Source: Pseudobdellovibrionaceae bacterium
Lineage (GTDB): Bacteria > Bdellovibrionota > Bdellovibrionia > Bdellovibrionales > UBA1609
Assembly: GCA_947444305.1 (NCBI GenBank)
Contig: CANEZP010000005.1
Span: forward strand, 167,771 to 231,770
Length of the DNA stretch: 64,000 bases
Reading direction: 5' to 3'
The notes below the pieces were generated by a model. It searched no databases. It saw nothing but the letters and a program-made list of their open reading frames with translations, and was not told the DNA's origin. Both the position numbers and the translations under genes were made by a program. Each line of letters opens with the position of its first letter. Position 1 is the first letter of the stretch. Shown here in pieces: positions 1-64,000 of this stretch.

Positions 1-191
1 AAAAGTTTTGCACGTGCAGCTTGGAGCGGATCGAACGCGCGCTGGTTTTGACCGGCGAACAAGACGCGATGGACGCGCTTGGCGAAGACCCGGCCGTGAA
101 AGTCACTTGTGACTTTTGCCGGACCGAGTACCACGTCCCACGCGAGCGGATTAAGGCTCTGTTTGCGCGAGATCCTTCGCAGTTGCAGTAG
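1..191 (+). CDS. hslO: Hsp33 redox chaperone, C-terminal part (5' end outside window)
   Basis: The reading frame enters at base 3 and stops with TAG at 189-191. It encodes the zinc-binding end of Hsp33: a CTC motif at the very start, then about 36 residues later CDFC, followed by a YHVPRERIKALF tail. This CxC...CxxC pattern is the redox-switch zinc centre of Hsp33, an oxidation-activated cytosolic holdase chaperone. Only about 62 residues are present, so the core chaperone domain lies upstream of the window. The last 41 bases overlap the 3' end of the convergent transporter gene. Confidence 0.85.
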   Translation, partial: KFCTCSLERIERALVLTGEQDAMDALGEDPAVKVTCDFCRTEYHVPRERIKALFARDPSQLQ

Positions 192-1224
192 AATGCCCGT
201 AGAGCGTCGGGATAATTTTCACCGCGACGCTGGCGATCACGGGACCTAAAAATAAACCAGGCATACCAAACACGATCAACGCGCCGAGGATGGCCAGTAG
301 GCTGACCACGGGATGCAAATCTTCTTCGGCGTTGCTAACCAAGAACGGGCGCAAAAGATTATCGGCCGTGCCTGCGATGACCGAAACCACGCCCAAGCCG
401 ATCGCCTGACCGTAATCTCCGAGCAAGATCTTATAACCCGCCAACGCGAAGGCCACCGGGCCCGCACCGATGACCGGTACGAACGCGCAGAAAAAAGTGA
501 TCACGAAAATAACCGTCGGATCACCGGCATCGCACGCGACCGCGCCGATGGTCACGATCACGGCTTGCGCAATCGCGATGAGGACCGAAGAAACCATGGT
601 CGTGTAACAAGCGTTCTGAAAAAGTCTTATGAGGCGTTTCGTTTCGGCGGCGGTGAGTAAGCCTTGCCGCAAAAAGATTTTGTAAATGACCGAGGCTTCG
701 GCCAAGAAAAAATAAAGAGCGGCGCAAAAGATAAAAACCGAAAGCAAAATCAAGGGCACCGACGAAACGATCCCGCTGAGGAAACCCATCGCCCAGTTGC
801 CCACGCGATTAACGCTGTCTTCGGTCGCGCCCATGACGTCGAAACCTTCTTCGAAGCCCAGGCTGCTGGTCACTTTTGTCGTCAATTGACCGACGAGACC
901 TTTGAGCTGCATGACCTTGGCGTAAACTTCGGTTTGTTGAATACCGGTTTTGGAAGTCTCGACGATGGCGCCGTACATTTTGTAAGCGACGAGCGTAACC
1001 GGCGTGGCCACGACGATGAACATCGCGATCAAAATGAGCGCGACCGAAAGTCGCCAACGCAGATGGCGTGGTTGCAACCATCGGCCCAGCGTGGGTTCCA
1101 TCGCGAAAGCGAGGACGCCGGCGAGGAGAATCTCGCTGGCGAAGGGTAAAAATAAAATCACGAACGCCGTAAGAAACGACGCGGATAGGATAAATTTGAA
1201 GATGCGTTTGCTGTCCCAATTCAT
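151..1224 (-). CDS. AI-2E family transporter (PerM/YdiK-like membrane permease)
   Basis: About 357 residues, with paired hydrophobic segments at the N-terminus (FILSASFLTAFVILFLPFA, then a second pair), a soluble stretch around residues 85-145, and a hydrophobic C-terminal half with a PVIGAGPVAFAL segment and a FGMPGLFLGPVIA segment. This layout is that of the AI-2E/PerM permease superfamily; substrates vary and cannot be told from sequence. ATG at 1224 is preferred; an in-frame GTG lies three codons upstream at 1233. No clear ribosome binding site. It is divergent from the dienelactone hydrolase gene, and its 3' end overlaps hslO by 41 bp. Confidence 0.85.
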   Translation of the reverse strand: MNWDSKRIFKFILSASFLTAFVILFLPFASEILLAGVLAFAMEPTLGRWLQPRHLRWRLSVALILIAMFIVVATPVTLVAYKMYGAIVETSKTGIQQTEVYAKVMQLKGLVGQLTTKVTSSLGFEEGFDVMGATEDSVNRVGNWAMGFLSGIVSSVPLILLSVFIFCAALYFFLAEASVIYKIFLRQGLLTAAETKRLIRLFQNACYTTMVSSVLIAIAQAVIVTIGAVACDAGDPTVIFVITFFCAFVPVIGAGPVAFALAGYKILLGDYGQAIGLGVVSVIAGTADNLLRPFLVSNAEEDLHPVVSLLAILGALIVFGMPGLFLGPVIASVAVKIIPTLYGHSTATAKDLAQTEP

Positions 1225-1260
1225 TGCTGGCACTCTACAGGCTTCATGGGGGAAATGTAT

Positions 1261-2034
1261 ATGCGATTTATGACGCTAGCTTTATTGTTCGTTTTTTGCG
1301 CGGGGGCCTCGGTGAACGCCGAAATCAAAACCGAAACGGTGGAATACCGGGACGGCGACACCGTTCTCGAAGGTTACATCGCCTACGACAGTAAACTCGC
1401 GGCAAAGCGCCCCGGAATTTTAGTGGTGCCCGATTGGCTCGGGGTTGGCGCGAACGTAAAAAAGACGGCCGAGAAACTCGCGGCCATGGGTTACACCGCG
1501 ATGGCGGCCGACATTTACGGCAAAGGCATCCGGCCCGACCAGAAATCCGCGTCCGAAGTCGCGGGCAAATACAAAAGTGACCGCCCGCTCATGCGCCGCC
1601 GCGCCCAGGCCGGCCTCGATTACTTGGCCAAACACAAAACCGTCGACGCGAAAAAACTGGCGGCCACCGGCTACTGTTTCGGCGGCACGACCGTTCTAGA
1701 ACTCGCGCGCAGCGGAGCACCCGTCAAAGGTGTCGTCAGTTTTCACGGCGGGCTCGAAACCCCTTCGCCGAAGGACGCCTCGAATATCAAGGGTAAAGTT
1801 TTAGCTCTTCACGGCGCCGACGATCCTTACGTCCCCGCCGCCGAGGTTGCGGCTTTCGAGAACGAGATGCGGTCGGCGAAAGTGGATTGGGAATTGGTGA
1901 AGTACGCCAACGCCGTTCACTCGTTTACGATTAAAGATGCCGGTACCGATAATTCGAAAGGCGCCGCGTACAACGCGCAAGCCGACAAGCGTTCGTGGGA
2001 AGCCATGAAAGACTTCTTGCAAGAAATCCTTTGA
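1261..2034 (+). CDS. secreted dienelactone hydrolase family protein
   Basis: An alpha/beta hydrolase of about 257 residues. A signal peptide ends near ASVNA. The dienelactone hydrolase triad is visible: the nucleophile Cys in GYCFGG, the Asp in GADDPYV, and the His in AVHSFT. Family members hydrolyse cyclic esters or related carbonyl substrates; the real substrate is unknown. The ATG at 1261 is chosen over one at 1246 because a GGGGGA element sits just upstream and the signal peptide then starts with MRFM. The export signal suggests a periplasmic enzyme, whereas classical DLHs are cytosolic. Confidence 0.85.
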   Translation: MRFMTLALLFVFCAGASVNAEIKTETVEYRDGDTVLEGYIAYDSKLAAKRPGILVVPDWLGVGANVKKTAEKLAAMGYTAMAADIYGKGIRPDQKSASEVAGKYKSDRPLMRRRAQAGLDYLAKHKTVDAKKLAATGYCFGGTTVLELARSGAPVKGVVSFHGGLETPSPKDASNIKGKVLALHGADDPYVPAAEVAAFENEMRSAKVDWELVKYANAVHSFTIKDAGTDNSKGAAYNAQADKRSWEAMKDFLQEIL

Positions 2035-2067
2035 CCGTTCGGGCTTGGCCAAGACAAAAATGGCCGG

Positions 2068-3285
2068 GTGGATCTTCATAAACAAGCCATAGTTAAAAAA
2101 TTCGGTGGGACCAGCGTCGGTTCCGTCGAGCGCATCGAACACGTTGCCGGTCTTATCGCGCGCGAACGTGCGGCCGGCAAACTGCCGCTGGTCGTGGCTT
2201 CGGCCATGTCCGGTGAAACCAACCGGCTCGTCGGTTTGGGAAATCAAATCGATCCGATGTACCGCGGTCCCGCTTACGACATGTTAGTGGCCAGCGGTGA
2301 ACAAGTCGCGATCGCACTGATCGTTATCGCGCTTGAAAAGTTGGGCGTTCCGGCTAAGCCGCTCCTCGCTTACCAATTAGGTATCGAAACCGACAGTGTG
2401 TATTCCAAAGCGCGCATCAAAAATGTAAATACCGCCGAGCTTGAAGCTTTGCTCAATCAAAATATCGTACCCGTCATCGCTGGTTTTCAGGGCATGGACG
2501 AAGACCGCAACATCACGACGCTCGGGCGCGGCGGTTCGGACACCACGGCGGTCGCCATCGCGGCGGCGCTGAGGCTCGGCGCGTGCGAGATCTACACCGA
2601 CGTCCCGGCCGTTTTCAGCGCGGATCCGCGGCTCGTTCCCAAGGCGCGAGAAATCGCCAAGCTGTCGTTTGAAGAAATGATGGAGATGGCATCTCTCGGC
2701 AGCAAAGTATTGCACGTTCGTTCGGTCGAAATCGGCGCGAAACACAATGTTCGCATTCACGTGCGCCATACTTTTCAAGAACGTGAAGGAACCTGGATCG
2801 TGCCCGAAGGAGAAATTATGGAAAATCCCGTAGTGAGCGCCGTAACCCACGACAGCGCCACGGTCGTTATTAAATTGCAGCCGATTCCGCCGCAAACGGA
2901 GTTCATGGCCAAACTATTTTCGACTCTGGCGGCCAAGGGTGTTTCGATCGACATTATTTCGCAAAGCGAAAGCGCCGACGGGCATCGCCTCGCCTTCTCG
3001 GTAACCAGCGAAGATGAACCCCTGGCCCGCCAAGTGATGAAGACCTTTTTGCCGCCTTCGGTAAAGATGGACGTATTGGACGGCGTCGCGAAAATCTCGA
3101 CGGTCGGCGTAGGTATGCGCAATCATCCCGGCGTTGCCGCGCGTTTTTTCTCGATCTTGGCTAAACACGAGGTTCCGATCCATCTGGTCACGACTTCGGA
3201 AATCAAAATTAGCGCGATTATTGACCGCGAACGGCTCGAGACCGCCGCGCGCGCGTTGCATACCGAATTCTCTTTGGATCAATAG
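2068..3285 (+). CDS. lysC: aspartate kinase
   Basis: A 405-residue monofunctional aspartokinase, which phosphorylates aspartate as the first step toward lysine, threonine, methionine and diaminopimelate. The N-terminal kinase signature KKFGGTSVGS and the TLGRGGSDTTAVA motif are present, followed by two ACT domains: about residues 260-330 (MAKLFSTLAAKGVSID) and 340-405 (GVAARFFSILAKHEVPI). The ACT pair is the usual site of feedback inhibition by lysine and/or threonine. The start is GTG at 2068; the nearest ATG upstream is out of frame. No lysine riboswitch fits in the 33-bp gap upstream. Confidence 0.95.
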   Translation: MDLHKQAIVKKFGGTSVGSVERIEHVAGLIARERAAGKLPLVVASAMSGETNRLVGLGNQIDPMYRGPAYDMLVASGEQVAIALIVIALEKLGVPAKPLLAYQLGIETDSVYSKARIKNVNTAELEALLNQNIVPVIAGFQGMDEDRNITTLGRGGSDTTAVAIAAALRLGACEIYTDVPAVFSADPRLVPKAREIAKLSFEEMMEMASLGSKVLHVRSVEIGAKHNVRIHVRHTFQEREGTWIVPEGEIMENPVVSAVTHDSATVVIKLQPIPPQTEFMAKLFSTLAAKGVSIDIISQSESADGHRLAFSVTSEDEPLARQVMKTFLPPSVKMDVLDGVAKISTVGVGMRNHPGVAARFFSILAKHEVPIHLVTTSEIKISAIIDRERLETAARALHTEFSLDQ

Positions 3286-3288
3286 CGC

Positions 3289-3666
3289 CTAAGCGCGTTT
3301 GCGGGCGGAGGCCAAGCGCTTATCGACGTAAGCTCGGGCCACTTTGCTCAGGTGCGAAGCGGTCTTGCCCGCGTCCTTCCAAACTTTTTTGAAAAAGGCG
3401 CGAACCTCGGGGCGATCAAATATATTTTGTTTGATCATCAAACTTAGCGAGATTAAGAACAACGCGGCATCAATGATGACGGTTACCCTACGCATCTGGC
3501 TTTTGCCCACGAAGCGCCCCGCGAGTAGCAGGGTCGTGGCGATCCCTTGGGTCAGGACGACGAAATTTTTGTCGCCGTTCTTGCCGATTTTCAAAATGGC
3601 TTCGCGCAGTTTCGGATCTTCACTCAATTTTTTTAAAAGATTCTTGAATTCAGCTTTGATGCTCAT
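3289..3666 (-). CDS. hypothetical protein coupled to hybrid histidine kinase
   Basis: 125 residues, very basic at both ends, with a hydrophobic segment at about residues 63-80 (VTVIIDAALFLISLSLMI). No domain recognised. Its ATG overlaps the stop of the upstream hybrid histidine kinase in an ATGA arrangement, so the two are probably co-translated. It could be a membrane-associated partner of the kinase, but this rests only on gene order. Confidence 0.7.
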   Translation of the reverse strand: MSIKAEFKNLLKKLSEDPKLREAILKIGKNGDKNFVVLTQGIATTLLLAGRFVGKSQMRRVTVIIDAALFLISLSLMIKQNIFDRPEVRAFFKKVWKDAGKTASHLSKVARAYVDKRLASARKRA

Positions 3667-5672
3667 ACCGTTTCTCCCGGGGGTTGCACATGCCGCGTGA
3701 TCGTCTCGGCCAGTGCTTTTGAATCAACGGGCTTGGTCATGTAGTCCGAGCAACCCGCGTTTAGACATCTCTCACGGTCGTCTTTCATGGCGTGCGCGGT
3801 CAAGGCGATTATCGGTTTTACGTAACCGCGCTCGCGCAGCTCCGTCGTCGCGCGATAACCATCCTTAATCGGCATTTGCATATCCATAAGGATGGCGTCG
3901 TAGTCGTCGCAAGCTAAGGCCTGATCTACGCCCTCTTGTCCGTTGTTTGCGAAGTCTACTTTTATTCCCTCACGATTGAGGAAAAGTTTAACCAAAAGCT
4001 GATTGTCTTCGGAATCCTCGACGACCAGAATTCGCCGTCCGGCCAGCGCGCCGGCAACGCGGTTCTTCGCGCGGGGAAGCGTCGGAAGCGGCGGGGCAAT
4101 CGTAGCCTCAACCTTCACGGTCGCGCGGAACGTTGATCCGGCGCCCGGCTCGCTGCTCACGAGCGTAACGTCCCCGCCCATCGCACGCGCCAGCCGTTTG
4201 CTCAACATCAACCCCAAACCGGTCCCCTCGGGCTGCTCGCCGGGCGTGTTTTCGGATCGCACGAACGCTTCAAAAAGTTTCTCGCGATCGGCCAGATCGA
4301 TGCCGCGCCCGTTGTCTATAACGTCGAAAGTCATAAACGAATCTTCCGAGCCAAACCGATAAGCTAGGGTGACTACTCCCGCCGATGTGTACTTAAGCGC
4401 ATTATTGACGAGATTAACTAAAATCTGACGAAGTCGCGTGCGATCGGTGCTGATCTCGCCCGGTAATTCACCCGAAGGTTTAAAAATCATTCGATTACCC
4501 GTACGGTCCGCTTGCACGGTCAACATCAGGTTCAGTTCGGCCATGAATTCATTCAAAGAAAATCGCGAAGCTTCTATGTCGAGGTGACCGGCTTCAACCT
4601 TCGAAAGATCTAAAATGTCATTGATGATCCGGCTCAAATTCTTACCCGTTCGTTCGATGGTTTCGACAAAGCGCATTTGATCCTGCCACGAGAGCTTCGG
4701 GTCCTTCAGGATTTCCGTAAGCCCGAGCATCACACCGAGCGGCGTGCGTATTTCGTGGCTCATATTCGCGAGGAACTGGCTTTTTATCTGGTTCGCACTT
4801 TCCGCGCGATCGCGCCGAAAAGCACTGTTCTTTAGATCCAAACTCATTTTATTTATGCTCTCGGCCAGCAGGCCGAGTTCATCGCGGGACCTGACGGGCG
4901 CCGACACCCCAAAATTTCCGCGCCCGATTTCGGCGGCGGTCCCGGCAAGGTCTTTAAGGGTTTGGTTTAAATTGCGGCTTATGGTGATCGTTAGGAGGAC
5001 GCCCGTGCTCTCCACCGTAAGCACCGCGAGAATCAGCGCGATCATTAGCCAAGATTCCATCCAGCGACTGCCCGCGCCCAAGATCTCCGAAAATTGAATC
5101 TCGAGCACGGTGAGCCGCTCATTCAGAGCATCGAGGGCTCGCAATTCACGATCGATGGCGGCCGCGTTTTTACCTTTGGCTTTGATCGCATTATCTAAAC
5201 GAGCGCCCGTTACGATCAATTCATCGATGGACTGATCCGCCTGAGCCCATACGACAAGCGCGCGTTTGATCGGATCAACCCAGTAGTAATTCCGGATAAG
5301 ACGGATCAAGCCCGGAGCGTCGTCGGGGTGATTCCCGCCCTGCACGAAACCACGCACGATTTTAGCGTAGTCACCGTTCGGCTTCGCCATTTCGATCCGG
5401 GCTTCGCGGTCGCCCATGTTCACGGAGAGATGCCGCTTGAACTCTTCGTAAAATTTCGGATCTAACGTGAATGCGTAACGGTGTAACGCGTGGACCGCGT
5501 TTTTCTGACTTTTGGACCATAAGCCCTCGCCACCCACGAACGAGCGTACCGATGACAGCACGTCCATGGCGAAAAGCAGGGTAAAGAGCTCGGTCGCGAT
5601 AAGCACGGCCATTACTCCGACAACCGCGTAAAGCTTTTTGCTTACGGAAAGATCTCGCCACGCGCTTAACAT
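3663..5672 (-). CDS. hybrid sensor histidine kinase with C-terminal receiver
   Basis: 669 residues. Order: TM helix about 14-36; periplasmic sensor about 37-205; TM about 207-230; HAMP about 231-285; HisKA with the phospho-acceptor His306 in NMSHEIRTPLG; HATPase with NNALKY (N box), DNGRGID (G1) and GTGLGL (G2); receiver from about 547 with acceptor Asp597 in ILMDMQMP and TAHAMK. The sensor carries GGEGLWSKSQK near residue 47 and GGNHPDDAPG near residue 112, a pattern I recall from many uncharacterised proteobacterial signalling proteins. No DNA-binding output domain, so signal passes to another receiver or Hpt protein; the small receiver genes at 27.1 and 39.7 kb are possible partners. Confidence 0.93.
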   Translation of the reverse strand: MLSAWRDLSVSKKLYAVVGVMAVLIATELFTLLFAMDVLSSVRSFVGGEGLWSKSQKNAVHALHRYAFTLDPKFYEEFKRHLSVNMGDREARIEMAKPNGDYAKIVRGFVQGGNHPDDAPGLIRLIRNYYWVDPIKRALVVWAQADQSIDELIVTGARLDNAIKAKGKNAAAIDRELRALDALNERLTVLEIQFSEILGAGSRWMESWLMIALILAVLTVESTGVLLTITISRNLNQTLKDLAGTAAEIGRGNFGVSAPVRSRDELGLLAESINKMSLDLKNSAFRRDRAESANQIKSQFLANMSHEIRTPLGVMLGLTEILKDPKLSWQDQMRFVETIERTGKNLSRIINDILDLSKVEAGHLDIEASRFSLNEFMAELNLMLTVQADRTGNRMIFKPSGELPGEISTDRTRLRQILVNLVNNALKYTSAGVVTLAYRFGSEDSFMTFDVIDNGRGIDLADREKLFEAFVRSENTPGEQPEGTGLGLMLSKRLARAMGGDVTLVSSEPGAGSTFRATVKVEATIAPPLPTLPRAKNRVAGALAGRRILVVEDSEDNQLLVKLFLNREGIKVDFANNGQEGVDQALACDDYDAILMDMQMPIKDGYRATTELRERGYVKPIIALTAHAMKDDRERCLNAGCSDYMTKPVDSKALAETITRHVQPPGETV

Positions 5673-5731
5673 CCCTAAAAATTACCTAAGCGAATATTAA
5701 AGATCAAGTCCGGCTCGGCCGTTCCGGTAGT

Positions 5732-5761
5732 TTGACTTCCGGGTCGGCACGGGCCGACAAT
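5732..5761 (+). promoter_or_regulatory. candidate sigma-70-type promoter for DUF885 pair
   Basis: TTGACT at 5732-5737 and GACAAT at 5756-5761 with an 18-bp spacer. This would start transcription near 5768 and leave a leader of about 30 bases before the ATG at 5798. It is also a reason to reject the TTG at 5732 as a start codon. Judged by eye only. Confidence 0.4.
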
Positions 5762-5797
5762 ATCGGCGTCATATATCTTTTATCACCGGGGACCACC

Positions 5798-7612
5798 ATG
5801 CACACTCTTTTGAGATTTATTATGTTCTCCATCACGCTATCGATCACGCCGGTTTGGGCGGCAACGCCGAAGAACGCCTGCGCGGGCTTTCTGAATACGG
5901 CGGCCGCCGGCTCCGCTTCGCAGAAATTAAAAAAGTTAATCGATTTTAGCTGGAAATATTCGCTAAAAGAATTTCCCGAATTCGCAACTTACGCAGGGTC
6001 AAGTGAAGGCAATGACCGATGGACCGACAATTCTGCGGAAGCGGCCGCCCGCCGCGAAAAGGAAACGCTTTGCAAGCTTCAAGCGCTAAAAAAGATTTCG
6101 CGCGCAAAACTTAAAGGCGCGGACCTCGTTAACTACGAACTGCTTCTAAACCGGACCCAACTAGAGGCCGACGGAATGCCGTTTGATTCCGAATATCTGG
6201 TGATGGACCACATGAGCGGCTTACAGACCGACGTGGCCGATACGCTTCTTTCCATGCCGGCCGCCAATCGTAAAGACGTCGAGAACATGATCAAGCGTCT
6301 CGAGAAAACGCCGGTGCTAGTCCAACAAACACTTTACTGGTTGCGAGAAGGGGCGAAACGCAAAGTCACTCCCGTTAAAATGTTCATGGCAAAGGTGCCC
6401 GCGCAATTCGACAAGGTTTTGACCACCAAGATCGAAGATAGCCCGATTTATAAACCGTTCGCCGATCTTGCACCCGGTAACATCGGTGGCGAAGAGATCG
6501 CCGCCCTACAAAAGCGTGCACGCGAAGTCATCCAGTGGACGGTCAACCCGGCTTTGGCCGAGCTGCGCGATTATTTAGTCAAAGAGTATATACCCGCCGC
6601 GCGTGAGAGCACCTCGTGGAAAGATATGCCGAACGGTCCCGCCTGGTACGCGCTTAACGTTAAGTCCTACACCACCACTTCGATGACACCGGAAGAACTC
6701 CACGACTTAGGTTTAAAAGAAGTCGCGCGCATCGGTACCGAAATGACCAAGATCCGCGAGCGCTTGAAATTTCGCGGTGATGCCCAAGAGTTCAATAAAT
6801 TCTTATTAAGCGATAAAAAGTTTTATTTTAACGACAAAGAAGCTCTGCTGTCCGCGTACCGGGATATCGCGAAGCGAATCGATCCGGAATTACCACGACT
6901 CTTCAAAACTTTGCCGCGTCTGACTTACGGCGTCCGCCCCATGCCCGATTACAAAGAGAAAGACTCACCCACGGCTTACTACATGGGCGGCAGTTTAGAA
7001 AACGCCCGTGCGGGATATTTCGAAGCCAACACTTACGATTTAAAGGCACGGCCGAAGTGGGGAATGGAAGCGTTGACGATGCACGAGGCGGTGCCGGGGC
7101 ACCATTTGCAAATCGCCATCGCGCAAGAAATTAAAAACGTGCCCGAGTTCCGCAAGTTCGGGGGCTACACGGCATTCATCGAAGGCTGGGGCCTTTACGC
7201 CGAAAGCCTCGGCGAGGAAATGGGCTTTTATAAAGATCCTTATTCAAAATACGGCCAACTCACCTACGAAATGTGGCGGGCCGTCCGACTGGTCGTCGAC
7301 ACCGGCATTCACCAATATGGTTGGCCGAGACAGAAGGCGATCGATTACATGATGGCGCAAATGCCGAAGACCCAGCTGGAATCGGAAATAGAGATTGATC
7401 GTTACATCACTTGGCCCGGCCAAGCTCTGGCTTACAAAGTCGGCCAACTTAAGTTTAAAGAATTGCGCGAACGCGCGCAGACTAAGCTCGGCGAGAAGTT
7501 CGACGTACGCGAGTTTCACGATGAGCTACTCAACAACGGTGCACTGCCCCTCGATGTCCTCGGCAAGATGATCGACGACTGGATTAACCTACGCCTCAAG
7601 GAGAAAGCATGA
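5798..7612 (+). CDS. secreted DUF885 family protein (copy 1)
   Basis: About 604 residues with a signal peptide ending near TPVWA. The DUF885 hallmark HEAVPGHH at about residue 428 looks like a metallopeptidase-type motif, followed by FIEGWGLYAESLGEEMG and, further on, ITWPGQALAYKVGQ, both typical of the family. DUF885 proteins are thought to be zinc-dependent peptidase-like enzymes, but few have defined substrates. ATG at 5798 gives a proper signal peptide; an upstream TTG at 5732 would add 22 non-signal residues. Its stop overlaps the start of the next, clearly homologous gene by 4 bp (ATGA). Confidence 0.88.
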   Translation: MHTLLRFIMFSITLSITPVWAATPKNACAGFLNTAAAGSASQKLKKLIDFSWKYSLKEFPEFATYAGSSEGNDRWTDNSAEAAARREKETLCKLQALKKISRAKLKGADLVNYELLLNRTQLEADGMPFDSEYLVMDHMSGLQTDVADTLLSMPAANRKDVENMIKRLEKTPVLVQQTLYWLREGAKRKVTPVKMFMAKVPAQFDKVLTTKIEDSPIYKPFADLAPGNIGGEEIAALQKRAREVIQWTVNPALAELRDYLVKEYIPAARESTSWKDMPNGPAWYALNVKSYTTTSMTPEELHDLGLKEVARIGTEMTKIRERLKFRGDAQEFNKFLLSDKKFYFNDKEALLSAYRDIAKRIDPELPRLFKTLPRLTYGVRPMPDYKEKDSPTAYYMGGSLENARAGYFEANTYDLKARPKWGMEALTMHEAVPGHHLQIAIAQEIKNVPEFRKFGGYTAFIEGWGLYAESLGEEMGFYKDPYSKYGQLTYEMWRAVRLVVDTGIHQYGWPRQKAIDYMMAQMPKTQLESEIEIDRYITWPGQALAYKVGQLKFKELRERAQTKLGEKFDVREFHDELLNNGALPLDVLGKMIDDWINLRLKEKA

Positions 7613-9414
7613 TTTCGCGTCTCGTTCTTCTCATGACATTTTTTCTCTCAATCGAGAGCATCGCGGCCGCGCCCCAGAGCACGTGTTCCGTAATGGCAAA
7701 GGCCGCCGCCGCGAAAGGCTCGGCGGCTCAAAAGTTAAAAAGTTTTTTAGCCGCCGACTGGGATTACGTGATGCATGAGTTCCCGGATTTTGCGACCTAC
7801 GTCGGCTACCCGGGGGTAAACGATAAACTTACCGATCAATCGGTCGCGGCCGTGCAGCGGCGAAATACGGAAGTGCAATGCCGCCTAAAAGCTTTGTCGA
7901 CGATATCCCGCTCGGCGCTTAAGGGTGAAGACCGCGTAACGTACGATTTGGCCGAGCGCGAGTTAAAGATGAGTATCGAGAGCGAGAAGTTCGGGGATGA
8001 CTACATACCCGTGAATCACATGAGTGGCTTTCAGATCGATACGCCCGACTTATTTACCGCCATGCCCACCGCCACGATCGCCGACTACGAAAACATCCTC
8101 GCTCGCTTAGATGCCCTTCCGGTACTCATCAAGCAGAACGAAGAGTTGATGCGCGAGGGTCTCAAACGTAAATTGACGCCGGTCAAAGCGTTCATGGAAA
8201 AAGTGAACGGTCAGCTTGATTCCTTAACGGCCCCGAAGCCCGAAGACAGTCCGTTGTTCCAACCCTTCAAGGAATTTCGCCCGGGTGTAACGGCCGAGGA
8301 GCAAAAACGTTTAAGCGAAAAAGCCAAAACCATTTTGCGCGAGAAAGTCTACCCGGCCTTGGCGGCGTTCAAGACTTTCTTCAATAAAGAATACGTACCG
8401 AACGCCCGTGAGTTCATTGCCTTCACGGAAATGCCTAACGGTAAAGAATGGTACGCGTTCAAAGTGAAGCAATTCACGACAACAAATAAAAACCCCGACG
8501 ATTTGCACCAACTGGGGCTGAGCGAAGTCGAACGCCTGACGGCCGAGATGAACAAAATTCGCGAACGGGTCAAATTCGACGGTGACCTGAAAACCTTCAA
8601 CCGCTTTCTGCTTAAAGATAAACGCTTTTACTACACCAAAGCGGATGATTTACTTGCCGGTTACCGCGACATCACTAAGAAGGCCGACGCCGAACTTCCG
8701 AAATTATTCCGTACCCTACCCCGTTTAACTTACGGAGTTCGCCCCATTGCCGCGTTCGCCGCACCGTCGAGTTCGGGCGCGCAGTATTTCGGCGGCAGCC
8801 TTCAGGCCGGCCGTGCGGGCTGGTTCGAAGCTAATACATACGACCTCCGATCGAGGCCGAAATGGGACATGGAAACGTTAGCCTTGCACGAAGCCGTTCC
8901 GGGGCACCATTTCCAAATCGCGATCGCGCAGGAAATTGAAGGCGTACCGGAGTTTCGTAAACATGGCCAGTTTACGGCATTTATCGAAGGCTGGGCACTA
9001 TACGCCGAAAGCCTCGGCGACGAGATGGGCTTTTTCAAAGATCCCTATTCGAAGTACGGAAATTTTTCGGGCGAAATGATGCGCTCAATCCGCCTAGTCG
9101 TCGATACCGGTATGCACGCTAAAGGTTGGTCCAAGCAACAAGCCCTGGATTACTACCGGAGCAAAATGCCGATCACCGACGCCGACTCGGAAGTTGAGAT
9201 CAATCGCTACATCACCTGGCCTGGTCAGGCCTTAGCTTATAAAGTCGGCCAATTAAGGTTTCGTGAGCTGCGTGAAAAAGCGAAACGCGTGTTAGGAGAT
9301 AAATTCGACGTACGTGATTTTCACGATGAAGTCTTACGGCACGGAGCACTTCCGATGGAAGTGCTCGATCGTGTCGTAGACGAATGGATCAAAAGCCGGT
9401 TACTTCGTAACTAA
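7609..9414 (+). CDS. secreted DUF885 family protein (copy 2)
   Basis: 601 residues, homologous along its whole length to the preceding gene: same signal peptide layout, same HEAVPGHH motif, same FIEGWALYAESLGDEMGF and ITWPGQALAYKVGQL blocks. The two are tandem duplicates, diverged enough that they may differ in specificity. The ATGA overlap with copy 1 indicates co-translation. The 3' end overlaps the convergent sodC gene by 15 bp. Probably periplasmic or secreted. Confidence 0.88.
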   Translation: MISRLVLLMTFFLSIESIAAAPQSTCSVMAKAAAAKGSAAQKLKSFLAADWDYVMHEFPDFATYVGYPGVNDKLTDQSVAAVQRRNTEVQCRLKALSTISRSALKGEDRVTYDLAERELKMSIESEKFGDDYIPVNHMSGFQIDTPDLFTAMPTATIADYENILARLDALPVLIKQNEELMREGLKRKLTPVKAFMEKVNGQLDSLTAPKPEDSPLFQPFKEFRPGVTAEEQKRLSEKAKTILREKVYPALAAFKTFFNKEYVPNAREFIAFTEMPNGKEWYAFKVKQFTTTNKNPDDLHQLGLSEVERLTAEMNKIRERVKFDGDLKTFNRFLLKDKRFYYTKADDLLAGYRDITKKADAELPKLFRTLPRLTYGVRPIAAFAAPSSSGAQYFGGSLQAGRAGWFEANTYDLRSRPKWDMETLALHEAVPGHHFQIAIAQEIEGVPEFRKHGQFTAFIEGWALYAESLGDEMGFFKDPYSKYGNFSGEMMRSIRLVVDTGMHAKGWSKQQALDYYRSKMPITDADSEVEINRYITWPGQALAYKVGQLRFRELREKAKRVLGDKFDVRDFHDEVLRHGALPMEVLDRVVDEWIKSRLLRN

Positions 9415-9906
9415 ATCTTTAATTTCGCCGCAGGCAAGGCGATCACCGGCGTCACCCGACGGTTGCGATTTGTAATCGTCGGGTTTTGCGTGAATGATCA
9501 GCGCGGTACCGCCGGTTTTTAGCAGCGAAGTTTCGCCTTTACCTAAGCGCACGTGAGCATTGGTGAGCTCGGTGCTTAATTTTCCGTCGGCGCCGACGGT
9601 AATGTTCGGCATGTCGCCCGCATGCGGCCCACCTTCAACCTGCCCGTGCGCCTTTTTTGTCGGCGCAAAGTGCCCACCCGCGGAATCAAACTTAGGCGCC
9701 TCGCAAGTTCCTTTTTCATGAAAATGGATAGCGTGCGGCCCGGGTGGTAAGTTTTTTAAGTTTAGTTTTAAACGTACACCCGCGGGCATTTCGGTCAGCG
9801 AAACCTGGCCGACGTCTTCACCCTTTCCGTTTTTGAGATTTACTTCGATCGGGCTTGCCGCGTAAGCCGACGTTGAGATTGCCATTGCGATAATTATTGA
9901 TTTCAT
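9400..9906 (-). CDS. sodC: superoxide dismutase [Cu-Zn]
   Basis: 168 residues with a signal peptide ending at ISTSAYA, so periplasmic. It disproportionates superoxide to oxygen and peroxide. Metal ligands are visible: HFHEKG (copper His pair), GGHFAP, then HGQVEGGPHAGD with the bridging and zinc histidines and Asp, and the late IIHAKPDD. The disulphide cysteines (GTCEAP and LACGEI) are present, and the late Arg of the active site is seen in GDRLACG. ATG at 9906 is chosen because GGAGG precedes it; a longer frame to 9960 has no such site. Confidence 0.92.
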   Translation of the reverse strand: MKSIIIAMAISTSAYAASPIEVNLKNGKGEDVGQVSLTEMPAGVRLKLNLKNLPPGPHAIHFHEKGTCEAPKFDSAGGHFAPTKKAHGQVEGGPHAGDMPNITVGADGKLSTELTNAHVRLGKGETSLLKTGGTALIIHAKPDDYKSQPSGDAGDRLACGEIKDLVTK

Positions 9907-9969
9907 AAGAACCTCCGTTGCGGATGAGATTCTCACCGATCGGCGCCAGCGGCAAGCCAAGGCTTTCGC

Positions 9970-10467
9970 TTAAGTAAGAGCCTTTTCGTACTCCACGACG
10001 TTGTTCGCTTTACGCTCGCCCACGTAACTATAACTACGGCCGTTGGAGCGGAATCCAACTTTACTCCAAAATCCGCTCACATCGTTGTCGTCGGATACGC
10101 CGAGTCTGATACGCGTGGCTCCGTGGGTTTCTTTAACGTAAGATTCAAGAGCGTAGTAACACTCGCGACCCATTCCCCGCCGGTGCAAATCCTCGCGCAC
10201 GAGTAGCAACCCAAGGTAGGCGATCGCGGTTTCGGGGTGGTTGACGTGCAGTTCGGCGGTACCGACGGGCTCGCCGTTATCGTCGCGGATGAGAAGAAAT
10301 TCTTTGCGATAATCCGCGGTTATGTTGGCCGGAGCACAAAGGACGGCGTCACTCACCGTCGCGAGGGTCGGAAGGCACCCTTCAACCTGCAAAAAATAAT
10401 GTGGCGCCTTCTCAAAAATGGAGAGTATTAAACTCTGCGATGAGAGATTAACGGGCTGCAAGTCCAT
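9970..10467 (-). CDS. GNAT family N-acetyltransferase
   Basis: 165 residues. The acetyl-CoA loop is seen as VREDLHRRGMGREC (RxxGxG/A), followed by a helix and an FWSKVGF segment near the end, as in GNAT acetyltransferases. The early part (SIFEKAPHYFLQVEGCLPT) resembles a clade of GNATs that is annotated only by family. Substrate unknown. It may form a unit with the small gene immediately upstream at 10485. Confidence 0.8.
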   Translation of the reverse strand: MDLQPVNLSSQSLILSIFEKAPHYFLQVEGCLPTLATVSDAVLCAPANITADYRKEFLLIRDDNGEPVGTAELHVNHPETAIAYLGLLLVREDLHRRGMGRECYYALESYVKETHGATRIRLGVSDDNDVSGFWSKVGFRSNGRSYSYVGERKANNVVEYEKALT

Positions 10468-10484
10468 TACGTGGTTCTATACCA

Positions 10485-10784
10485 TTAAGATTCCGATGCA
10501 AGTCCAGATATGAATCGTAATCGGCCGGCCACGCGCAGGAAGTGATCGCCGCGCGCGAGTATCGTGTGCTCCTCACATTCGTAGGCGAGCAGATTCATTT
10601 CCGCGTGCGGCGTTAATCGAATGAAAGTTCCTTCACCTAATTCTTGCCGCTCATAATTATAGACGGCGATTTTTTCGCCGGGGCGGAGTTCGTCCATAAA
10701 TAAAAAGTCGCACGGCAACATACCCTTGTCACCGGGGCGTTTTAGAACTTCTGTAGGGTGATGTGCACGTAAACTAAAGCGCAA
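10485..10784 (-). CDS. hypothetical protein, 99 aa
   Basis: No family recognised. The frame begins with TTG at 10784; an internal ATG at 10721 would give 78 residues beginning MLPCDFLF, and I cannot decide between them. The body reads like a small beta-rich domain (GEKIAVYNYERQELGEGTF, then ARGDHFLRVAGRLRFI). It lies 17 bp upstream of the GNAT gene on the same strand and is divergent from the 10835 gene. Confidence 0.5.
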   Translation of the reverse strand: MRFSLRAHHPTEVLKRPGDKGMLPCDFLFMDELRPGEKIAVYNYERQELGEGTFIRLTPHAEMNLLAYECEEHTILARGDHFLRVAGRLRFISGLASES

Positions 10785-10834
10785 CGCTGGCCTGGGTCTT
10801 GCTGAAAATAAAGGTGTTTCCGAAGGAGGAAATT

Positions 10835-11176
10835 ATGCAGACCGAATTGAACCGCAGTACTATTCAGAATCCGACGCAATCTCAATCGTTGGAGAATCCG
10901 CATTTCGATCAATTGGCCCAGAGTCTGAGCGGTGCGATCACCGAATTTTCCGATCAATCTCCGGCGATCTTCGCCACCATCACCGAGGCCTTGCGCCCGA
11001 TCGGTGAATACTCCATCAGAACGTGGAACATGGGCAGCAGCTTTGTCCGCCGCTATCCCGTACAAACGGCGGTCGGTGTCGTTGCGATCGGTTTCGTCGC
11101 GTCGATGTTGGTTAGACGCTCGGCCCAGATGGCCGAGTCCGCTATGCCCGTCAGCGCCGACGGTCGTCAGTACTAA
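10835..11176 (+). CDS. small membrane-anchored protein, DUF883/ElaB-like
   Basis: 113 residues, hydrophilic and Gln/Ser-rich at the N-terminus, with one membrane helix near residues 78-97 (VQTAVGVVAIGFVASMLVRR) preceded by RRYP. This C-terminal pattern is like ElaB/YqjD/DUF883 inner-membrane proteins, some of which bind ribosomes, but the similarity is short. An excellent AAGGAGGA site precedes the ATG at 10835. Confidence 0.65.
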   Translation: MQTELNRSTIQNPTQSQSLENPHFDQLAQSLSGAITEFSDQSPAIFATITEALRPIGEYSIRTWNMGSSFVRRYPVQTAVGVVAIGFVASMLVRRSAQMAESAMPVSADGRQY

Positions 11177-11189
11177 GATTAATCTTAGT
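11172..11189. repeat. perfect 18-bp palindrome spanning two convergent stop codons
   Basis: ACTAAGATTAATCTTAGT reads identically on both strands. It contains the TAA of the 10835 gene and the TAA of the convergent FMN reductase gene. It might act as a weak bidirectional end-of-transcript structure, but it is AT-rich and has no loop. Confidence 0.6.
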
Positions 11190-11715
11190 CCACAAAGGAC
11201 GAAAGAAGTTTGGCCAGTCGATCACGGCTGGCCTTTTCTTTAAGTTCACCATTCTCAGCAAACGCTTCGTTCGCATGCGGTAACCCCGACATTTCGGGAT
11301 ACACAAAACAACCGAGCACCTCAAACGGCCGGCGTGAATGCCAAAGGCCCCTTGTCGCACCAAGCGCGCCGGGCGATGCCCCGATCAACAATACTTTTTT
11401 GCGTTTAAAGTTATCTTTTTGGAAACGAGACAACCAGTCGACCGTGTTTTTCAATGCCGCCGCGATCGAACCGTTGTACTCGGGGCAGGCAATGACGAGC
11501 GCTTCGCAATGCTCAAGCTTTTTCCCCAAGGCGACCACTCCCTCGGGAAATTGCTTATCTTCAATATCTTGATCGTAGACGGGCATTGGATAGTCCGCGA
11601 GGTCTAATAGCTCAGCTTCGTGACCGGCTTCGCGCAACAGATCATTCGCCACGCGTGCGTATTTTTTGTTTAAGGACTCCCTACGCAGTGAGCCCGCGAA
11701 ACAAATCATCTTCAT
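11185..11715 (-). CDS. NAD(P)H-dependent FMN reductase family protein
   Basis: 176 residues of flavodoxin-like fold. The phosphate-binding loop GSLRRESLNKKYA lies at the N-terminus and the isoalloxazine-contacting segment CPEYNGSIAAALKN in the middle; both are signatures of the FMN_red family (ChrR/azoreductase-type quinone or chromate reductases). Likely a cytosolic flavoenzyme in redox defence. The gene sits just downstream of topoisomerase IB on the same strand (18-bp gap). Confidence 0.88.
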   Translation of the reverse strand: MKMICFAGSLRRESLNKKYARVANDLLREAGHEAELLDLADYPMPVYDQDIEDKQFPEGVVALGKKLEHCEALVIACPEYNGSIAAALKNTVDWLSRFQKDNFKRKKVLLIGASPGALGATRGLWHSRRPFEVLGCFVYPEMSGLPHANEAFAENGELKEKASRDRLAKLLSSFVD

Positions 11716-11733
11716 TTAGCGCTCCCGACCGCG

Positions 11734-12810
11734 TTAGCGGCGATGAAGAATATCTAGGGTAACGAGTTCGTCCAATGTGTAGGGCGACGACGGCTTGTAG
11801 GAGCGTTTACGTTTGCGATACGCATCGTGCAAAAAACCGTCGGCATCGGCTTCGGTAATCGCGGGGTGGATATAGTACTTGCGGCAGATCGCGACGGTAT
11901 TTCGCAAATGGCCCGCAACATTTTTGATCACGCCGCAGAGCCTGACCTTTTCGGCTCGCGCACTGAGCTCTTCTTCCCGGCGGCCAAGCTTCGCAAGCTC
12001 TTGTACCGCTTTGACCGTACCGTGCCAGGTCCGAAAATCTTTAGCCGTCACGGGATGATCGATGATGCCGCGAAGGTAGTCATTTACGTCGCCTGAGCTA
12101 ATGTCATGAGCGCCTCCGTTGTCATCTTCGTACGCAAATAATTCTTCACCGGGCAAATCCTGGCAACGGGCTACGATACGACTTAAGCGCGCATCGGCAA
12201 GTTGCACTTCGTGCGCGACGCCGCTTTTTCCTTTGAAGCGAAATTTCATTTTGTTGCCGCTGACTTTAGCGTGCTGATTCAAAATTGTGGTCAGACCGTA
12301 AGAATCATTTTCGGCCGCGTAGATATCGTTACCGATACGAATGCGGGTTAGCTCCATCAGTTTAACGACGGCCGATAGGACTTTTTGCTTACTGAGGCCG
12401 GGCGACGTCAAATCGGCTTCGACGCGCGCGCGGATCAGCGGAAGACTTTCGCCGAAGTTGAGCAGCTTGCCGAATTTAGTTTCGTTACGGGCAACGTTCC
12501 ATTTTTCATGATAGCGATACTGCTTACGGCCGCGCACGTCGCGGCCCGTGCACTGCAAATGTCCGTTAGCCGTTTTACAGATCCAAACATCTTTCCACGC
12601 CGGCGGGATCACCAAAGATTTTATGCGTTGGACGGTCTTCGCGTCCCGCAGCCGCTTTTTTTGATCGAAAAAGATAAAGCTTTTGCCCGCCCGTTTACGC
12701 GTGTACCCGGGTTGCGAATCGGTCACGTACCGTAATCCCGACTCTTGTGCGAAGACCGAAATCTCTTCGATGGCTTTCGCTATATCAACGACGTCTTTGC
12801 GTTCGTACAT
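11734..12810 (-). CDS. DNA topoisomerase IB (poxvirus type)
   Basis: 358 residues. It relaxes supercoils through a 3'-phosphotyrosyl intermediate. The N-terminal domain shows YVTDSQPGYTRKRAGKSF and IPPAWKDVWIC; the catalytic core shows ELTRIRIGND (first catalytic Arg), KFRFKGKSG, KDFRTWHGTV (Arg/His) and the active-site Tyr in KYYIHPAI. This matches bacterial poxvirus-like type IB enzymes. ATG at 12810 is preceded by AGGAG; the frame extends to 12909 but lacks support. It may be co-transcribed with the downstream FMN reductase. Confidence 0.93.
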   Translation of the reverse strand: MYERKDVVDIAKAIEEISVFAQESGLRYVTDSQPGYTRKRAGKSFIFFDQKKRLRDAKTVQRIKSLVIPPAWKDVWICKTANGHLQCTGRDVRGRKQYRYHEKWNVARNETKFGKLLNFGESLPLIRARVEADLTSPGLSKQKVLSAVVKLMELTRIRIGNDIYAAENDSYGLTTILNQHAKVSGNKMKFRFKGKSGVAHEVQLADARLSRIVARCQDLPGEELFAYEDDNGGAHDISSGDVNDYLRGIIDHPVTAKDFRTWHGTVKAVQELAKLGRREEELSARAEKVRLCGVIKNVAGHLRNTVAICRKYYIHPAITEADADGFLHDAYRKRKRSYKPSSPYTLDELVTLDILHRR

Positions 12811-12908
12811 TCTAAAATCTCCTGGCTTAACAGGGATACAGCAGAAAACGCGCCATGCCCTACGAAAAACAAGAGATATTGGGAACTCAGCCCCGGGGAA
12901 ATTTTCCA

Positions 12909-12933
12909 CGGCTGGCTAAGTTTCCCCCAGCCG
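12909..12933. other. stem-loop between divergent topoisomerase and FHA genes
   Basis: CGGCTGG and CCAGCCG form a 7-bp stem with an 11-base loop in the 243-bp divergent intergenic region. No U-run follows on either strand. It could be an operator or leader structure; its role is unknown. Confidence 0.35.
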
Positions 12934-13053
12934 GCGCCCGTGCGCACCACCGCTCTACGAACGTCCAGCTTCCATCGCGTTTTTCGAAGAGTTGAGCAGG
13001 ATTAGACCAACGTCCGGCAACCTTGTTGCGCATCCTACCGAAAAGGAGTGTAG

Positions 13054-13908
13054 ATGAGCGTAAGGCCTAAGATTAATCATTATTTGGTGCACGACGAAAC
13101 GGGACAGCGTTACCCCGTCGGTGAAGAAGTCGTCATCGGCAGATCGGCCGGCGATATCGTTTTCAACGACGACGCCAAACTTTCGAGCCAGCACTGCCGC
13201 ATCTTGCAAACGCCGCAAGGCTTGGGCATTCACGATTTAGGTTCAAGCAACGGAACCTTCGTCGATGGCATTCGTTTAAACGCCCAAAAAGTTTATATGT
13301 TTAAAAGCGGCAGCCTGCTCACCGCCGGCAACCAAGCGTTTAAACTTCAGGACGCGAACGTATCGCGCAAACGCCCACGCCGGAAAAAGCGTTCTAAGAA
13401 AAAACCAGGTTGGGATTTCATGTCGGTGTTCGCGGCCGTTGCTTTTATCGCGGCCGCACTTTTCTTCGTGCACGCATTTCTTGGCATGAAGAAGACCGAG
13501 ACCGAAGCGAAGGTCGAAATTTTTTCGCCGTTTAACCTCGTCGAGAAAGAAATGAAGGCCGCATTTAACGACTACAAAGAGCTGGGTCGTGCGCAAGCGG
13601 CCGGCGAAATCAGCGATAAAGGTGTCGCCGCGAGTATCCGTAAATTCCTAATTCCACGATTGAGCGCCGTTCACGAGAAGCTAGGTGTAATAAAGCCTTC
13701 CGGCGAATACGAAAAACGTAAACTCGCGCTGGATAAAAAATTAGTCATGGCTCTAATTGAACAAGTCGGTGCGATGGCCTCATACGCCGAAACGAAAGCG
13801 CCGAATTACGCAAAAGAGGTCGAGCGCTTGACCGCGGTCGCCGCCAACATCAGCGAAGAAGCACAGAAGCTCGACGCCAGCCGCAAACCCGCAAATTACG
13901 ATTACTAA
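13054..13908 (+). CDS. FHA domain membrane protein
   Basis: 284 residues. An N-terminal forkhead-associated domain (about 10-105) has the conserved IGRSAGDIVFNDDAKLSSQH and GSSNGTFVDG motifs, which bind phosphothreonine. A very basic linker (RKRPRRKKRSKKKPG) is followed by one membrane helix at about 127-148, then a helical C-terminal domain of about 130 residues with no recognised family. Topology suggests a cytosolic FHA reader anchored in the inner membrane. AAGGAG precedes the ATG. No Ser/Thr kinase is seen in this window. Confidence 0.88.
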   Translation: MSVRPKINHYLVHDETGQRYPVGEEVVIGRSAGDIVFNDDAKLSSQHCRILQTPQGLGIHDLGSSNGTFVDGIRLNAQKVYMFKSGSLLTAGNQAFKLQDANVSRKRPRRKKRSKKKPGWDFMSVFAAVAFIAAALFFVHAFLGMKKTETEAKVEIFSPFNLVEKEMKAAFNDYKELGRAQAAGEISDKGVAASIRKFLIPRLSAVHEKLGVIKPSGEYEKRKLALDKKLVMALIEQVGAMASYAETKAPNYAKEVERLTAVAANISEEAQKLDASRKPANYDY

Positions 13909-13910
13909 TT

Positions 13911-14678
13911 CTAAGTCTGTTTCCGGTAGGTGGCTTCTACGCCGGTGAAAAATGCGTAGGCAATCAAGCCCAGCGCGACGATGCCTACGAGCGCATGCCC
14001 GTAAGGCTGAGTCCGTAACGTTTCCCACGCTTCTTTCAGGCCACCGGCCTCACGCGAACTTCGCTTGAGCGCCGCCTGGATAAAAAAACTGCCGATGATT
14101 AGAAAAACGAATCCCCTTGCGACCAAGCCGAACTTGCAAATGGATTTAAGGGTTCGCCCGCCGCGGACGGGAATGGAAATGTAATCGCAAAACTGTTCAC
14201 GCCAAGCGATCACGAACTGCGCAATCGCAAAGATGAGGATGCCCGCTCCCACCCCGCCGAGCAACCAATCGCCCATCGGAAGTTTAAGCAAAAAGCGCGC
14301 GAGCAGTGTTTCGGTTCGCGGCCCACGCGTGCTCGTGAGTAAAAACATCAACGCGAAAGCGTAAGCGCCGAGGACAACATGAAAGACCGCGCCGGCCATA
14401 CGACCCGAACGGATACAGTAACCTTTAAAGTCACTTCCAAGGTGATCGGAATCCGTTATGGCCTGAATCGCCCGCCAGATAGCGTAACAAAAGAGGCCGA
14501 GCGCGATGACAGAAAGCAGGAACGTACCGAAGGGTTGTTCTAAGAGGTTGCGCATGGCGCCCTTCGTGTCGGTCGCCTTCCCATGGGAGTCGCCGACGGC
14601 CATGAGCAAAGCTAGGCCGCCGATTAAAAAATAAACCATACCCCGGGAAATCAAACCGATGCGCGCCAGTGCTTCCAT
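13911..14678 (-). CDS. DUF1206 integral membrane protein
   Basis: About 255 residues with six predicted helices arranged as repeated pairs, each pair starting with a short ARIGLISRGMVYFLIG-like or GLVARGFVFLIIG segment, the DUF1206 repeat. Function unknown; family members are sometimes linked with stress tolerance. ATG at 14678 is chosen; a TTG at 14687 would overlap the upstream gene's stop. No strong ribosome binding site, which fits coupling to the upstream gene. Confidence 0.8.
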   Translation of the reverse strand: MEALARIGLISRGMVYFLIGGLALLMAVGDSHGKATDTKGAMRNLLEQPFGTFLLSVIALGLFCYAIWRAIQAITDSDHLGSDFKGYCIRSGRMAGAVFHVVLGAYAFALMFLLTSTRGPRTETLLARFLLKLPMGDWLLGGVGAGILIFAIAQFVIAWREQFCDYISIPVRGGRTLKSICKFGLVARGFVFLIIGSFFIQAALKRSSREAGGLKEAWETLRTQPYGHALVGIVALGLIAYAFFTGVEATYRKQT

Positions 14679-14683
14679 GGCGA

Positions 14684-16024
14684 TCAATCGAAGAATGAGT
14701 AAGACGGGTACGGAACTAAATCATGAATGCGCCCGTCGAGACTCGTTGAAATCGGCGACGAGCTTGAACCGGTAATCTTATATAATTTGCCGTCTTGCCC
14801 TAACCCGACTAAGTCACTCCCCGCCTTCTGAATTCTTTTGTAAGGCTGGTCGAGCGTGAGATTACTCGGGCGTACGAATGCGGAAGTACCCTGACAACCG
14901 AAATCGAATACGCGGCCCGACTCGGTCACGAGCGAGGCACTCGCGGCCGCACGGTCATAACCGTTCGGGTAGACGATGTTAGCCGCGATCTCGCCGTTTA
15001 ACGCCACTTCACTCACCGTGGCCGCGCGAGGATCGCACGTGAACACGACTTTATTTTTGAAGACTTTCGAAGTCCACTGCGCGGAGATATGTACCCCGAC
15101 CCAGTTACTACGCTGCTGCGGCGTTTGGCCGTTGTACTCGATCGCAATATCCCCGGCTTCTTGGTTAATTTCACCCTCGTTGTTCACGAACAGGTATTTC
15201 GCCTTCAAGTTTTTATCGTCGGGATAGAGCACCATGTGTTGCGCACGTAAAGAGATCTGGCCCACCGCGGGTGAATTCCCCAATCGCTTGAGCTGGCCTT
15301 GGGTGTTAACCGTGTTGAATTCGCCGGTGTTGCTCATGATCAGGAACTGCGGAGTACGGTCGACGCGTACTTTATTTTCAAAAGCTTCATCGGCGTAAAT
15401 AACCGAACTTGCGCGCGAGTAAGCGCGAAGGGCCGGGTGCACCTCGCTCGCGTATTTTGCAATCTGCGCGTACGTTTCAACCGTGACGGCGTACGAACCA
15501 CCGTCGCTGATACGGGTATCGCAAGCGCCCTGTAAACCTTGGCGCGGGCCGTGGCTGCAAGTCATGTGTGGGAACCCGTCGATATGACGGGCTTCGTGCA
15601 TGAACACGCTCGCGAGATCTAGCGAGGTGAAGTTCGGCGTCAGCGCCGTCGGACAAACGTACATGCTCGTACCGAAGAAATAAACGTAAGCGACGACGCC
15701 CTTGGGGCATGACGATTGAACTTCAAATTTATCAATGCGGCCGATGAAGTAACCGTACCAATCATTAGCAAATTTACCGGAGAAAAGTTCATCGGCGCTG
15801 TTGGGCATTTGCGCAGCGAAAACCGTTTTGCGCATAAACATGATTCCCGCGAGCAATCGTGAAGTCGGTGAATCATCGAGGCAGTATTCGGCGTTCTTTA
15901 AGTTATCGAATTGACGGAAGTGGCTCGCGATCGTGGACATCTCGGCCTGCGGTATGCAATCGGCCGAAGCCGAAAAGCCGGCGCACAACAAAAACATGGA
16001 ACAAATCCACCCCTTGAATCCCAT
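14684..16024 (-). CDS. secreted putative zinc metalloprotease with HExxHxxGxxH motif
   Basis: 446 residues with a signal peptide ending at FSASA. The segment VFMHEARHIDGFPH at about residues 138-151 contains HExxHxxGxxH, the zinc motif of metzincins, inside a Cys-rich N-terminal domain (CIPQ, YCLDD, SSCPKG, YVCPT, MTCSHG, GACDTR). The C-terminal half repeats a pattern of hydrophobic strand, small residues and Gly (FLIMSNTGEF, YLFVNNEGEI, ASLVTESGRVF, LVGLGQDGKLY), which suggests beta-propeller or beta-sandwich blades. No named family recognised. The start ATG at 16024 follows a G-run. Peptidase activity is inferred from the motif only. Confidence 0.7.
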   Translation of the reverse strand: MGFKGWICSMFLLCAGFSASADCIPQAEMSTIASHFRQFDNLKNAEYCLDDSPTSRLLAGIMFMRKTVFAAQMPNSADELFSGKFANDWYGYFIGRIDKFEVQSSCPKGVVAYVYFFGTSMYVCPTALTPNFTSLDLASVFMHEARHIDGFPHMTCSHGPRQGLQGACDTRISDGGSYAVTVETYAQIAKYASEVHPALRAYSRASSVIYADEAFENKVRVDRTPQFLIMSNTGEFNTVNTQGQLKRLGNSPAVGQISLRAQHMVLYPDDKNLKAKYLFVNNEGEINQEAGDIAIEYNGQTPQQRSNWVGVHISAQWTSKVFKNKVVFTCDPRAATVSEVALNGEIAANIVYPNGYDRAAASASLVTESGRVFDFGCQGTSAFVRPSNLTLDQPYKRIQKAGSDLVGLGQDGKLYKITGSSSSPISTSLDGRIHDLVPYPSYSFFD

Positions 16025-16110
16025 ATACCCCCCCGGATATTCGTGGCTCGCACGAAGCGAAACCGTACGTGAAAGACGATCGCATCACGGGGTGGGGTAA
16101 AGGGCAAAGA

Positions 16111-16794
16111 TTATTGTTTCGAAAGTTGATCGAACTTTTCCTGCGCGTACGCTTTTATATATGGATCGGCACTGTCGGCAATAGCCTGCGCTAAGGTATC
16201 GCGCGCGGCGGGCTCCGTCCGGGCCTGGGCGAAGAGGCCATCGATCATCATGATCCGAAGCGATTTCTCGCGCACACCTTTGATCTCTTCCTCGCTATGC
16301 ACTTCGCCGCCTTCTTGGGTGAGCGGGGCGGTGATCGCCGCGCGCAATTCTTCCCTGCTCCGCGATCCGCCTTCTACGAGAATGTACGCCGACAGAATTT
16401 TTTCACGCGCGGCCGATTGGGGATGCATGATGAGTCCACGCAATTGCCGGGCCTGGGCGGGAGTGATTCGGCTCGCGAGAGATTTCAATTGCGATTCGGC
16501 CCGGCCGGCGTCGACGCTAGGATCATCGACCGATCTGGCTTGATCGCGAACCGTTCCAATGAACTCGGAATCGCCGCCGCTCACGGTCTGCCCAGAAGGG
16601 TTACTAATTTGCGCGGCCTGAGGGCCGGGCGCCGTGTTTGCCGGCGACCGGTTTTGTACGGATGTTGTCGCGGACGCGGTGGCTTCGTCTTCCCCCGCGA
16701 TCCCGGGCACGGCCTCGGCACGGTGATATCGAATCACGGCGAACACGGCCACGATCGTGATAACAACTAAGCCGAAAATAAATTTCGCGCGCAT
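16111..16794 (-). CDS. hypothetical membrane-anchored or exported helical protein
   Basis: About 227 residues from ATG 16794. An N-terminal hydrophobic helix (KFIFGLVVITIVAVFAVI) is followed by a low-complexity Ala/Ser/Thr/Gly linker to about residue 85, then a helical domain (LKSLASRITPAQARQLRGL and later repeats) that resembles HEAT-like alpha-helical repeats. No family recognised. A longer frame to 16845 lacks a better start. Probably periplasmic and tethered by its N-terminus. Confidence 0.65.
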   Translation of the reverse strand: MRAKFIFGLVVITIVAVFAVIRYHRAEAVPGIAGEDEATASATTSVQNRSPANTAPGPQAAQISNPSGQTVSGGDSEFIGTVRDQARSVDDPSVDAGRAESQLKSLASRITPAQARQLRGLIMHPQSAAREKILSAYILVEGGSRSREELRAAITAPLTQEGGEVHSEEEIKGVREKSLRIMMIDGLFAQARTEPAARDTLAQAIADSADPYIKAYAQEKFDQLSKQ

Positions 16795-16876
16795 TGGCCC
16801 CCCATTGCTCACAAAATAATGATCTTCACCGGGAGCCGCCGTCAAGTTCGCAGACGCATCAAGGCGGCATTAAGCA

Positions 16877-18493
16877 ATGACAACATCGCCGGAAGTTCTT
16901 ATAGAAAAGCTTAACTCCTGGGGGACCCCAAAAATGAGGCGCGAATTCTTTACGGCGATTATCGCACTTTGGTTATTGTCGGCCGCGGGAATGTACTTTC
17001 TGAGCAGCTCGGTGGGCTGGCTAGTTTTGACCACCTTCCTGCTTTTAATCGCCGTCTATGACGTTTTCCAATCGAAACACACGATCCTAAGAAATTTCCC
17101 GGTGATCGGCCACTTTCGTTACATGCTCGAAATGGTCAGGCCCGAAATGCAGCAGTACTTTATCGAATCCGACGTCACGGATGACCCGATTGCGCGCATT
17201 TACCGCGCCGTCGTTTACCAACGCAGTAAATCAGAAATTGAAACCGTGCCCTTCGGATCTCAACTCGATTTCTACGCGCGTGACTACCAGTGGATCAATC
17301 ATAGCTCCTACCCGCTTGATCTAAAAAGTTCTGATTTCCGCGTGACGATCGGCAATAGCCAATGCACGCAGCCTTACAACGCTTCACTGTTCAACGTGTC
17401 GGCCATGAGTTACGGATCGATCAGCAAGGCCGCGGTGCAAGCACTTAGCCGCGGCTCTTCACTCGCCGGCTGTTACATGAACACGGGCGAAGGCGGCGTA
17501 AGCCCGTATCACCTTGAAGGTGGATCCGATTTAGTTTGGCAAATCGGAACGGCTTACTTCGGCTGCCGCGACGCCAAAGGTTTCTTCTCTGAAAGTGACT
17601 TCGAAAAGATCAGCGGCCACGCGAATATCAAGATGATCGAGCTCAAGATCTCGCAGGGTGCAAAGCCCGGTCACGGCGGCATCTTGCCCGGCGTGAAAGT
17701 GAATCAAGAAATCGCCGAGATCCGCCATGTCCCCGTGGGTGAAACCGTTTTCTCGCCGCCCCACCACACGGCCTTTCATAATTCGCTTGAGCTCATGTAT
17801 TTCGTAAAACGCCTCCGCACTTTAAGCGGCGGTAAGCCGGTCGGCTTTAAACTTTGCTTAGGCCGCCGCGACGAATTTATCAAGATGACGGAAGCGATGC
17901 TCGAGACCGGAATTTATCCGGACTTTATCACCGTCGACGGCGGCGAAGGCGGGACCGGTGCAGCTCCGTTTGAGTTCATTAACTACGTCGGCAGCCCGTT
18001 AAACGAAGGGTTAGTCTTCGTGCACGAAACTTTAGTGAGCGCCGGATTACGCGAACACATTAAAATCATCGCCAGCGGTAAGATCATGACCGGCTTCAAC
18101 ATCTTCGAGAAGATTTCGCTTGGTGCCGATCTTTGCAACAGCGCGCGCGGGATGATGCTGGCGCTCGGCTGTATTCAAAGTTTGCGTTGCAACACCAACA
18201 ATTGCCCGACGGGAATTACGACGAACCGCAAGCGCTTCTACAAAGGCCTCGACGTAAACGACAAAAGCGTGCGCGTGATGCATTATCATAACAAAACCAT
18301 GATAAGCTTCCGTGATCTTTTGGGCGCCGCCGGGCACAGGCAGCCTTCGCAAATCAAAATGGGCGATATCTCTCGTCGCGAACATCACCGCATCGTAGAT
18401 CTCAATAAAATATACGAAGGTAATTCCTCCTTATCGCCGCAAGAAATTCGCGCGGGCGCGGCCGCCGGATCTCCGTCAGGGTCTTCGCACTAG
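16877..18493 (+). CDS. FMN-binding glutamate synthase family protein, membrane-anchored
   Basis: 538 residues. Two membrane helices (about 25-43 and 48-64) precede a glutamate-synthase-type FMN barrel: SAMSYGS at 174-180, NTGEGG at 201-206, AKPGHGGILP at 261-270, TVDGGEGGTGAAP at 351-363, IASGKI near 397. An iron-sulfur-like segment CIQSLRCNTNNCPTG at 431-445 matches the 3Fe-4S region of glutamate synthases. There is no N-terminal glutaminase domain, so the amide donor must be another protein or free ammonia; the true reaction of this family is poorly known. First gene of a four-gene unit: its stop shares one base with the MFS gene start. Confidence 0.9.
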   Translation: MTTSPEVLIEKLNSWGTPKMRREFFTAIIALWLLSAAGMYFLSSSVGWLVLTTFLLLIAVYDVFQSKHTILRNFPVIGHFRYMLEMVRPEMQQYFIESDVTDDPIARIYRAVVYQRSKSEIETVPFGSQLDFYARDYQWINHSSYPLDLKSSDFRVTIGNSQCTQPYNASLFNVSAMSYGSISKAAVQALSRGSSLAGCYMNTGEGGVSPYHLEGGSDLVWQIGTAYFGCRDAKGFFSESDFEKISGHANIKMIELKISQGAKPGHGGILPGVKVNQEIAEIRHVPVGETVFSPPHHTAFHNSLELMYFVKRLRTLSGGKPVGFKLCLGRRDEFIKMTEAMLETGIYPDFITVDGGEGGTGAAPFEFINYVGSPLNEGLVFVHETLVSAGLREHIKIIASGKIMTGFNIFEKISLGADLCNSARGMMLALGCIQSLRCNTNNCPTGITTNRKRFYKGLDVNDKSVRVMHYHNKTMISFRDLLGAAGHRQPSQIKMGDISRREHHRIVDLNKIYEGNSSLSPQEIRAGAAAGSPSGSSH

Positions 18494-19713
18494 TGGTCCT
18501 AGACGTCGGACCGTTAAAAAAATATCCGCAGTTTCGCTGGTTATTCATCGGCCAGCTCGTGTCTATCTTAGGTTCGAATATCGCCTACGTCGCCTCGCCG
18601 TTCTTGATTTACCAAATGACGAATTCGACCGCGCAGGTCGGTTTACTCGGGGCGGTCTCCCTTGTTCCCTTGGTCGTCTTCGGTTTTTGGGGCGGCGCCG
18701 TGGCCGACGTGTGGAACAGGCGTAAGATCATCTTCGTTTGCGAAGGTTCGCTCGCCCTAATCAGTGCGGGCTTCGCGCTGGCGATTCACTACGACAAGGT
18801 GAGCGTGCCGGGTGTGTTCGCGGTGGCGGCGTTGATGTCGGCCCTCGGCGGCTTTCACCGTCCCGCGCTCGAATCGCTGACGCCGCGGTTAGTCCCTCGC
18901 GAAGAACTTCCGAAGATTAGTTCGCTCAACGGCTTTCGCGGCACGTTCGCGCATATTCTCGGGCCGGCAATCGGTGGTTTGCTGTTAGCCAAGGGCGGTG
19001 TTTCCTTTGCGTTCTGGGCCGATGCGCTTTCGTATATCATTTCAATGGCTTTCTTGCTCGGCGTGCGAAATCCGGCGCGCGATGAAGCGCCCAAGGACCG
19101 CCCCGGCCTCAAAGCGATACGAGAGGGTTTCGCGTACGCTTTACAGCGACCCGTTTTGCTCGGCACGTATTTAGTGGACATGATCGCCATGACATTCTGT
19201 TATCCGTCGGCGCTTTTCCCCGCGATCGCGGGTATGTACGGCGTCGCGAGTAAACTCGGGCCGCTCTACTCGGCGATCTCGGCCGGTGCTTTGGTGGCGA
19301 CGGCTTTCAGCGCGTGGACTTATAAGGTTCGTCGGCATGGGGCCATGGTCGCGTTCGGCGCGTTCGGATGGTGTCTCTGCGTAATCGCGTTTGCGGGATT
19401 GCTGACGTACAGTTATTGGGCGGCACTTTTCTTCTTAGCGGCCGCGGGCTACTTCGACATGATCAGCGCCACGTTCCGTTTCACAATTTGGAACGAAACC
19501 GTGCCCGATTCGCATCGCGGACGCCTCGCGGGTATCGAGATGATCAGCTACATGAGCGGGCCATTACTCGGCAACACGCTGCTCGGCTATCTCGCGGCGG
19601 TGACATCGGTTCAATCCGCGTTGGTCGCGGGTGCATCGTCATCGCTAGTGTTGTTGATCGTGGCGCTTTTTTTCCTCACTCCGTTTTGGCGTTACCGGGC
19701 CGCCGCTCGCTAA
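18493..19713 (+). CDS. MFS transporter, EntS-like exporter clade
   Basis: 406 residues with about twelve hydrophobic segments and the MFS loop GGAVADVWNRRK between helices 2 and 3. It belongs to the clade that includes the enterobactin exporter EntS and macrolide exporters, which mostly export small molecules. The GTG start at 18493 shares a base with the stop of the FMN protein gene, so the two are translationally coupled. Context suggests export of the product made by the amidoligase and its partners. Confidence 0.88.
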   Translation: MVLDVGPLKKYPQFRWLFIGQLVSILGSNIAYVASPFLIYQMTNSTAQVGLLGAVSLVPLVVFGFWGGAVADVWNRRKIIFVCEGSLALISAGFALAIHYDKVSVPGVFAVAALMSALGGFHRPALESLTPRLVPREELPKISSLNGFRGTFAHILGPAIGGLLLAKGGVSFAFWADALSYIISMAFLLGVRNPARDEAPKDRPGLKAIREGFAYALQRPVLLGTYLVDMIAMTFCYPSALFPAIAGMYGVASKLGPLYSAISAGALVATAFSAWTYKVRRHGAMVAFGAFGWCLCVIAFAGLLTYSYWAALFFLAAAGYFDMISATFRFTIWNETVPDSHRGRLAGIEMISYMSGPLLGNTLLGYLAAVTSVQSALVAGASSSLVLLIVALFFLTPFWRYRAAAR

Positions 19714-19756
19714 GCACGTCCTTTGCAAAAAGCTTAGGTCAACGGGGAGTAAACCA

Positions 19757-20749
19757 ATGAAATTTCAAATGCCGCCTCAATTATTCAATCACGACGGGGA
19801 AAAACGCCGCGTTGGGTTTGAATTAGAATTCGGTGGCCTGTCCATTCCGGAAACGGTCGAGATCATTAGCAGCCTCTTTGGCGGCACGGTCAAAGACTCA
19901 AGCATGTACGCGGCGACGGTCACCACTTCGCTCGGAGATTTTCAAGTCGAAGCGGATAGCAGCTTCTTGAAGAAGAAGAAATACGAGAAGTATCTTCGCG
20001 CGCTTGGCCTGGACCCCGCCGTGTCGGGGCTCGGTCATAATATCGAAGATATCCTAGGGAAGCTTGCCGGTACGCTGATCCCGTTTGAAATCGTCTCGCC
20101 TCCCCTGCAGATCGACCAGCTCGAGTCCGTCGACAAGATTCGCGCCGAACTTTTTAAACGATCGGCGCGTGGTACGAAGTCGGCGATCTTCATGGCCTTC
20201 GGTATGCAGTTTAACCCCGAAGTGCCTTCGAAAGATGTGCGCACGCTGCTCAACCATTTGCGGGCGTTCTTTGTTTTGTTCGACTGGCTTTACGAAGAGT
20301 CCGAAATTCCCGTCTCGAGGCGAGTGGCTTCGTTCATTCAAGATTTTCCCGAAGACTACGTATCCTTCGTTCTTAATCCGGCGTACTCGCCCACGCTCGA
20401 CCGCTTCATGCGCGATTACATCGAGTTCAACATGACCCGTAACCGGCCACTGGATCTCCTCCCGCTGTTCGATGAGCTTGATCACGAATTGGTCTTCTCG
20501 TACCCGATAGAAAGAGAATTAGTGAAGCCGCGCCCTACCTTTCATTACCGTTTACCGAACAGCATGGTGGATGATCCCGAGTGGCAAATCGCCGAAGACT
20601 GGAATAAGTGGGTCGAAGTCGAGCGCCTCGCCAACGACGAAGAGCGGTTAGCCCGCATGACGAAGGATTATTTTTCCAATCGCGAAGGCAATCTTCTTTT
20701 CGTGCGTTCTAAGTGGGCCGCTAAAACTAGGGACTGGCTCAGTGTCTAA
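19757..20749 (+). CDS. amidoligase family enzyme (glutamine-synthetase-like COOH-NH2 ligase)
   Basis: 330 residues. The N-terminus shows RRVGFELEFGG (20-25 core), VEADSSF at 64-70, and PFEIVSPPL at 109-117; these are the strand motifs of the amidoligase_2 family, predicted ATP-dependent ligases that join a carboxylate to an amine. A C-terminal helical part (FFVLFDWLYEES onward) is usual. GGGAG precedes the ATG. It overlaps the following amidotransferase-type gene by 8 bp. Pairings of such amidoligases with class-I amidotransferases have been described and are taken to make or break gamma-glutamyl-type amides; the substrate here is unknown. Confidence 0.85.
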   Translation: MKFQMPPQLFNHDGEKRRVGFELEFGGLSIPETVEIISSLFGGTVKDSSMYAATVTTSLGDFQVEADSSFLKKKKYEKYLRALGLDPAVSGLGHNIEDILGKLAGTLIPFEIVSPPLQIDQLESVDKIRAELFKRSARGTKSAIFMAFGMQFNPEVPSKDVRTLLNHLRAFFVLFDWLYEESEIPVSRRVASFIQDFPEDYVSFVLNPAYSPTLDRFMRDYIEFNMTRNRPLDLLPLFDELDHELVFSYPIERELVKPRPTFHYRLPNSMVDDPEWQIAEDWNKWVEVERLANDEERLARMTKDYFSNREGNLLFVRSKWAAKTRDWLSV

Positions 20750-21527
20750 ACCGGGGCGTCCCAGGATCGGCGTGACCGGCCCCGACGAGGGCGGCGATCC
20801 CGCATGGTACTGCACCAGGCTGATGATTTGGCTCAGCGGCGGGAAGGCCGTTCGCATTACTCCTTCCCGCGGCTACGCGATAGCCGCGCTCTCGGGCGTG
20901 GTCTTCGGTGGCGGCGCCGATATCAATCCCGTCCGGTACCACGATACACTTTTAGAAACGATCAAGACCGAATCAAAAAAAGTGCCGCGCTTTGATTTCA
21001 AATTTATCGTTTCGATTTTCTTATGGCTTACGCGACGAATATTTTCGGTTAAATCAAGCCGCGCTTCCCTCGACATTAAACGTGACGAACTCGAATTCGC
21101 CCTCCTCAAAGACTGCGTCGCTAAACATTTACCGGTGCTCGGCATCTGCCGGGGCGGTCAGCTCATCAATGTTTTTTTCGGCGGCACGCTTTACCAAACC
21201 ATTTCGAGTTTTTACACCGAGACCCCGCAACTCCGCACGGTCCGCCCCCGCAAAAAAATCACGATCGAACCCGGCACCCTCCTCGCGCGAATCCTTAAAC
21301 GCACGCAAACCAAAGTTAATTCCCTGCACGACCAAGCCGTTAAGGATATCGGCGAAGGCCTAAAAATCTCAGCCCGCGAACCAAACGGTGTCGTCCAAGC
21401 CATCGAACACCAAACCCACCCTTTCCTCATCGGCGTCCAGTGGCACCCCGAATTCATGCCCCAATTCAAAATCCAAAGAAGATTCTTCCGCTCCTTAATA
21501 AAAGCAGCTTCGCTAAAAACCCCTTAA
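20742..21527 (+). CDS. class-I glutamine amidotransferase / gamma-glutamyl hydrolase (peptidase C26)
   Basis: 261 residues, PuuD-like. The nucleophile Cys136 sits in GICRGGQLIN and the His235/Glu237 pair in QWHPEF. The oxyanion-type GGGADINP is at 56-63. An insert at about residues 66-110 includes a hydrophobic stretch (FKFIVSIFLWLTRRIF) that shorter PuuD enzymes do not have. The GTG start at 20742 overlaps the amidoligase stop. The enzyme probably hydrolyses or transfers from a gamma-glutamyl bond. The last 300 bases are strikingly poor in G, like the noncoding leader that follows. Confidence 0.87.
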   Translation: MSKPGRPRIGVTGPDEGGDPAWYCTRLMIWLSGGKAVRITPSRGYAIAALSGVVFGGGADINPVRYHDTLLETIKTESKKVPRFDFKFIVSIFLWLTRRIFSVKSSRASLDIKRDELEFALLKDCVAKHLPVLGICRGGQLINVFFGGTLYQTISSFYTETPQLRTVRPRKKITIEPGTLLARILKRTQTKVNSLHDQAVKDIGEGLKISAREPNGVVQAIEHQTHPFLIGVQWHPEFMPQFKIQRRFFRSLIKAASLKTP

Positions 21528-21665
21528 AAAAAATTGGTTTCGGGCGAGTTCTTTAAACCTCCGTCATTCTTCCAAGCCCCGTGTTCCAAAAAAAGAAATC
21601 ACTACTCCTCCCCTTCCTTCTTTCTTCTCCACTCCCAAAAACCAAACCCCTCCCACCATCTCAAC

Positions 21666-21720
21666 CCTTTTCGCCCGGAAGGCGAAAAGGCAGCCCTCAC
21701 AAGGACGGACAATCCCCGCC
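21666..21720 (+). repeat. hairpin plus conserved core, copy 1 (RAYT-associated element)
   Basis: Stem arms CCTTTTCGCC (21666-21675) and GGCGAAAAGG (21681-21690) are perfectly complementary around the loop CGGAA. After ten bases comes CAAGGACGGACAA then TCCCCGC. Copy 2 at 44731-44784 has an unrelated 10-bp perfect stem with loop CGGA, but the same core. Arms that differ in sequence but keep pairing imply selection on structure. Confidence 0.7.
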
Positions 21721-21740
21721 AAAGAAGATCAGCTCCTCGA

Positions 21741-21806
21741 AGCCAAATCCCCGCAGACCAAAAGCCAAATCCCCACAGACCCAAAGCCAATCCCCGCAAA
21801 CCCGAC
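21741..21806 (+). repeat. three imperfect ~22-bp tandem repeats
   Basis: Units begin at 21741, 21763 and 21785, each starting AGCCAA(A)TCCCC followed by GCAGACC, ACAGACCC or GCAAACCC. The motif AATCCCCGC also ends the hairpin core just upstream, so the repeats may have grown from that core. Confidence 0.6.
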
Positions 21807-21917
21807 GCCCAACCAACGCCATCTAGACAGCCAACCAACCCCACCCCAATGCCAAGCTCATCAATCACCAGCGAGCCAAACAAAAATCGAGCAGCTACTC
21901 AAAAAACTAGAGTTAAA

Positions 21918-21944
21918 TTGACAATCTCCCACCAAAATTATACC
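21918..21944 (+). promoter_or_regulatory. candidate promoter for RAYT 1
   Basis: A consensus TTGACA at 21918-21923 is followed after 15 bp by TATACC at 21939-21944. Transcription would start within a few bases of the ATG at 21955, giving an almost leaderless message; no Shine-Dalgarno is visible, which agrees. Confidence 0.4.
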
Positions 21945-21954
21945 TTCGGTTCCC

Positions 21955-22485
21955 ATGAAGCAGCTGAAGTTTCTCAAACCGGAACCTAAGATGTACGGCG
22001 GTACGCTTAGGAATAAACGCAAGAACCGTAAAGGCCCCCGTCCATTAGCGGTGAAGCACTCCATGCATCTCAGCCTCAAATCCTCGAAGGCTAAAGGCGA
22101 ATGGTCGTTCTACCGTCATCGAAGAACGATCCGGGGAATCGTCGATAAGTTTGCTACGAAGTACGGCGTAAAAATTCATTCGATGGCGAACGTGGGTAAT
22201 CATCTGCACATCCATATTCAACTTGCGAATCGTTTCACTTATCGTTCATTTATCCGCGCGATCACCGCGGCGATTGCCATGGCCGTTACGGGTGCGAGTC
22301 GTTGGAATAAATTAGGTATCAAATTTTGGGATTACCGGCCGTTCACGCGGGTCATCGTTGGATTGCGTGCTTTTTTAGGGATGCGGGATTATGTTCTCAT
22401 CAACGAGATCGAGAGTCAGGGCCATGAACGCTCTTACGCAAGGCTCGTTGTTAATGAATTCAAACAAAGGGCCGGCACAACGTGA
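21955..22485 (+). CDS. RAYT-like Y1/HUH transposase (copy 1)
   Basis: 176 residues. The HUH metal-binding motif lies in VGNHLHIHIQ near residue 83 and the candidate catalytic Tyr in MRDYVLINEIE near residue 144, as in IS200/IS605-type and REP-associated tyrosine transposases. It is very basic at the N-terminus. It is a paralog of the protein at 45106. RAYTs are usually single-copy, domesticated genes that act on short palindromes; the hairpin upstream is the obvious substrate candidate. Its stop overlaps the DUF486 GTG, so it is translated together with host genes. Confidence 0.82.
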   Translation: MKQLKFLKPEPKMYGGTLRNKRKNRKGPRPLAVKHSMHLSLKSSKAKGEWSFYRHRRTIRGIVDKFATKYGVKIHSMANVGNHLHIHIQLANRFTYRSFIRAITAAIAMAVTGASRWNKLGIKFWDYRPFTRVIVGLRAFLGMRDYVLINEIESQGHERSYARLVVNEFKQRAGTT

Positions 22486-22823
22486 CCACCGTAATCTTAC
22501 TGCTGCTTAGCAATCTATTCATGACCGCCGCTTGGTACGGACACCTCAAGTATAAAGACTCACCCCTATGGATCGTGATTCTTGTATCGTGGGCCATCGC
22601 CTTCTTCGAATACTGTCTTCAGGTACCGGCCAACCGCTGGGGGCACGAAACGTTCACCGCCCCCCAACTCAAGATCATGCAAGAGGGCATTACCTTCGCC
22701 GTCTTCGCGGTGTTCACAATTTTTTATCTGAAAGAGAAACCTACGCTCTACGATACCGCCGCGTTTGTTCTCATCTTTGCGGGCGTGGCCGTTAGCGTGA
22801 TGCAACCGAAGGGAATTTCATGA
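22482..22823 (+). CDS. DMT family protein, DUF486
   Basis: 113 residues with four membrane helices, and the family signature AFFEYCLQVPANRWGHE in the second loop. DUF486 proteins are small drug/metabolite-transporter-like membrane proteins of unknown substrate. The GTG start overlaps the RAYT stop, and its own stop overlaps the CoA-binding gene start, giving a tightly coupled trio. Confidence 0.85.
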   Translation: MTTVILLLLSNLFMTAAWYGHLKYKDSPLWIVILVSWAIAFFEYCLQVPANRWGHETFTAPQLKIMQEGITFAVFAVFTIFYLKEKPTLYDTAAFVLIFAGVAVSVMQPKGIS

Positions 22824-23179
22824 CCGTCGCGATTCTCGGCGCTTCGAAAAATCAAGAGCGCTACTCATACCTCGCTTTCAAAATGTTACAGCAGTACGGG
22901 CACACGCCGGTGCCGGTTAGCCCGAAATTTGCCGAGCTTGAGGGTATCAAAACCTATCCTTCGTTGAGCGAGGTTAAAGAAAAGATCGATACGCTTACGA
23001 TGTACGTCGGGCCCGACATTTCAACCAAACTTAAACCCGAGATCCTGGCGCTTCGGCCACGCAGGGTGATTTTCAATCCCGGCAGCGAAAACTCCACCCT
23101 ACAGGGCGAACTCAAGAAGGCCGGGGTTGAGGTGGAAGAGGCCTGCACGCTGGTTTTATTGAGAACAAATCAGTTCTAA
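22820..23179 (+). CDS. CoA-binding domain protein (YccU-like)
   Basis: 119 residues forming a single Rossmann-type CoA_binding domain: VAILGASKNQERYS at the N-terminus, then TMYVGPDIS and VIFNPGSEN. Stand-alone proteins of this family bind CoA or acyl-CoA; their biological role is not settled. Last gene of the RAYT-DUF486 unit, closed by a strong terminator. Confidence 0.88.
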   Translation: MTVAILGASKNQERYSYLAFKMLQQYGHTPVPVSPKFAELEGIKTYPSLSEVKEKIDTLTMYVGPDISTKLKPEILALRPRRVIFNPGSENSTLQGELKKAGVEVEEACTLVLLRTNQF

Positions 23180-23197
23180 CTTTTGGAAATTCTATGC

Positions 23198-23238
23198 GGA
23201 GACCACGGCACGCCCCCCGCGGCTTCTCCCTTTTTTTT
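23198..23238 (+). terminator. Rho-independent terminator after CoA-binding gene
   Basis: A GGAGA/TCTCC stem with an inner CGG/CCG helix is followed directly by eight T residues. It lies inside a longer inverted repeat, CTTTTGGAAA at 23180 and TTTCCAAAAG at 23236, so the element may also fold as one 66-base structure. Confidence 0.8.
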
Positions 23239-23305
23239 CCAAAAGCAGGGCGCTCCTTGCTGATCGGCCAACCGAGGCAGATATTGCGGCCAAGGAGACC
23301 TTAAT

Positions 23306-24064
23306 ATGAAAATGCTTTTGCTCGCGCTGACTCTGACCCTTACCGCTTCGCAGGCCGTCTTCGCCCAAGGCCTTTATTACGGCACCAAATCCGACAAGCA
23401 CAAAAAGAATGAGTTCTGCACCTACTCGTTTTCGGTCCCGCAAGTTTTGCCGGCTCCCGGCTCGAACGCAGGTACGAACGCCGCCGCCCAGGCGCTCAAT
23501 GCAAAATGGGATGCCGAGCTTGCCTCCGCGAAAGCAAACTTCCTGACCACCGTCTCAGATCCCGAAACCTGCCAGGCTATGGACTCGGCTTACATCGTCT
23601 CTTCTACCTTTAAAATCGAATCGCGACTCGACTCGGTCATTGCATCCATCGTCAGCACGAATAGTGGATACTACGGGGGCGCGCACGGAATCTACGCGCT
23701 GTCGGGTTTGACCTTCAATTCCATGACGGGTCAGGTCTACAACGATCTCGGCGACTTCATCGAAGCCGGCAAGATCGAAGGCCTGAAAGCCGCCATCTGG
23801 GAAGCCGTTCACGAGAAAAATTCGAATGTAGACAAAGAGTTCGGCTGGAATGAATGGAGCAAAGAGGCTACAAGCGTTTCGCAAATCAAAAACTGGTATT
23901 TTTCGCAAGACGGTTTGGTCGTCGTCTTCAATCCCTACGAGATCGCTTCTTACGCCGACGGGGCGATCGAAGCGACGGTTTACTTCTATAAACTGCAAGA
24001 GCTCGGTGCACTGAAGAAAAGCGGCCCGGCAACTTTACTCGATACGGGCTATGACGAACCCTAA
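23306..24064 (+). CDS. secreted DUF3298 domain protein
   Basis: 252 residues with a signal peptide ending at QAVFA. The C-terminal half has the DUF3298 pattern: STNSGYYGGAHG, a long loop with DLGDFIEAG, then QDGLVVVFNPYEIASYADGA. The same fold is found at the C-terminus of anti-sigma factors such as RsiV, where it binds lysozyme; whether this protein binds anything similar is unknown. AAGGAG precedes the ATG. Confidence 0.82.
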   Translation: MKMLLLALTLTLTASQAVFAQGLYYGTKSDKHKKNEFCTYSFSVPQVLPAPGSNAGTNAAAQALNAKWDAELASAKANFLTTVSDPETCQAMDSAYIVSSTFKIESRLDSVIASIVSTNSGYYGGAHGIYALSGLTFNSMTGQVYNDLGDFIEAGKIEGLKAAIWEAVHEKNSNVDKEFGWNEWSKEATSVSQIKNWYFSQDGLVVVFNPYEIASYADGAIEATVYFYKLQELGALKKSGPATLLDTGYDEP

Positions 24065-24081
24065 ATCATCGCGATTTTAGA

Positions 24082-24570
24082 TTAACTCCCGAGGGCGGCT
24101 AAGGCTTTCAAAGCGTCGCCTTGCAAACGGTAAGTGATCCAATCACCGAGCGGTTTAGCGCCGATGCTTTCATAAAAATCTAACGCCGGCTTATTCCAGT
24201 CTAGAACGGACCAATCAAGCCGGCCGTAATCGCGTTCTTGAGTCAAAGCCGCAAGGTGAGCCAAAAGCTTCTTACCGACGCCGTGGCCGCGCGCTTCGGG
24301 AACCACGAATAAGTCTTCGAGGTACAGCCCGGGCTTACCCAAGAACGTGGAGAAATTTAAAAAATAAATCGCGAAACCGACCCGTCGCCCCTGCAGCTCG
24401 GCGAGCAACACGTGGGCGTTTGATTTTTGCCCGAAAAGATTCTTTTCGAGGTCGGCGACCGTCGCGGTGACTTGATCGCTCAATTTCTCGTATTCGGCTA
24501 ACTGCTTGATGAAATCCAAAATGACGGGTGCGTCCGATTGAACGGCGTTAACAATTTTGAAATCGGTCAT
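24082..24570 (-). CDS. GNAT acetyltransferase, diamine/polyamine (SSAT)-like
   Basis: 162 residues. ARGHGVGKKLLAHLA is the acetyl-CoA loop, YLEDLFVVPEAR the preceding strand, and DFYESIGAKPLGDWITYRL the ending typical of spermidine/spermine N1-acetyltransferase-like GNATs. It may acetylate polyamines or thialysine-type amines; not proven. ATG at 24570 overlaps the stop of the upstream GNAT gene (ATGA), so the pair is coupled. Confidence 0.82.
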   Translation of the reverse strand: MTDFKIVNAVQSDAPVILDFIKQLAEYEKLSDQVTATVADLEKNLFGQKSNAHVLLAELQGRRVGFAIYFLNFSTFLGKPGLYLEDLFVVPEARGHGVGKKLLAHLAALTQERDYGRLDWSVLDWNKPALDFYESIGAKPLGDWITYRLQGDALKALAALGS

Positions 24571-25025
24571 CCGACCACCAGTCTTTTTTCCATGATTAAT
24601 TTTGGTTCGCCTTTTTCGTCGGTGTAAGTGCCGATGACGTCGAAGCCGTGCCGAAGGTTCAAGATAAGCATATCGCGCCATACGTTCTTGGTGCGCGTTT
24701 GTACGCGGGCATAACCTTGACGGGCCACCCACTCGTGCTGAGCTTTCATCAATGCCGAAGCCACGCCTTGCTTGCGGAAGCTATCCTTCACGCCGCCGAT
24801 CCAACTGTAGAATTTGTCGGGATCCGACTCGTACCCGAATTTAAAACCGGCGACTTCCTGACCGTCGTGCGCGACGCATAGTAAGCTGCGCTTACGGCTC
24901 TGTGCCTTATTAAAAACGGAGTCGGTATTTGGCTGCCCAAAGATGAGGGCGTTAAGCTCCATAACCTGGGATAAGAAAGGACAATTCTGCCGCGACGGAT
25001 TTTCGAAAAGTGAGATTTCGTACAT
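24567..25025 (-). CDS. GNAT family N-acetyltransferase
   Basis: 152 residues from ATG 25025 (a TTG lies three codons earlier at 25034). The acetyl-CoA loop is VKDSFRKQGVASALMKA; the last third (NVWRDMLILNLRHGFDVIGTY) is like ribosomal-protein-acetyltransferase-type GNATs. Substrate unknown. First gene of the two-GNAT unit. Confidence 0.8.
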   Translation of the reverse strand: MYEISLFENPSRQNCPFLSQVMELNALIFGQPNTDSVFNKAQSRKRSLLCVAHDGQEVAGFKFGYESDPDKFYSWIGGVKDSFRKQGVASALMKAQHEWVARQGYARVQTRTKNVWRDMLILNLRHGFDVIGTYTDEKGEPKLIMEKRLVVG

Positions 25026-25076
25026 GAAGATCAATTAGCATGATCACGATTCAAAGCGAAAGCAAAACCTAGCGGG

Positions 25077-25835
25077 CTAAACCGTCTCTCCGTCGCGAAC
25101 GATCGTCTTCGGAAGAAGCGCGCTGTGCGGTTTGATCGTCACGTTTTTACCGACCGAAACGCCGCCCATGATGCTCGCTTTCAAACCGATGTTTGTGTAA
25201 TCCCCGATGACCGTCGGAGCGACGATCAAGAAACCTTTTTGCCCGTAGTGGCTGAAGATGGTCGCACTTCCGCCCACGGTGACGTAATCGCCGAGCGTAA
25301 GTAAGCCGGGGTCGGAAATATTGGTTGAGTTAATCACGACGCCCTTCCCGATCTTTGCGCCCATCATGCGATAAAATAATACGTTCAACGGCGAAGGCGT
25401 TAAAAATTCTAAAAACGTATAACGGACCATGTAGGTCAGCGCATTGTGAATAAACCACGGAATTGCTTGCAGCGAATAGAACGGACCACGAAACGCCTTC
25501 ACACGAAACGGCATCAGAAAATTCGCGGCCGGAATAATAAAGACGAGCGCCACCCCGTAAGTGAAGTAGCCGAAAGAAATTCCACAGCCCATCATCATGT
25601 ATTGCAGAAGCGGGTGCCACGACGAGGACACGCCACGAAATAAATCAAATACGAAGAGTCCACAGCCCGCGGCGAGGCCTACGCAGCCGCAGCAGACAAT
25701 CATGAGAGGCGTCAGCAATAGCGCAAAACTCAACGTGCGGAAACGGCGGAGCATCGATTCCGCTACCCCCAGCACACCCGGCAAATCGGAAGTTGTCCCG
25801 TGAACATCTACATCTTTAGTTTTACGTACGCTCAT
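25077..25835 (-). CDS. membrane acyltransferase with left-handed beta-helix (hexapeptide) domain
   Basis: 252 residues. Two or three membrane helices in the N-terminal half (LLLTPLMIVCCGCVGLAAGC; GYFTYGVALVFIIPAANFL) are followed by hexapeptide repeats from about residue 160 (GKGVVINSTNISDPG, LTLGDYVTVGG, VIGDYTNIG, SVGKNVTIKPHS). This combination resembles the C-terminal part of Pls/PosA-type proteins. An O-acyl- or acetyltransferase acting at the membrane is likely, acceptor unknown. Confidence 0.75.
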   Translation of the reverse strand: MSVRKTKDVDVHGTTSDLPGVLGVAESMLRRFRTLSFALLLTPLMIVCCGCVGLAAGCGLFVFDLFRGVSSSWHPLLQYMMMGCGISFGYFTYGVALVFIIPAANFLMPFRVKAFRGPFYSLQAIPWFIHNALTYMVRYTFLEFLTPSPLNVLFYRMMGAKIGKGVVINSTNISDPGLLTLGDYVTVGGSATIFSHYGQKGFLIVAPTVIGDYTNIGLKASIMGGVSVGKNVTIKPHSALLPKTIVRDGETV

Positions 25836-25954
25836 ACCTTATCGTACCGGAAATTCCGGCCGATCGCTCGGGAAACCCGACCATGGACGGGCGCCGGTGG
25901 TACGCACCATGCATTACAAACTGCATCAGCCCGCAACCCACTCTAGGAGGACAT

Positions 25955-26323
25955 ATGCGCCCGCTTAACCAAGATAATGAGGAAATGATTCCCGAATCAC
26001 CAAATTTGCCCGGTAACGGTACCGAAAACCTCGCCGACGAGTCCGACATTCTCTCCGACCAGGATGAAACGCTGATGGCCGGAACCGACGACAATGACGA
26101 AGCCCTAGGCGGCGACGGCACTGAGGAATTCGGCCTAGACAACGCCGAATTCGCTAACGGTGAGATCGATTTGAAAGAACAGATGGACCGCGCGACCGCG
26201 AACATGGACGCCAAACTCCACCGCCCGCTTGACGAGGACGTCACGCCCCACTCACGCGCCGGCAACGTCGATACAACGGGACCTCTACAACACAGCATGA
26301 GCAGCCGTAACGACAAACATTAG
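25955..26323 (+). CDS. small highly acidic hypothetical protein
   Basis: 122 residues, dominated by Asp, Glu, Asn and Gly, with no hydrophobic core and a His-containing end. No family recognised; probably largely disordered. The start is well supported by AGGAGG eight bases before the ATG. It ends three bases before the next gene's GTG, so the two are likely co-transcribed. Confidence 0.65.
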   Translation: MRPLNQDNEEMIPESPNLPGNGTENLADESDILSDQDETLMAGTDDNDEALGGDGTEEFGLDNAEFANGEIDLKEQMDRATANMDAKLHRPLDEDVTPHSRAGNVDTTGPLQHSMSSRNDKH

Positions 26324-26326
26324 TTT

Positions 26327-27061
26327 GTGCTTTACTTCGATCATTGCTTCACCCGCGATCCGAATTACAAGATGATGAGGCGCCTTGAGCGCCTCGGATT
26401 CACGCTCGAAGCAAGTACGGTTGAACATCCCGGAAAAATGTTTTCTCGTTTCATCATGCTGGCTTCGGCCGACTCTCCCCGCAAAAAACACTATTTAGAA
26501 TTTATCCATATAAAACAGGGCGGCGACCCGATGCCGTGGCCGGGTATTTCGTTTGGCTATTCGAAGAACCTTGAAAGCTTCCATTCACGTCTGCAAAAGC
26601 GAATGAAGAACACTAGCTTCTTCCACAAGAACTACGATTGGAAGACGGATGAGCAAAGCCGGCTGCCGGGCTGGAATTTTGTCGACTTTAAAAAACTGGG
26701 TTTTACCGGCCTGTTTCCGTTTATGACCGAGTACGAACCGAAAAAAAAGAAAACGAATCGCCTACCCGCGCCGAAACATCCGAACGGCGTCCGGCAAGTT
26801 CACGCTTTAATATTTGATGTAAATCCTGCGGCGAAAAAGTTCTTCACGTCTCTGTTGGATAAACAACGCAAATTGGAATGCGGAACGCTTCTCATATTAA
26901 ACGATGCCAAGCGAACGCGATTTCGCCAGGTCGTCTTGCGATGTAAAAACCTTAAACGTTTCATGACGGATTATCCGGCGGGCGAGCTGACGGAGTGGAA
27001 CGGTCAACCGGCCGCGAGGATCGAAAACCCCGCAAAAATGTGGGATCTCATCATCATCTGA
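26327..27061 (+). CDS. VOC/glyoxalase-like domain protein (putative)
   Basis: 244 residues from a GTG that follows the previous stop closely. The N-terminus (LYFDHCFTRDPN), the middle ISFGYSKNLESF and the later VRQVHALIFDVNPAAKKFF follow the beta-alpha-beta-beta-beta rhythm of a Glyoxalase_3-type VOC protein, with a metal-type His in FDHCF and another in RQVHAL. The family assignment is by pattern only. It could bind a small metabolite. Confidence 0.6.
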   Translation: MLYFDHCFTRDPNYKMMRRLERLGFTLEASTVEHPGKMFSRFIMLASADSPRKKHYLEFIHIKQGGDPMPWPGISFGYSKNLESFHSRLQKRMKNTSFFHKNYDWKTDEQSRLPGWNFVDFKKLGFTGLFPFMTEYEPKKKKTNRLPAPKHPNGVRQVHALIFDVNPAAKKFFTSLLDKQRKLECGTLLILNDAKRTRFRQVVLRCKNLKRFMTDYPAGELTEWNGQPAARIENPAKMWDLIII

Positions 27062-27065
27062 ATGA

Positions 27066-27425
27066 CTAAACTAACTTTTCGATCGCGTTAAGCAAAACGT
27101 CGACGTCGACCGGTTTCGCGATGCCCATGGCCGCACCGGTCTGACTGACCTTCTCGCTCAAGCGGCCGTCGGCCGTGAGAAGCACAACGGGAACCCCGTC
27201 GATAAGCGGAAATGCTTTTTTCGCGACACAAAACTGCGCGCCGTCCATCCGGGGCATCATCCAGTCGAGCAAGATGAGGTTCGGCATGGGAATTTTCACA
27301 TTTAATTTCTCTAGCGCATCGACGCCGTCTGAAGCCTGTTCGACTTCGTAGCCTTCCATCTCTAAGAGATCGCGCAAAGATTCACGCAAATCCAAATCGT
27401 CTTCGATTAGAAAAACCGTCTTCAT
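27066..27425 (-). CDS. single-domain response regulator
   Basis: 119 residues, one receiver domain: acidic pair in FLIEDDLDL, phospho-acceptor Asp in LILLDWMMPRMDG, conserved Thr in VVLLTADG and Lys in MGIAKPVD. There is no output domain, so it acts as a phosphoryl shuttle or by protein contact. The ATG at 27425 is favoured, with GAGGA upstream; an earlier ATG at 27446 exists. Possible partner of the hybrid kinase at 3.7-5.7 kb or of a distant kinase. Confidence 0.88.
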   Translation of the reverse strand: MKTVFLIEDDLDLRESLRDLLEMEGYEVEQASDGVDALEKLNVKIPMPNLILLDWMMPRMDGAQFCVAKKAFPLIDGVPVVLLTADGRLSEKVSQTGAAMGIAKPVDVDVLLNAIEKLV

Positions 27426-27502
27426 GTGTATGAGTCCTCGATACAAATGTGACCGTGAGCCCGCAAGGTGTCAACCGTGCGGGATTTCCGACGGCGCAGC
27501 GT

Positions 27503-28258
27503 TTACGAGAAATGTTGCGCGAAGCTATTGAGGAGAGCGGCCATGTCTTCCTGCCCGCCGACGTAGAATTTTGCGTGCGAATCTTTCTTACGGCCCACAC
27601 GAACCGAAAGGATATTTCCTTTTTCGGCGAAGGCATCTTCGTCCGTCACGTCGTCGCCCACGAAGATCGAGTGGGTGCATTTGTATCGCTTCATCAAAGC
27701 TTTGAGTGCCGTTCCCTTATGCGGTGAACCTTTGGGCACGATGTTATAGATAAAATGCCCACCGATCACCCGAGGTTGCGGCCAGAGATTGGCGATCTCG
27801 TCGGTCAGCCAAGCCGCGGCGGCCTTCGGTTTTTTAGCGTGGCGGTAATGGAGTGATAAGGAATGCTTCTTATCTTCGACCGATATCCCGTGTCCTTCAG
27901 GCAACTCGGCTAAGTCGCGTTCGAGCTGCTTGACCCATTTCGCGCAGACATTTTTAGCGCGCGCGGCCTTTGCCGCAAACTCGGCTAGACCTTCAAGCCC
28001 GTGATTGCCGACGAGATAGTCGTGCGGAAACTTCAACCGGTGCGCGACGTCGGATGAACCGCGCCCCGATATGACGACCAAAGGCGCTAACTTTTTAAGT
28101 TTACGTAAACCGGGACGCAGATCTTTTAATGTATAAGCATCGTCAGGGTCCGAAACGATTGGCGCGATCGTCCCGTCGAAGTCGAAACCAATGAGAGTGC
28201 GATCAACCGGCAATGCAGCAAGGGCCGCGAGCCCCGCCTTGGAAAAAAAAGGTTTCAA
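27503..28258 (-). CDS. otsB: trehalose-6-phosphate phosphatase
   Basis: 251 residues of the HAD superfamily. The nucleophile motif IGFDFDGTIAPI is at about 22-33, motif II VVISGRG at 62-68, and the late GDDVTDEDAF acid motif near 214. It removes phosphate from trehalose-6-phosphate. Its ATG overlaps the otsA stop by 4 bp (ATGA), so both are made from one transcript. Confidence 0.93.
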   Translation of the reverse strand: MKPFFSKAGLAALAALPVDRTLIGFDFDGTIAPIVSDPDDAYTLKDLRPGLRKLKKLAPLVVISGRGSSDVAHRLKFPHDYLVGNHGLEGLAEFAAKAARAKNVCAKWVKQLERDLAELPEGHGISVEDKKHSLSLHYRHAKKPKAAAAWLTDEIANLWPQPRVIGGHFIYNIVPKGSPHKGTALKALMKRYKCTHSIFVGDDVTDEDAFAEKGNILSVRVGRKKDSHAKFYVGGQEDMAALLNSFAQHFS

Positions 28259-30447
28259 AGCCAGGCCTCATTTTCTTTGATGCGCCCGCGTAGGCGTTCG
28301 TGCTGACGCATGCGCGCGGCATCGATCAGCATGCGCCCGGCCCAACGGTAGACGTTAAATTCTTGCAGTTGGCCGCGCATTGAGTGCATACGTGCCCGCT
28401 GCTCTTCGGAAGGCATGCTCAAAGCCGCGTTCAGCGCCATCGCGCACTGTTCGATGTCGTAGGGATTCACGATTAAAGCTTCGGGCATTTCGCTGGCCGC
28501 GCCGGTAAACTGACTCAAGATTAATGAACCGCGCTCGTCGTCGCGCGCGGCGACGAATTCTTTGGCGACCAAATTCATCCCGTCGTGCAAGCTTGTCACC
28601 ATGCAAACGTCACAGGCGCGGTAATGTTCAAAAACCTGTTGCGGGCCGTGATGCTGAATTTTAAGCGTGATCGCTTGCGGAAACTTCGCGTTGATGCGCG
28701 CGGCTTCCTCACGAACTTGCATGCCTAGATTGCGATATTGGTCGAGGGCCTCACGGCTGGGCGCCGCGATCTGGATCAACGAGAACTTACCGATCCATTC
28801 GGGGTATCGCTCGAACAGACGTTCGACGGCGAGGAAACGCTCACAAATCCCCTTCGTGTAATCCAACCGGTCGATCCCGATGCCTAAGATCATATCGTCA
28901 GGCAGGCCGTTGTTCTTGCGAACTTCGGCGCGCACTTCGGCAAGCGAACGTTGATTGTCGACGTGCTTCGGTGGCCATTCGATCGAGATCGGATAGCTTT
29001 TGATGGCGGTCGCTTTACCGCGGAAGGTGATCTGCGATGTTTCGCGGTCGATGCGAGTTTCGAGAGTACGGTCGATCGTGTCGATAAAGTTGTTACAGTG
29101 GTAGCGCGTGTGAAAACCAAGGATGCTGCTACCGAGCAATCCTTTTAAAATTTCTTCGCGCCAGGGACAGATGCCGAAGGCTTCCGCGTTAGGCCAGGGA
29201 ATGTGCCAGAAGGTGATAATCGTCGCGTTCGGCAATTTTTCGCGAATCATGCGCGGCACGAGTGCCAAATGATAATCTTGCACCAAAATAACGGGATCTT
29301 CCGTGCGCGCCTCTTGAACGACGACGTCCGCAAACTTTTGGTTCACGGCTTTATACTGTTCCCAATCGGGCAAGCGAAAGACCGGTCGTGCGTACGCGAC
29401 GTGGCACAGGGGCCAGAGTCCCTCGTTCGAGAAGCCGTAGTAGTAACCTTGTTCTTCCTCCGGGGTGAGCCAGACGCGCCGTATTTGGTACGAGGGTTTC
29501 TCGGGCGGGACGCGCACACGGTCATGATCGTCGACCGTCTCGCGATCGGCATCGCCGCTCCCATGCGCAATCCAGGTCCCTGAGCACGCGCGCATAATCG
29601 GCTCGAGCGCGGTGACTAGGCCGCTCGCGGGAAAGCGTGCTTCGATTTTACCGTCGACGTGACTATGTATATAAGGTTCGCGATTAGAGACGATCAAGAC
29701 TTCGTCACCCGCGAGTTCCTCTTTCAAGAGATTTTTCAAAGTCTTTGGCGTCCACGAAATTTGATTCTCATCGCGCGCGGGCCGGTCTGAGCCGATATCG
29801 CGCAAAAAATTGCGCATGTCTTGCGCTAACGGCAACAGCTCGGGCGACTGCATACGCGAGAGGGTGCGCTTGATGGTACCGCCTTTGAGAGCGGCGCGCA
29901 TCCGACCCATCAGGCTTTGGAAACTTAAACGCGCGATGACGACGTTCGCGAAAGAGATGACCAAACCAAGCACGATGAAAAGCCAAAATAAATAACGTTT
30001 AGTCTCGGTGCTGCGATTACCGACGAAACCGATGTCTTGCACCAAAACCAATTTCCCGATCGTCTTACCGTCGGCTTCCACCGGATAATCGCTGACGTGC
30101 AGCGTGAGCACGGGATTTTGGTAGGCTCTCGTGTCGGTACAACGAATCGCTTGCGGGAAATTTGAGCTGCGGTAGAGCAAAACGCTCTGCATGTCGCAGA
30201 AGCCAAGAGCGAACAGACGCTCGTCCTGAACGGCACGCTCGAAGAACCGCTGAATCTTACGATTGTCCTTCGAGTCGATCAGACTCACCAGCGGCTCGCT
30301 GGCGGTGTTGGCGATGAGTCGTGCACGCACTTCGACATCGCGGATCGCCCAGCGGCGGTCGAGGGCTTCAAATAATGGAATGGTTGCGTACGCGATGAGG
30401 GCAAGAATAGCCACCATCGGCACGACGAATCGTAGGGCTAGTCGCAT
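28255..30447 (-). CDS. otsA: trehalose-6-phosphate synthase with N-terminal membrane sensor region
   Basis: About 730 residues from ATG 30447. OtsA proper (GT20, about 249-725) joins UDP-glucose and glucose-6-phosphate; LIVSNREPYIHSH, a DYHLALVPRMIRE motif and the HDGMNLVAKEF block are present. Ahead of it lie a TM helix (about 5-24), an extracytoplasmic stretch (about 28-150), a second TM helix (152-172) and a HAMP-like region to about 240. Standard OtsA is about 470 residues, so this enzyme is membrane-tethered and may be gated by an external cue. An earlier ATG at 30495 would make the start overlap the divergent GH15 start. Confidence 0.9.
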   Translation of the reverse strand: MRLALRFVVPMVAILALIAYATIPLFEALDRRWAIRDVEVRARLIANTASEPLVSLIDSKDNRKIQRFFERAVQDERLFALGFCDMQSVLLYRSSNFPQAIRCTDTRAYQNPVLTLHVSDYPVEADGKTIGKLVLVQDIGFVGNRSTETKRYLFWLFIVLGLVISFANVVIARLSFQSLMGRMRAALKGGTIKRTLSRMQSPELLPLAQDMRNFLRDIGSDRPARDENQISWTPKTLKNLLKEELAGDEVLIVSNREPYIHSHVDGKIEARFPASGLVTALEPIMRACSGTWIAHGSGDADRETVDDHDRVRVPPEKPSYQIRRVWLTPEEEQGYYYGFSNEGLWPLCHVAYARPVFRLPDWEQYKAVNQKFADVVVQEARTEDPVILVQDYHLALVPRMIREKLPNATIITFWHIPWPNAEAFGICPWREEILKGLLGSSILGFHTRYHCNNFIDTIDRTLETRIDRETSQITFRGKATAIKSYPISIEWPPKHVDNQRSLAEVRAEVRKNNGLPDDMILGIGIDRLDYTKGICERFLAVERLFERYPEWIGKFSLIQIAAPSREALDQYRNLGMQVREEAARINAKFPQAITLKIQHHGPQQVFEHYRACDVCMVTSLHDGMNLVAKEFVAARDDERGSLILSQFTGAASEMPEALIVNPYDIEQCAMALNAALSMPSEEQRARMHSMRGQLQEFNVYRWAGRMLIDAARMRQHERLRGRIKENEAWL

Positions 30448-30493
30448 GGACCGGCAATTTACTTCGAGAACAATGTGATGTAAACCCAACGTC

Positions 30494-32269
30494 ATGTATA
30501 ATTCTGGATTGATTGGTAATTGTCAGATTTCGGCGCTCATTGGTCACGACGGCTCGATAGATTGGCTCTGCCTTCCTCGGCCCGACAGCGAACCCGTGTT
30601 CGGAAAATTACTCGATCCCGCCGGCGGTAATTTTTCCATCCAATTTTCGAACGGCGAGGCGCAAACGAACGAGCAGCGCTACGTAGAGAATACAAACATT
30701 TTGATTACCGAGATGGAAGACGCGCACGGCGCGCGTTTTCGCATCACCGATTTTTGTCCACGCTTCGAACAGTACAGCCGAATGTTTCGCCCGCTGATGA
30801 CGGTTCGTATCGTCGAACCCATTAAAGGTACGCCGATGATCCGCGTGAACTGCAAACCCGTGAACGGCTGGAGCAAAGAAAGCCCGTCGCACGCCTTCGG
30901 CAGCAATCATTTGCGCTTCGACATGCGGCAAGACTCTCTAAGGGTCACGACGAACATGCCGCTCACCTATTTGTCCGAACAGACACCGTTCGTCCTAAAA
31001 GAAAAAACTTATTTCGCCGTCACTTGGGGCAGCCCGATTCACGACGACCTACCCGAAATGTGCGAACGCTTCTTACTGCAGACCCGCGATTACTGGCGCA
31101 CTTGGGTCAAACATTGCTCGGTGCCTACATTGTTCCAAAGCGCGGTCATCCGTTCGGCCCTCGCGCTCAAGCTTCACGTTTTTGAAGATACCGGCGCCAT
31201 CCTTGCCGCGCTGACGACGAGCCTGCCCGAAGAGCCTGGCAACACACGCAACTGGGATTACCGCTTTTGCTGGTTACGCGATTCGTACTTTGTGCTCAGC
31301 GCGTTTCACAATCTCGGGCATTTCGAAGAGATGGAGGGTTTCCTCCGCTTCTTGCTGAACATCGCGATTCGCAACGAGGAAGCCGACTCGCGTCTCGCAC
31401 CGGTCTACACGCTCAACCAAGGTTTGCCCTTGCCCGAACTCATTCACGAAAACTGGAAGGGTTATAAAGACAGCGGCCCGGTACGCTCGAACAATCAGGC
31501 GGCCGAACACGTACAAAACGATGTCTACGGCGAAATGGTTCTGACGCTCGCCCCGATTTTCTTCGACGACCGCTTCAAACATTTGCGAACCCGGGAACAC
31601 CAAGAACTTATGGTTTACCTCGGCCGGCAATGTGCGCGCACCATCTCCGAGCCCGACGCCGGTCTTTGGGAAGTTCGTGACGGTTGGCAGGAACACACTT
31701 TTTCTAACCTTATGTGTTGGGCCGGCCTCGATCGCATCGAAAGAATTCAGAAGCTCGGCTACTGCAAAGAATTTCCGCTCGACGCGACGGCCGAACGCAT
31801 CCGTGCCGAACAAGCGGTCCGCCGCGCGATCAAAGACGGTTATTTACGCAACGGCCCGACCGACGACACGCTCGATTCGGCCCTCGCGCTGTTGCCTATC
31901 TTGCGTTTCCCTGACGAAGCCGTAAACGTAAAAACTATCGAACAGATTCGCAAGGTCCTGGCCGCCGACGGCGAAGACGGCGCTTTCTTATACCGCTATC
32001 TGCGCAAAGACGATTTCGGAACTCCCCATTCCGCTTTCGTGATTTGTTCGTTCTGGGTTGCGCAAGGCCTCGCGGCCACGGGACAACGCGAACAAGCTTG
32101 CGAGATGCTCACGAAGATCGCCGAAGCCGCTAATCCGCTCGGGCTTTACGCCGAGCACTTCTTAAAAAAAGAGAAGCAGCAACTCGGTAATTTCCCGCAG
32201 GCGTACTCGCACGTCGGATTGATCAACTCGGTCTTCGCGGCAAGCCCGCCCTGGCACGAGATTCTTTAA
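30494..32269 (+). CDS. glycoside hydrolase family 15 protein
   Basis: 591 residues, glucoamylase/trehalase-type (alpha/alpha)6 barrel after an N-terminal beta domain that begins YNSGLIGNCQISALIGHDGSIDWLCLP. RNWDYRFCWLRDSYF and GLWEVRDGWQEHTFS are the family's substrate and catalytic regions. Bacterial GH15 enzymes next to otsA/otsB are often trehalases or dextran/starch-type glucosidases. No signal peptide, so cytosolic. Divergent from otsBA. Confidence 0.88.
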   Translation: MYNSGLIGNCQISALIGHDGSIDWLCLPRPDSEPVFGKLLDPAGGNFSIQFSNGEAQTNEQRYVENTNILITEMEDAHGARFRITDFCPRFEQYSRMFRPLMTVRIVEPIKGTPMIRVNCKPVNGWSKESPSHAFGSNHLRFDMRQDSLRVTTNMPLTYLSEQTPFVLKEKTYFAVTWGSPIHDDLPEMCERFLLQTRDYWRTWVKHCSVPTLFQSAVIRSALALKLHVFEDTGAILAALTTSLPEEPGNTRNWDYRFCWLRDSYFVLSAFHNLGHFEEMEGFLRFLLNIAIRNEEADSRLAPVYTLNQGLPLPELIHENWKGYKDSGPVRSNNQAAEHVQNDVYGEMVLTLAPIFFDDRFKHLRTREHQELMVYLGRQCARTISEPDAGLWEVRDGWQEHTFSNLMCWAGLDRIERIQKLGYCKEFPLDATAERIRAEQAVRRAIKDGYLRNGPTDDTLDSALALLPILRFPDEAVNVKTIEQIRKVLAADGEDGAFLYRYLRKDDFGTPHSAFVICSFWVAQGLAATGQREQACEMLTKIAEAANPLGLYAEHFLKKEKQQLGNFPQAYSHVGLINSVFAASPPWHEIL

Positions 32270-32276
32270 AGCAGCG

Positions 32277-32301
32277 CTGGCCGATGGTCCAGACCGGCCA
32301 G
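32277..32301 (+). terminator. stem-loop after GH15 gene
   Basis: CTGGCC pairs with GGCCAG, and an inner GGTC with GACC, separated by a three-base bulge. There is no strong T-run, so termination may need a protein factor, or the hairpin may stabilise the mRNA end. Confidence 0.45.
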
Positions 32302-32357
32302 GCTCCCCTCGTATAAAAATTTGAGCCGCGATAGAAATTCCTATGGGGGATTTCTAA

Positions 32358-33197
32358 ATGCGCATAATTTCGTCTCTAGTCGTTTTATTTACTACGCAAG
32401 CCGCTCTCGCTTTTCCTTTGGCCGATCAACACACCCGTTCGATGTCGGTGCCCGAGCACATGACGGCCGATTTCGATTTCGAAGGCATCGTTCAGCTCTC
32501 GAACTGTTCGGGTAGTTTGATCCGCCTGGAAAACACGTTGGATACCGACCAAGCCTTGGTGCTTACGAACGGACACTGTTTAGAAAATGGCTTCCCCGCG
32601 CCCGGTACTAATGTTTACCGCCAAGCAAGCCGTCGGCGCTTTACCTTGATGAACGCGGCCGGCGATGAGGTCGGGACCCTGACCGCCAACCGAATCGAGT
32701 ACGGAACGATGACCGGAACCGATATGTCGATCTACCGCTTAAATGAAACATACGCCGGCATCAAAGCGCGCTTCCAGGTTCGACCCTTGATGCTTTCCTC
32801 ACAACATCCAACGGTGAACACCGAAATTGAGGTGGTTTCCGGTTATTGGAGCCGCGGTTTTCGTTGCTCGATTGAGAGTTTCGTTTACAGACTCGTCGAA
32901 GATTCGTTCACGATGAATGATTCTATTCGCTATTCACGGCCCGGTTGCGAAGTTTTCGGCGGAACTTCAGGTTCACCGATCATTCACAAGCTTACCCGCG
33001 AAGTGATCGGCGTGAACAACACAGGCAACGAAAGCGGTCGCCGCTGCACCATGAACAATCCATGCGAAATCAATGAAGAGGGAAAGGTAGAAGCCATAAA
33101 AGGCTACAGCTACGGCCAGCAAACCTACCGCGTGTATTCGTGCTTAAACGCAAACCGAGAAATCGATCTAACGATTCCGGGTTGCACGCTACAGTAA
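32358..33197 (+). CDS. secreted trypsin-like serine protease
   Basis: 279 residues with a signal peptide ending at QAALA. The triad is visible: His in VLTNGHCLE, Asp in GTDMSIYRL and Ser in FGGTSGSPI; several cysteines (CSGS, CSIES, CEVFGG, CTMNNPC) could form disulphides. This is chymotrypsin-fold S1 architecture with a short N-terminal region. Secreted or periplasmic. GGGGGA upstream of the ATG supports the start. Confidence 0.85.
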   Translation: MRIISSLVVLFTTQAALAFPLADQHTRSMSVPEHMTADFDFEGIVQLSNCSGSLIRLENTLDTDQALVLTNGHCLENGFPAPGTNVYRQASRRRFTLMNAAGDEVGTLTANRIEYGTMTGTDMSIYRLNETYAGIKARFQVRPLMLSSQHPTVNTEIEVVSGYWSRGFRCSIESFVYRLVEDSFTMNDSIRYSRPGCEVFGGTSGSPIIHKLTREVIGVNNTGNESGRRCTMNNPCEINEEGKVEAIKGYSYGQQTYRVYSCLNANREIDLTIPGCTLQ

Positions 33198-33209
33198 TCG
33201 ATAAAATAA

Positions 33210-33740
33210 TTAGCGGTCGCCCGCGCGCTTACCGCCGCGGCGGCCGATTTGGTTTTGGTAAGCTAAGTCACCGAAATGTTTGTAAGCGGCTTTATTGTAG
33301 GCTTCGGCCGCCAAACGTTCATCTTTAAAGACGCCGAGGTTGATCGACTTGCCGTTGACCTCGATGCCCGCGCGCCACTTCTTGGCTTTTGTACGAGAAA
33401 CTCCGCGGTACTCCGAACTCGACTTCGTCCGTTTCTTCGGCAGCAAGCGTTGGCGCTCTTTCAAAGTACAAACGACCAAATTGAACTTGCGGTAATCTAA
33501 TCCTTCGTTGAAACGCCTAGGATAAACTTGTTTACCCTTCGGTGGTTTCATCAGAAATTTTCCGAGCGTCACGGTCCGCACGCCCTCGGGCCCACGAATG
33601 GAAGTGACGACACGACGGCGGCCGGTGGTGCCCTTGGTGACCCGCCAGCTATGCTCGTTGACGCGCTTGAGATCTTCGCGATCTATTTTAACTTTTAGTC
33701 CGGGATGAGCGGACAGATAAACCCAAGCTTTTAAAGACAT
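33210..33740 (-). CDS. AP2 domain protein (putative DNA-binding)
   Basis: 176 residues, strongly basic. The C-terminal half is an AP2 domain: SEYRGVSRTKAKKWRAGI, then INLGVFKDERLAAEAYNKAA and KHFGDLAYQN. In bacteria the AP2 domain usually sits on HNH homing endonucleases. The N-terminal part (VKIDREDLKRVNEHSWRV, then LGKFLM and RKFNLVV) looks like the scaffold ahead of HNH nucleases of that type, but no HNH catalytic His-Asn pair is visible. It may be a domesticated, nuclease-dead relic that now regulates DNA. Confidence 0.8.
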   Translation of the reverse strand: MSLKAWVYLSAHPGLKVKIDREDLKRVNEHSWRVTKGTTGRRRVVTSIRGPEGVRTVTLGKFLMKPPKGKQVYPRRFNEGLDYRKFNLVVCTLKERQRLLPKKRTKSSSEYRGVSRTKAKKWRAGIEVNGKSINLGVFKDERLAAEAYNKAAYKHFGDLAYQNQIGRRGGKRAGDR

Positions 33741-33761
33741 GATAGGCCCCCGGCCTCCATG

Positions 33762-35411
33762 CTAACCGTTGGGTACCTTTTGGCGCAACTCTTCGAAGGT
33801 CTTGCGGGACTCTTTCATATTGGGCCAGTCCATCTCGGCGCGGCTGAGATAGCCGTCGATAAAATCGCGTGCCTCTTTTTTCTTGCCCGTTTGTACGTAA
33901 GCCTTGGCGACGGTTTCGGCCGCCCATATTTCATTGCGCCCGTAAGAATCGGCGATGACTTTCTTGCCCAGCTTCACGGCGCCGTCGAAATCTTTCAGCT
34001 CGTACAAAAGACGCAGGCGCCTTCGCTGTAACTCGGGATTTTTTGGATCGGCTTTGACCAAGCGGCGGGCTAATTTATCGGCCGGCTGATATTCCTTAGC
34101 CTTGGTCAGGACGATCAACTGGCGCATAGCTACGCCAAGATTTTTCGGCGGAATGCTTAAGCCGCTTACGACCTGGGCCGTCTTTTTCCAAGCGGCATCA
34201 ACTTCGGCTCCGGAAGCTCCGGAGGCTTCGATCAACTCGGCACGCGACATCGCTACCAAGAGCGCCTCGAAATCGGCGAATTCGCCCACGTCTTCGTACT
34301 TAACGGATTCTTTGAGCTTCTCCGGACTAGCGAGAAGCTCATCGCTAAGCTCTACGCCTTCGTTACGGATTTTTAGTTTTTCCTCGTAGCGATCGGTCAG
34401 CCCGGCCAAGGATGCGCGCCACGCGAGCGAGCGTGCAGACTTCGGTTCTTCTTTGATCGCGGCCTTTAAAACCTTCGCGTCTTTCGGGTACGCGTTAACT
34501 TGCGCCGTCAGCAATTCGGGGGGTGTCGGCTTAATCTGCTTCAAGGCTTCGAGCGCTTCGCCGTAGCGGCCCGCACTAAGCAGCCGTTTCCCGAGGCGCA
34601 ACAGCACTTCGGGATTTTTCTCCCGCGCTTTATCGCTGAGCTCGCGAATCGGCACCGGGTCGGCGGCGACGGAGCCGAAGAATTGCGTCATCGTGTCCAT
34701 CGGTTGGTAGTCGATGATACGGCTAACTTCCTCTTGCTCGGGTGTAATGACCACCAACGCGGGAATGCCCTTGATCATATATTTCTCGACCAAAACGGAA
34801 TTTTCAAAGCGATCGACGTCAACGCGCACTTTTATGTAGTCACCGGTTAACTTCTTGAACGACTCGGTCGGGAATGTTTCCATCTCGAGCCGTACGCAGC
34901 CGGGACACCACCGTGCCGAAAAATCGACGAGCAGTAACTTCTTCGAGGCCTTGGCTTCGGCAAGGGCGACCGCGTACTCATCTTCATAAAAACCGTGCTT
35001 ATTTACCTTACCCTTGCCGGCTTCTTCATCTTTGCCTTTTTTACGCTTGCCCTTTTTCTCGGGCTTAGCGACCGCCGCGACCGGTAAGGTTTCCGCGCCG
35101 GTTTTAAGATCGAGAACCGAAGTTTCGCAAAAGGTAACCGCATCGTCGCAAACGTAGAGCGAAACCGTGCCGGTCTTAAAAGTTTTCGGCAGGCCGGTAA
35201 ATTGGGCTTCCCGCGCCGTGAGCTTCGAGGCTTTGATCATCGTGCCGTCGACCGTTACGAGATTCGGCGCTTTTTCGTTGATGTGGAAGCCGTCTTTAAC
35301 CGTAGCGGTGAAAACGCCTTCTTTAAGTTCGGTCTTCACTTGGCCAGCGGTGCGTGTGCCGGCGTAAGAAACACCGAATGAAAGAATCAAATTTAGAATG
35401 AAAATAAACAT
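33762..35411 (-). CDS. exported thioredoxin-domain protein with DsbD-like N-terminus and TPR C-terminus
   Basis: 549 residues. A signal peptide ends near FGVSYA. The N-terminal 100 residues are beta-rich like DsbD/TlpA-type sensor domains (KDGFHINEKAPNLV). A Lys/Glu linker (about 115-140) leads to a thioredoxin fold with redox motif ARWCPGCVRLEMET near residue 168. The last 250 residues are TPR-like helices. Likely a periplasmic thiol reductase or oxidoreductase that recruits partners. GGGGG precedes the ATG. Confidence 0.8.
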   Translation of the reverse strand: MFIFILNLILSFGVSYAGTRTAGQVKTELKEGVFTATVKDGFHINEKAPNLVTVDGTMIKASKLTAREAQFTGLPKTFKTGTVSLYVCDDAVTFCETSVLDLKTGAETLPVAAVAKPEKKGKRKKGKDEEAGKGKVNKHGFYEDEYAVALAEAKASKKLLLVDFSARWCPGCVRLEMETFPTESFKKLTGDYIKVRVDVDRFENSVLVEKYMIKGIPALVVITPEQEEVSRIIDYQPMDTMTQFFGSVAADPVPIRELSDKAREKNPEVLLRLGKRLLSAGRYGEALEALKQIKPTPPELLTAQVNAYPKDAKVLKAAIKEEPKSARSLAWRASLAGLTDRYEEKLKIRNEGVELSDELLASPEKLKESVKYEDVGEFADFEALLVAMSRAELIEASGASGAEVDAAWKKTAQVVSGLSIPPKNLGVAMRQLIVLTKAKEYQPADKLARRLVKADPKNPELQRRRLRLLYELKDFDGAVKLGKKVIADSYGRNEIWAAETVAKAYVQTGKKKEARDFIDGYLSRAEMDWPNMKESRKTFEELRQKVPNG

Positions 35412-35446
35412 GTTGGCCCCCGATAATCTAAGCTAACCCTTTTGAG

Positions 35447-36070
35447 CTAGCGTTTCAATCGAGGGCGCAGGACGAGAAAATAATAAATGATGCCGGTCAA
35501 CGCTCCACCTAGGTGAGCACCGTGACCAATGGGTAGCCCACCGCCGTTGGCCTGCGCAAAAACTCCCCAGACGTCGAGGCCGATGAAGGCCAGAGCGCCG
35601 AACATCGCCGGAAGTGGAATTAAACCAAACAACAAAATTTTCTCTTTAGGGAAGATGAGTGAAAAGAGCAATACCAATCCCGAGATGGAACCGCTCGCAC
35701 CTACCGCGAGCATCTCGGGTTTGTGAACCACAAAAGCCGAGATCAAGCAGTGGCTGAGCGAACTTACGATACCGGCCACGATGTAGAACGAAAAAAACCT
35801 CCACCGCCCGAGCACTTGCTCCATGATCGAGCCGAAACTGTGGAGCACAAACATATTCAACGCGATGTGAATCAAAAAGTTGTGCGAAAAAACGGACGTG
35901 ATCAGGTTGATGTAATGACCGTATTCAAGCAATTCCCAGCTCACGGTGAAGTGCTCGACCATGAACGGCACGTAGGCCTTCTGTGACCACGCGATGAAAA
36001 CCGCCACGTTGATCAGAATAAAAAGTGGGACGAAGACAAGCCGCTTCGGGCGTGGCGTTTCAAAATACAT
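35447..36070 (-). CDS. rhomboid family intramembrane serine protease
   Basis: 207 residues with about six helices. The catalytic Ser126 is in AVGASGSISG and the His186 in GHGAHLGGALTG; the conserved HxxxN of helix 2 appears as HIALNMFVLHSFG. Rhomboids cut single-pass proteins within the membrane. The start ATG at 36070 has no clear ribosome binding site. Confidence 0.9.
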   Translation of the reverse strand: MYFETPRPKRLVFVPLFILINVAVFIAWSQKAYVPFMVEHFTVSWELLEYGHYINLITSVFSHNFLIHIALNMFVLHSFGSIMEQVLGRWRFFSFYIVAGIVSSLSHCLISAFVVHKPEMLAVGASGSISGLVLLFSLIFPKEKILLFGLIPLPAMFGALAFIGLDVWGVFAQANGGGLPIGHGAHLGGALTGIIYYFLVLRPRLKR

Positions 36071-36377
36071 TACGGATAACTACAGGAATAACATTTAGAG
36101 ATAAATATTTTTGTTCAATGTCCGTACCATTGCGGCACAAGACGATGGTCGTGTGTCTCGCAACCCAAAATCCCGACTCGACTTATAGAAACTTGTGATG
36201 GCCACACAAAGGCGATCGCATACACGGCCGAGACGAGCGTCTAAAAATAGCTCGCGCATCCATGACGTAAGCCCAGTGTCTCATCTCAGATGCGGCGTTA
36301 ACCACGCGGTTTAAATATCCTTGAAGCTACCGATACAAACTGAAGTCACCGCTTAGATCAACAGCCCTGGAGGTATT
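36071..36377. other. 307-bp intergenic region, no gene recognised
   Basis: It separates the rhomboid gene (reverse) from the L,D-transpeptidase gene (forward), so it must hold both promoters. I see no tRNA, no repeat and no convincing open frame. GGAGG lies just before the ATG at 36378. Confidence 0.6.
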
Positions 36378-37142
36378 ATGTTTCAGTTACGCAACGGCGT
36401 GAAAGCCCTTACCGCTTTCGCCTTCACCTTTGCATCCCTAACCGTTTCCTCGAATTCTCTGCAGCCCATGACCATGGAAACCCAAGAGGGTTACGATGTT
36501 CAGAGTCCGGCCGAAATCGAAGCCGCCCGCGCGCAGATCGAACGCGAATTCGGAAATCAAATTACTCCTTCATCGCTCGCGCCGATGCAACGCCAACGTA
36601 TCCTCAACGCCTACGCTCACCTAGATCCCAAACACGAAGTGCCCTCCGATCTTCTTGCGGACGCGGTGGTCTACTTCGAAGCGAACAAAGCACGCTTCCC
36701 GAACCAAGCTTATATTTCGATCGTGGATTTTGCTAAACGCTCGAACAAGCAACGCTTCTTCCTCATCGACATGGTCAGCGGCGAAGTTACAAAGCACTGG
36801 ACCACGCACGGTCTTAATTCGGATCGCAACGAGGACGGTTTCGCCGAAAGCTTCGGCAACGTCAACGGCTCGGGCAAAAGCTCACTCGGCTTTATCCGTA
36901 CCGGCGAAGTCTACCACGGGAAGTTTAAACGCTCGGTTCGTCTCGACGGCTTACAAAGCACGAACTCGAACATCCGCATGCGCGCCATCGTTTTCCACGG
37001 GTGGGACGGCGTAAAAGAACAAGCTCGCATCCAGGGCCTGAGCTGGGGCTGCATCACCCTCGATTGGACCGTGAAAGACGGCGTCCTTGATAAAATCAAG
37101 GAAGGCAGCCTCATGTACGCCGGCGTATCGAAAATCAAATAG
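36378..37142 (+). CDS. murein L,D-transpeptidase catalytic-domain family protein (YkuD_2)
   Basis: 254 residues with a hydrophobic N-terminus compatible with export. The nucleophile Cys sits in LSWGCITLDW near residue 223 and the conserved His in IVFHGWDG; FFLIDMVSGEV and DGFAESFGN match the YkuD_2 family. It would act on peptidoglycan stems in the periplasm, cross-linking or attaching partners. A strong GGAGG site precedes the ATG. Confidence 0.85.
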   Translation: MFQLRNGVKALTAFAFTFASLTVSSNSLQPMTMETQEGYDVQSPAEIEAARAQIEREFGNQITPSSLAPMQRQRILNAYAHLDPKHEVPSDLLADAVVYFEANKARFPNQAYISIVDFAKRSNKQRFFLIDMVSGEVTKHWTTHGLNSDRNEDGFAESFGNVNGSGKSSLGFIRTGEVYHGKFKRSVRLDGLQSTNSNIRMRAIVFHGWDGVKEQARIQGLSWGCITLDWTVKDGVLDKIKEGSLMYAGVSKIK

Positions 37143-37187
37143 ATTTCAGGTAGCTTCGGCGCCGAATCATGGGGTACCTTGTGCCCT

Positions 37188-38984
37188 GTGATTTTACTCA
37201 ATACGCATAAATTAGAAAAAGGCTTTTCGGGTCGCACGCTCTTCCGCGACGTTAGCTTCGGCATAGGCGAAGGTGAACGTGTCGGTTTGGTCGGCCCCAA
37301 CGGCGCCGGTAAATCAACCTTGCTCCGGATCCTCGCCGGCTTAAGCGAAGCCGACTCCGGCAACGTCTCACGTAAACGCGGTTTGCGCATCGGCTTCATG
37401 GACCAGACGCCTACCTTCAGCGAAGGCGCCACGGTCATGTCGTCTATCTTAGAAAAACTCGAAGATCCCAACGAAGGCATCGCGAAGGCCATGCAAATTA
37501 TCGCGCATTTAAATCTCGGCGCGATTGAAGACAAGCCCGTCGAGGAATTATCCGGCGGCTGGCGCAAAAGGGTCGCTCTCGCACGCGAGCTTGCCACCGA
37601 ACCCGAATTACTACTGCTCGATGAACCGACCAATCACTTGGACGTTAGCGGCATTCTCTGGCTCGAAGAATATCTGCGCCAAGCCCCGTACGCAGTCATG
37701 ATGATTACCCACGATCGCTTATTCTTACAGCGCGTGGCCAACCGTATCCTTGATCTTGATCCGCGCAATCCGAATCATTTGCTTAGCGTGAACGGCGATT
37801 ATGCCATGTTCGTCGAAGCGAAAGAACACGAGCTTAAGGCGCTTCAGCGCCACGAAAAAGTTCAGCGCAATCAATTGCGCCGCGAAGTCGAATGGCTTAG
37901 CCGTGGTTCGATCGCGCGCCAAACGAAACAAAGTGCCCGGATCGAGGCGGCCGCCGATTTGAAAGAGAGTGTTGAATCACTCAAAGCTCAGAACCGCCCC
38001 CGCGCGCTCGATATTGAATTCGGCCAGGCCGAACATTCGCCACAAAAACTTATGGACGCCGAAGGCTTACAAAAAGGCTACGACGGCCGCACGCTCTTTG
38101 ATAAATTAGATTTACTGATAACGAAAAAAACCCGGCTCGCCCTGCTCGGTGATAACGGCAGCGGCAAATCTACGCTGATCAAAATTTTGCTCGGCCAGGA
38201 AAAGCCCGATGCCGGAACGATAAAACGGGCCGACCCTTTGGTGTACGCCCACTTCGAACAAAATCGGGACACGCTCGATTACTCGAAGAGTGTCTTGAAA
38301 AACCTTTGTCCCGAAGGCGATTACGTTCACGTGCAAGGTCAAGCGATGCACGTGCGCAGTTACCTTGACCGCTTTCTCTTCCCCGGCATCAAAGCCGAAT
38401 TGCCCGTCAGCAAACTCTCGGGCGGCGAACAGGCCCGCTTACGGTTGGCGCAGCTGATGATGCAATCGAGCCAAGTCTTGGTATTAGATGAACCAACCAA
38501 CGATCTCGACACCGAAACGCTCGAAGTGCTCGAGGGCGCGCTGCAAGATTACAACGGCGCGGTTATTCTCGTGACCCACGATCGTTACTTTATGGACGCG
38601 GTGGCCGACAATATCCTCGCCTTCCCGCCCAGCGAGCTGGAAAACCCGAATCTCGAAAAATTCGCCAGCTATTTCCAATGGGAAACTTGGTACCGCGAGC
38701 AAAACGAGAAGGTCCGGCAAAAGATGCGGGCCAAGAACTCCGGCGGCGGCACGAGCGAGAAGAAATTGCGCATGTCATTTAAAGAAAAGTTCGAACTCGA
38801 GAATATCGAAGGCGTCGTGATGAAGCTCGAACACGAGATCGCGCGTTTGACCGAACTGAGCCAAGATCCCACCATTCTATCGAATCATAAAAAGCTGAAC
38901 GAAGTGCTCAAAGACTTAGGTAAACAGCAATCCGAGCTCGAAAAGAAATACGCCCGCTGGCAAGATCTCGAGGCCAGGAAATGA
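37188..38984 (+). CDS. uup: ABC-F ATPase, Uup-like
   Basis: About 598 residues from GTG 37188 (TTG 37179 is an alternative). Two ABC cassettes: Walker A GPNGAGKST and GDNGSGKST, signatures ELSGGWRKRVALA and LSGGEQARLRLA, Walker B LLLLDEPTNHLD and LVLDEPTNDLD. A C-terminal coiled coil (ENIEGVVMKLEHEIARLTE) is the Uup hallmark. Uup-type proteins act on ribosomes or replication intermediates. It overlaps the following GNAT gene by 4 bp. Confidence 0.9.
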   Translation: MILLNTHKLEKGFSGRTLFRDVSFGIGEGERVGLVGPNGAGKSTLLRILAGLSEADSGNVSRKRGLRIGFMDQTPTFSEGATVMSSILEKLEDPNEGIAKAMQIIAHLNLGAIEDKPVEELSGGWRKRVALARELATEPELLLLDEPTNHLDVSGILWLEEYLRQAPYAVMMITHDRLFLQRVANRILDLDPRNPNHLLSVNGDYAMFVEAKEHELKALQRHEKVQRNQLRREVEWLSRGSIARQTKQSARIEAAADLKESVESLKAQNRPRALDIEFGQAEHSPQKLMDAEGLQKGYDGRTLFDKLDLLITKKTRLALLGDNGSGKSTLIKILLGQEKPDAGTIKRADPLVYAHFEQNRDTLDYSKSVLKNLCPEGDYVHVQGQAMHVRSYLDRFLFPGIKAELPVSKLSGGEQARLRLAQLMMQSSQVLVLDEPTNDLDTETLEVLEGALQDYNGAVILVTHDRYFMDAVADNILAFPPSELENPNLEKFASYFQWETWYREQNEKVRQKMRAKNSGGGTSEKKLRMSFKEKFELENIEGVVMKLEHEIARLTELSQDPTILSNHKKLNEVLKDLGKQQSELEKKYARWQDLEARK

Positions 38985-39538
38985 TCGTAAGCCCGGCACG
39001 GGCCGCGGACGCGGCCGAGATCGCCGCGCTCGTAAACTCCGCATACCGCGGTGACACCAGCCGCTTCGGCTGGACCACCGAGGCCGATTACTTAGACGGC
39101 GCACGCATCGACGCGGCCCGGGCTCTCGAAATGATCCAATATGAAATGGGCCAAATCATTTTAGTATTGCGTGAGCGGGACGACGAGCAACTCCCTATTC
39201 TAGGTTGCGTTTATCTCGAGCGAAACATCATCGCCGAGGAGCCGGGTTGTTACCTCGGGTTGCTCACCGTGAATCCGAAAATGCAAGACCGTGGCTTGGG
39301 CCGCGTCCTTCTTGAGCGGGCCGAGGTCTTTGCGCGTGAGTGGGGCGCGAAGCGCATGAACCTCGGTGTGATCCAGTTACGGGGTACGCTCATGGCGTGG
39401 TACGAGCGCCGCGGTTATCGCCGCACCGAAATCATCCAGCCTTTTCCTTACGACCAGCCCGGCGCCGGCACTCCGAAACGTAAAGATTTGCATTTTATCT
39501 TTTTCGAAAAAGATCTCGCGCCTAGCCGGGATCAATAA
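38981..39538 (+). CDS. GNAT family N-acetyltransferase
   Basis: 185 residues. CYLGLLTVNPKMQDRGLGRVLLERAE carries the acetyl-CoA loop (QDRGLG), and MAWYERRGYRRTE is the usual ending strand-turn. The N-terminus SPARAADAAEIAALVNSAYRG is a common entry of this GNAT clade. Substrate unknown. ATG overlaps the uup stop (ATGA), so expressed together. Confidence 0.85.
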   Translation: MIVSPARAADAAEIAALVNSAYRGDTSRFGWTTEADYLDGARIDAARALEMIQYEMGQIILVLRERDDEQLPILGCVYLERNIIAEEPGCYLGLLTVNPKMQDRGLGRVLLERAEVFAREWGAKRMNLGVIQLRGTLMAWYERRGYRRTEIIQPFPYDQPGAGTPKRKDLHFIFFEKDLAPSRDQ

Positions 39539-39662
39539 TCCCGTCCTGTTCAGCTTTACTTAATAAGAACGTGGACAAACGCCCCATCCCTCGCCTATTC
39601 GTTACTTGCTTAGGGGTGCGACTTTTGCAACAGTCCAAGCAAACCACGGAGGAGGAATAATA

Positions 39663-40055
39663 ATGCAGAACTCCATTTTAATTGTTGATGATAGCGAAGA
39701 CACATTGGAAGTGTTTCAGTCGACACTGGAAGAAGAAGGCTTTCTCGTTATGGCCGCGAAGAACGGCGACGAAGCACTCGAGATCTTAAAGAGCCAAGAC
39801 TTCACCATCATGCTCCTTGATATCAATATGCCCGGTAAGACGGGCCTCGAAGTTCTTGAGGAGATGAAGTCACGCGGCCTCGGCCAAAACACGCCGGTGA
39901 TGCTCGTCTCGGCGGTCGATAATTTAGGCTCGATGAAAGTCCCGTCCAACGTGATCGATACTTTGAAAAAACCATTCTTCTATCCTGAACTCATTCACAA
40001 GCTGAAGAGCGTTCACAAGTTCAGCTCGAAGCGCGCCCCCGAAGCGACGCTCTAA
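39663..40055 (+). CDS. single-domain response regulator
   Basis: 130 residues: ILIVDDSEDTLE (acidic pair), MLLDINMPGKTG (acceptor Asp), MLVSAVDN in place of the usual Thr position, and LKKPFFYP (conserved Lys). No output domain. GGAGGAGGAA upstream of the ATG is the strongest ribosome binding site in the area. A second, unlinked CheY-like protein in the window. Confidence 0.88.
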   Translation: MQNSILIVDDSEDTLEVFQSTLEEEGFLVMAAKNGDEALEILKSQDFTIMLLDINMPGKTGLEVLEEMKSRGLGQNTPVMLVSAVDNLGSMKVPSNVIDTLKKPFFYPELIHKLKSVHKFSSKRAPEATL

Positions 40056-40058
40056 TCC

Positions 40059-40463
40059 TCATGCTTTTGGTTCGGGCGGTGGTACGACTTTACCGTCCCG
40101 AAAATACCAAGTCCCCGCTTGTTTACGAAACTTTGAAATCTCGTGGTGGACCTCGTCGGTACCGTTCATTTTAAAAAACGCTTTGAATTCGACCGTGCCC
40201 TTATTGCCTTCATCGGTGGCGCGAAGAACGTCGAGTTTCGTGAATTCAGAATTGTTCATCCACTCTTCGGTCGAAGCGCGGTCTAAATCGGCGCGGGCTT
40301 GAGGATCGGTCGTCACGATGACGTAGTCTAAATTTTTTGTGGCGAAGGCCGAGAAGCGCGAGCGCATCAAAGCTTCGGGCGAGCCGGCGGCGCTCTTACC
40401 CTCGAGTAACGGTTGGCAACATTCGGCGAAAGATTTTGTGGAGCAGCAGTAACATTGTGTCAT
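40059..40463 (-). CDS. YchJ-like protein, UPF0225/SEC-C type
   Basis: 134 residues. The N-terminus QCYCCSTKSFAECCQPLLEG is a SEC-C-like zinc finger; the rest (MRSRFSAFATKNLDYVIVTTD) is the NTF2-like domain of the YchJ family. Function unknown. Ends in a Pro-rich tail. Confidence 0.88.
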   Translation of the reverse strand: MTQCYCCSTKSFAECCQPLLEGKSAAGSPEALMRSRFSAFATKNLDYVIVTTDPQARADLDRASTEEWMNNSEFTKLDVLRATDEGNKGTVEFKAFFKMNGTDEVHHEISKFRKQAGTWYFRDGKVVPPPEPKA

Positions 40464-40551
40464 GCGATTTTATAACCGGCTTTATCCCCCGGCGCACTTT
40501 TTTTTTGCTAAAAGTCTTTTCGTTTCTAGCCTCGCGTGGGAACTTATCCTC

Positions 40552-41088
40552 ATGAAATTAGAAGAAATATCGTTAGCGCACATGATTCCGTTCATTTCAA
40601 TGATCGGTGACTACAAGGAGAACGATCCGGAAGCGCTGCCTTCCCTATTTCCTAATCAACGCCACTGGGACGCGGCCGAGTTTCGCAAGTTCGTTTTCCA
40701 AGCCGAAAAAGACAGGCTCGATTGGAAACCCGGCCCGAATCGCGTCTCCTACACGCGCTACGTTCTACTCGATGACGACGGGAGCATCGCGGGCCACGCG
40801 CTTCTACGTTTTCCACTCGACGACCGCACTTCGGTCGACGGGGGCAACGTGCGCTTCGCAACCCCGCCCTCTAAGCGCGGCGGCATGAACGAGGCCCACA
40901 CGTTGAACAAAATGCTTTTCGAAGCCGTGCGTGCAGGGCTGGCGCGGATATTGGTCACGTGCTACGACGAAGGCGACGACGTCCGCAAACAAGCGATTGA
41001 AATGAATCGCGGCGAACTGGAAAACACCGTGCCCTCGCTCAAAGAACCGGGCCGAACGGTGCGCCGCTACTGGATTCGTTTCAGGTAA
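40552..41088 (+). CDS. GNAT-like acetyltransferase
   Basis: 178 residues from ATG 40552; a longer frame to 40462 starts with unlikely sequence (Phe-rich). RFATPPSKRGGMNEAHTLN corresponds to the acetyl-CoA loop region and ARILVTCYDEGDDVRKQAI to the core strand of a GNAT clade found in firmicutes and proteobacteria. Substrate unknown. Ends 17 bp before the trehalase gene. Confidence 0.72.
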   Translation: MKLEEISLAHMIPFISMIGDYKENDPEALPSLFPNQRHWDAAEFRKFVFQAEKDRLDWKPGPNRVSYTRYVLLDDDGSIAGHALLRFPLDDRTSVDGGNVRFATPPSKRGGMNEAHTLNKMLFEAVRAGLARILVTCYDEGDDVRKQAIEMNRGELENTVPSLKEPGRTVRRYWIRFR

Positions 41089-41105
41089 ATTAATTTAGGT
41101 GACCT

Positions 41106-42947
41106 ATGTTTAGATTATTGATTTTGTTCTTACTCATCACCGTCGGCTGCGCGCAAAAAACCATTCGCCCCGCGCGCGGCGAGATGACCCGCCTGCTTAA
41201 AGAGGCCGACTCAGACCACGACGATAAGATTACCGTCCTCGACCGGCCGCCGTCGTTCGTCTTGAAATGTGATTGCGGCAAGAAACTTGAAGTCAATGGC
41301 CCGTATGCTCTAAGCAATCTGCTGCAAGAATTGAAACTCGCTTCGATCGAAAATCGGAAAGAGATTGAGATCGCACGCGTCTTCGAGAATCCGGTCACTC
41401 GAATCTCTCGTTCGATTCGAGAACGCTATTGGAATAATCTGGTCCGCCAGGTGACGCCCGCTTCCCTCAAGCAAGTTCTGCAAGATTCCAAACTACCGAA
41501 CCAAAAAGAATTTTATCTCTACATTCCCGAGAAGGACGTCTTCGCGCTGCAGTCTTTTAAGGCCGCGGCGGCAGATCCCGCACTTCGCATGAAAGTCGTC
41601 CCGTTGCCCGATAAACTCGACCTTAATTTCATGCGTTCGATCGCCGACCGGCACGGCTTACTCTACCTTCCGCAGCCCTACGTGGTTCCCGGCGGCCGGT
41701 TCAACGAAATGTACGGTTGGGACAGTTACTTCGAATCTCTCGGCCTTATCCACGACGGACGAGTCGAACTCGCACGCGCCATGGCCGACAACTTCATTTA
41801 CGAAATCGAGAATTACGGCAAAATCCTGAATGGGAATCGCACGTATTATCTCAACCGGTCGCAACCGCCGTTTCTCACTTCGCTGATCCTCGCCGTTGAC
41901 GAAGCGCAACCCAACAAAGCCTGGCGGGAAAAAGCCACGCGCGCCGCTATCCAAGAATACAATGAAGTGTGGATGAAAGGCGACCGGCTAACCAAAATCG
42001 GGCTGAACCGTTACTACGGCAGCGATTTTGGAGTACCGCCGGAAGTCGAGCCCGGCCATTTCGATGACATTTTGAAACCGATCGCCGCCCGCCACAAAAT
42101 GACGATCGCGAAATTAGTCGACCAGTACAACGAAGGAAAACTCGAAGACGACCAGCTCAAGGAGATCTTAGCGCACGACCGCGCCGTTCGTGAATCAGGC
42201 CACGATACGACTTACCGCTGGAAAGTAAGAAACGAAGACCGCGCCGCCGACTTTCTCACCGTCGATCTCAACGCACTTTTGTATAAGTACGAGGTTGATC
42301 TCGCGGTCTTGACCGGCGACTCTTCATGGAAGACCCGAGCCGAGACCCGCAAAGCTCTCATGATGAAATACATGTGGGACGATTCGCAAAAAATCTTTAC
42401 GGATTATAATTGGCGCGAAAATTTTCGCTCACCGTTCGTAAGCGCAACCGCCTTCTATCCATTATGGGCCGGGGTGCTAGATCAAGAACAAGCTAAGAAA
42501 TCAATTCACGCGCTAGTGAGCCGGCTCGAAGCTCCGGGTGGCTTACTTTCGAACGACGAAGCTTCGCAAAAGTCGGTCAACGCCGGCAAGAAACAACGCC
42601 AGTGGGACTACCCGAGCGGTTGGGCTCCGCACCAGATGATCGCTTGGCGAGCACTTAGAAGTTATGGCGAGACCGAAACGCTAAATCGTTTGATTTACAA
42701 GTGGCTCTACATGATCACGAAGAACGCCCACGACTACAACGGTACGGTTCCTGAAAAATACGACGTCGTAAAGCGATCGCACGCCGTCTTCGCCGAGTAC
42801 GGCAACGTCGGCACCGACTTCGCTTACATCACGCAAGAAGGTTTCGGCTGGATGAACGCAGCTTACCAGGTCGGATTGAGTGAACTGCCCAACGAACTTA
42901 GGATATCGCTCGAACAGCTTGTCCCGCCCGAGCAACTTAAGAAATAA
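41106..42947 (+). CDS. GH37 trehalase, lipoprotein with N-terminal calcium-loop-like motif
   Basis: 613 residues. The first 15 residues end in the lipobox ITVGC (Cys15), so it is probably a lipoprotein in the periplasm or outer membrane. Residues 35-46 read DSDHDDKITVLD, an EF-hand-type loop (acidic residues at positions 1, 3, 5, 12). The trehalase signatures PGGRFNEMYGWDSYF near 197 and QWDYPSGWAPHQ near 500 define GH37. It cleaves trehalose to two glucoses. The calcium loop recalls fungal neutral trehalases more than E. coli TreA. Not in an operon with otsBA. Confidence 0.9.
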   Translation: MFRLLILFLLITVGCAQKTIRPARGEMTRLLKEADSDHDDKITVLDRPPSFVLKCDCGKKLEVNGPYALSNLLQELKLASIENRKEIEIARVFENPVTRISRSIRERYWNNLVRQVTPASLKQVLQDSKLPNQKEFYLYIPEKDVFALQSFKAAAADPALRMKVVPLPDKLDLNFMRSIADRHGLLYLPQPYVVPGGRFNEMYGWDSYFESLGLIHDGRVELARAMADNFIYEIENYGKILNGNRTYYLNRSQPPFLTSLILAVDEAQPNKAWREKATRAAIQEYNEVWMKGDRLTKIGLNRYYGSDFGVPPEVEPGHFDDILKPIAARHKMTIAKLVDQYNEGKLEDDQLKEILAHDRAVRESGHDTTYRWKVRNEDRAADFLTVDLNALLYKYEVDLAVLTGDSSWKTRAETRKALMMKYMWDDSQKIFTDYNWRENFRSPFVSATAFYPLWAGVLDQEQAKKSIHALVSRLEAPGGLLSNDEASQKSVNAGKKQRQWDYPSGWAPHQMIAWRALRSYGETETLNRLIYKWLYMITKNAHDYNGTVPEKYDVVKRSHAVFAEYGNVGTDFAYITQEGFGWMNAAYQVGLSELPNELRISLEQLVPPEQLKK

Positions 42948-43532
42948 TTAATTCGCGCGCGCCCAAGGATCCGCCGCGACCGAGCGCGGAAGAATGATCG
43001 CCGGCGTTCCCGCGTTCAAAGAATTTACGGGATACAATTGCGTAGGCATCACGGCCGGTGCGGGCGCGGGTGCCGGCGCGATAAAAGCCGTATTCATCGT
43101 TGATAACAATTGCGGCTGTTGGCAAAGCTGCATGACCTGCCCGGATAAATTTTGTGCGTAAGCCGGCGGAAGCTGAGTCGTCGGATAAGCAACCGGCATC
43201 CCCGGCGCGGCTTGCACAAAAGGCACTTGCTGACCGTTGTTGCCGTACATAACGACCTTCTGCATGCCGGTGGCGTCGGTATAGCAACGGACTTCCTTCG
43301 GCTTCTCCTGTTGCATACCAAACAGCAAACCAACCCCGCCCATCATCGCGAGCATGGTACCCATCTGACAGCCTTGGGTGCCGGAGCTTTTGCCGCACGA
43401 AGTGATCATCGCCCCGAGCCCGCCGCCCATCATTACGGCCGAAAGCATTTTCAAAGTATCCTTTGAATCGGCGTGCGCCGCCGGATTAACGCTCGCGAGA
43501 GATGCCGCCAAGATGAGACTTTTGATTCGCAT
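42948..43532 (-). CDS. hypothetical exported Gly/Met/Pro-rich protein
   Basis: 194 residues with signal peptide cleavage near ASVNPAAHA. A Gly/Met-rich membrane-like segment (SAVMMGGGLGAMI; MLAMMGGVGLLFGM) is followed by a Pro/Ala-rich tail (IAPAPAPAPAV) and a few Cys. No family recognised. Its stop abuts the trehalase stop convergently. GGAGG precedes the ATG at 43532. Confidence 0.65.
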   Translation of the reverse strand: MRIKSLILAASLASVNPAAHADSKDTLKMLSAVMMGGGLGAMITSCGKSSGTQGCQMGTMLAMMGGVGLLFGMQQEKPKEVRCYTDATGMQKVVMYGNNGQQVPFVQAAPGMPVAYPTTQLPPAYAQNLSGQVMQLCQQPQLLSTMNTAFIAPAPAPAPAVMPTQLYPVNSLNAGTPAIILPRSVAADPWARAN

Positions 43533-43700
43533 GTGATACCTCCGTAGGTCCGGGATCATGTATTGCAAAATCGTCGCGCACTCCTTGCGCTTTGATTGGC
43601 AACTGAACGTCTAAGGTTCAGCCGCCGTCTAGAGGTTTGCCGTCTCAAATTGAGACAACCGGCCTTGCGGCAAGAACCGGCGGCTGCGTACAATTTTAAA

Positions 43701-44546
43701 ATGCGCAACATGACTCTGCTTCAACGGTTGATCGCCGCCCTCCTTCTCTCGGCTCTTACAACCTCGTGTACGACAACTTCACGGAACAGAAGCAGCGAAA
43801 AAACACCCGAGATCGTCGAGATCATCATCACCCCGCCCGCCGAGGAACCGGCTAAGCAGGCGCCCGTACCGAGAGTCACCACGGTTCACGATTACGAATT
43901 CATCGATCACAAATATTTCGTCGTTTATTACGACCGCAAATACCGGCTCGCCCGCTGGGTGAAGTACGAGCTCACGAAGGAACAGGCGGGCGCCCACTCG
44001 GCCAAACGACGCAATAAATTCCGCGCCGACCCGCTCCTGCAGAACCGCGGGGATATTGCCGTCTTACCGAAGGAATACCGTAAGACCGGTTACGACCAAG
44101 GCCACCTCGCCCCGTCGGCCGACTTTGCCTACAGCCAGGAAGCGAACGACGAAACCTTCGTGATGTCGAACATGGTCCCGCAAAAACCAAAACTCAACCG
44201 CGTCGCTTGGCGCATGCTCGAAGAAAAAGTAAGACGCTGGGCGTGCGGCGAAGAGAAAATAACGGTGATCACCGGCCCGCTACTCGATAAAAAAATGGAC
44301 ACGCTCCCGACCGGCCTACCCATCCCCACCGAATTCTTCAAGATCATCCACGACGAAACCCCACCAAAAAAATCAATCGCCTTCATCTACAACCAATCCG
44401 ACTCCAAAAACGTCCTGAAGAACCGCATCGTCACCCTCTCAACAATCGAACTCCGCACGGGCGAAACCTTCACCCCACCCGACGCCACCGCGGAAGCCAC
44501 CCGCACCCCATCCCAATCCACCCCCTGGAAAGAATGCACCCCATAA
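43701..44546 (+). CDS. DNA/RNA non-specific endonuclease, lipoprotein
   Basis: 281 residues. A lipobox (SALTTSC) follows the N-terminal hydrophobic stretch. The catalytic region YDQGHLAPSADF is the DRGH motif with Gln for Arg, and MSNMVPQKPKLNRVAW carries the metal-binding Asn of NUC1/NucA. It would degrade extracellular DNA or RNA at the cell surface. ATG 43701 is chosen from the signal. The 3' third is unusually poor in G, in continuity with the leader after it. Confidence 0.85.
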   Translation: MRNMTLLQRLIAALLLSALTTSCTTTSRNRSSEKTPEIVEIIITPPAEEPAKQAPVPRVTTVHDYEFIDHKYFVVYYDRKYRLARWVKYELTKEQAGAHSAKRRNKFRADPLLQNRGDIAVLPKEYRKTGYDQGHLAPSADFAYSQEANDETFVMSNMVPQKPKLNRVAWRMLEEKVRRWACGEEKITVITGPLLDKKMDTLPTGLPIPTEFFKIIHDETPPKKSIAFIYNQSDSKNVLKNRIVTLSTIELRTGETFTPPDATAEATRTPSQSTPWKECTP

Positions 44547-44567
44547 ATTGTGTCTTCATTCTCATTC

Positions 44568-44623
44568 CTCCATTCTCCATTCTCCATTCTCCATTCTCCA
44601 TTCTCCATTCTCCATTCTCCATT
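44568..44623 (+). repeat. 7-bp tandem repeat CTCCATT, 8 perfect copies
   Basis: Eight head-to-tail copies of CTCCATT with no mismatch, preceded by one degenerate unit (CTCATTC). Length suggests slippage-prone, potentially variable DNA. A reverse-strand frame through it reads repeated MENGEWR and is an artefact. Confidence 0.9.
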
Positions 44624-44730
44624 GACGATCTTCATCTCCCCTCCTCCTGTCTCTTCTTTTTTCCGCTAATTTCTCATCTCTTCTCAATATTCTTCCTCCC
44701 CCTAAAACAAATCCTCCCAACTACGTAACT

Positions 44731-44784
44731 CTTGCGGCCGCGGACGGCCGCAAGAAGGCCTTCTCAAGGACGGACAAACCCCGC
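44731..44784 (+). repeat. hairpin plus conserved core, copy 2 (RAYT-associated element)
   Basis: Arms CTTGCGGCCG (44731-44740) and CGGCCGCAAG (44745-44754) around the loop CGGA form a perfect 10-bp stem. The core CAAGGACGGACAA then ACCCCGC follows ten bases later. The core matches copy 1 at all but one of 20 bases, while the stem arms differ. Confidence 0.7.
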
Positions 44785-44837
44785 ACCAAAAAAATCAGCC
44801 CCACCCAACCGGAATCACCACATACAACCCAACCAAA

Positions 44838-44873
44838 GTATCAAACAAAATTAGCTTAACAGGGAGCGATGGT
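44838..44873 (+). repeat. 36-bp direct repeat, unit A
   Basis: Pairs with 45055-45090 without gaps at 27 of 36 bases by my count. Both units end GGAGCGATGGT, a Shine-Dalgarno plus ATG. In this unit the ATG opens a nine-codon frame ending TAA. Confidence 0.6.
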
Positions 44874-45054
44874 TTCAAAAAACACTCCTCCTAGATAAGC
44901 ACCCCCACGCCCACGTCCCAAACCTCACTCAGTCCAATCAAATATCCTTCAACCTTAATCCGATCTCGCATCACGTAACTCCTGCTCTCCTCCCCACCCT
45001 CCCACCAAGCCAATACGCCCATCGCAGCCGGAATCCGGACGCTAGCCTACAAAA

Positions 45055-45090
45055 GATACAAACAAGATTAGTTGAATTAGGAGCGATGGT
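45055..45090 (+). repeat. 36-bp direct repeat, unit B, with 3-codon leader ORF
   Basis: Here AGGAGCG is followed by ATG GTA ACG TAG, a three-codon open frame, 13 bases before the RAYT ATG at 45106. A ribosome terminating there could feed the RAYT start, or limit its translation. Confidence 0.5.
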
Positions 45091-45105
45091 AACGTAGAAC
45101 AAAGC

Positions 45106-45633
45106 ATGCGTAAAACACAGCAGGAATTCAGAGGCGAAGGTTTTAAAAAGCAGAACGATGCTTTCGGCGGTGAATTACTTAAAGGCAACCCAAAAACAAA
45201 ACGCCCACTCCATTCGAAACTACCGATTCACTTAACGTTACGCGCACGAAAGAGTGCGTTGCGATTACCGGCGACGTACGCGAAAGTGCAAGACACCATC
45301 CGCAGAGTGGCGCACAAGCACGGCGTGAAGATTTATAAACAAGCGAACGTGGGTAATCATCTGCACCTAGCGATTAAAATTCCGCACGTGGCGAGGTGGG
45401 CGGCGTTCATACGGGAACTGACGGGAAGAATCGCGATCGTTTGCCGTGCGTGGGCGGGCAACGTCGGTTTTTGGATGTTCCGTCCGCATACGCGCATCGT
45501 GCGCGGTTGGCAAAAAGCTTTCCGCATCGTGAAGGATTATATCGGACTGAACCAGCTCGAGGCCGAGGGAATTATTTCGCGCAAGGAGATCAAAAACTTA
45601 CGCGACTTGCGCGCCATATTCGCAAATACCTAA
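45106..45633 (+). CDS. RAYT-like Y1/HUH transposase (copy 2)
   Basis: 175 residues, homologous to the 21955 gene. [12 protein letters not shown] has the HUH-type histidines and [14 protein letters not shown] the candidate catalytic Tyr. The N-terminal region is basic and differs from copy 1. It overlaps pntB convergently by 4 bp. Both copies follow a hairpin with the same core, as expected for a transposase and its palindromic target. Confidence 0.82.
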
Positions 45634-47033
45634 ACAAGACCTTTTAAAACTTCATCCATCATCGTCTTCGCGTCACCGAAGAGCATGCGGGTGTTCTCTT
45701 TGTAAAACAAAGGATTGTCGACGCCGGCGTAGCCGGTGGCCATCGAGCGTTTCGACACGATGACGGTTCGCGCCTTCCAAACTTCGAGCACGGGCATTCC
45801 GGCGATGGGGCTGCCCGGATCTTCCAGTGCCGCGGGATTAACGATGTCGTTGGCGCCGATCACGACGACGACGTCGACGTCCGGAAAATCCGCGTTGATC
45901 TCGTCCATTTCAAAAACGATATCGTACGGAACCTTAGCCTCGGCCAACAAAACATTCATGTGCCCGGGCATGCGGCCGGCAACGGGATGAATGGCGAAAC
46001 GCACGTTGCAGCCTTTCTTTTTCAAGATCGTAGAAATCTCGAAGAGGATATGTTGCGCGTGGGCGACGGCCATTCCGTAACCGGGCACGACGACGACGTT
46101 GCGGGCGGCACTCAAGAGATCGGCGGTCTCGGCCGCGCTGATGGGCGTAACCTCACCCTGCGGAGTAGCGACACCGGCGGGCGAAGGGCCCGCAGCCCCC
46201 AAACCACCTCCGAAGCCTCCCGCGATCACGCTTAAGAACTGCCGGTTCATCGCCGCGCACATGATGTACGACAAAATCGCGCCGCTCGATCCGACTAACG
46301 CACCGGTGACGATCAGCAAGTTATTGTGCAACATGAAACCGGTCGCGGCCGCGGCCCAGCCCGAATATGAATTAAGCATGCTCACGACCACGGGCATGTC
46401 CGCACCGCCGATCGCCATCACCATGTGTACGCCGAACAACAACGCGAGCACGGTCATCGCGCCCAGAGCAATGACGGCATCACCGGGCGTCCCGGCGCTC
46501 AAAAAACGGTAACCAAGACCCAAGCAAGTCACGGCGATCGCAAGATTTAACCAGTGACGTCCGGGCAGCGTGAGCGGCTTGCCTCCGATTTTTCCGTTAA
46601 GCTTGGCGAACGCGATGATCGAACCTGAGAAAGTCACCGCGCCGATCAGAATGCCCAAATACACTTCGATCTCGTGAATGACTTTTTCGGCACCGACGAG
46701 GACACCGGGCTCTAGAAAATTATTGAAACCGACAAGCACCGCCGCGAGCCCCACAAAACTGTGAAGCATCGCCACCAATTCAGGCATCGCGGTCATCTGA
46801 ACGCGTTTTGCGAGCAAAGTTCCGATCAAGGCGCCGGCAAACATGGTGGAAAATAAAACGCCGTACGAGACCACCAACGGGTTCAAGACGGTAACGAGCA
46901 AGGCGACGGACATCCCTACGATCCCGTAAAGATTCCCGCGCCGCGAAGATTCCTGATTCGATAATCCACCGAGCGACAATATAAAGAGGATGCTAGCCCC
47001 GAGATAAAGTGCGACTGAAATTCCCTCGAACAT
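45630..47033 (-). CDS. pntB: NAD(P) transhydrogenase subunit beta
   Basis: 467 residues: eight or nine membrane helices in the N-terminal half, then the NADP(H)-binding domain III with [43 protein letters not shown] and [13 protein letters not shown] motifs. Together with PntA it uses the proton motive force to reduce NADP+ with NADH. E. coli PntB is 462 residues. Separated from pntA by 5 bp. Confidence 0.95.
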
Positions 47034-47038
47034 GTGAC

Positions 47039-48592
47039 CTACTTCCGGAACATCGCGAGCATGCGATGGGTGACGAGAAAGCCGCCGGCGATATTGATAG
47101 TTGAAAGTAAAACGGCGATGCCCGCCAAGATTTGCACGACGGGATTCGGTGACGAGATCTGAAGGATCGCTCCAACGACGATGATCCCGCTGATCGCATT
47201 AGTGACGCTCATCAACGGAGTGTGCAACGAAGCTTTCACGTTCCAGACAACCATGTAGCCGACGAAAACCGCCAGGGTAAATACGGTAAGTTGAGTAACG
47301 AAAGCCGCCGGTGCGTACTGCCCGATAAAGATAAGGGCGCCGCCCCATAAGCTAAGCGTGGTCCAAAGCGCCAGGGGACTCATCGGCACGGCCGCGGCCA
47401 TGCCGTGACCGACGGCTGCCTTCGAGGGAGCGGGCGCCGATTTCGCAACAACCGGCGCCATCGAAAGTTTAGGCGGCGGCGCGGGCCAGATGATCTGCCC
47501 GTCTTTGATGACGGTCGTACCCCGCAAGACTTCGTCGTCCATATTCAAAGCAACGCTGCCGTCCTTAAGCGGACTTAATTCTTCGAGCAATCGCCAAAGA
47601 TTATTCCCGTAAAGCTGACTCGCTTGCTTAGCTAAGCGTGATGGTAAATCCGTATAGCCGATGATCGTAACGCCGTGTTTGACGACGACTTTTCCGGGCT
47701 CGGTTAATTCGCAATTGCCCCCTTGCTCGGCCGCCATGTCGACGATCACGCTACCCGCCTTCATCGACTGAACCATATCGGCCAAAATCAAACGCGGCGC
47801 GGGCTTACCGGGAATCAAAGCCGTCGTGATAATGATGTCCACGTCTCGCGCCTGCTCGGCGAATAACTTCATCTCGGCCGCGATAAATTCGGGGCTCATA
47901 GTTTTTGCGTAACCGCCCGCGCCCGAACCTTCTTCGGCAAAATCCAGTTCGAGAAATTCTGCGCCCATGCTTTGCACTTGTTCTTTGACCTCGGGCCGGG
48001 TGTCGAAGGCACGAACGATTGCCCCGAGGCCGCCCGCCGTTCCGATCGCGGCCAAACCCGCAACTCCGGCACCGATGACCATAACCTTTGCCGGCGGAAC
48101 CTTACCCGCCGCGGTGATTTGCCCGGTGAAAAAGCGGCCGAAATGATGAGCCGCTTCGATAACCGCGCGGTAGCCCGCGATATTCGCCATCGAACTCAAC
48201 GCATCCAATTTTTGCGCACGTGATATTCGCGGAACGCAATCCATCGCCAAGACATTCACTTTTTTTGCGGCAAGCTTAGTCAACAAATCGGAATTCTGCG
48301 CAGGCCAAATGAAGCTGATCAGTGTTTGCCCGGGCCGTAAGCGCTCAATCTCCGACGCTTCGGGCGCGCGCACTTTCAAAATAATATCGGCGATCGACCA
48401 AAGCTGCGCGGCCTCGCGAACGACTTCGCCGCCCGCCGTTTGAAACGCGGCATCCGAAACATTCGCGGCCTCACCCGCCCCGCTTTCGAAGCTTACCGTG
48501 AATCCAAGCTTTTTGATTTTTTCGACGACGTCAGGGGTAGCGGCGACGCGTTTCTCGCCCGATTGAACTTCCTTGGGTATTCCAATTCTCAT
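47039..48592 (-). CDS. pntA: NAD(P) transhydrogenase subunit alpha
   Basis: 517 residues. Domain I (NAD binding) shows [19 protein letters not shown] at the start and [20 protein letters not shown] near 170; domain II membrane helices occupy about 395-517. The single-chain alpha subunit is the E. coli type (510 residues). AGGAGA precedes the ATG at 48592; a longer frame to 48625 lacks this. Confidence 0.95.
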
Positions 48593-48675
48593 GCTTATCT
48601 CCTGAAGTGTCCCAGGCAATAGCACGGCAATTTAGGGCTTGGCCAACTGATCCTTTAATGGTGTATACACGGGTC

Positions 48676-49050
48676 ATGATTTCCTACCAGGTCTACAAAG
48701 TTCTGCATCTTGCGGGTGTGTTTATGGTCGTCATGTCCCTGGGCGCGATGGTTTTGCACGCGGTCAACGGGGGCGGCAAAAACCATCCGTTTCGAAAACA
48801 AATGGCGAGCACCCATGGCCTCGGATTGCTGTTGTCTCTCGTTGCAGGTTTTGGATTGTTGGCAAGATTGGGTTTCGTACACAACCAGTGGCCGCCCGGC
48901 TGGGCGCTTACGAAAATGGGAATATGGATTGTCTTCGGTGGGCTTTCGAGTGTGCTGCTTAGAAAACCTAAATTAGCCAAGCCGCTCTGGCTTGGCATCA
49001 TCGTTCTTTTTACTTCGGCCGCTTACCTCGCGAACTACAAACCTTTCTAA
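48676..49050 (+). CDS. small integral membrane protein
   Basis: 125 residues from ATG 48676, with four helices (VLHLAGVFMVVMSLGAMVLHA, LGLLLSLVAGFGLLARLGF, MGIWIVFGGLSSVLL, PLWLGIIVLFTSAAYLA). The start MISYQVYKVLHLAGV is like SirB/CopD-type small haem or carrier proteins, but I cannot assign a family. An upstream ATG at 48658 is possible. Confidence 0.65.
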   Translation: MISYQVYKVLHLAGVFMVVMSLGAMVLHAVNGGGKNHPFRKQMASTHGLGLLLSLVAGFGLLARLGFVHNQWPPGWALTKMGIWIVFGGLSSVLLRKPKLAKPLWLGIIVLFTSAAYLANYKPF

Positions 49051-49057
49051 AGGTCTA

Positions 49058-49549
49058 TTAAGCGTTCGCAAAGTCCATGCGGTCGTAGGCGTCTTTCGCC
49101 TTATTCAACTGAACTTCTTGGCTCTCATCGATCAGGGTAACGAACACCCCGTGCTCGTCGGGACCGATCAAGTGATCACCGCTTGTGCGGCGGGCGTTAC
49201 CGTAAGATTGGATGACGCCGATCGCGATACCGACCACGACGAAGATCAATCCACCGACTAGGGCGAGCTCTTTTTTGTAGGCGTAATCGAGTAAGAAAGA
49301 AGTCGTCACAAAAATTAAACCGCCCATGAACACACCCGCGAGCGCACCGAGCACGGCCCACATCAAGGCCGAACGTTTCATCTCGGGAGGGTTCACGTTG
49401 TTCCGTTTAACTGCGTCCTTATCGTTCGGTGAAAGCACGCGAATTTGCTCGCGCGGGATACCGGCGCTGACTAACGCGCGAACGGCATCTTGGATTTTGT
49501 TGGCATCGTAGAATTTGGCGAAAGAATAAACTTTATTTTTCATACCCAT
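49058..49549 (-). CDS. hypothetical membrane protein with stress-protein-like N-terminus
   Basis: About 163 residues. The N-terminal YSFAKFYDANKIQDAVRALVSAGIPREQIRVLS resembles the ferredoxin-like N-terminal region of general-stress 17M-type proteins; two helices follow (ALMWAVLGALAGVFMGGLIFV, LALVGGLIFVVVGIAIGVI), then a soluble C-terminus. Function unknown. ATG at 49549 has GGTG upstream; a TTG and another ATG are close by. Confidence 0.65.
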   Translation of the reverse strand: MGMKNKVYSFAKFYDANKIQDAVRALVSAGIPREQIRVLSPNDKDAVKRNNVNPPEMKRSALMWAVLGALAGVFMGGLIFVTTSFLLDYAYKKELALVGGLIFVVVGIAIGVIQSYGNARRTSGDHLIGPDEHGVFVTLIDESQEVQLNKAKDAYDRMDFANA

Positions 49550-49636
49550 CAATAAAGCACCGCCTGTGCCAAGACGCGTGTCGCTTAAAAGCTAGCGCGC
49601 CCTGGATGACTAGGGAATTTTGCCCCTTAGCCGGGT

Positions 49637-50041
49637 CTAGGTTGTCCACAACGCGAGCAGCGTCCACATGATAACGACAACGACGAGACCACCCGAGTAC
49701 GCCAACATACGGTGAAAAATATTATTGTAGGTCAGATGAATCACCGCCTGCGCATACCGGAAAGAAACAAACGCCCAGGCCAAGCACACCATAACCGGCC
49801 CGTCTAATTGAGTAATCATCGCGATGAGACAGGCGATGAAGAAGAGCACCGGCAGTTCAAACAGATTTATGAAATGTCGTGCGGGTATCGCGGCGTATTC
49901 CGGCATTTCACCGCCCCCGCACATCGCGCGAAAGTATTTAAAATCTAGCGCTTTTGTACGAACCGCTTTCACGCGGGCCCGGAACATGACGACGGCAATG
50001 ACCGGCGTGAGCAGAAACATAAAATACATCGGTAGAATCAT
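49637..50041 (-). CDS. MAPEG family membrane protein
   Basis: 134 residues, four helices. The segment PARHFINLFELPVLFF and later RYAQAVIHLTYNNIFHRM are the MAPEG signatures (glutathione-transferase-like membrane fold). Bacterial members are mostly uncharacterised. ATG 50041 avoids a long overlap with the upstream gene and is therefore preferred to 50098. Confidence 0.82.
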   Translation of the reverse strand: MILPMYFMFLLTPVIAVVMFRARVKAVRTKALDFKYFRAMCGGGEMPEYAAIPARHFINLFELPVLFFIACLIAMITQLDGPVMVCLAWAFVSFRYAQAVIHLTYNNIFHRMLAYSGGLVVVVIMWTLLALWTT

Positions 50042-50048
50042 GGAAGCA

Positions 50049-50780
50049 TTAGATCGAAGCCTCCACGAGGGCGTCAAGATCGATGCGTTGGCTTTCAAGC
50101 TTCGGCTGCGATTTAGGTGTTTTCAAACAGTTGTCGCAACGATGGCAGGCTTCGGCATTCTCGATACCCAAATGCTTAGCTAGCAAAACTGAACGGCATA
50201 AAGCGGACTGCGCGTACCGGGTCACGAGCTTCATCGCTTCCGCATCTCGTTTTTGCGCGCGCTTATCCTTACCTAAAAACAGAAGCGAACAGCGGGTAGG
50301 CTCCCCGTCGGTGCCGGCGCACGAGGTCTCACGACTGTAATCTTCAATCGACACAGGGTAATTGTAATGAACAACCATGCGCACGTGAAAGCCGCGAACC
50401 TCCGAGCTACAATCTTTACAGACGATGAGAACCGCGGGCCGGCCTAGTTCAAAGTTTCTTAGATTCTCCAGACGTTCGGCCGCACGCATGCGTTGATGAT
50501 AGCGTAGAGAAGTGATTCCGCGCTCATTCAAGAATTTGTGAACGTAATCGGCCGCCTTGCTTGTCGCACAGTAGACTATAGTGCGCCCCGACTGGGACTT
50601 TAAAAGCTCGAGCAGTTTAAAGTCTTTTGACTCTTCCGATTCGAGCAACTGAGATTCGTAAAAAATATTTTCGTGAAGCGCATGAAAAGCGGGTGTTGAA
50701 TTCATGCCGCCGAATTGTGCAAAGTCAGCGCCAGCGAACGCAGACGGCTTTCTCAACAAAAACCGTCCGCGCGAACGCAT
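50049..50780 (-). CDS. RecQ-derived protein lacking the ATPase domain (helicase C plus zinc-binding)
   Basis: 243 residues from ATG 50780 (50705 is an alternative start). Residues about 55-175 match RecA-like domain 2 of RecQ (GRTIVYCATSKAADYVHKFL, YHQRM, VRMVVHYNYPVSIEDYSRETS). The RecQ zinc cysteines are at 195, 212, 215 and 218, with the same 17-3-3 spacing as E. coli RecQ. But domain 1 (Walker A, DEAH) is absent, and motif VI QETGRAGRDG has become RETSCAGTDG, so the arginine fingers are lost. It cannot be a helicase on its own. Confidence 0.82.
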   Translation of the reverse strand: MRSRGRFLLRKPSAFAGADFAQFGGMNSTPAFHALHENIFYESQLLESEESKDFKLLELLKSQSGRTIVYCATSKAADYVHKFLNERGITSLRYHQRMRAAERLENLRNFELGRPAVLIVCKDCSSEVRGFHVRMVVHYNYPVSIEDYSRETSCAGTDGEPTRCSLLFLGKDKRAQKRDAEAMKLVTRYAQSALCRSVLLAKHLGIENAEACHRCDNCLKTPKSQPKLESQRIDLDALVEASI

Positions 50781-50807
50781 AATTCCCCAAGCGGGACTTT
50801 CGCGAAC

Positions 50808-51245
50808 TTAGACCAGAGTCAGTTTCACTTCGATGTTGCCGCGGGTCGCGTTGGAGTACGGGCACACCGTATGGGCTTTTTCGACGATCGATTGCAAGGT
50901 GGCTTTGTCTAAGCCGGGCGCCGCGATCTTCAATTCTACCTCGATACCGAAACCACCCGGGATTTGCCCGATGCCGACGATGCCCTCGATTGAGGTGTCG
51001 TCCGGTAATTTCGTTTTCTGCTGGCCGGCGACGAACTTCATAGCGCCGATGAAGCAAGCCGAGTAACCGGCCGCAAACATTTGCTCGGGGTTCGTTCCCG
51101 CGCCGCCGCCGCCACCCAACTCTTTAGGGGTCGTCAACTTGACGTCGACATCGCCGGCTTCGGTTTTCGTGCGGCCGTCACGGCCACCCGTTGATTTCGC
51201 TTTTCCGCGATAAAGAACCTTCTCGAGTTTCACAGATACCTCCAT
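50808..51245 (-). CDS. organic hydroperoxide resistance protein Ohr
   Basis: 145 residues of the Ohr/OsmC family: the peroxidatic Cys lies in GYSACFIGA and the resolving Cys in HTVCPYSNATRGN; the Arg that activates the thiol is in the N-terminal region (GRDGRTK). It reduces organic hydroperoxides. Cytosolic. Its stop is 28 bp from the RecQ-like gene, same strand. Confidence 0.9.
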   Translation of the reverse strand: MEVSVKLEKVLYRGKAKSTGGRDGRTKTEAGDVDVKLTTPKELGGGGGAGTNPEQMFAAGYSACFIGAMKFVAGQQKTKLPDDTSIEGIVGIGQIPGGFGIEVELKIAAPGLDKATLQSIVEKAHTVCPYSNATRGNIEVKLTLV

Positions 51246-51305
51246 ATTGGTAAGCGGTAAAAGTAACCGCGTTAAATTCTACTGGCAAACTTTTCGAAGG
51301 AATTG

Positions 51306-51968
51306 TTAAGGCTTCGGCTTAAGGTCTTCGTCGGTAAGATCCGTGACGCTGCCGTAATCACGAAAACCGAGGAACCACGAATCGGTTCCCTTCGGGTAAG
51401 CGGGATTGCCGTCTTGATCGGTAGTGACTAAGTCGCGCATGAAGATCCAAGCGTTCTCGCCGCCGGTGCAAGTGATGTTCAGCCACTCGTCTTGCGGCTT
51501 TTCCATTTTTTCAAGATCGTAAGTCATTTTCTCGAGCAAGCTTTGATCGGCCATATACTCTTTGCCTTTGTAACGGACCTTGAACCAACCTTCGGAACCG
51601 TAGATCAAGTATTCGACGAGTTCGCCCTTGGCAACGGTGACCTGACCTTCCGATTTATCGCCGATCTTAACGTCTTCGTTCGCGACCATCGGAATAATCT
51701 GGGCGGCGGTAATATACTTTGCGGGACGTGCCGAATTCCAAGGATGATAATTTGCGCGGAAAGGAACCGCGCATTGAATGCTGACGGGAAGATCTGGATC
51801 CATACCCGCGCGCGCCGGTAAGACCACGCCCTTCTCCCGCACAGAAATTCCGTTCGGGTACTCACCCGACCAAAATTCAGTTTGGTACCAAGTGTTGTCG
51901 TAAGCGGCCCACGCGCTTACGCTAAATAATAATGATGCTATAGCCACGAGCGATTTCAAAGCGGTCAT
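51306..51968 (-). CDS. hypothetical secreted protein
   Basis: 220 residues with signal peptide ending at SVSAWA. Rich in Trp and Tyr, with a run that reads like an SH3-like beta domain (GQVTVAKGELVEYLIYGSEG, WFKVRYKGKEYMADQS). Two Cys. No family certain. ATG 51968 has GGAGG upstream. Confidence 0.65.
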   Translation of the reverse strand: MTALKSLVAIASLLFSVSAWAAYDNTWYQTEFWSGEYPNGISVREKGVVLPARAGMDPDLPVSIQCAVPFRANYHPWNSARPAKYITAAQIIPMVANEDVKIGDKSEGQVTVAKGELVEYLIYGSEGWFKVRYKGKEYMADQSLLEKMTYDLEKMEKPQDEWLNITCTGGENAWIFMRDLVTTDQDGNPAYPKGTDSWFLGFRDYGSVTDLTDEDLKPKP

Positions 51969-52110
51969 CCTCACCCTCCTCAGGTTGATAGTGTTTTGCG
52001 CGAGACTACCCACCCCGGCCCAATTCCGTCACTCTTATCGAGGCCTTAAACACCGCTTCCCCGGCGGCGACCGCGTAAAATCGAGCCCAGCGTTTGCATT
52101 CTTATCTTTC

Positions 52111-52563
52111 ATGATCAACCGTCTCGTTTTATTTACTTTAGCATTGGCTATGGCCGTACCCGCGTTCGCGACGGCGAAGTCATCGGTCCACGCATCTAAC
52201 TTGATCATTACCGTGAGCCTCTCGAAGCATTCGATGACGATTCAAAAAAACACCCGAAAGAGCCGTCAGGTTTTGACCGCGTGGATTATTCCGGTTGCGG
52301 CCGGCACGATTAAACCCGGAAATTATAAATTACAGCGCATGACCGACCGTTACCAATCCCAAGGCGGCAACGTCATTTTAGAAAACGTCGTTCGCACCGA
52401 CGGCAATTTCAACGTCCGTACGACGCGCATGTTTCAGGAATGGCGCGAATCCGGCCGTCCCGCCGTGCACGCGATCGTTCTCGACAGCGAAACAGGTTCA
52501 TTGCTTTTCACGACCATCCGCACTTACGGGATCGATAAAGCACTGCTCCGCGTGATCCCCTAA
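52111..52563 (+). CDS. hypothetical exported protein, possibly YkuD-fold-like without catalytic Cys
   Basis: 150 residues with a signal peptide ending at AVPAFA. The middle (AWIIPVAAGTIKPGNYKLQ) is a little like the beginning of L,D-transpeptidase domains, but no Ser-x-Gly-Cys motif is present, so it would be inactive if it is one. Function unknown. Start ATG 52111 is chosen from the signal peptide. Confidence 0.6.
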   Translation: MINRLVLFTLALAMAVPAFATAKSSVHASNLIITVSLSKHSMTIQKNTRKSRQVLTAWIIPVAAGTIKPGNYKLQRMTDRYQSQGGNVILENVVRTDGNFNVRTTRMFQEWRESGRPAVHAIVLDSETGSLLFTTIRTYGIDKALLRVIP

Positions 52564-52612
52564 TCAAACTGGCAGGCTTCGTGCAATCCACCTGATCAGA
52601 ACAGGAGGATTT

Positions 52613-52855
52613 ATGAATCCAAATATCTCTCAGGTTGCCGGAACGGTAATCGCACCCAAAGTACTGCGCGCGTTTCGTTTTAGCTGGTTGGTTTACGGAG
52701 CCATTGCCTACTATGGTCTTCGCTTTATGAGTAAACGTGGAATTTTTCCCGACCAAGCCGATGCGGCTTTGAACGTTATCGATCGTGGACTCGGGGCATT
52801 GAAGAACCAAGTGGGACTTGGCGGCACCACTCAGCAAGCCGATACGCTTCATTAG
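52613..52855 (+). CDS. small hypothetical protein with one possible helix
   Basis: 80 residues. One weakly hydrophobic segment (FSWLVYGAIAYYGLRFM). No family. AGGAGGAT is well placed before the ATG, which is the main evidence that it is real. Confidence 0.65.
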   Translation: MNPNISQVAGTVIAPKVLRAFRFSWLVYGAIAYYGLRFMSKRGIFPDQADAALNVIDRGLGALKNQVGLGGTTQQADTLH

Positions 52856-52901
52856 TACGCGTTGATAGACGGCCCGAGCCCAATTATGGTCGAATGCGGC
52901 A

Positions 52902-53603
52902 ATGAATCTTGCCGAATATCACCGGAAAAGGCTCGAGGCGCGTTCTCACCTGCCCGTTTTCCGACAAATCTGTTTCACCTGCCGTCAGCCGGATTTTAGC
53001 TGCTTCTGCTCGTGGTTAAAACCATTCGATCCGCAAATGGACTTCATTATACTTACCCACCCGATCGAGCATCAGCGTCGGATCGCTACGGGCCGAATGT
53101 CCCATCTCTCGTTGTTGAATTCACAGCTTATCGTCGGCCACGATTACACAAAAAATGCGGCGCTTAACCGTGTACTTGAAGACCCGGATCGCCACTGCGT
53201 AATGCTTTACCCGGGGCCCCGTTCGCAAAATCTTTCGCCGATGAAAGCTGCGGAAAGACGCGCCCTTTTTCCCCAACGAAAAAGATTAACGATCCTGGTG
53301 ATCGACGGCACTTGGTCCACCGCCCGCAAAATGGTTCACCTGAGTCAAAATCTTAAAGCGGTTCCGCGGATTTGTTTTACGCCCCCGACTCCGTCAAATT
53401 TCCGGGTCCGCCAACAACCTCGTGCCGACTGCTATTCGACGATCGAGGCCATACATCACACGCTTGAATTGCTCGGTCCCGCGATGGGCTTAGCCGAGCA
53501 AGAACGCCCGCAGGACGGGCTATTATTCGTGTTCGACCGCATGGTCGACCGGCAGCTCGAGCTTGCCCATTCGGGACGCCCCAGTCGACGCAAATATTTT
53601 TAG
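52902..53603 (+). CDS. DTW domain tRNA-uridine aminocarboxypropyltransferase
   Basis: 233 residues. ICFTCRQPDFSCFCSWLKPF is the zinc-binding N-terminus, THPIEHQRRIATGRMS the conserved block, and VIDGTWSTARKM contains the DTW-type motif. DTW proteins such as TapT transfer the 3-amino-3-carboxypropyl group from S-adenosylmethionine to a uridine in tRNA. The start ATG 52902 is the only sensible one. Confidence 0.85.
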   Translation: MNLAEYHRKRLEARSHLPVFRQICFTCRQPDFSCFCSWLKPFDPQMDFIILTHPIEHQRRIATGRMSHLSLLNSQLIVGHDYTKNAALNRVLEDPDRHCVMLYPGPRSQNLSPMKAAERRALFPQRKRLTILVIDGTWSTARKMVHLSQNLKAVPRICFTPPTPSNFRVRQQPRADCYSTIEAIHHTLELLGPAMGLAEQERPQDGLLFVFDRMVDRQLELAHSGRPSRRKYF

Positions 53604-53611
53604 TTTATACT

Positions 53612-54082
53612 TTAAGGTTTAGAAGCGAGGCCGCGGACATCGATTCGGTGGAGCTTCTTCAGCAGCTCGGGCATGGGACCGGAAGCGAAGTTATGCTTCG
53701 GCCCGCCCTTCCCCATGCGGAAGCCACCTTCAACGAGCGTGAAAACATCGGCCCGGTCCAGACCGATCATCCGCAGCTTGGTGCCGTCATCGCAAAATGA
53801 AAGCGGACCATCTTTGCGGATGGGATAAAGATCGAATAGCCCCGATGTAAAGAAGCTGATCGTTAGATTGTCGTCGAGGGCGCTGATGATGACGTAGGAG
53901 CCTTTAGTTTCATTCACCATCGCGATTTGGCGGTCGGCGCTGAATAAAGGTTTCAATGCTTTTAGATTCTCGCTCCGGTCCAGGTCGGTGAAGCTAACCG
54001 CGCAGATATCTCCGGCCGCGAATGCCGCCGTCGAACTTACGGCAAAAACGGTAATGAGGAGAAGCGAGGTAAAAACAGCCAC
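53612..54082 (-). CDS. hypothetical exported protein, 156 aa
   Basis: GTG start at 54082; signal peptide ends near SSTAAFA. The mature part has a few Cys (DICAVSF, SFCDDG) and a Gly-rich turn (GGFRMGKGGPKH). No family recognised. Stops 8 bp after the convergent DTW gene ends. Confidence 0.6.
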   Translation of the reverse strand: MAVFTSLLLITVFAVSSTAAFAAGDICAVSFTDLDRSENLKALKPLFSADRQIAMVNETKGSYVIISALDDNLTISFFTSGLFDLYPIRKDGPLSFCDDGTKLRMIGLDRADVFTLVEGGFRMGKGGPKHNFASGPMPELLKKLHRIDVRGLASKP

Positions 54083-54185
54083 TGTTTATAGGATACAGGA
54101 GTTTCGTGAATAAAGATGGACCCGGCCCTAATAAATGCGTCTTATTGGGAAAACTCCGCCAAAGACTCCTCCGGTGAGGTGGCGA

Positions 54186-54374
54186 TCACTGTGCGCGTTC
54201 GGCACTGAGGTTGATGATTTCGCCGTCTTCAACCTCGTAGCTGATTTCGATCGGATTGCAGCAAACTTGGCAATCTTCGATGTAAGACTGCGTGCCGTAA
54301 AGTTCTTCGAGCACCATCGAAATACTCTGCCCGCAGTAAGGACAGGTAAAAAACTTTTCGGCTTCAAATTCCAT
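54186..54374 (-). CDS. CPXCG motif-containing cysteine-rich protein
   Basis: 62 residues, with two zinc-ribbon pairs: FTCPYCGQSI and EDCQVCCNPI. The family is small, conserved in proteobacteria, and of unknown role. ATG 54374 overlaps the TerC stop by 11 bp. Longer frames upstream are not supported. Confidence 0.85.
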   Translation of the reverse strand: MEFEAEKFFTCPYCGQSISMVLEELYGTQSYIEDCQVCCNPIEISYEVEDGEIINLSAERAQ

Positions 54375-55299
54375 TTTTATCCGTACGGCTGACGTACCAG
54401 GAGCCCAAACCCGCCGTCGCCAGAATCGCGAAGATGACGAGCAAAGACACCCAGCTCGGGATTTTGACGAAATCAACGATCAGCATCTTTGTCCCGATGA
54501 ACGCCAAAATTGCGGCCAAGCCGGGCTTAAGGTAACGGAGTTCGTTGAGGCCGTCCGCGAGCACGAAGTACAACGCGCGCAAACCTAGGATCGCGAGAAT
54601 ATTCGAGGCAAACGCCACGAAAGAATCCTGCGTGACCGCGAATACCGCCGGGATCGAATCGACCGCAAAAACGAGATCGGTCGCTTCGATCACCACGAGC
54701 GCCATGAATAATGGAGTTACCTTAAGGATGCCGTTATCTTTCACGAAGAAATGCGCGCCCTCGGTCTTTTCGGTGGTGGGCACGATCTTACGGAGCAAAC
54801 GCAGCGACCAGTTTTCTTTCGCGTCGATCTTTTCATCACCGTCGCGCAAAAATTTAATCGCCGTGATTACTAAGATTGCGCCGAATATGTAGAGAATCCA
54901 GTGGAAGTGGTGCAACAGCTGCGCACCCGCGATGATAAAGATAGCGCGCAGAACGATCGCGCCGAGCACGCCGTAAAAAAGAATTCGGTGTTGATATTCA
55001 CCCGGCACGCGGAACGAGCCGAAGATCAATAGAATCACGAAGAGATTGTCGACGCTTAAACTTTTCTCGACCAAATAGCCGGTCAAGAATTCAAGCCCCA
55101 GTTCGGTTCCATATTGATGAGCAAACCAAGCGTTAAAGATCAAAGCGATCGTGATCCACAATCCGCTCTCGAGCAACGCGGCCTTGCGCGACACCTTGTG
55201 GTGCCCACGGCCGAACAGACTTAGGTCGACCGCGAGGAGGACGACGATGCCGATTGTAAACGCGATCCATAACCAGGTGGGGGCGACGGTAAGTTCCAT
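54364..55299 (-). CDS. TerC/Alx family membrane protein
   Basis: 311 residues with eight or nine helices and the conserved acidic membrane motifs EKSLSVDNLFV and EATDLVFAVDSIPA. Alx homologs export manganese or respond to alkaline pH; TerC homologs affect tellurite resistance and metalation of exported proteins. I looked for the manganese riboswitch that precedes alx in E. coli and did not find it. Confidence 0.88.
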   Translation of the reverse strand: MELTVAPTWLWIAFTIGIVVLLAVDLSLFGRGHHKVSRKAALLESGLWITIALIFNAWFAHQYGTELGLEFLTGYLVEKSLSVDNLFVILLIFGSFRVPGEYQHRILFYGVLGAIVLRAIFIIAGAQLLHHFHWILYIFGAILVITAIKFLRDGDEKIDAKENWSLRLLRKIVPTTEKTEGAHFFVKDNGILKVTPLFMALVVIEATDLVFAVDSIPAVFAVTQDSFVAFASNILAILGLRALYFVLADGLNELRYLKPGLAAILAFIGTKMLIVDFVKIPSWVSLLVIFAILATAGLGSWYVSRTDKNGI

Positions 55300-55363
55300 A
55301 AGCCTAAGGGTAAGCGTATTGATACTTTTAAGAAATTAGATAATAGGGCGGCTAACGCTTCGC

Positions 55364-55428
55364 TTATTTCAAAGTGAAGGTCTTCATCAACTTCACTATT
55401 TAAGAGTAAAGCTCTTCATGAGCTTTAC
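55364..55428 (-). repeat. duplicated coding tail of the LysR gene (two 33-nt copies)
   Basis: Reverse strand. The gene ends VKLMKSFTLK then TAG at 55396-55428. Directly downstream, 55364-55396 reads VKLMKTFTLK then TAA in a different frame. Of eleven codons, six differ, five of them synonymously (counting the stop) and one as Ser to Thr. The synonymous pattern means both copies have been under coding selection. Confidence 0.8.
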
Positions 55429-56271
55429 CGCGATTGGGTTTTCGACTTTGCGTTCGGCCGCGACGAGCCAGACTTCTTCGTGCACGCCTTCGAGCCGGCC
55501 GATGCGTTTCAGTGCTCCGTCTTTAAAATCGCCGACTTCGGACAACGGCGCCATGCCCAAGCCGTGGGAAGCGAGCGTTCGCTGCAAAGACGTATCTTGA
55601 GTCTCCGCCACCGGCGAGATCGTAATGTCTTGCAGTTTAAAATAGTGATTTAGATCGTGACGGAGCTTCGAGTGCAACGTCGGCATGACCATGGGTTTTC
55701 CCTCAAGCGATTGGGGAAAAGATTTTTTAAGGTCGACGAACTTTGCCGAGCCGTAGATGGATACCGGCAATTTCGCTACCGATTTCGAGAACACTTGGCT
55801 GCGCTCGATCGCCGGCGCGGGGAAGTTCGATAATATTAAGTCGATGCGGTGGGCGTAAAGCTCCCGGAAGAGCTCATCGCCTTTGCCTTCTAAAATCGAC
55901 ACGGTACACGGCCCTGCCTTATAAGCTTCCATGACCAACGCGAGCGTTACGCTTTTAGGGACGCTATCCAGCGCGCCGATTTGTAAGTGGGTTTGGTTCC
56001 CGAGCGAGCGGTCCTGCAAAACCTCGATCATCTCGTCACCGAGACGGAAGATTTCGTTGGCGTAGTCCAACGCCGCACGGCCCGCTTCCGTCAGGACCAT
56101 TTTCCGGTTGCGGCGGTCGAACAACGGCTTGCCGACCATTTCTTCGAGTTGTTTCAGTTGCAGGCTCAACGTCGGTTGGCCCAACCGTAACTTTTCGGCC
56201 GCTTTCGCTATTCCACCCTCGTTGGCGATTTCACGAAAATAGTATAGATGATGGTAGTTCAGCCATTGCAC
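55396..56271 (-). CDS. nhaR: NhaR-like LysR family transcriptional activator
   Basis: 291 residues. The winged-helix N-terminus WLNYHHLYYFREIANEGGIAKAAEKL, GQPTLSLQLKQLEE is NhaR-like, and the effector domain follows (ILEGKGDELFRELYAHRIDLILSN). NhaR activates sodium/proton antiporter genes in response to sodium in E. coli; no antiporter gene is next to it here. Start GTG at 56271. It overlaps a 33-nt duplicated tail at its stop. Confidence 0.85.
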   Translation of the reverse strand: MQWLNYHHLYYFREIANEGGIAKAAEKLRLGQPTLSLQLKQLEEMVGKPLFDRRNRKMVLTEAGRAALDYANEIFRLGDEMIEVLQDRSLGNQTHLQIGALDSVPKSVTLALVMEAYKAGPCTVSILEGKGDELFRELYAHRIDLILSNFPAPAIERSQVFSKSVAKLPVSIYGSAKFVDLKKSFPQSLEGKPMVMPTLHSKLRHDLNHYFKLQDITISPVAETQDTSLQRTLASHGLGMAPLSEVGDFKDGALKRIGRLEGVHEEVWLVAAERKVENPIAVKLMKSFTLK

Positions 56272-56391
56272 GAGACACTCGCTTTGTTAGATCGGTTCGC
56301 TTCGTTTTTCTAAAAGCAAATGATCAAACTTATCGACTTTTAAAATGTTTTCGTCAAGGGTAGTATCACTTTGTACTGGAGGTACATTTTT

Positions 56392-57303
56392 ATGACTTGG
56401 ATTAAACGCATTGGTTTGTTCCTTACGGTGAACATCCTTGTGATGATCACTATATCTTTTATTCTTAATATCTTGGGCGCGGGCCGTTTCTTGACGGCGC
56501 AAGGCCTGAACATGGGCGCGCTCATGGTTTTCTGTTTGGTGTGGGGTATGGGTGGAGCGTTCATCTCGCTCGCGATCTCGCGCATGATGGCTAAGTGGAT
56601 GATGGGCGTAAAAGTGATTGCCCCCGACGAACGCGATCCAGAACTGCGCGCGCTTGTGCAAACCGTTCATCAGCTGGCGCAGGCCGCACGTCTGCCGAAG
56701 ATGCCCGAAGTCGGGATTTACGAATCACCCGAAGTGAACGCGTTCGCGACCGGGCCGACGAAGGCACGCTCGCTGGTCGCGGTTTCTAGCGGTTTGCTTA
56801 ACCGCATGAACGACGATCAGGTGAAGGGCGTACTTGCGCACGAAGTGGCCCACATCGCCAACGGCGACATGGTCACGATGACGCTCATTCAAGGTGTAGT
56901 GAATGCGTTCGTTATGTTCCTAGCGCGGATTATCGCTTACGCCATCACCATGTCCCGCGGCAGTGATTCCGAGGAACGTGGCAGCCCTATGCTCTTCTAT
57001 CTCGTCACTTTCGTGCTCGAGATGGTTTTCATGGTGCTCGGATCAATCGTCGTGGCTTGGTTTTCTCGTCTACGTGAGTTCCGGGCCGATGCCGGCGGGG
57101 CGCGATTTGCGGGCCGCGAGAACATGATCGCCGCGCTTCAAGGGCTTCAGCGTACCGTTATGGAACCAGTAGATCAGGAACATGCGCAACCTGCGCTGGC
57201 CGCGATGAAGATTTCGTCCAAGCCCGGTGGTTTTGCGTTGCTCTTCTCTACCCACCCGCCGCTTGAACAACGGATTGAGCGTCTTAAGACGATGAGAATC
57301 TAA
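56392..57303 (+). CDS. htpX: heat-shock zinc protease HtpX
   Basis: 303 residues, with helices near both ends of the N-terminal third and a second pair after 165. The zinc site HEVAH (His150, Glu151, His154) and a downstream EFRADAGGARFAG carrying the third ligand are present. HtpX degrades misfolded inner-membrane proteins. GGAGG precedes the ATG at 56392. A clear terminator follows. Confidence 0.92.
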   Translation: MTWIKRIGLFLTVNILVMITISFILNILGAGRFLTAQGLNMGALMVFCLVWGMGGAFISLAISRMMAKWMMGVKVIAPDERDPELRALVQTVHQLAQAARLPKMPEVGIYESPEVNAFATGPTKARSLVAVSSGLLNRMNDDQVKGVLAHEVAHIANGDMVTMTLIQGVVNAFVMFLARIIAYAITMSRGSDSEERGSPMLFYLVTFVLEMVFMVLGSIVVAWFSRLREFRADAGGARFAGRENMIAALQGLQRTVMEPVDQEHAQPALAAMKISSKPGGFALLFSTHPPLEQRIERLKTMRI

Positions 57304-57345
57304 TCTGGGCGTGTGAGTTTTAGACGATCCACTACAATTTTCACG

Positions 57346-57369
57346 AAAAGGCTCCTCCGGGAGCCTTTT
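57346..57369 (+). terminator. Rho-independent terminator after htpX
   Basis: AAAAGGCTCC and GGAGCCTTTT form a perfect 10-bp stem around TCCG, ending in four T residues. A mirror-symmetric A-run at the left arm means it could also stop transcription in the other direction. Confidence 0.8.
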
Positions 57370-57480
57370 AACGTAGGCGAGGCACGATCTCGCCTTTTCT
57401 TTTTTCAGCTCCACCCATTTTCGTTGAGTTGTGGTACACACCTTTCCTCACTCTATAGAAAATAAGTTAGGCAGGATCTC

Positions 57481-59259
57481 TTGGAAACTTTCGCAGAACT
57501 ATCATTAACGCCCGAAATTCAACGCGCCATCGACGAACTTGGTTACACCAAGCCTAGTCCGATCCAAGCGCAAGCGCTCCCGATTCTCCTCGGTGAGAGC
57601 ACGGATTTCATCGGGTTAGCCGCCACCGGTACCGGCAAAACCGCGGCCTTTTCGATTCCGCTTCTTTCCAAGATCGATCCCACCGTTAAAGGTGTTCAAG
57701 CCATCATCCTTTGTCCCACTCGCGAACTCTGCATGCAGGTGTCGGGGCAAGTAAACCTACTCGGTAAATACAAAGGCATTCAGGCGCTCCCCATTTACGG
57801 TGGTGCCGGTTATGATGAGCAGTTGCGTGGCCTCAAGAAAGGCGTTCCCGTTGTCGTCGGAACTCCCGGCCGCGTGATCGATCACTTGAATCGTAAGACT
57901 CTGCACCTTGATAAAGTACAGATCGTCGTCCTCGACGAAGCGGACGAAATGATCTCGATGGGTTTCCGTGAAGATATGGAAACGATCTTGGCTACCGTGC
58001 CCGAAGATCAAAACAAAACTTGGTTATTCTCGGCCACGATGAGCGGCCCCGTTCGCACCGTCGCCAACCAATTTTTGACGAAGCCTAAACAAGTTCAAGT
58101 CAACCGTACCGAAATGCTTTCGAGCGGCGTTGAGCAAATCTGCTACATGACCCAAGAAAAAAATAAGCCCGAAGTGCTTTGTAAACTGATCGACGCCGCC
58201 GATGATTTTTACGGCGTTATCTTTTGCCAGATGAAGTCGTTGGTCACGGATCTGACTTCGTACCTTGCCGACCGTGGCTACAAAGTCGATTGCCTCCACG
58301 GTGATATGAGCCAAGCCGCGCGCGAAACGGCAATGGCCGCCTTCCGCCAAAAACGAAAAAAGATTTTAGTTTGTACCGATGTCGCTTCACGCGGCCTCGA
58401 CGTAAAAGACATCACGCACGTGGTGAATTACTCGTTACCCCGTGAGCTCGACAGCTACGTACACCGTATCGGCCGTACCGCCCGCAGCGGTAAAACCGGT
58501 ATCGCGATCAGCCTCGTGACTCCGCAACACCGCTATCTTTTAAACAAAATCGAAGCGTTGACCAAGAGCCAGTTCACCGAAGGCACGATCCCCACCCGCA
58601 AAGAAATCGGGATGAAGAAGATCGCGCAAATGTTGCCGCAGTTCACCGCGGTCACCAACGTTGAACGCGCGCAAGCCTTGCTCGACCAAACTTGGAAAGA
58701 CGCTTTGGCTTCGATGACCGCCGAAGAAGTGGCCGCGCGCTTCTTGTCGATGTCGTACCCGTGGGTATTCCTCGACGAGGTTCGCCCGCCTACGATGGAA
58801 CGCTCAACCAGCAAAGCCTCTTTCGAAGGTCCGCGCCGCGAAGGCCGTGATCACGGGCCGCGCGCGCCCTACCGCCGTGATGATCGTAGAGACGACCGTC
58901 GTGACGAACGACCGGCTTATCGCCGCGATGACCGCCGCGACGAAGCGCCCCGCCCGGCGTTTCGCCGTGACGACCGTGCCGCCGCTGATTCGCGCGACAG
59001 CCGTCCGTCTTCGTTCGGTGATCGCCGTGGTACCGCGGACTTCCAGCGTGAAGAACGTAGCGAGCGTCCCGCGTTTAAGCCTAAGTTTGATAAACAAGCT
59101 CCGCGCAAAGACCGTGCGGCTAAATTTCAAGCGCCGAAATCTAAATCGGATTTCACCAAAGGCCCGTTCGCGAAGTTTGCCAAAGGCGGCGCGGGTTCGG
59201 CTAAGAAGAAGTCGAGCGCGGATTCTCCTCCGCGCCGGCGTTCGGTCGAAGCCCCCTAA
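57481..59259 (+). CDS. DEAD-box RNA helicase with RDD-rich tail
   Basis: 592 residues from a TTG. Motifs: Q motif PSPIQAQALP, I AATGTGKTAAF, II LDEADEM, III SATMS, V DVASRGLDV, VI HRIGRTARSGKTG. The C-terminal 120 residues are low complexity (repeats of RRDDRRD and DRRDE, then SSFGDRRG), likely RNA-binding. Resembles CsdA/DbpA-type helicases. It likely acts in ribosome or RNA remodelling. Confidence 0.92.
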   Translation: METFAELSLTPEIQRAIDELGYTKPSPIQAQALPILLGESTDFIGLAATGTGKTAAFSIPLLSKIDPTVKGVQAIILCPTRELCMQVSGQVNLLGKYKGIQALPIYGGAGYDEQLRGLKKGVPVVVGTPGRVIDHLNRKTLHLDKVQIVVLDEADEMISMGFREDMETILATVPEDQNKTWLFSATMSGPVRTVANQFLTKPKQVQVNRTEMLSSGVEQICYMTQEKNKPEVLCKLIDAADDFYGVIFCQMKSLVTDLTSYLADRGYKVDCLHGDMSQAARETAMAAFRQKRKKILVCTDVASRGLDVKDITHVVNYSLPRELDSYVHRIGRTARSGKTGIAISLVTPQHRYLLNKIEALTKSQFTEGTIPTRKEIGMKKIAQMLPQFTAVTNVERAQALLDQTWKDALASMTAEEVAARFLSMSYPWVFLDEVRPPTMERSTSKASFEGPRREGRDHGPRAPYRRDDRRDDRRDERPAYRRDDRRDEAPRPAFRRDDRAAADSRDSRPSSFGDRRGTADFQREERSERPAFKPKFDKQAPRKDRAAKFQAPKSKSDFTKGPFAKFAKGGAGSAKKKSSADSPPRRRSVEAP

Positions 59260-59296
59260 GGTTGAACTTTTAGCGGGTTTCCGGTAGGACAAGGTC

Positions 59297-60907
59297 ATGA
59301 TTAGCACATCCAATGTTTCGTTAAGCTTCGGCGGCAAGAAATTGTTCGAGGACGTGAACGTTAAGTTCACGCCCGGGAATTGCTACGGGTTGATCGGCGC
59401 TAACGGCGCCGGTAAAACGACTTTCCTTAAAATCTTGTCTAAAGAGATCGAGCCCAACACAGGGGACGTGATCCTACCCGGCGACAAACGCCTTTCGGTA
59501 TTGCGCCAAGATCACTACGCATTTGATGACATCGAAGTGTTGAAAACCGTGATGATGGGTAACGAAAAGTTATTCGCCATCATTGCCGAAAAAGACGCCC
59601 TCTACGCTAAACCCGACTTCAACGACGCCGACGGCGAGCGCGCCTCCGTACTTGAAACCGAATTCGGTGAGATGAACGGCTGGAACGCCGAAGCCGATGC
59701 GGGCTCGATGCTCGAAGGATTGGGGATCGCCGTCCCGTTGCACACCAAGTTGATGAAAGAACTTGATCCGGGTTTGAAGATCAAAGTTTTGCTCGCGCAA
59801 GCGTTGTTTGGTCAGCCTGACATTCTGCTGCTGGATGAACCGACCAATCACTTGGATATCTACGCGATTCAATGGCTCGAGGAGTTTTTGTACAACTTCG
59901 AGAACACGGTCATCGTCGTCTCTCACGACCGGCACTTCTTAAATAAAGTGTGCACCCACATGGCCGATATCGATTTTTCGAAGATTACCGTGTACTCGGG
60001 CAATTACGATTTCTGGCGCCAGGCCTCGGAATTAAATCAGCGCATGCGCTCGGATCAAAATCGTAAAACGGCCGAAAAGGCCGAGGAGCTCAAGGCGTTT
60101 ATCCGTCGCTTTAGCGCGAACGCTTCGAAATCACGTCAGGCTTCCTCGCGCTCGAAGCAGCTTGAAAAGTTGGACTTGAGCGAATTGCCGATTTCTACCC
60201 GTAAGACGCCGTTCGTTGGCTTCGAGTCGAAACGCGAAGCGGGCAAAGACATCCTCACCGTTGAGAAATTAAATAAGACCGTGAACGGCGAGCACCTTTT
60301 GAAAGACGTCAGCTTCACCGTGCAAAAAGGCGACAAGATCGTTCTGCTCGGCCGCAATGATTTGGCCAAGACGGCGCTGCTCGATATCCTCGGCGGCGAA
60401 ACGCAGCCCGATTCCGGCACGGCCACCTGGGGCGTGACGACCACGGTCGGCTACTTCCCGACCGACAACAGCAAGTACTTCAACGTTGAGATGCCTACGC
60501 TCGTGGATTGGCTGCGCCAGTATTCGGATGAAAAAGACGAAGCGTTTTTACGCGGCTTCTTGGGCCGAATGCTCTTTAGCCGCGACGAAGCGCTCAAAAA
60601 ACCGAGCGTGCTCTCCGGGGGCGAAAAAGTCCGCTGCATGCTTTCAAAAATTATGTTGAGCGGCGCGAACGTTCTCTTGCTCGACGGCCCGACCGCGCAT
60701 TTGGATTTAGAGTCGATCACGGCGGTTAACGAAGGTTTACAGCGCTTTCCCGGCACCGTGATCTTCACTTCGCACGATCATGAATTTATCCAGACTTGCG
60801 CAAACCGTATCATCGAGCTCGACGGCGGCGTGAAAGACGACGACCGGGTTTCGTACGATGAGTACATCGAATCACGTAAACCTGCCGGAACCGCGGCGCA
60901 CGCTTAA
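59297..60907 (+). CDS. ABC-F ATPase (YbiT/Ettalike clade)
   Basis: 536 residues. NBD1: Walker A GANGAGKT (34-41), LLLDEPTNHLD (177-187), but the signature is KELDPGLKIKVLLAQALF rather than LSGG. NBD2: GRNDLAKT (352-359) lacks the usual glycine before Lys, LSGGEKVR (439-446), and LLLDGPTAHLD has Gly where the catalytic Glu is expected. I recall such variations in this clade, so they may be family-typical. The protein likely acts on the ribosomal E-site. AAGG precedes the ATG. Confidence 0.85.
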   Translation: MISTSNVSLSFGGKKLFEDVNVKFTPGNCYGLIGANGAGKTTFLKILSKEIEPNTGDVILPGDKRLSVLRQDHYAFDDIEVLKTVMMGNEKLFAIIAEKDALYAKPDFNDADGERASVLETEFGEMNGWNAEADAGSMLEGLGIAVPLHTKLMKELDPGLKIKVLLAQALFGQPDILLLDEPTNHLDIYAIQWLEEFLYNFENTVIVVSHDRHFLNKVCTHMADIDFSKITVYSGNYDFWRQASELNQRMRSDQNRKTAEKAEELKAFIRRFSANASKSRQASSRSKQLEKLDLSELPISTRKTPFVGFESKREAGKDILTVEKLNKTVNGEHLLKDVSFTVQKGDKIVLLGRNDLAKTALLDILGGETQPDSGTATWGVTTTVGYFPTDNSKYFNVEMPTLVDWLRQYSDEKDEAFLRGFLGRMLFSRDEALKKPSVLSGGEKVRCMLSKIMLSGANVLLLDGPTAHLDLESITAVNEGLQRFPGTVIFTSHDHEFIQTCANRIIELDGGVKDDDRVSYDEYIESRKPAGTAAHA

Positions 60908-60928
60908 ACGCACCGAAGCCTAGTCCTC

Positions 60929-60951
60929 GCCCTTGTGTTTGCCTCAAGGGC
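60929..60951 (+). other. stem-loop between ABC-F and proB genes
   Basis: GCCCTTG and CAAGGGC pair over 7 bp with a nine-base loop. Only GGTCTT follows, so this is a weak terminator at best. It could be an attenuating structure ahead of proB. Confidence 0.4.
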
Positions 60952-60974
60952 GGTCTTACGCCAGACTATTCGTT

Positions 60975-61766
60975 ATGGCTAAAGCTTCGGTAAGATCACA
61001 ACGTTGGGTCGTTAAAGTCGGCAGCAAGATGGTTTGCGACGGCGGGCCGCTTTTGATGCGCGCTTGGATGCAGCAAGTTTCTGAACTCCGTAAAAAACAT
61101 AAAGTCGAAGTGATTTGGGTGTCGTCGGGCGCGATCGCGTGGGCGACCGAGCGCACGGACTTCAAAGCCGCGCAGAGAACGCTGCCGCAGAAGCAGGCGC
61201 TCAGCGCGATCGGCCAGCCGTTGATCATGGATCAGTACAACCTTGCGTTGCAGGCGACCGATCTGTTGGGGTCGCAGGTGCTCTTGACCGCCGGGGATAT
61301 GAAGGACAAAGTGCGCAGGCAAAATCTGCAGAACGTATTGAAAGAGCTTTTGCGCTGGGAAGTCATTCCGATCTTGAATGAGAACGATGCGGTGTCGACG
61401 GCCGAAATTCAATTCGGCGATAACGATGCGCTCGCGAGCCAAGTCGCCGTGATGATGAAAGCCTCGCGCTTAATATTGATGACCGACGTCGACGGGCTTT
61501 ATGATCGTGACCCGAACAACAACCCCGACGCGCAGTTGATTCACTATCGCAAAAAATTAGGTTCTAAAGAAATGAAGATGGCGCACCCAAAGGTCAAATC
61601 CAAAGTCGGTACCGGCGGAATGTATTCGAAGCTGCTCGCCGCCGAGCGTGCGAGTAAAGCCGGCATCGTTACGCACATGGTTCGTGGCGATATCCCGCGC
61701 AACCTTTTACAGATCGCCAACGGCCAAGCGATCGGAACGCAAGTAGGTGGCCATGCCCCTGAATAA
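60975..61766 (+). CDS. proB: glutamate 5-kinase, short form without PUA domain
   Basis: 263 residues. VVKVGSKMVCDGGP, IWVSSGAIAWATER and ILNENDAVSTAEIQFGDND (substrate and nucleotide) are the amino-acid kinase motifs; GTGGMYSKLLAAERA is the conserved late loop. It phosphorylates glutamate as the first step of proline synthesis. E. coli ProB has an extra PUA domain (367 residues) that is missing here. It overlaps proA by 14 bp. Confidence 0.9.
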   Translation: MAKASVRSQRWVVKVGSKMVCDGGPLLMRAWMQQVSELRKKHKVEVIWVSSGAIAWATERTDFKAAQRTLPQKQALSAIGQPLIMDQYNLALQATDLLGSQVLLTAGDMKDKVRRQNLQNVLKELLRWEVIPILNENDAVSTAEIQFGDNDALASQVAVMMKASRLILMTDVDGLYDRDPNNNPDAQLIHYRKKLGSKEMKMAHPKVKSKVGTGGMYSKLLAAERASKAGIVTHMVRGDIPRNLLQIANGQAIGTQVGGHAPE

Positions 61767-63000
61767 AAAAATCGAAAAGTCGATCTTGTCCTTACGTCAG
61801 GGCATGCGCACACAGCGTGCACTCACGGCCGCCCAAAAAAATAAATTGCTCAATGATTTAGCCACGGCGCTGGTTAACGAAGGCGCCGATATCATCCGCG
61901 CGAATCTGAAAGATCTTAAAAGTTTGAAGCCGTCGACGATCCCCTCGTTCAGGGACCGATTGACGTTAACGCCGTCGCGCATCGACGGCATGGCCGAATC
62001 GCTACGCCAAGTGGCCGCTCTACCCGACCCCGTCAACGAAGTGCTCGAACAAAAAACTTTAGACAACGGCTTGCGCCTGAAGAAAATTCGCGCGCCGCTC
62101 GGGCTTATCTTGATGATCTTCGAGTCACGCCCGAACGTGATCCTCGAGGCTTTTTCGCTCGCCTTCAAATCAGGGAATTCGATAGTGTTGCGCGGCGGCT
62201 CCGAATCGAAACATTCGGCCAAGGCACTTTACGCCCTCATCAAAAAGATTATGGGACCTTCGGCTTTTTACGGCGTGGAAGATTACGACCGCGCGCACGT
62301 GGCCGAGATGCTTAAACGTAAAGACCTGATCGACATCGTGGTTCCCCGCGGGGGCGAAAAGCTGATCGAGTTTGTGCAGAAATCGGCGATGATGCCGATT
62401 ATCAAAAATGACAGAGGGCTTTGCCACGCCTACATCGCCGGCGATGCCGACTTAGACATGGCCGTGAAGATCGTAACCAACGCGAAGGTGCAGCGACCCG
62501 GCGTGTGCAATTCGCTCGAAACCGTACTCGTGCACGAAGCGGTGGCGGCGAAATTCTTACCGTTATTGTACGCGGCGACCGAAGATGTCGGTTTAAGTTG
62601 GAAGACCGATGCCGCCGGCCTCGCGATTTTGAAAGGTCATGCCCGCGTCGCGAAGGCCGGCCCCAAGGCGTGGGACACGGAATACCTGGATTTAATTTTG
62701 AACTGCCGGATCGTTAAGAATTTGGACGAAGCGCTTTCGCACATTGAAAAGCACGGTTCAAAACATTCGGAAACGATCGTTACCAAATCAGAAACGGACG
62801 CGCGCCGGTTTCAGAACGAGATTGATGCGGCCGTCGTTTACTGGAATGCCTCGACCAGATTTACCGATGGGTTTGAATTTGGTTTGGGTGGCGAACTCGG
62901 CATCAGCACGCAGAAGCTGCACGTACGCGGCCCGGTGGGCTTACGCGAACTGACCACTCCCCGCTGGATTGCCGACGGGACCGGTCAGGTTCGCGAATAA
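61753..63000 (+). CDS. proA: glutamate-5-semialdehyde dehydrogenase
   Basis: 415 residues. The catalytic Cys is in QRPGVCNSLETVLVHE; VLRGGSESKHSA and the VPRGGEKLIEFVQ segment bind the nucleotide and phosphate. Together with ProB it makes glutamate-semialdehyde for proline. ATG 61753 is favoured; a GTG at 61747 is possible. Confidence 0.93.
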   Translation: MPLNKKIEKSILSLRQGMRTQRALTAAQKNKLLNDLATALVNEGADIIRANLKDLKSLKPSTIPSFRDRLTLTPSRIDGMAESLRQVAALPDPVNEVLEQKTLDNGLRLKKIRAPLGLILMIFESRPNVILEAFSLAFKSGNSIVLRGGSESKHSAKALYALIKKIMGPSAFYGVEDYDRAHVAEMLKRKDLIDIVVPRGGEKLIEFVQKSAMMPIIKNDRGLCHAYIAGDADLDMAVKIVTNAKVQRPGVCNSLETVLVHEAVAAKFLPLLYAATEDVGLSWKTDAAGLAILKGHARVAKAGPKAWDTEYLDLILNCRIVKNLDEALSHIEKHGSKHSETIVTKSETDARRFQNEIDAAVVYWNASTRFTDGFEFGLGGELGISTQKLHVRGPVGLRELTTPRWIADGTGQVRE

Positions 63001-63009
63001 CCGAAGCGA

Positions 63010-63516
63010 TTAATGTTTGAAGGGTAACTCACCCAGGTAATCTTTTTTGCCGACCTCGACGCCGTTGTGGCGCAAAATCGCGTAAGCGGTCGTCACGTGG
63101 AAATATAAATTCGGCAAGGCGTGCGAGTGCACGAAGTCGGTGCCGCTCATCCATTTGTTTTCCCAGCGCGGGGTCGTGATCTTTTTCTCTTCGGTGCCTT
63201 TGAAGTCGGCCGCCGACAAAGATTTCAAGTAGGTCTGGACGTCGGCGATTCTTTTCTTAAGCTCGGGCAGCGAAGTTTCTTTGTCGTCGTGGGCCGGTGC
63301 TTCCTTGCCGGTCAAACGGACGCAACAAAGTTTTGCAGTGTCGGTGACCATCTGAACTTGCTTGAGCAAGGGAAACTGATCGGGCGCGAGGCGCGAGTTG
63401 AGCAACACCGACATCTCGACTTTCTTGGCGTCGGCCAGGGCCGCGCCTTTGTCTAAGATTTTCTCGAGATTCGTGAGCGTGCGGCTGAATTGGGGAACGG
63501 TCATTTCGTAAAGCAT
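63010..63516 (-). CDS. DUF1993 domain protein
   Basis: 168 residues. The sequence MTVPQFSRTLTNLEKILDKGAAL begins the family; SRLAPDQFPLLKQVQMVTDTAK and LPNLYFHVTTAYAILRHNGVEVGKKDYLG are its other conserved parts. DUF1993 proteins have a DinB-like four-helix bundle; function unknown. AAGGAG upstream supports ATG 63516. Confidence 0.88.
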   Translation of the reverse strand: MLYEMTVPQFSRTLTNLEKILDKGAALADAKKVEMSVLLNSRLAPDQFPLLKQVQMVTDTAKLCCVRLTGKEAPAHDDKETSLPELKKRIADVQTYLKSLSAADFKGTEEKKITTPRWENKWMSGTDFVHSHALPNLYFHVTTAYAILRHNGVEVGKKDYLGELPFKH

Positions 63517-63563
63517 TTCTATTCTCCTTTGAAGAAGAATAGCTGTAGCACCGGCCCGGTCGA

Positions 63564-64000
63564 CTAGCGAGCCGTGCCGCCCTGCTCCCGCTCGGGCCAT
63601 TGTTCTGTCGCCTCACGTACGGAGGGGGGCGCGCGCGTCGTCGTGGGCGCGGCGATCGTTGTGACCGGCGTGACCGTCGGCATGGCCGTGGCCAGCGCGG
63701 TCGCCGGCGGAATCGCGTTCGGTAAGGTATTTGGGTAAGCTAAGGCGATATTGAGGTTGGCCAGCGCCCCGGCCGAGCGACACGAAGCGAGCAACGCACC
63801 CGCGGCTTTATTTGAACTCGGTGAACCTGAATTTAGATTCGCGGGTCGTATCTCGTATTCCCCGTGGGCTTCGGAAACCGCCAACAGATTGCGGGTCTGG
63901 CCCGCGATCACGAACTTTTGCCCGCCACGAAAGTCGGGACTACAAAAAACCTTGCTCGCGGGATCTTGACCGCGAAGGCCCCCGACCGCGCCGACGGCGG
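63564..64000 (-). CDS. hypothetical protein, C-terminal part (5' end outside window)
   Basis: The frame stays open to the window edge on this strand. Visible residues contain FCSPDFRGGQKFVIAGQTR and GEYEIRPANL, then a Ser/Ala/Pro/Thr-rich tail (ATAMPTVTPVTTIAAPTTTR). A possible signal or domain lies beyond 64000. No family recognised. Coding status rests on the open frame and composition. Confidence 0.55.
   Translation of the reverse strand, partial: AVGAVGGLRGQDPASKVFCSPDFRGGQKFVIAGQTRNLLAVSEAHGEYEIRPANLNSGSPSSNKAAGALLASCRSAGALANLNIALAYPNTLPNAIPPATALATAMPTVTPVTTIAAPTTTRAPPSVREATEQWPEREQGGTAR

Follow-up and report, generated by a model that had tools for sequence, protein, structure and literature searches.

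We analysed a 64,000-nucleotide stretch of a Pseudobdellovibrionaceae genome (hereafter the window; host genome 4.17 Mb in 29 contigs), in which genes for a stand-alone FMN protein, an MFS_3 protein, an amidoligase and a Peptidase C26 enzyme follow one another. We consider it somewhat more probable than otherwise that the core of this locus is the amidoligase and C26, acting as a pair that would add and remove a glutamyl group, and that the FMN and MFS genes are a lineage insertion outside the conserved function. The initial annotation had treated all four genes as one amide/gamma-glutamyl metabolite unit. Its description of the locus stood: checking of the open reading frames confirmed the coordinates, the single plus strand and the spacing, and all four family assignments were supported by Pfam scores well over the cut-offs (Table 1). 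The FMN and MFS frames overlap by 1 bp, a gap of 43 bp with GGGGAG ahead of the ATG separates MFS from the amidoligase, and the amidoligase and C26 frames overlap by 8 bp. The designation of the MFS protein as EntS-type held in part, in that the protein resembles EntS but falls short of the equivalog cut-off (209.2 against 324 bits, NF007792).

Table 1. Features of the window and of compared loci (positions without a locus handle are those of the window).
Feature	Location	Strand	Size, start codon and Pfam score	Assignment
Topoisomerase gene	11734-12909			Bacterial DNA topoisomerase IB
Divergent hypothetical gene	16111-16845	-		Edge of the putative insertion; faces the amidoligase gene directly in G003
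FMN protein	16877-18493	+	538 aa; Glu_synthase, 289 bits (cut-off 20.4)	Membrane-anchored stand-alone FMN glutamate-synthase-domain protein; extra copy, putatively inserted upstream
MFS_3 protein	18493-19713	+	406 aa, GTG; MFS_3, 112.5 bits (cut-off 27)	Exporter-like, EntS-like; putatively inserted upstream
Amidoligase	19757-20749	+	330 aa; Amidoligase_2 (PF12224), 205.8 bits (cut-off 22)	Predicted GS/GCS-fold ATP-dependent COOH-NH2 ligase; putative core of the system
C26	20742-21527	+	261 aa, GTG; Peptidase_C26 (PF07722), 155.8 bits (cut-off 20.5)	Class-I amidotransferase fold/Peptidase C26, PuuD-like; near-constant amidoligase partner
C-rich segment	21530-21900			GC skew about -0.35
Direct repeats	21740-21804			Three imperfect 22-nt repeats
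Transposase gene	21955-22485			Small, Y1/IS200-like
FMO-like gene	L026:1509-2768			Flavin monooxygenase
VTT/DedA gene	L022:11610-12035			3′ of the pair
VTT/DedA gene	L025:11577-12023			3′ of the pair
VTT/DedA gene	L038:11599-12024			3′ of the pair
VTT/DedA gene	L047:11727-12413			3′ of the pair
Mechanosensitive ion channel gene	L116:3271-5667			Neighbour of the pair
Mechanosensitive ion channel gene	L119:7088-9511			Neighbour of the pair
Mechanosensitive ion channel gene	L127:7058-9400			Neighbour of the pair
Mechanosensitive ion channel gene	L132:7648-8514			Neighbour of the pair

The amidoligase and C26 form a genuine pair and are inherited together. Across Bdellovibrionota, Pseudomonadota and Desulfobacterota-type bacteria, about 52 of 55 amidoligase loci have C26 next in order, the total of approximately 55 being the sum of three sets minus known overlaps, with a few duplicates between sets possible. 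Carriers in the phylum sets, found with a 22-sequence amidoligase profile, comprised 8 of 291 Bdellovibrionota genomes (counting that of the window) and 22 of 398 Pseudomonadota genomes; a separate scan of named genomes yielded 30 loci, including those of Vibrio, Marinobacterium, Sedimenticola, Hahella, Motiliproteus and Desulfotignum. The C26 gene was directly 3′ of the amidoligase in 8/8, 20/22 and 29/30 loci of these sets, respectively. The two frames usually overlap across loci, some overlap lengths depending on start-codon choice, and the pairwise distances of amidoligase and C26 at 50 loci were closely correlated (Mantel r = 0.90; 0 of 2000 permutations as high). The link between the two genes that had been proposed at the outset is thus well founded. 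On plasmids the pairing is looser, with C26 present at 3 of 7 distinct amidoligase loci. A gene for an FMO-like flavin monooxygenase takes C26's position 3′ of the amidoligase at a single Pseudomonadales locus.

An AlphaFold2 model of the amidoligase (pLDDT 90) was searched against PDB folds, and the top eight matches were all glutamine synthetases or YbdK/glutamate-cysteine-ligase types (best E 0.028), one of them bearing the label predicted glutathione synthase. Its fold neighbours were YbdK, glutamine synthetases and plant glutamate-cysteine ligase, each match being weak and the kind consistent; a PDB sequence search with the amidoligase gave no meaningful match. The residues invariant in 28 homologues (E22, E24, E65, D67, E111, N153, R228, R259, H263 and R265) would suit a metal- and ATP-dependent ligase, and the modelled GS/GCS-type fold with acidic and basic active-site residues supports predicted membership in Amidoligase_2. 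To our knowledge, no amidoligase_2 activity has been described, and a literature search found no tested substrate for the amidoligase-C26 pair. A phage origin of the amidoligase was rejected: a search of 50,697 phage records with an E threshold of 0.01 gave no match, and viral matches were by fold only.

The C26 enzyme retains an intact Cys-His-Glu triad (C136, H235, E237). PuuD (NF008471) was its best NCBIfam match, at a score below the equivalog cut-off (84.5 against 266 bits), so gamma-glutamyl hydrolysis is proposed by analogy. Characterised members of the Peptidase C26 branch hydrolyse gamma-glutamyl amides. In the mechanism that we favour, the amidoligase would use ATP to activate a carboxylate, by its fold most likely the gamma-carboxyl of glutamate, and join it to the amine of a small molecule, and C26 would hydrolyse the resulting gamma-glutamyl amide; the pair would then resemble PuuA/PuuD, the gamma-glutamylputrescine synthetase and gamma-glutamyl-GABA hydrolase by which a gamma-glutamyl group is added and removed. 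Both systems combine a GS-fold ligase with a C26-type hydrolase, whereas the window ligase belongs to another family, its C26 scores below the PuuD cut-off and the PuuB/PuuC oxidation genes were not seen beside the pair. Of this model, the presence of the genes, the intact catalytic residues, the GS/GCS-type fold, the conserved gene overlap and co-inheritance are seen in the data; the glutamyl donor, the order of the steps and all substrates are our inference.

The main rival, possible but in our view rather unlikely, holds that C26 is a glutaminase feeding ammonia to the amidoligase, which would amidate a carboxylate. The class-I amidotransferase fold, the catalytic triad and a match to the GATase profile are consistent with such a role, and overlapping genes with near-constant pairing are what a two-subunit amidotransferase might show. 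Nevertheless, Peptidase C26 is by far the closest profile (155.8 bits, against 60.4 for GATase) and PuuD the best NCBIfam match, and some amidoligases, in the Pseudomonadota set and on plasmids, have no neighbouring C26.

A pairing of this kind has been anticipated. In 2009, Iyer et al. reportedly predicted that bacterial Amidoligase_2 genes (PF12224) neighbour a class-I amidotransferase-like thiol peptidase, and the Pfam entry for Amidoligase_2 presumably records the same bacterial neighbourhood link. Since that prediction covers an amidoligase-amidotransferase-like pairing, the best reading is that the window pair belongs to this already known kind: ligase family, partner type and order are the same, nothing essential differs, and the window adds the FMN and MFS genes upstream, in one species. 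Two papers on phage amidoligases (PMC10580990, PMC11318856) cite Iyer et al. 2009. The amidoligase-glutamine amidotransferase cassettes of phages, those of OM43 phages for example, likewise combine a PF12224 ligase with an amidotransferase, which, unlike the window C26, is reported as PF13522 (class II) (PMC10580990).

Beyond the pair itself, a VTT/DedA-domain gene lies directly 3′ of C26 in 16 of the 30 named loci. At 15 of them it encodes a small VTT membrane protein (PF09335), and at the remaining one, from a Bdellovibrionia genome (L047), the same position is taken by a member of another VTT subfamily, the two subfamilies having no detectable tblastn similarity. Given the relatedness of many of these loci, they may represent one ancestral cassette and one separate case. 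This third gene would speak for a membrane-linked function, in which the substrate of the amidoligase, C26 and VTT/DedA would be an amine that is lipid-associated or cross-membrane, with the MFS protein replacing VTT in the window lineage; mechanosensitive channels adjoining the pair at several other loci (Table 1), possibly reflecting an osmotic link, point in the same direction. We regard this reading as unlikely. The pair occurs without VTT in Marinobacterium, Hahella, most sampled Pseudomonadota and other Bdellovibrionota, and the window's MFS gene lies 5′ of the pair, not 3′. With the queries used, there was no VTT homologue beside the window's pair, nor in the other sampled Pseudomonadota flanks except at the Sedimenticola locus already counted. 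A limited literature search found nothing relevant linking amidoligases to VTT/DedA or PuuD.

Two hydrophobic segments (24-43 and 44-66) lie at the N terminus of the FMN protein, which also has a Glu_synthase FMN domain with the 3Fe-4S cysteines, in a C-x5-C-x4-C motif at 432. We take this protein to be akin to stand-alone YerD-like proteins and to MgsC of N-methylglutamate synthase, with which it shares the FMN domain and cysteine spacing; it differs in its N-terminal membrane anchor and in a host genome without a GATase_2 partner. No GATase_2 class-II glutaminase domain (PF00310) was found in the host genome, against 12 of 14 control genomes. The host also lacks a canonical glutamate synthase large subunit. 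In its place are two stand-alone FMN Glu_synthase proteins, the window protein and a copy encoded on contig C15 that is 54% identical to it; no other strong Glu_synthase match was found in the genome. In the tree, the C15 copy clusters with genus mates (100/100), and the window copy is placed next to that of G036, which belongs to a different family within the order (88/88, not decisive). As judged from sequence, the vertically inherited FMN gene is the C15 copy and the window's is an extra copy. A recent duplication was ruled out by this degree of identity and by the separate grouping of the copies. GC3 of the FMN gene (0.646) is like that of its neighbours, and that of MFS (0.708) is slightly high.

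The view that all four genes form one amide/gamma-glutamyl metabolite pathway, with the FMN protein in a redox step and the MFS protein in export, is decidedly unlikely in our assessment, although the genes lie on a single strand with a maximum gap of 43 bp and scans for promoter- or terminator-like sites between them gave no excess over shuffles. A neighbourhood survey found the four together in the window only and at none of the other sampled loci. Absence of joint occurrence elsewhere is an outcome that the initial annotation had itself named as refuting its model. FMN/MFS homologues adjoin the pair at none of the other approximately 54 loci: by tblastn, no FMN homologue is near these amidoligases and no MFS homologue but one, an MFS_3 protein (29% identical) encoded 5′ of amidoligase-C26 on a plasmid of Qingshengfaniella. 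Of 241 Bdellovibrionota genomes, 104 had an FMN homologue and 35 an MFS homologue (E 1e-60). Where a genome was listed with both, their sites were far apart or on separate contigs, and the two were not found adjoining each other outside the window. Among MFS-positive genomes, none besides the window's carried an amidoligase. With these neighbours absent at other loci and from same-genus synteny, the proposal that FMN and MFS are pathway members was not sustained. Because they adjoin the pair in this species only, the proposed four-gene pathway is probably no more than a chance local arrangement of genes, and the two genes are probably not part of the conserved amidoligase-C26 system.

Comparison with relatives suggests how this arrangement arose. 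In G003, a member of the same genus and the nearest relative with the pair, the homologues run FHA-14684-16111-[AML-C26]-DMT6-CoA-binding, which is the window's order with the last two inverted and no FMN or MFS gene between; in L020/L015, 158 bp separate the 16111 homologue from the amidoligase. The 16111-14684 anchor is retained in G001 and G002, where all four genes are missing next to it over the contig stretch read. The simplest account is that FMN and MFS were inserted in the window lineage, separating the pair from the divergent gene that it once adjoined; under the alternative, relatives would have had to lose them several times independently. The pair and the inserted genes may by now be co-transcribed: an FMN/MFS overlap of 1 bp and the 43-bp gap to the amidoligase are compatible with one operon, and real recruitment could have occurred. 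On the 3′ side of the pair, the window contains a small Y1/IS200-like transposase gene, missing at the same place in G003 and with a 51% identical homologue in L010, as well as a strongly C-rich segment with three imperfect direct repeats in it (Table 1); no inverted repeats were found around 21.4-22.7 kb. A bacterial DNA topoisomerase IB gene is also present in the window. It is highly improbable that the lineage has acquired a new pathway, in which the amidoligase would make an alkylamine gamma-glutamyl amide, C26 would free the amine, the FMN protein would condense it with 2-oxoglutarate (as in N-methylglutamate synthase, with a class-I-type enzyme standing in for the class-II glutaminase that the genome lacks) and the MFS protein would export the N-substituted glutamate.

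Collectively, the survey marks two of the genes as worth testing and the other two as likely bystanders, and the VTT/DedA gene is a better third candidate than the MFS exporter. The amidoligase-C26 pair is patchy yet widespread and tightly coupled, and settling one substrate would annotate many.
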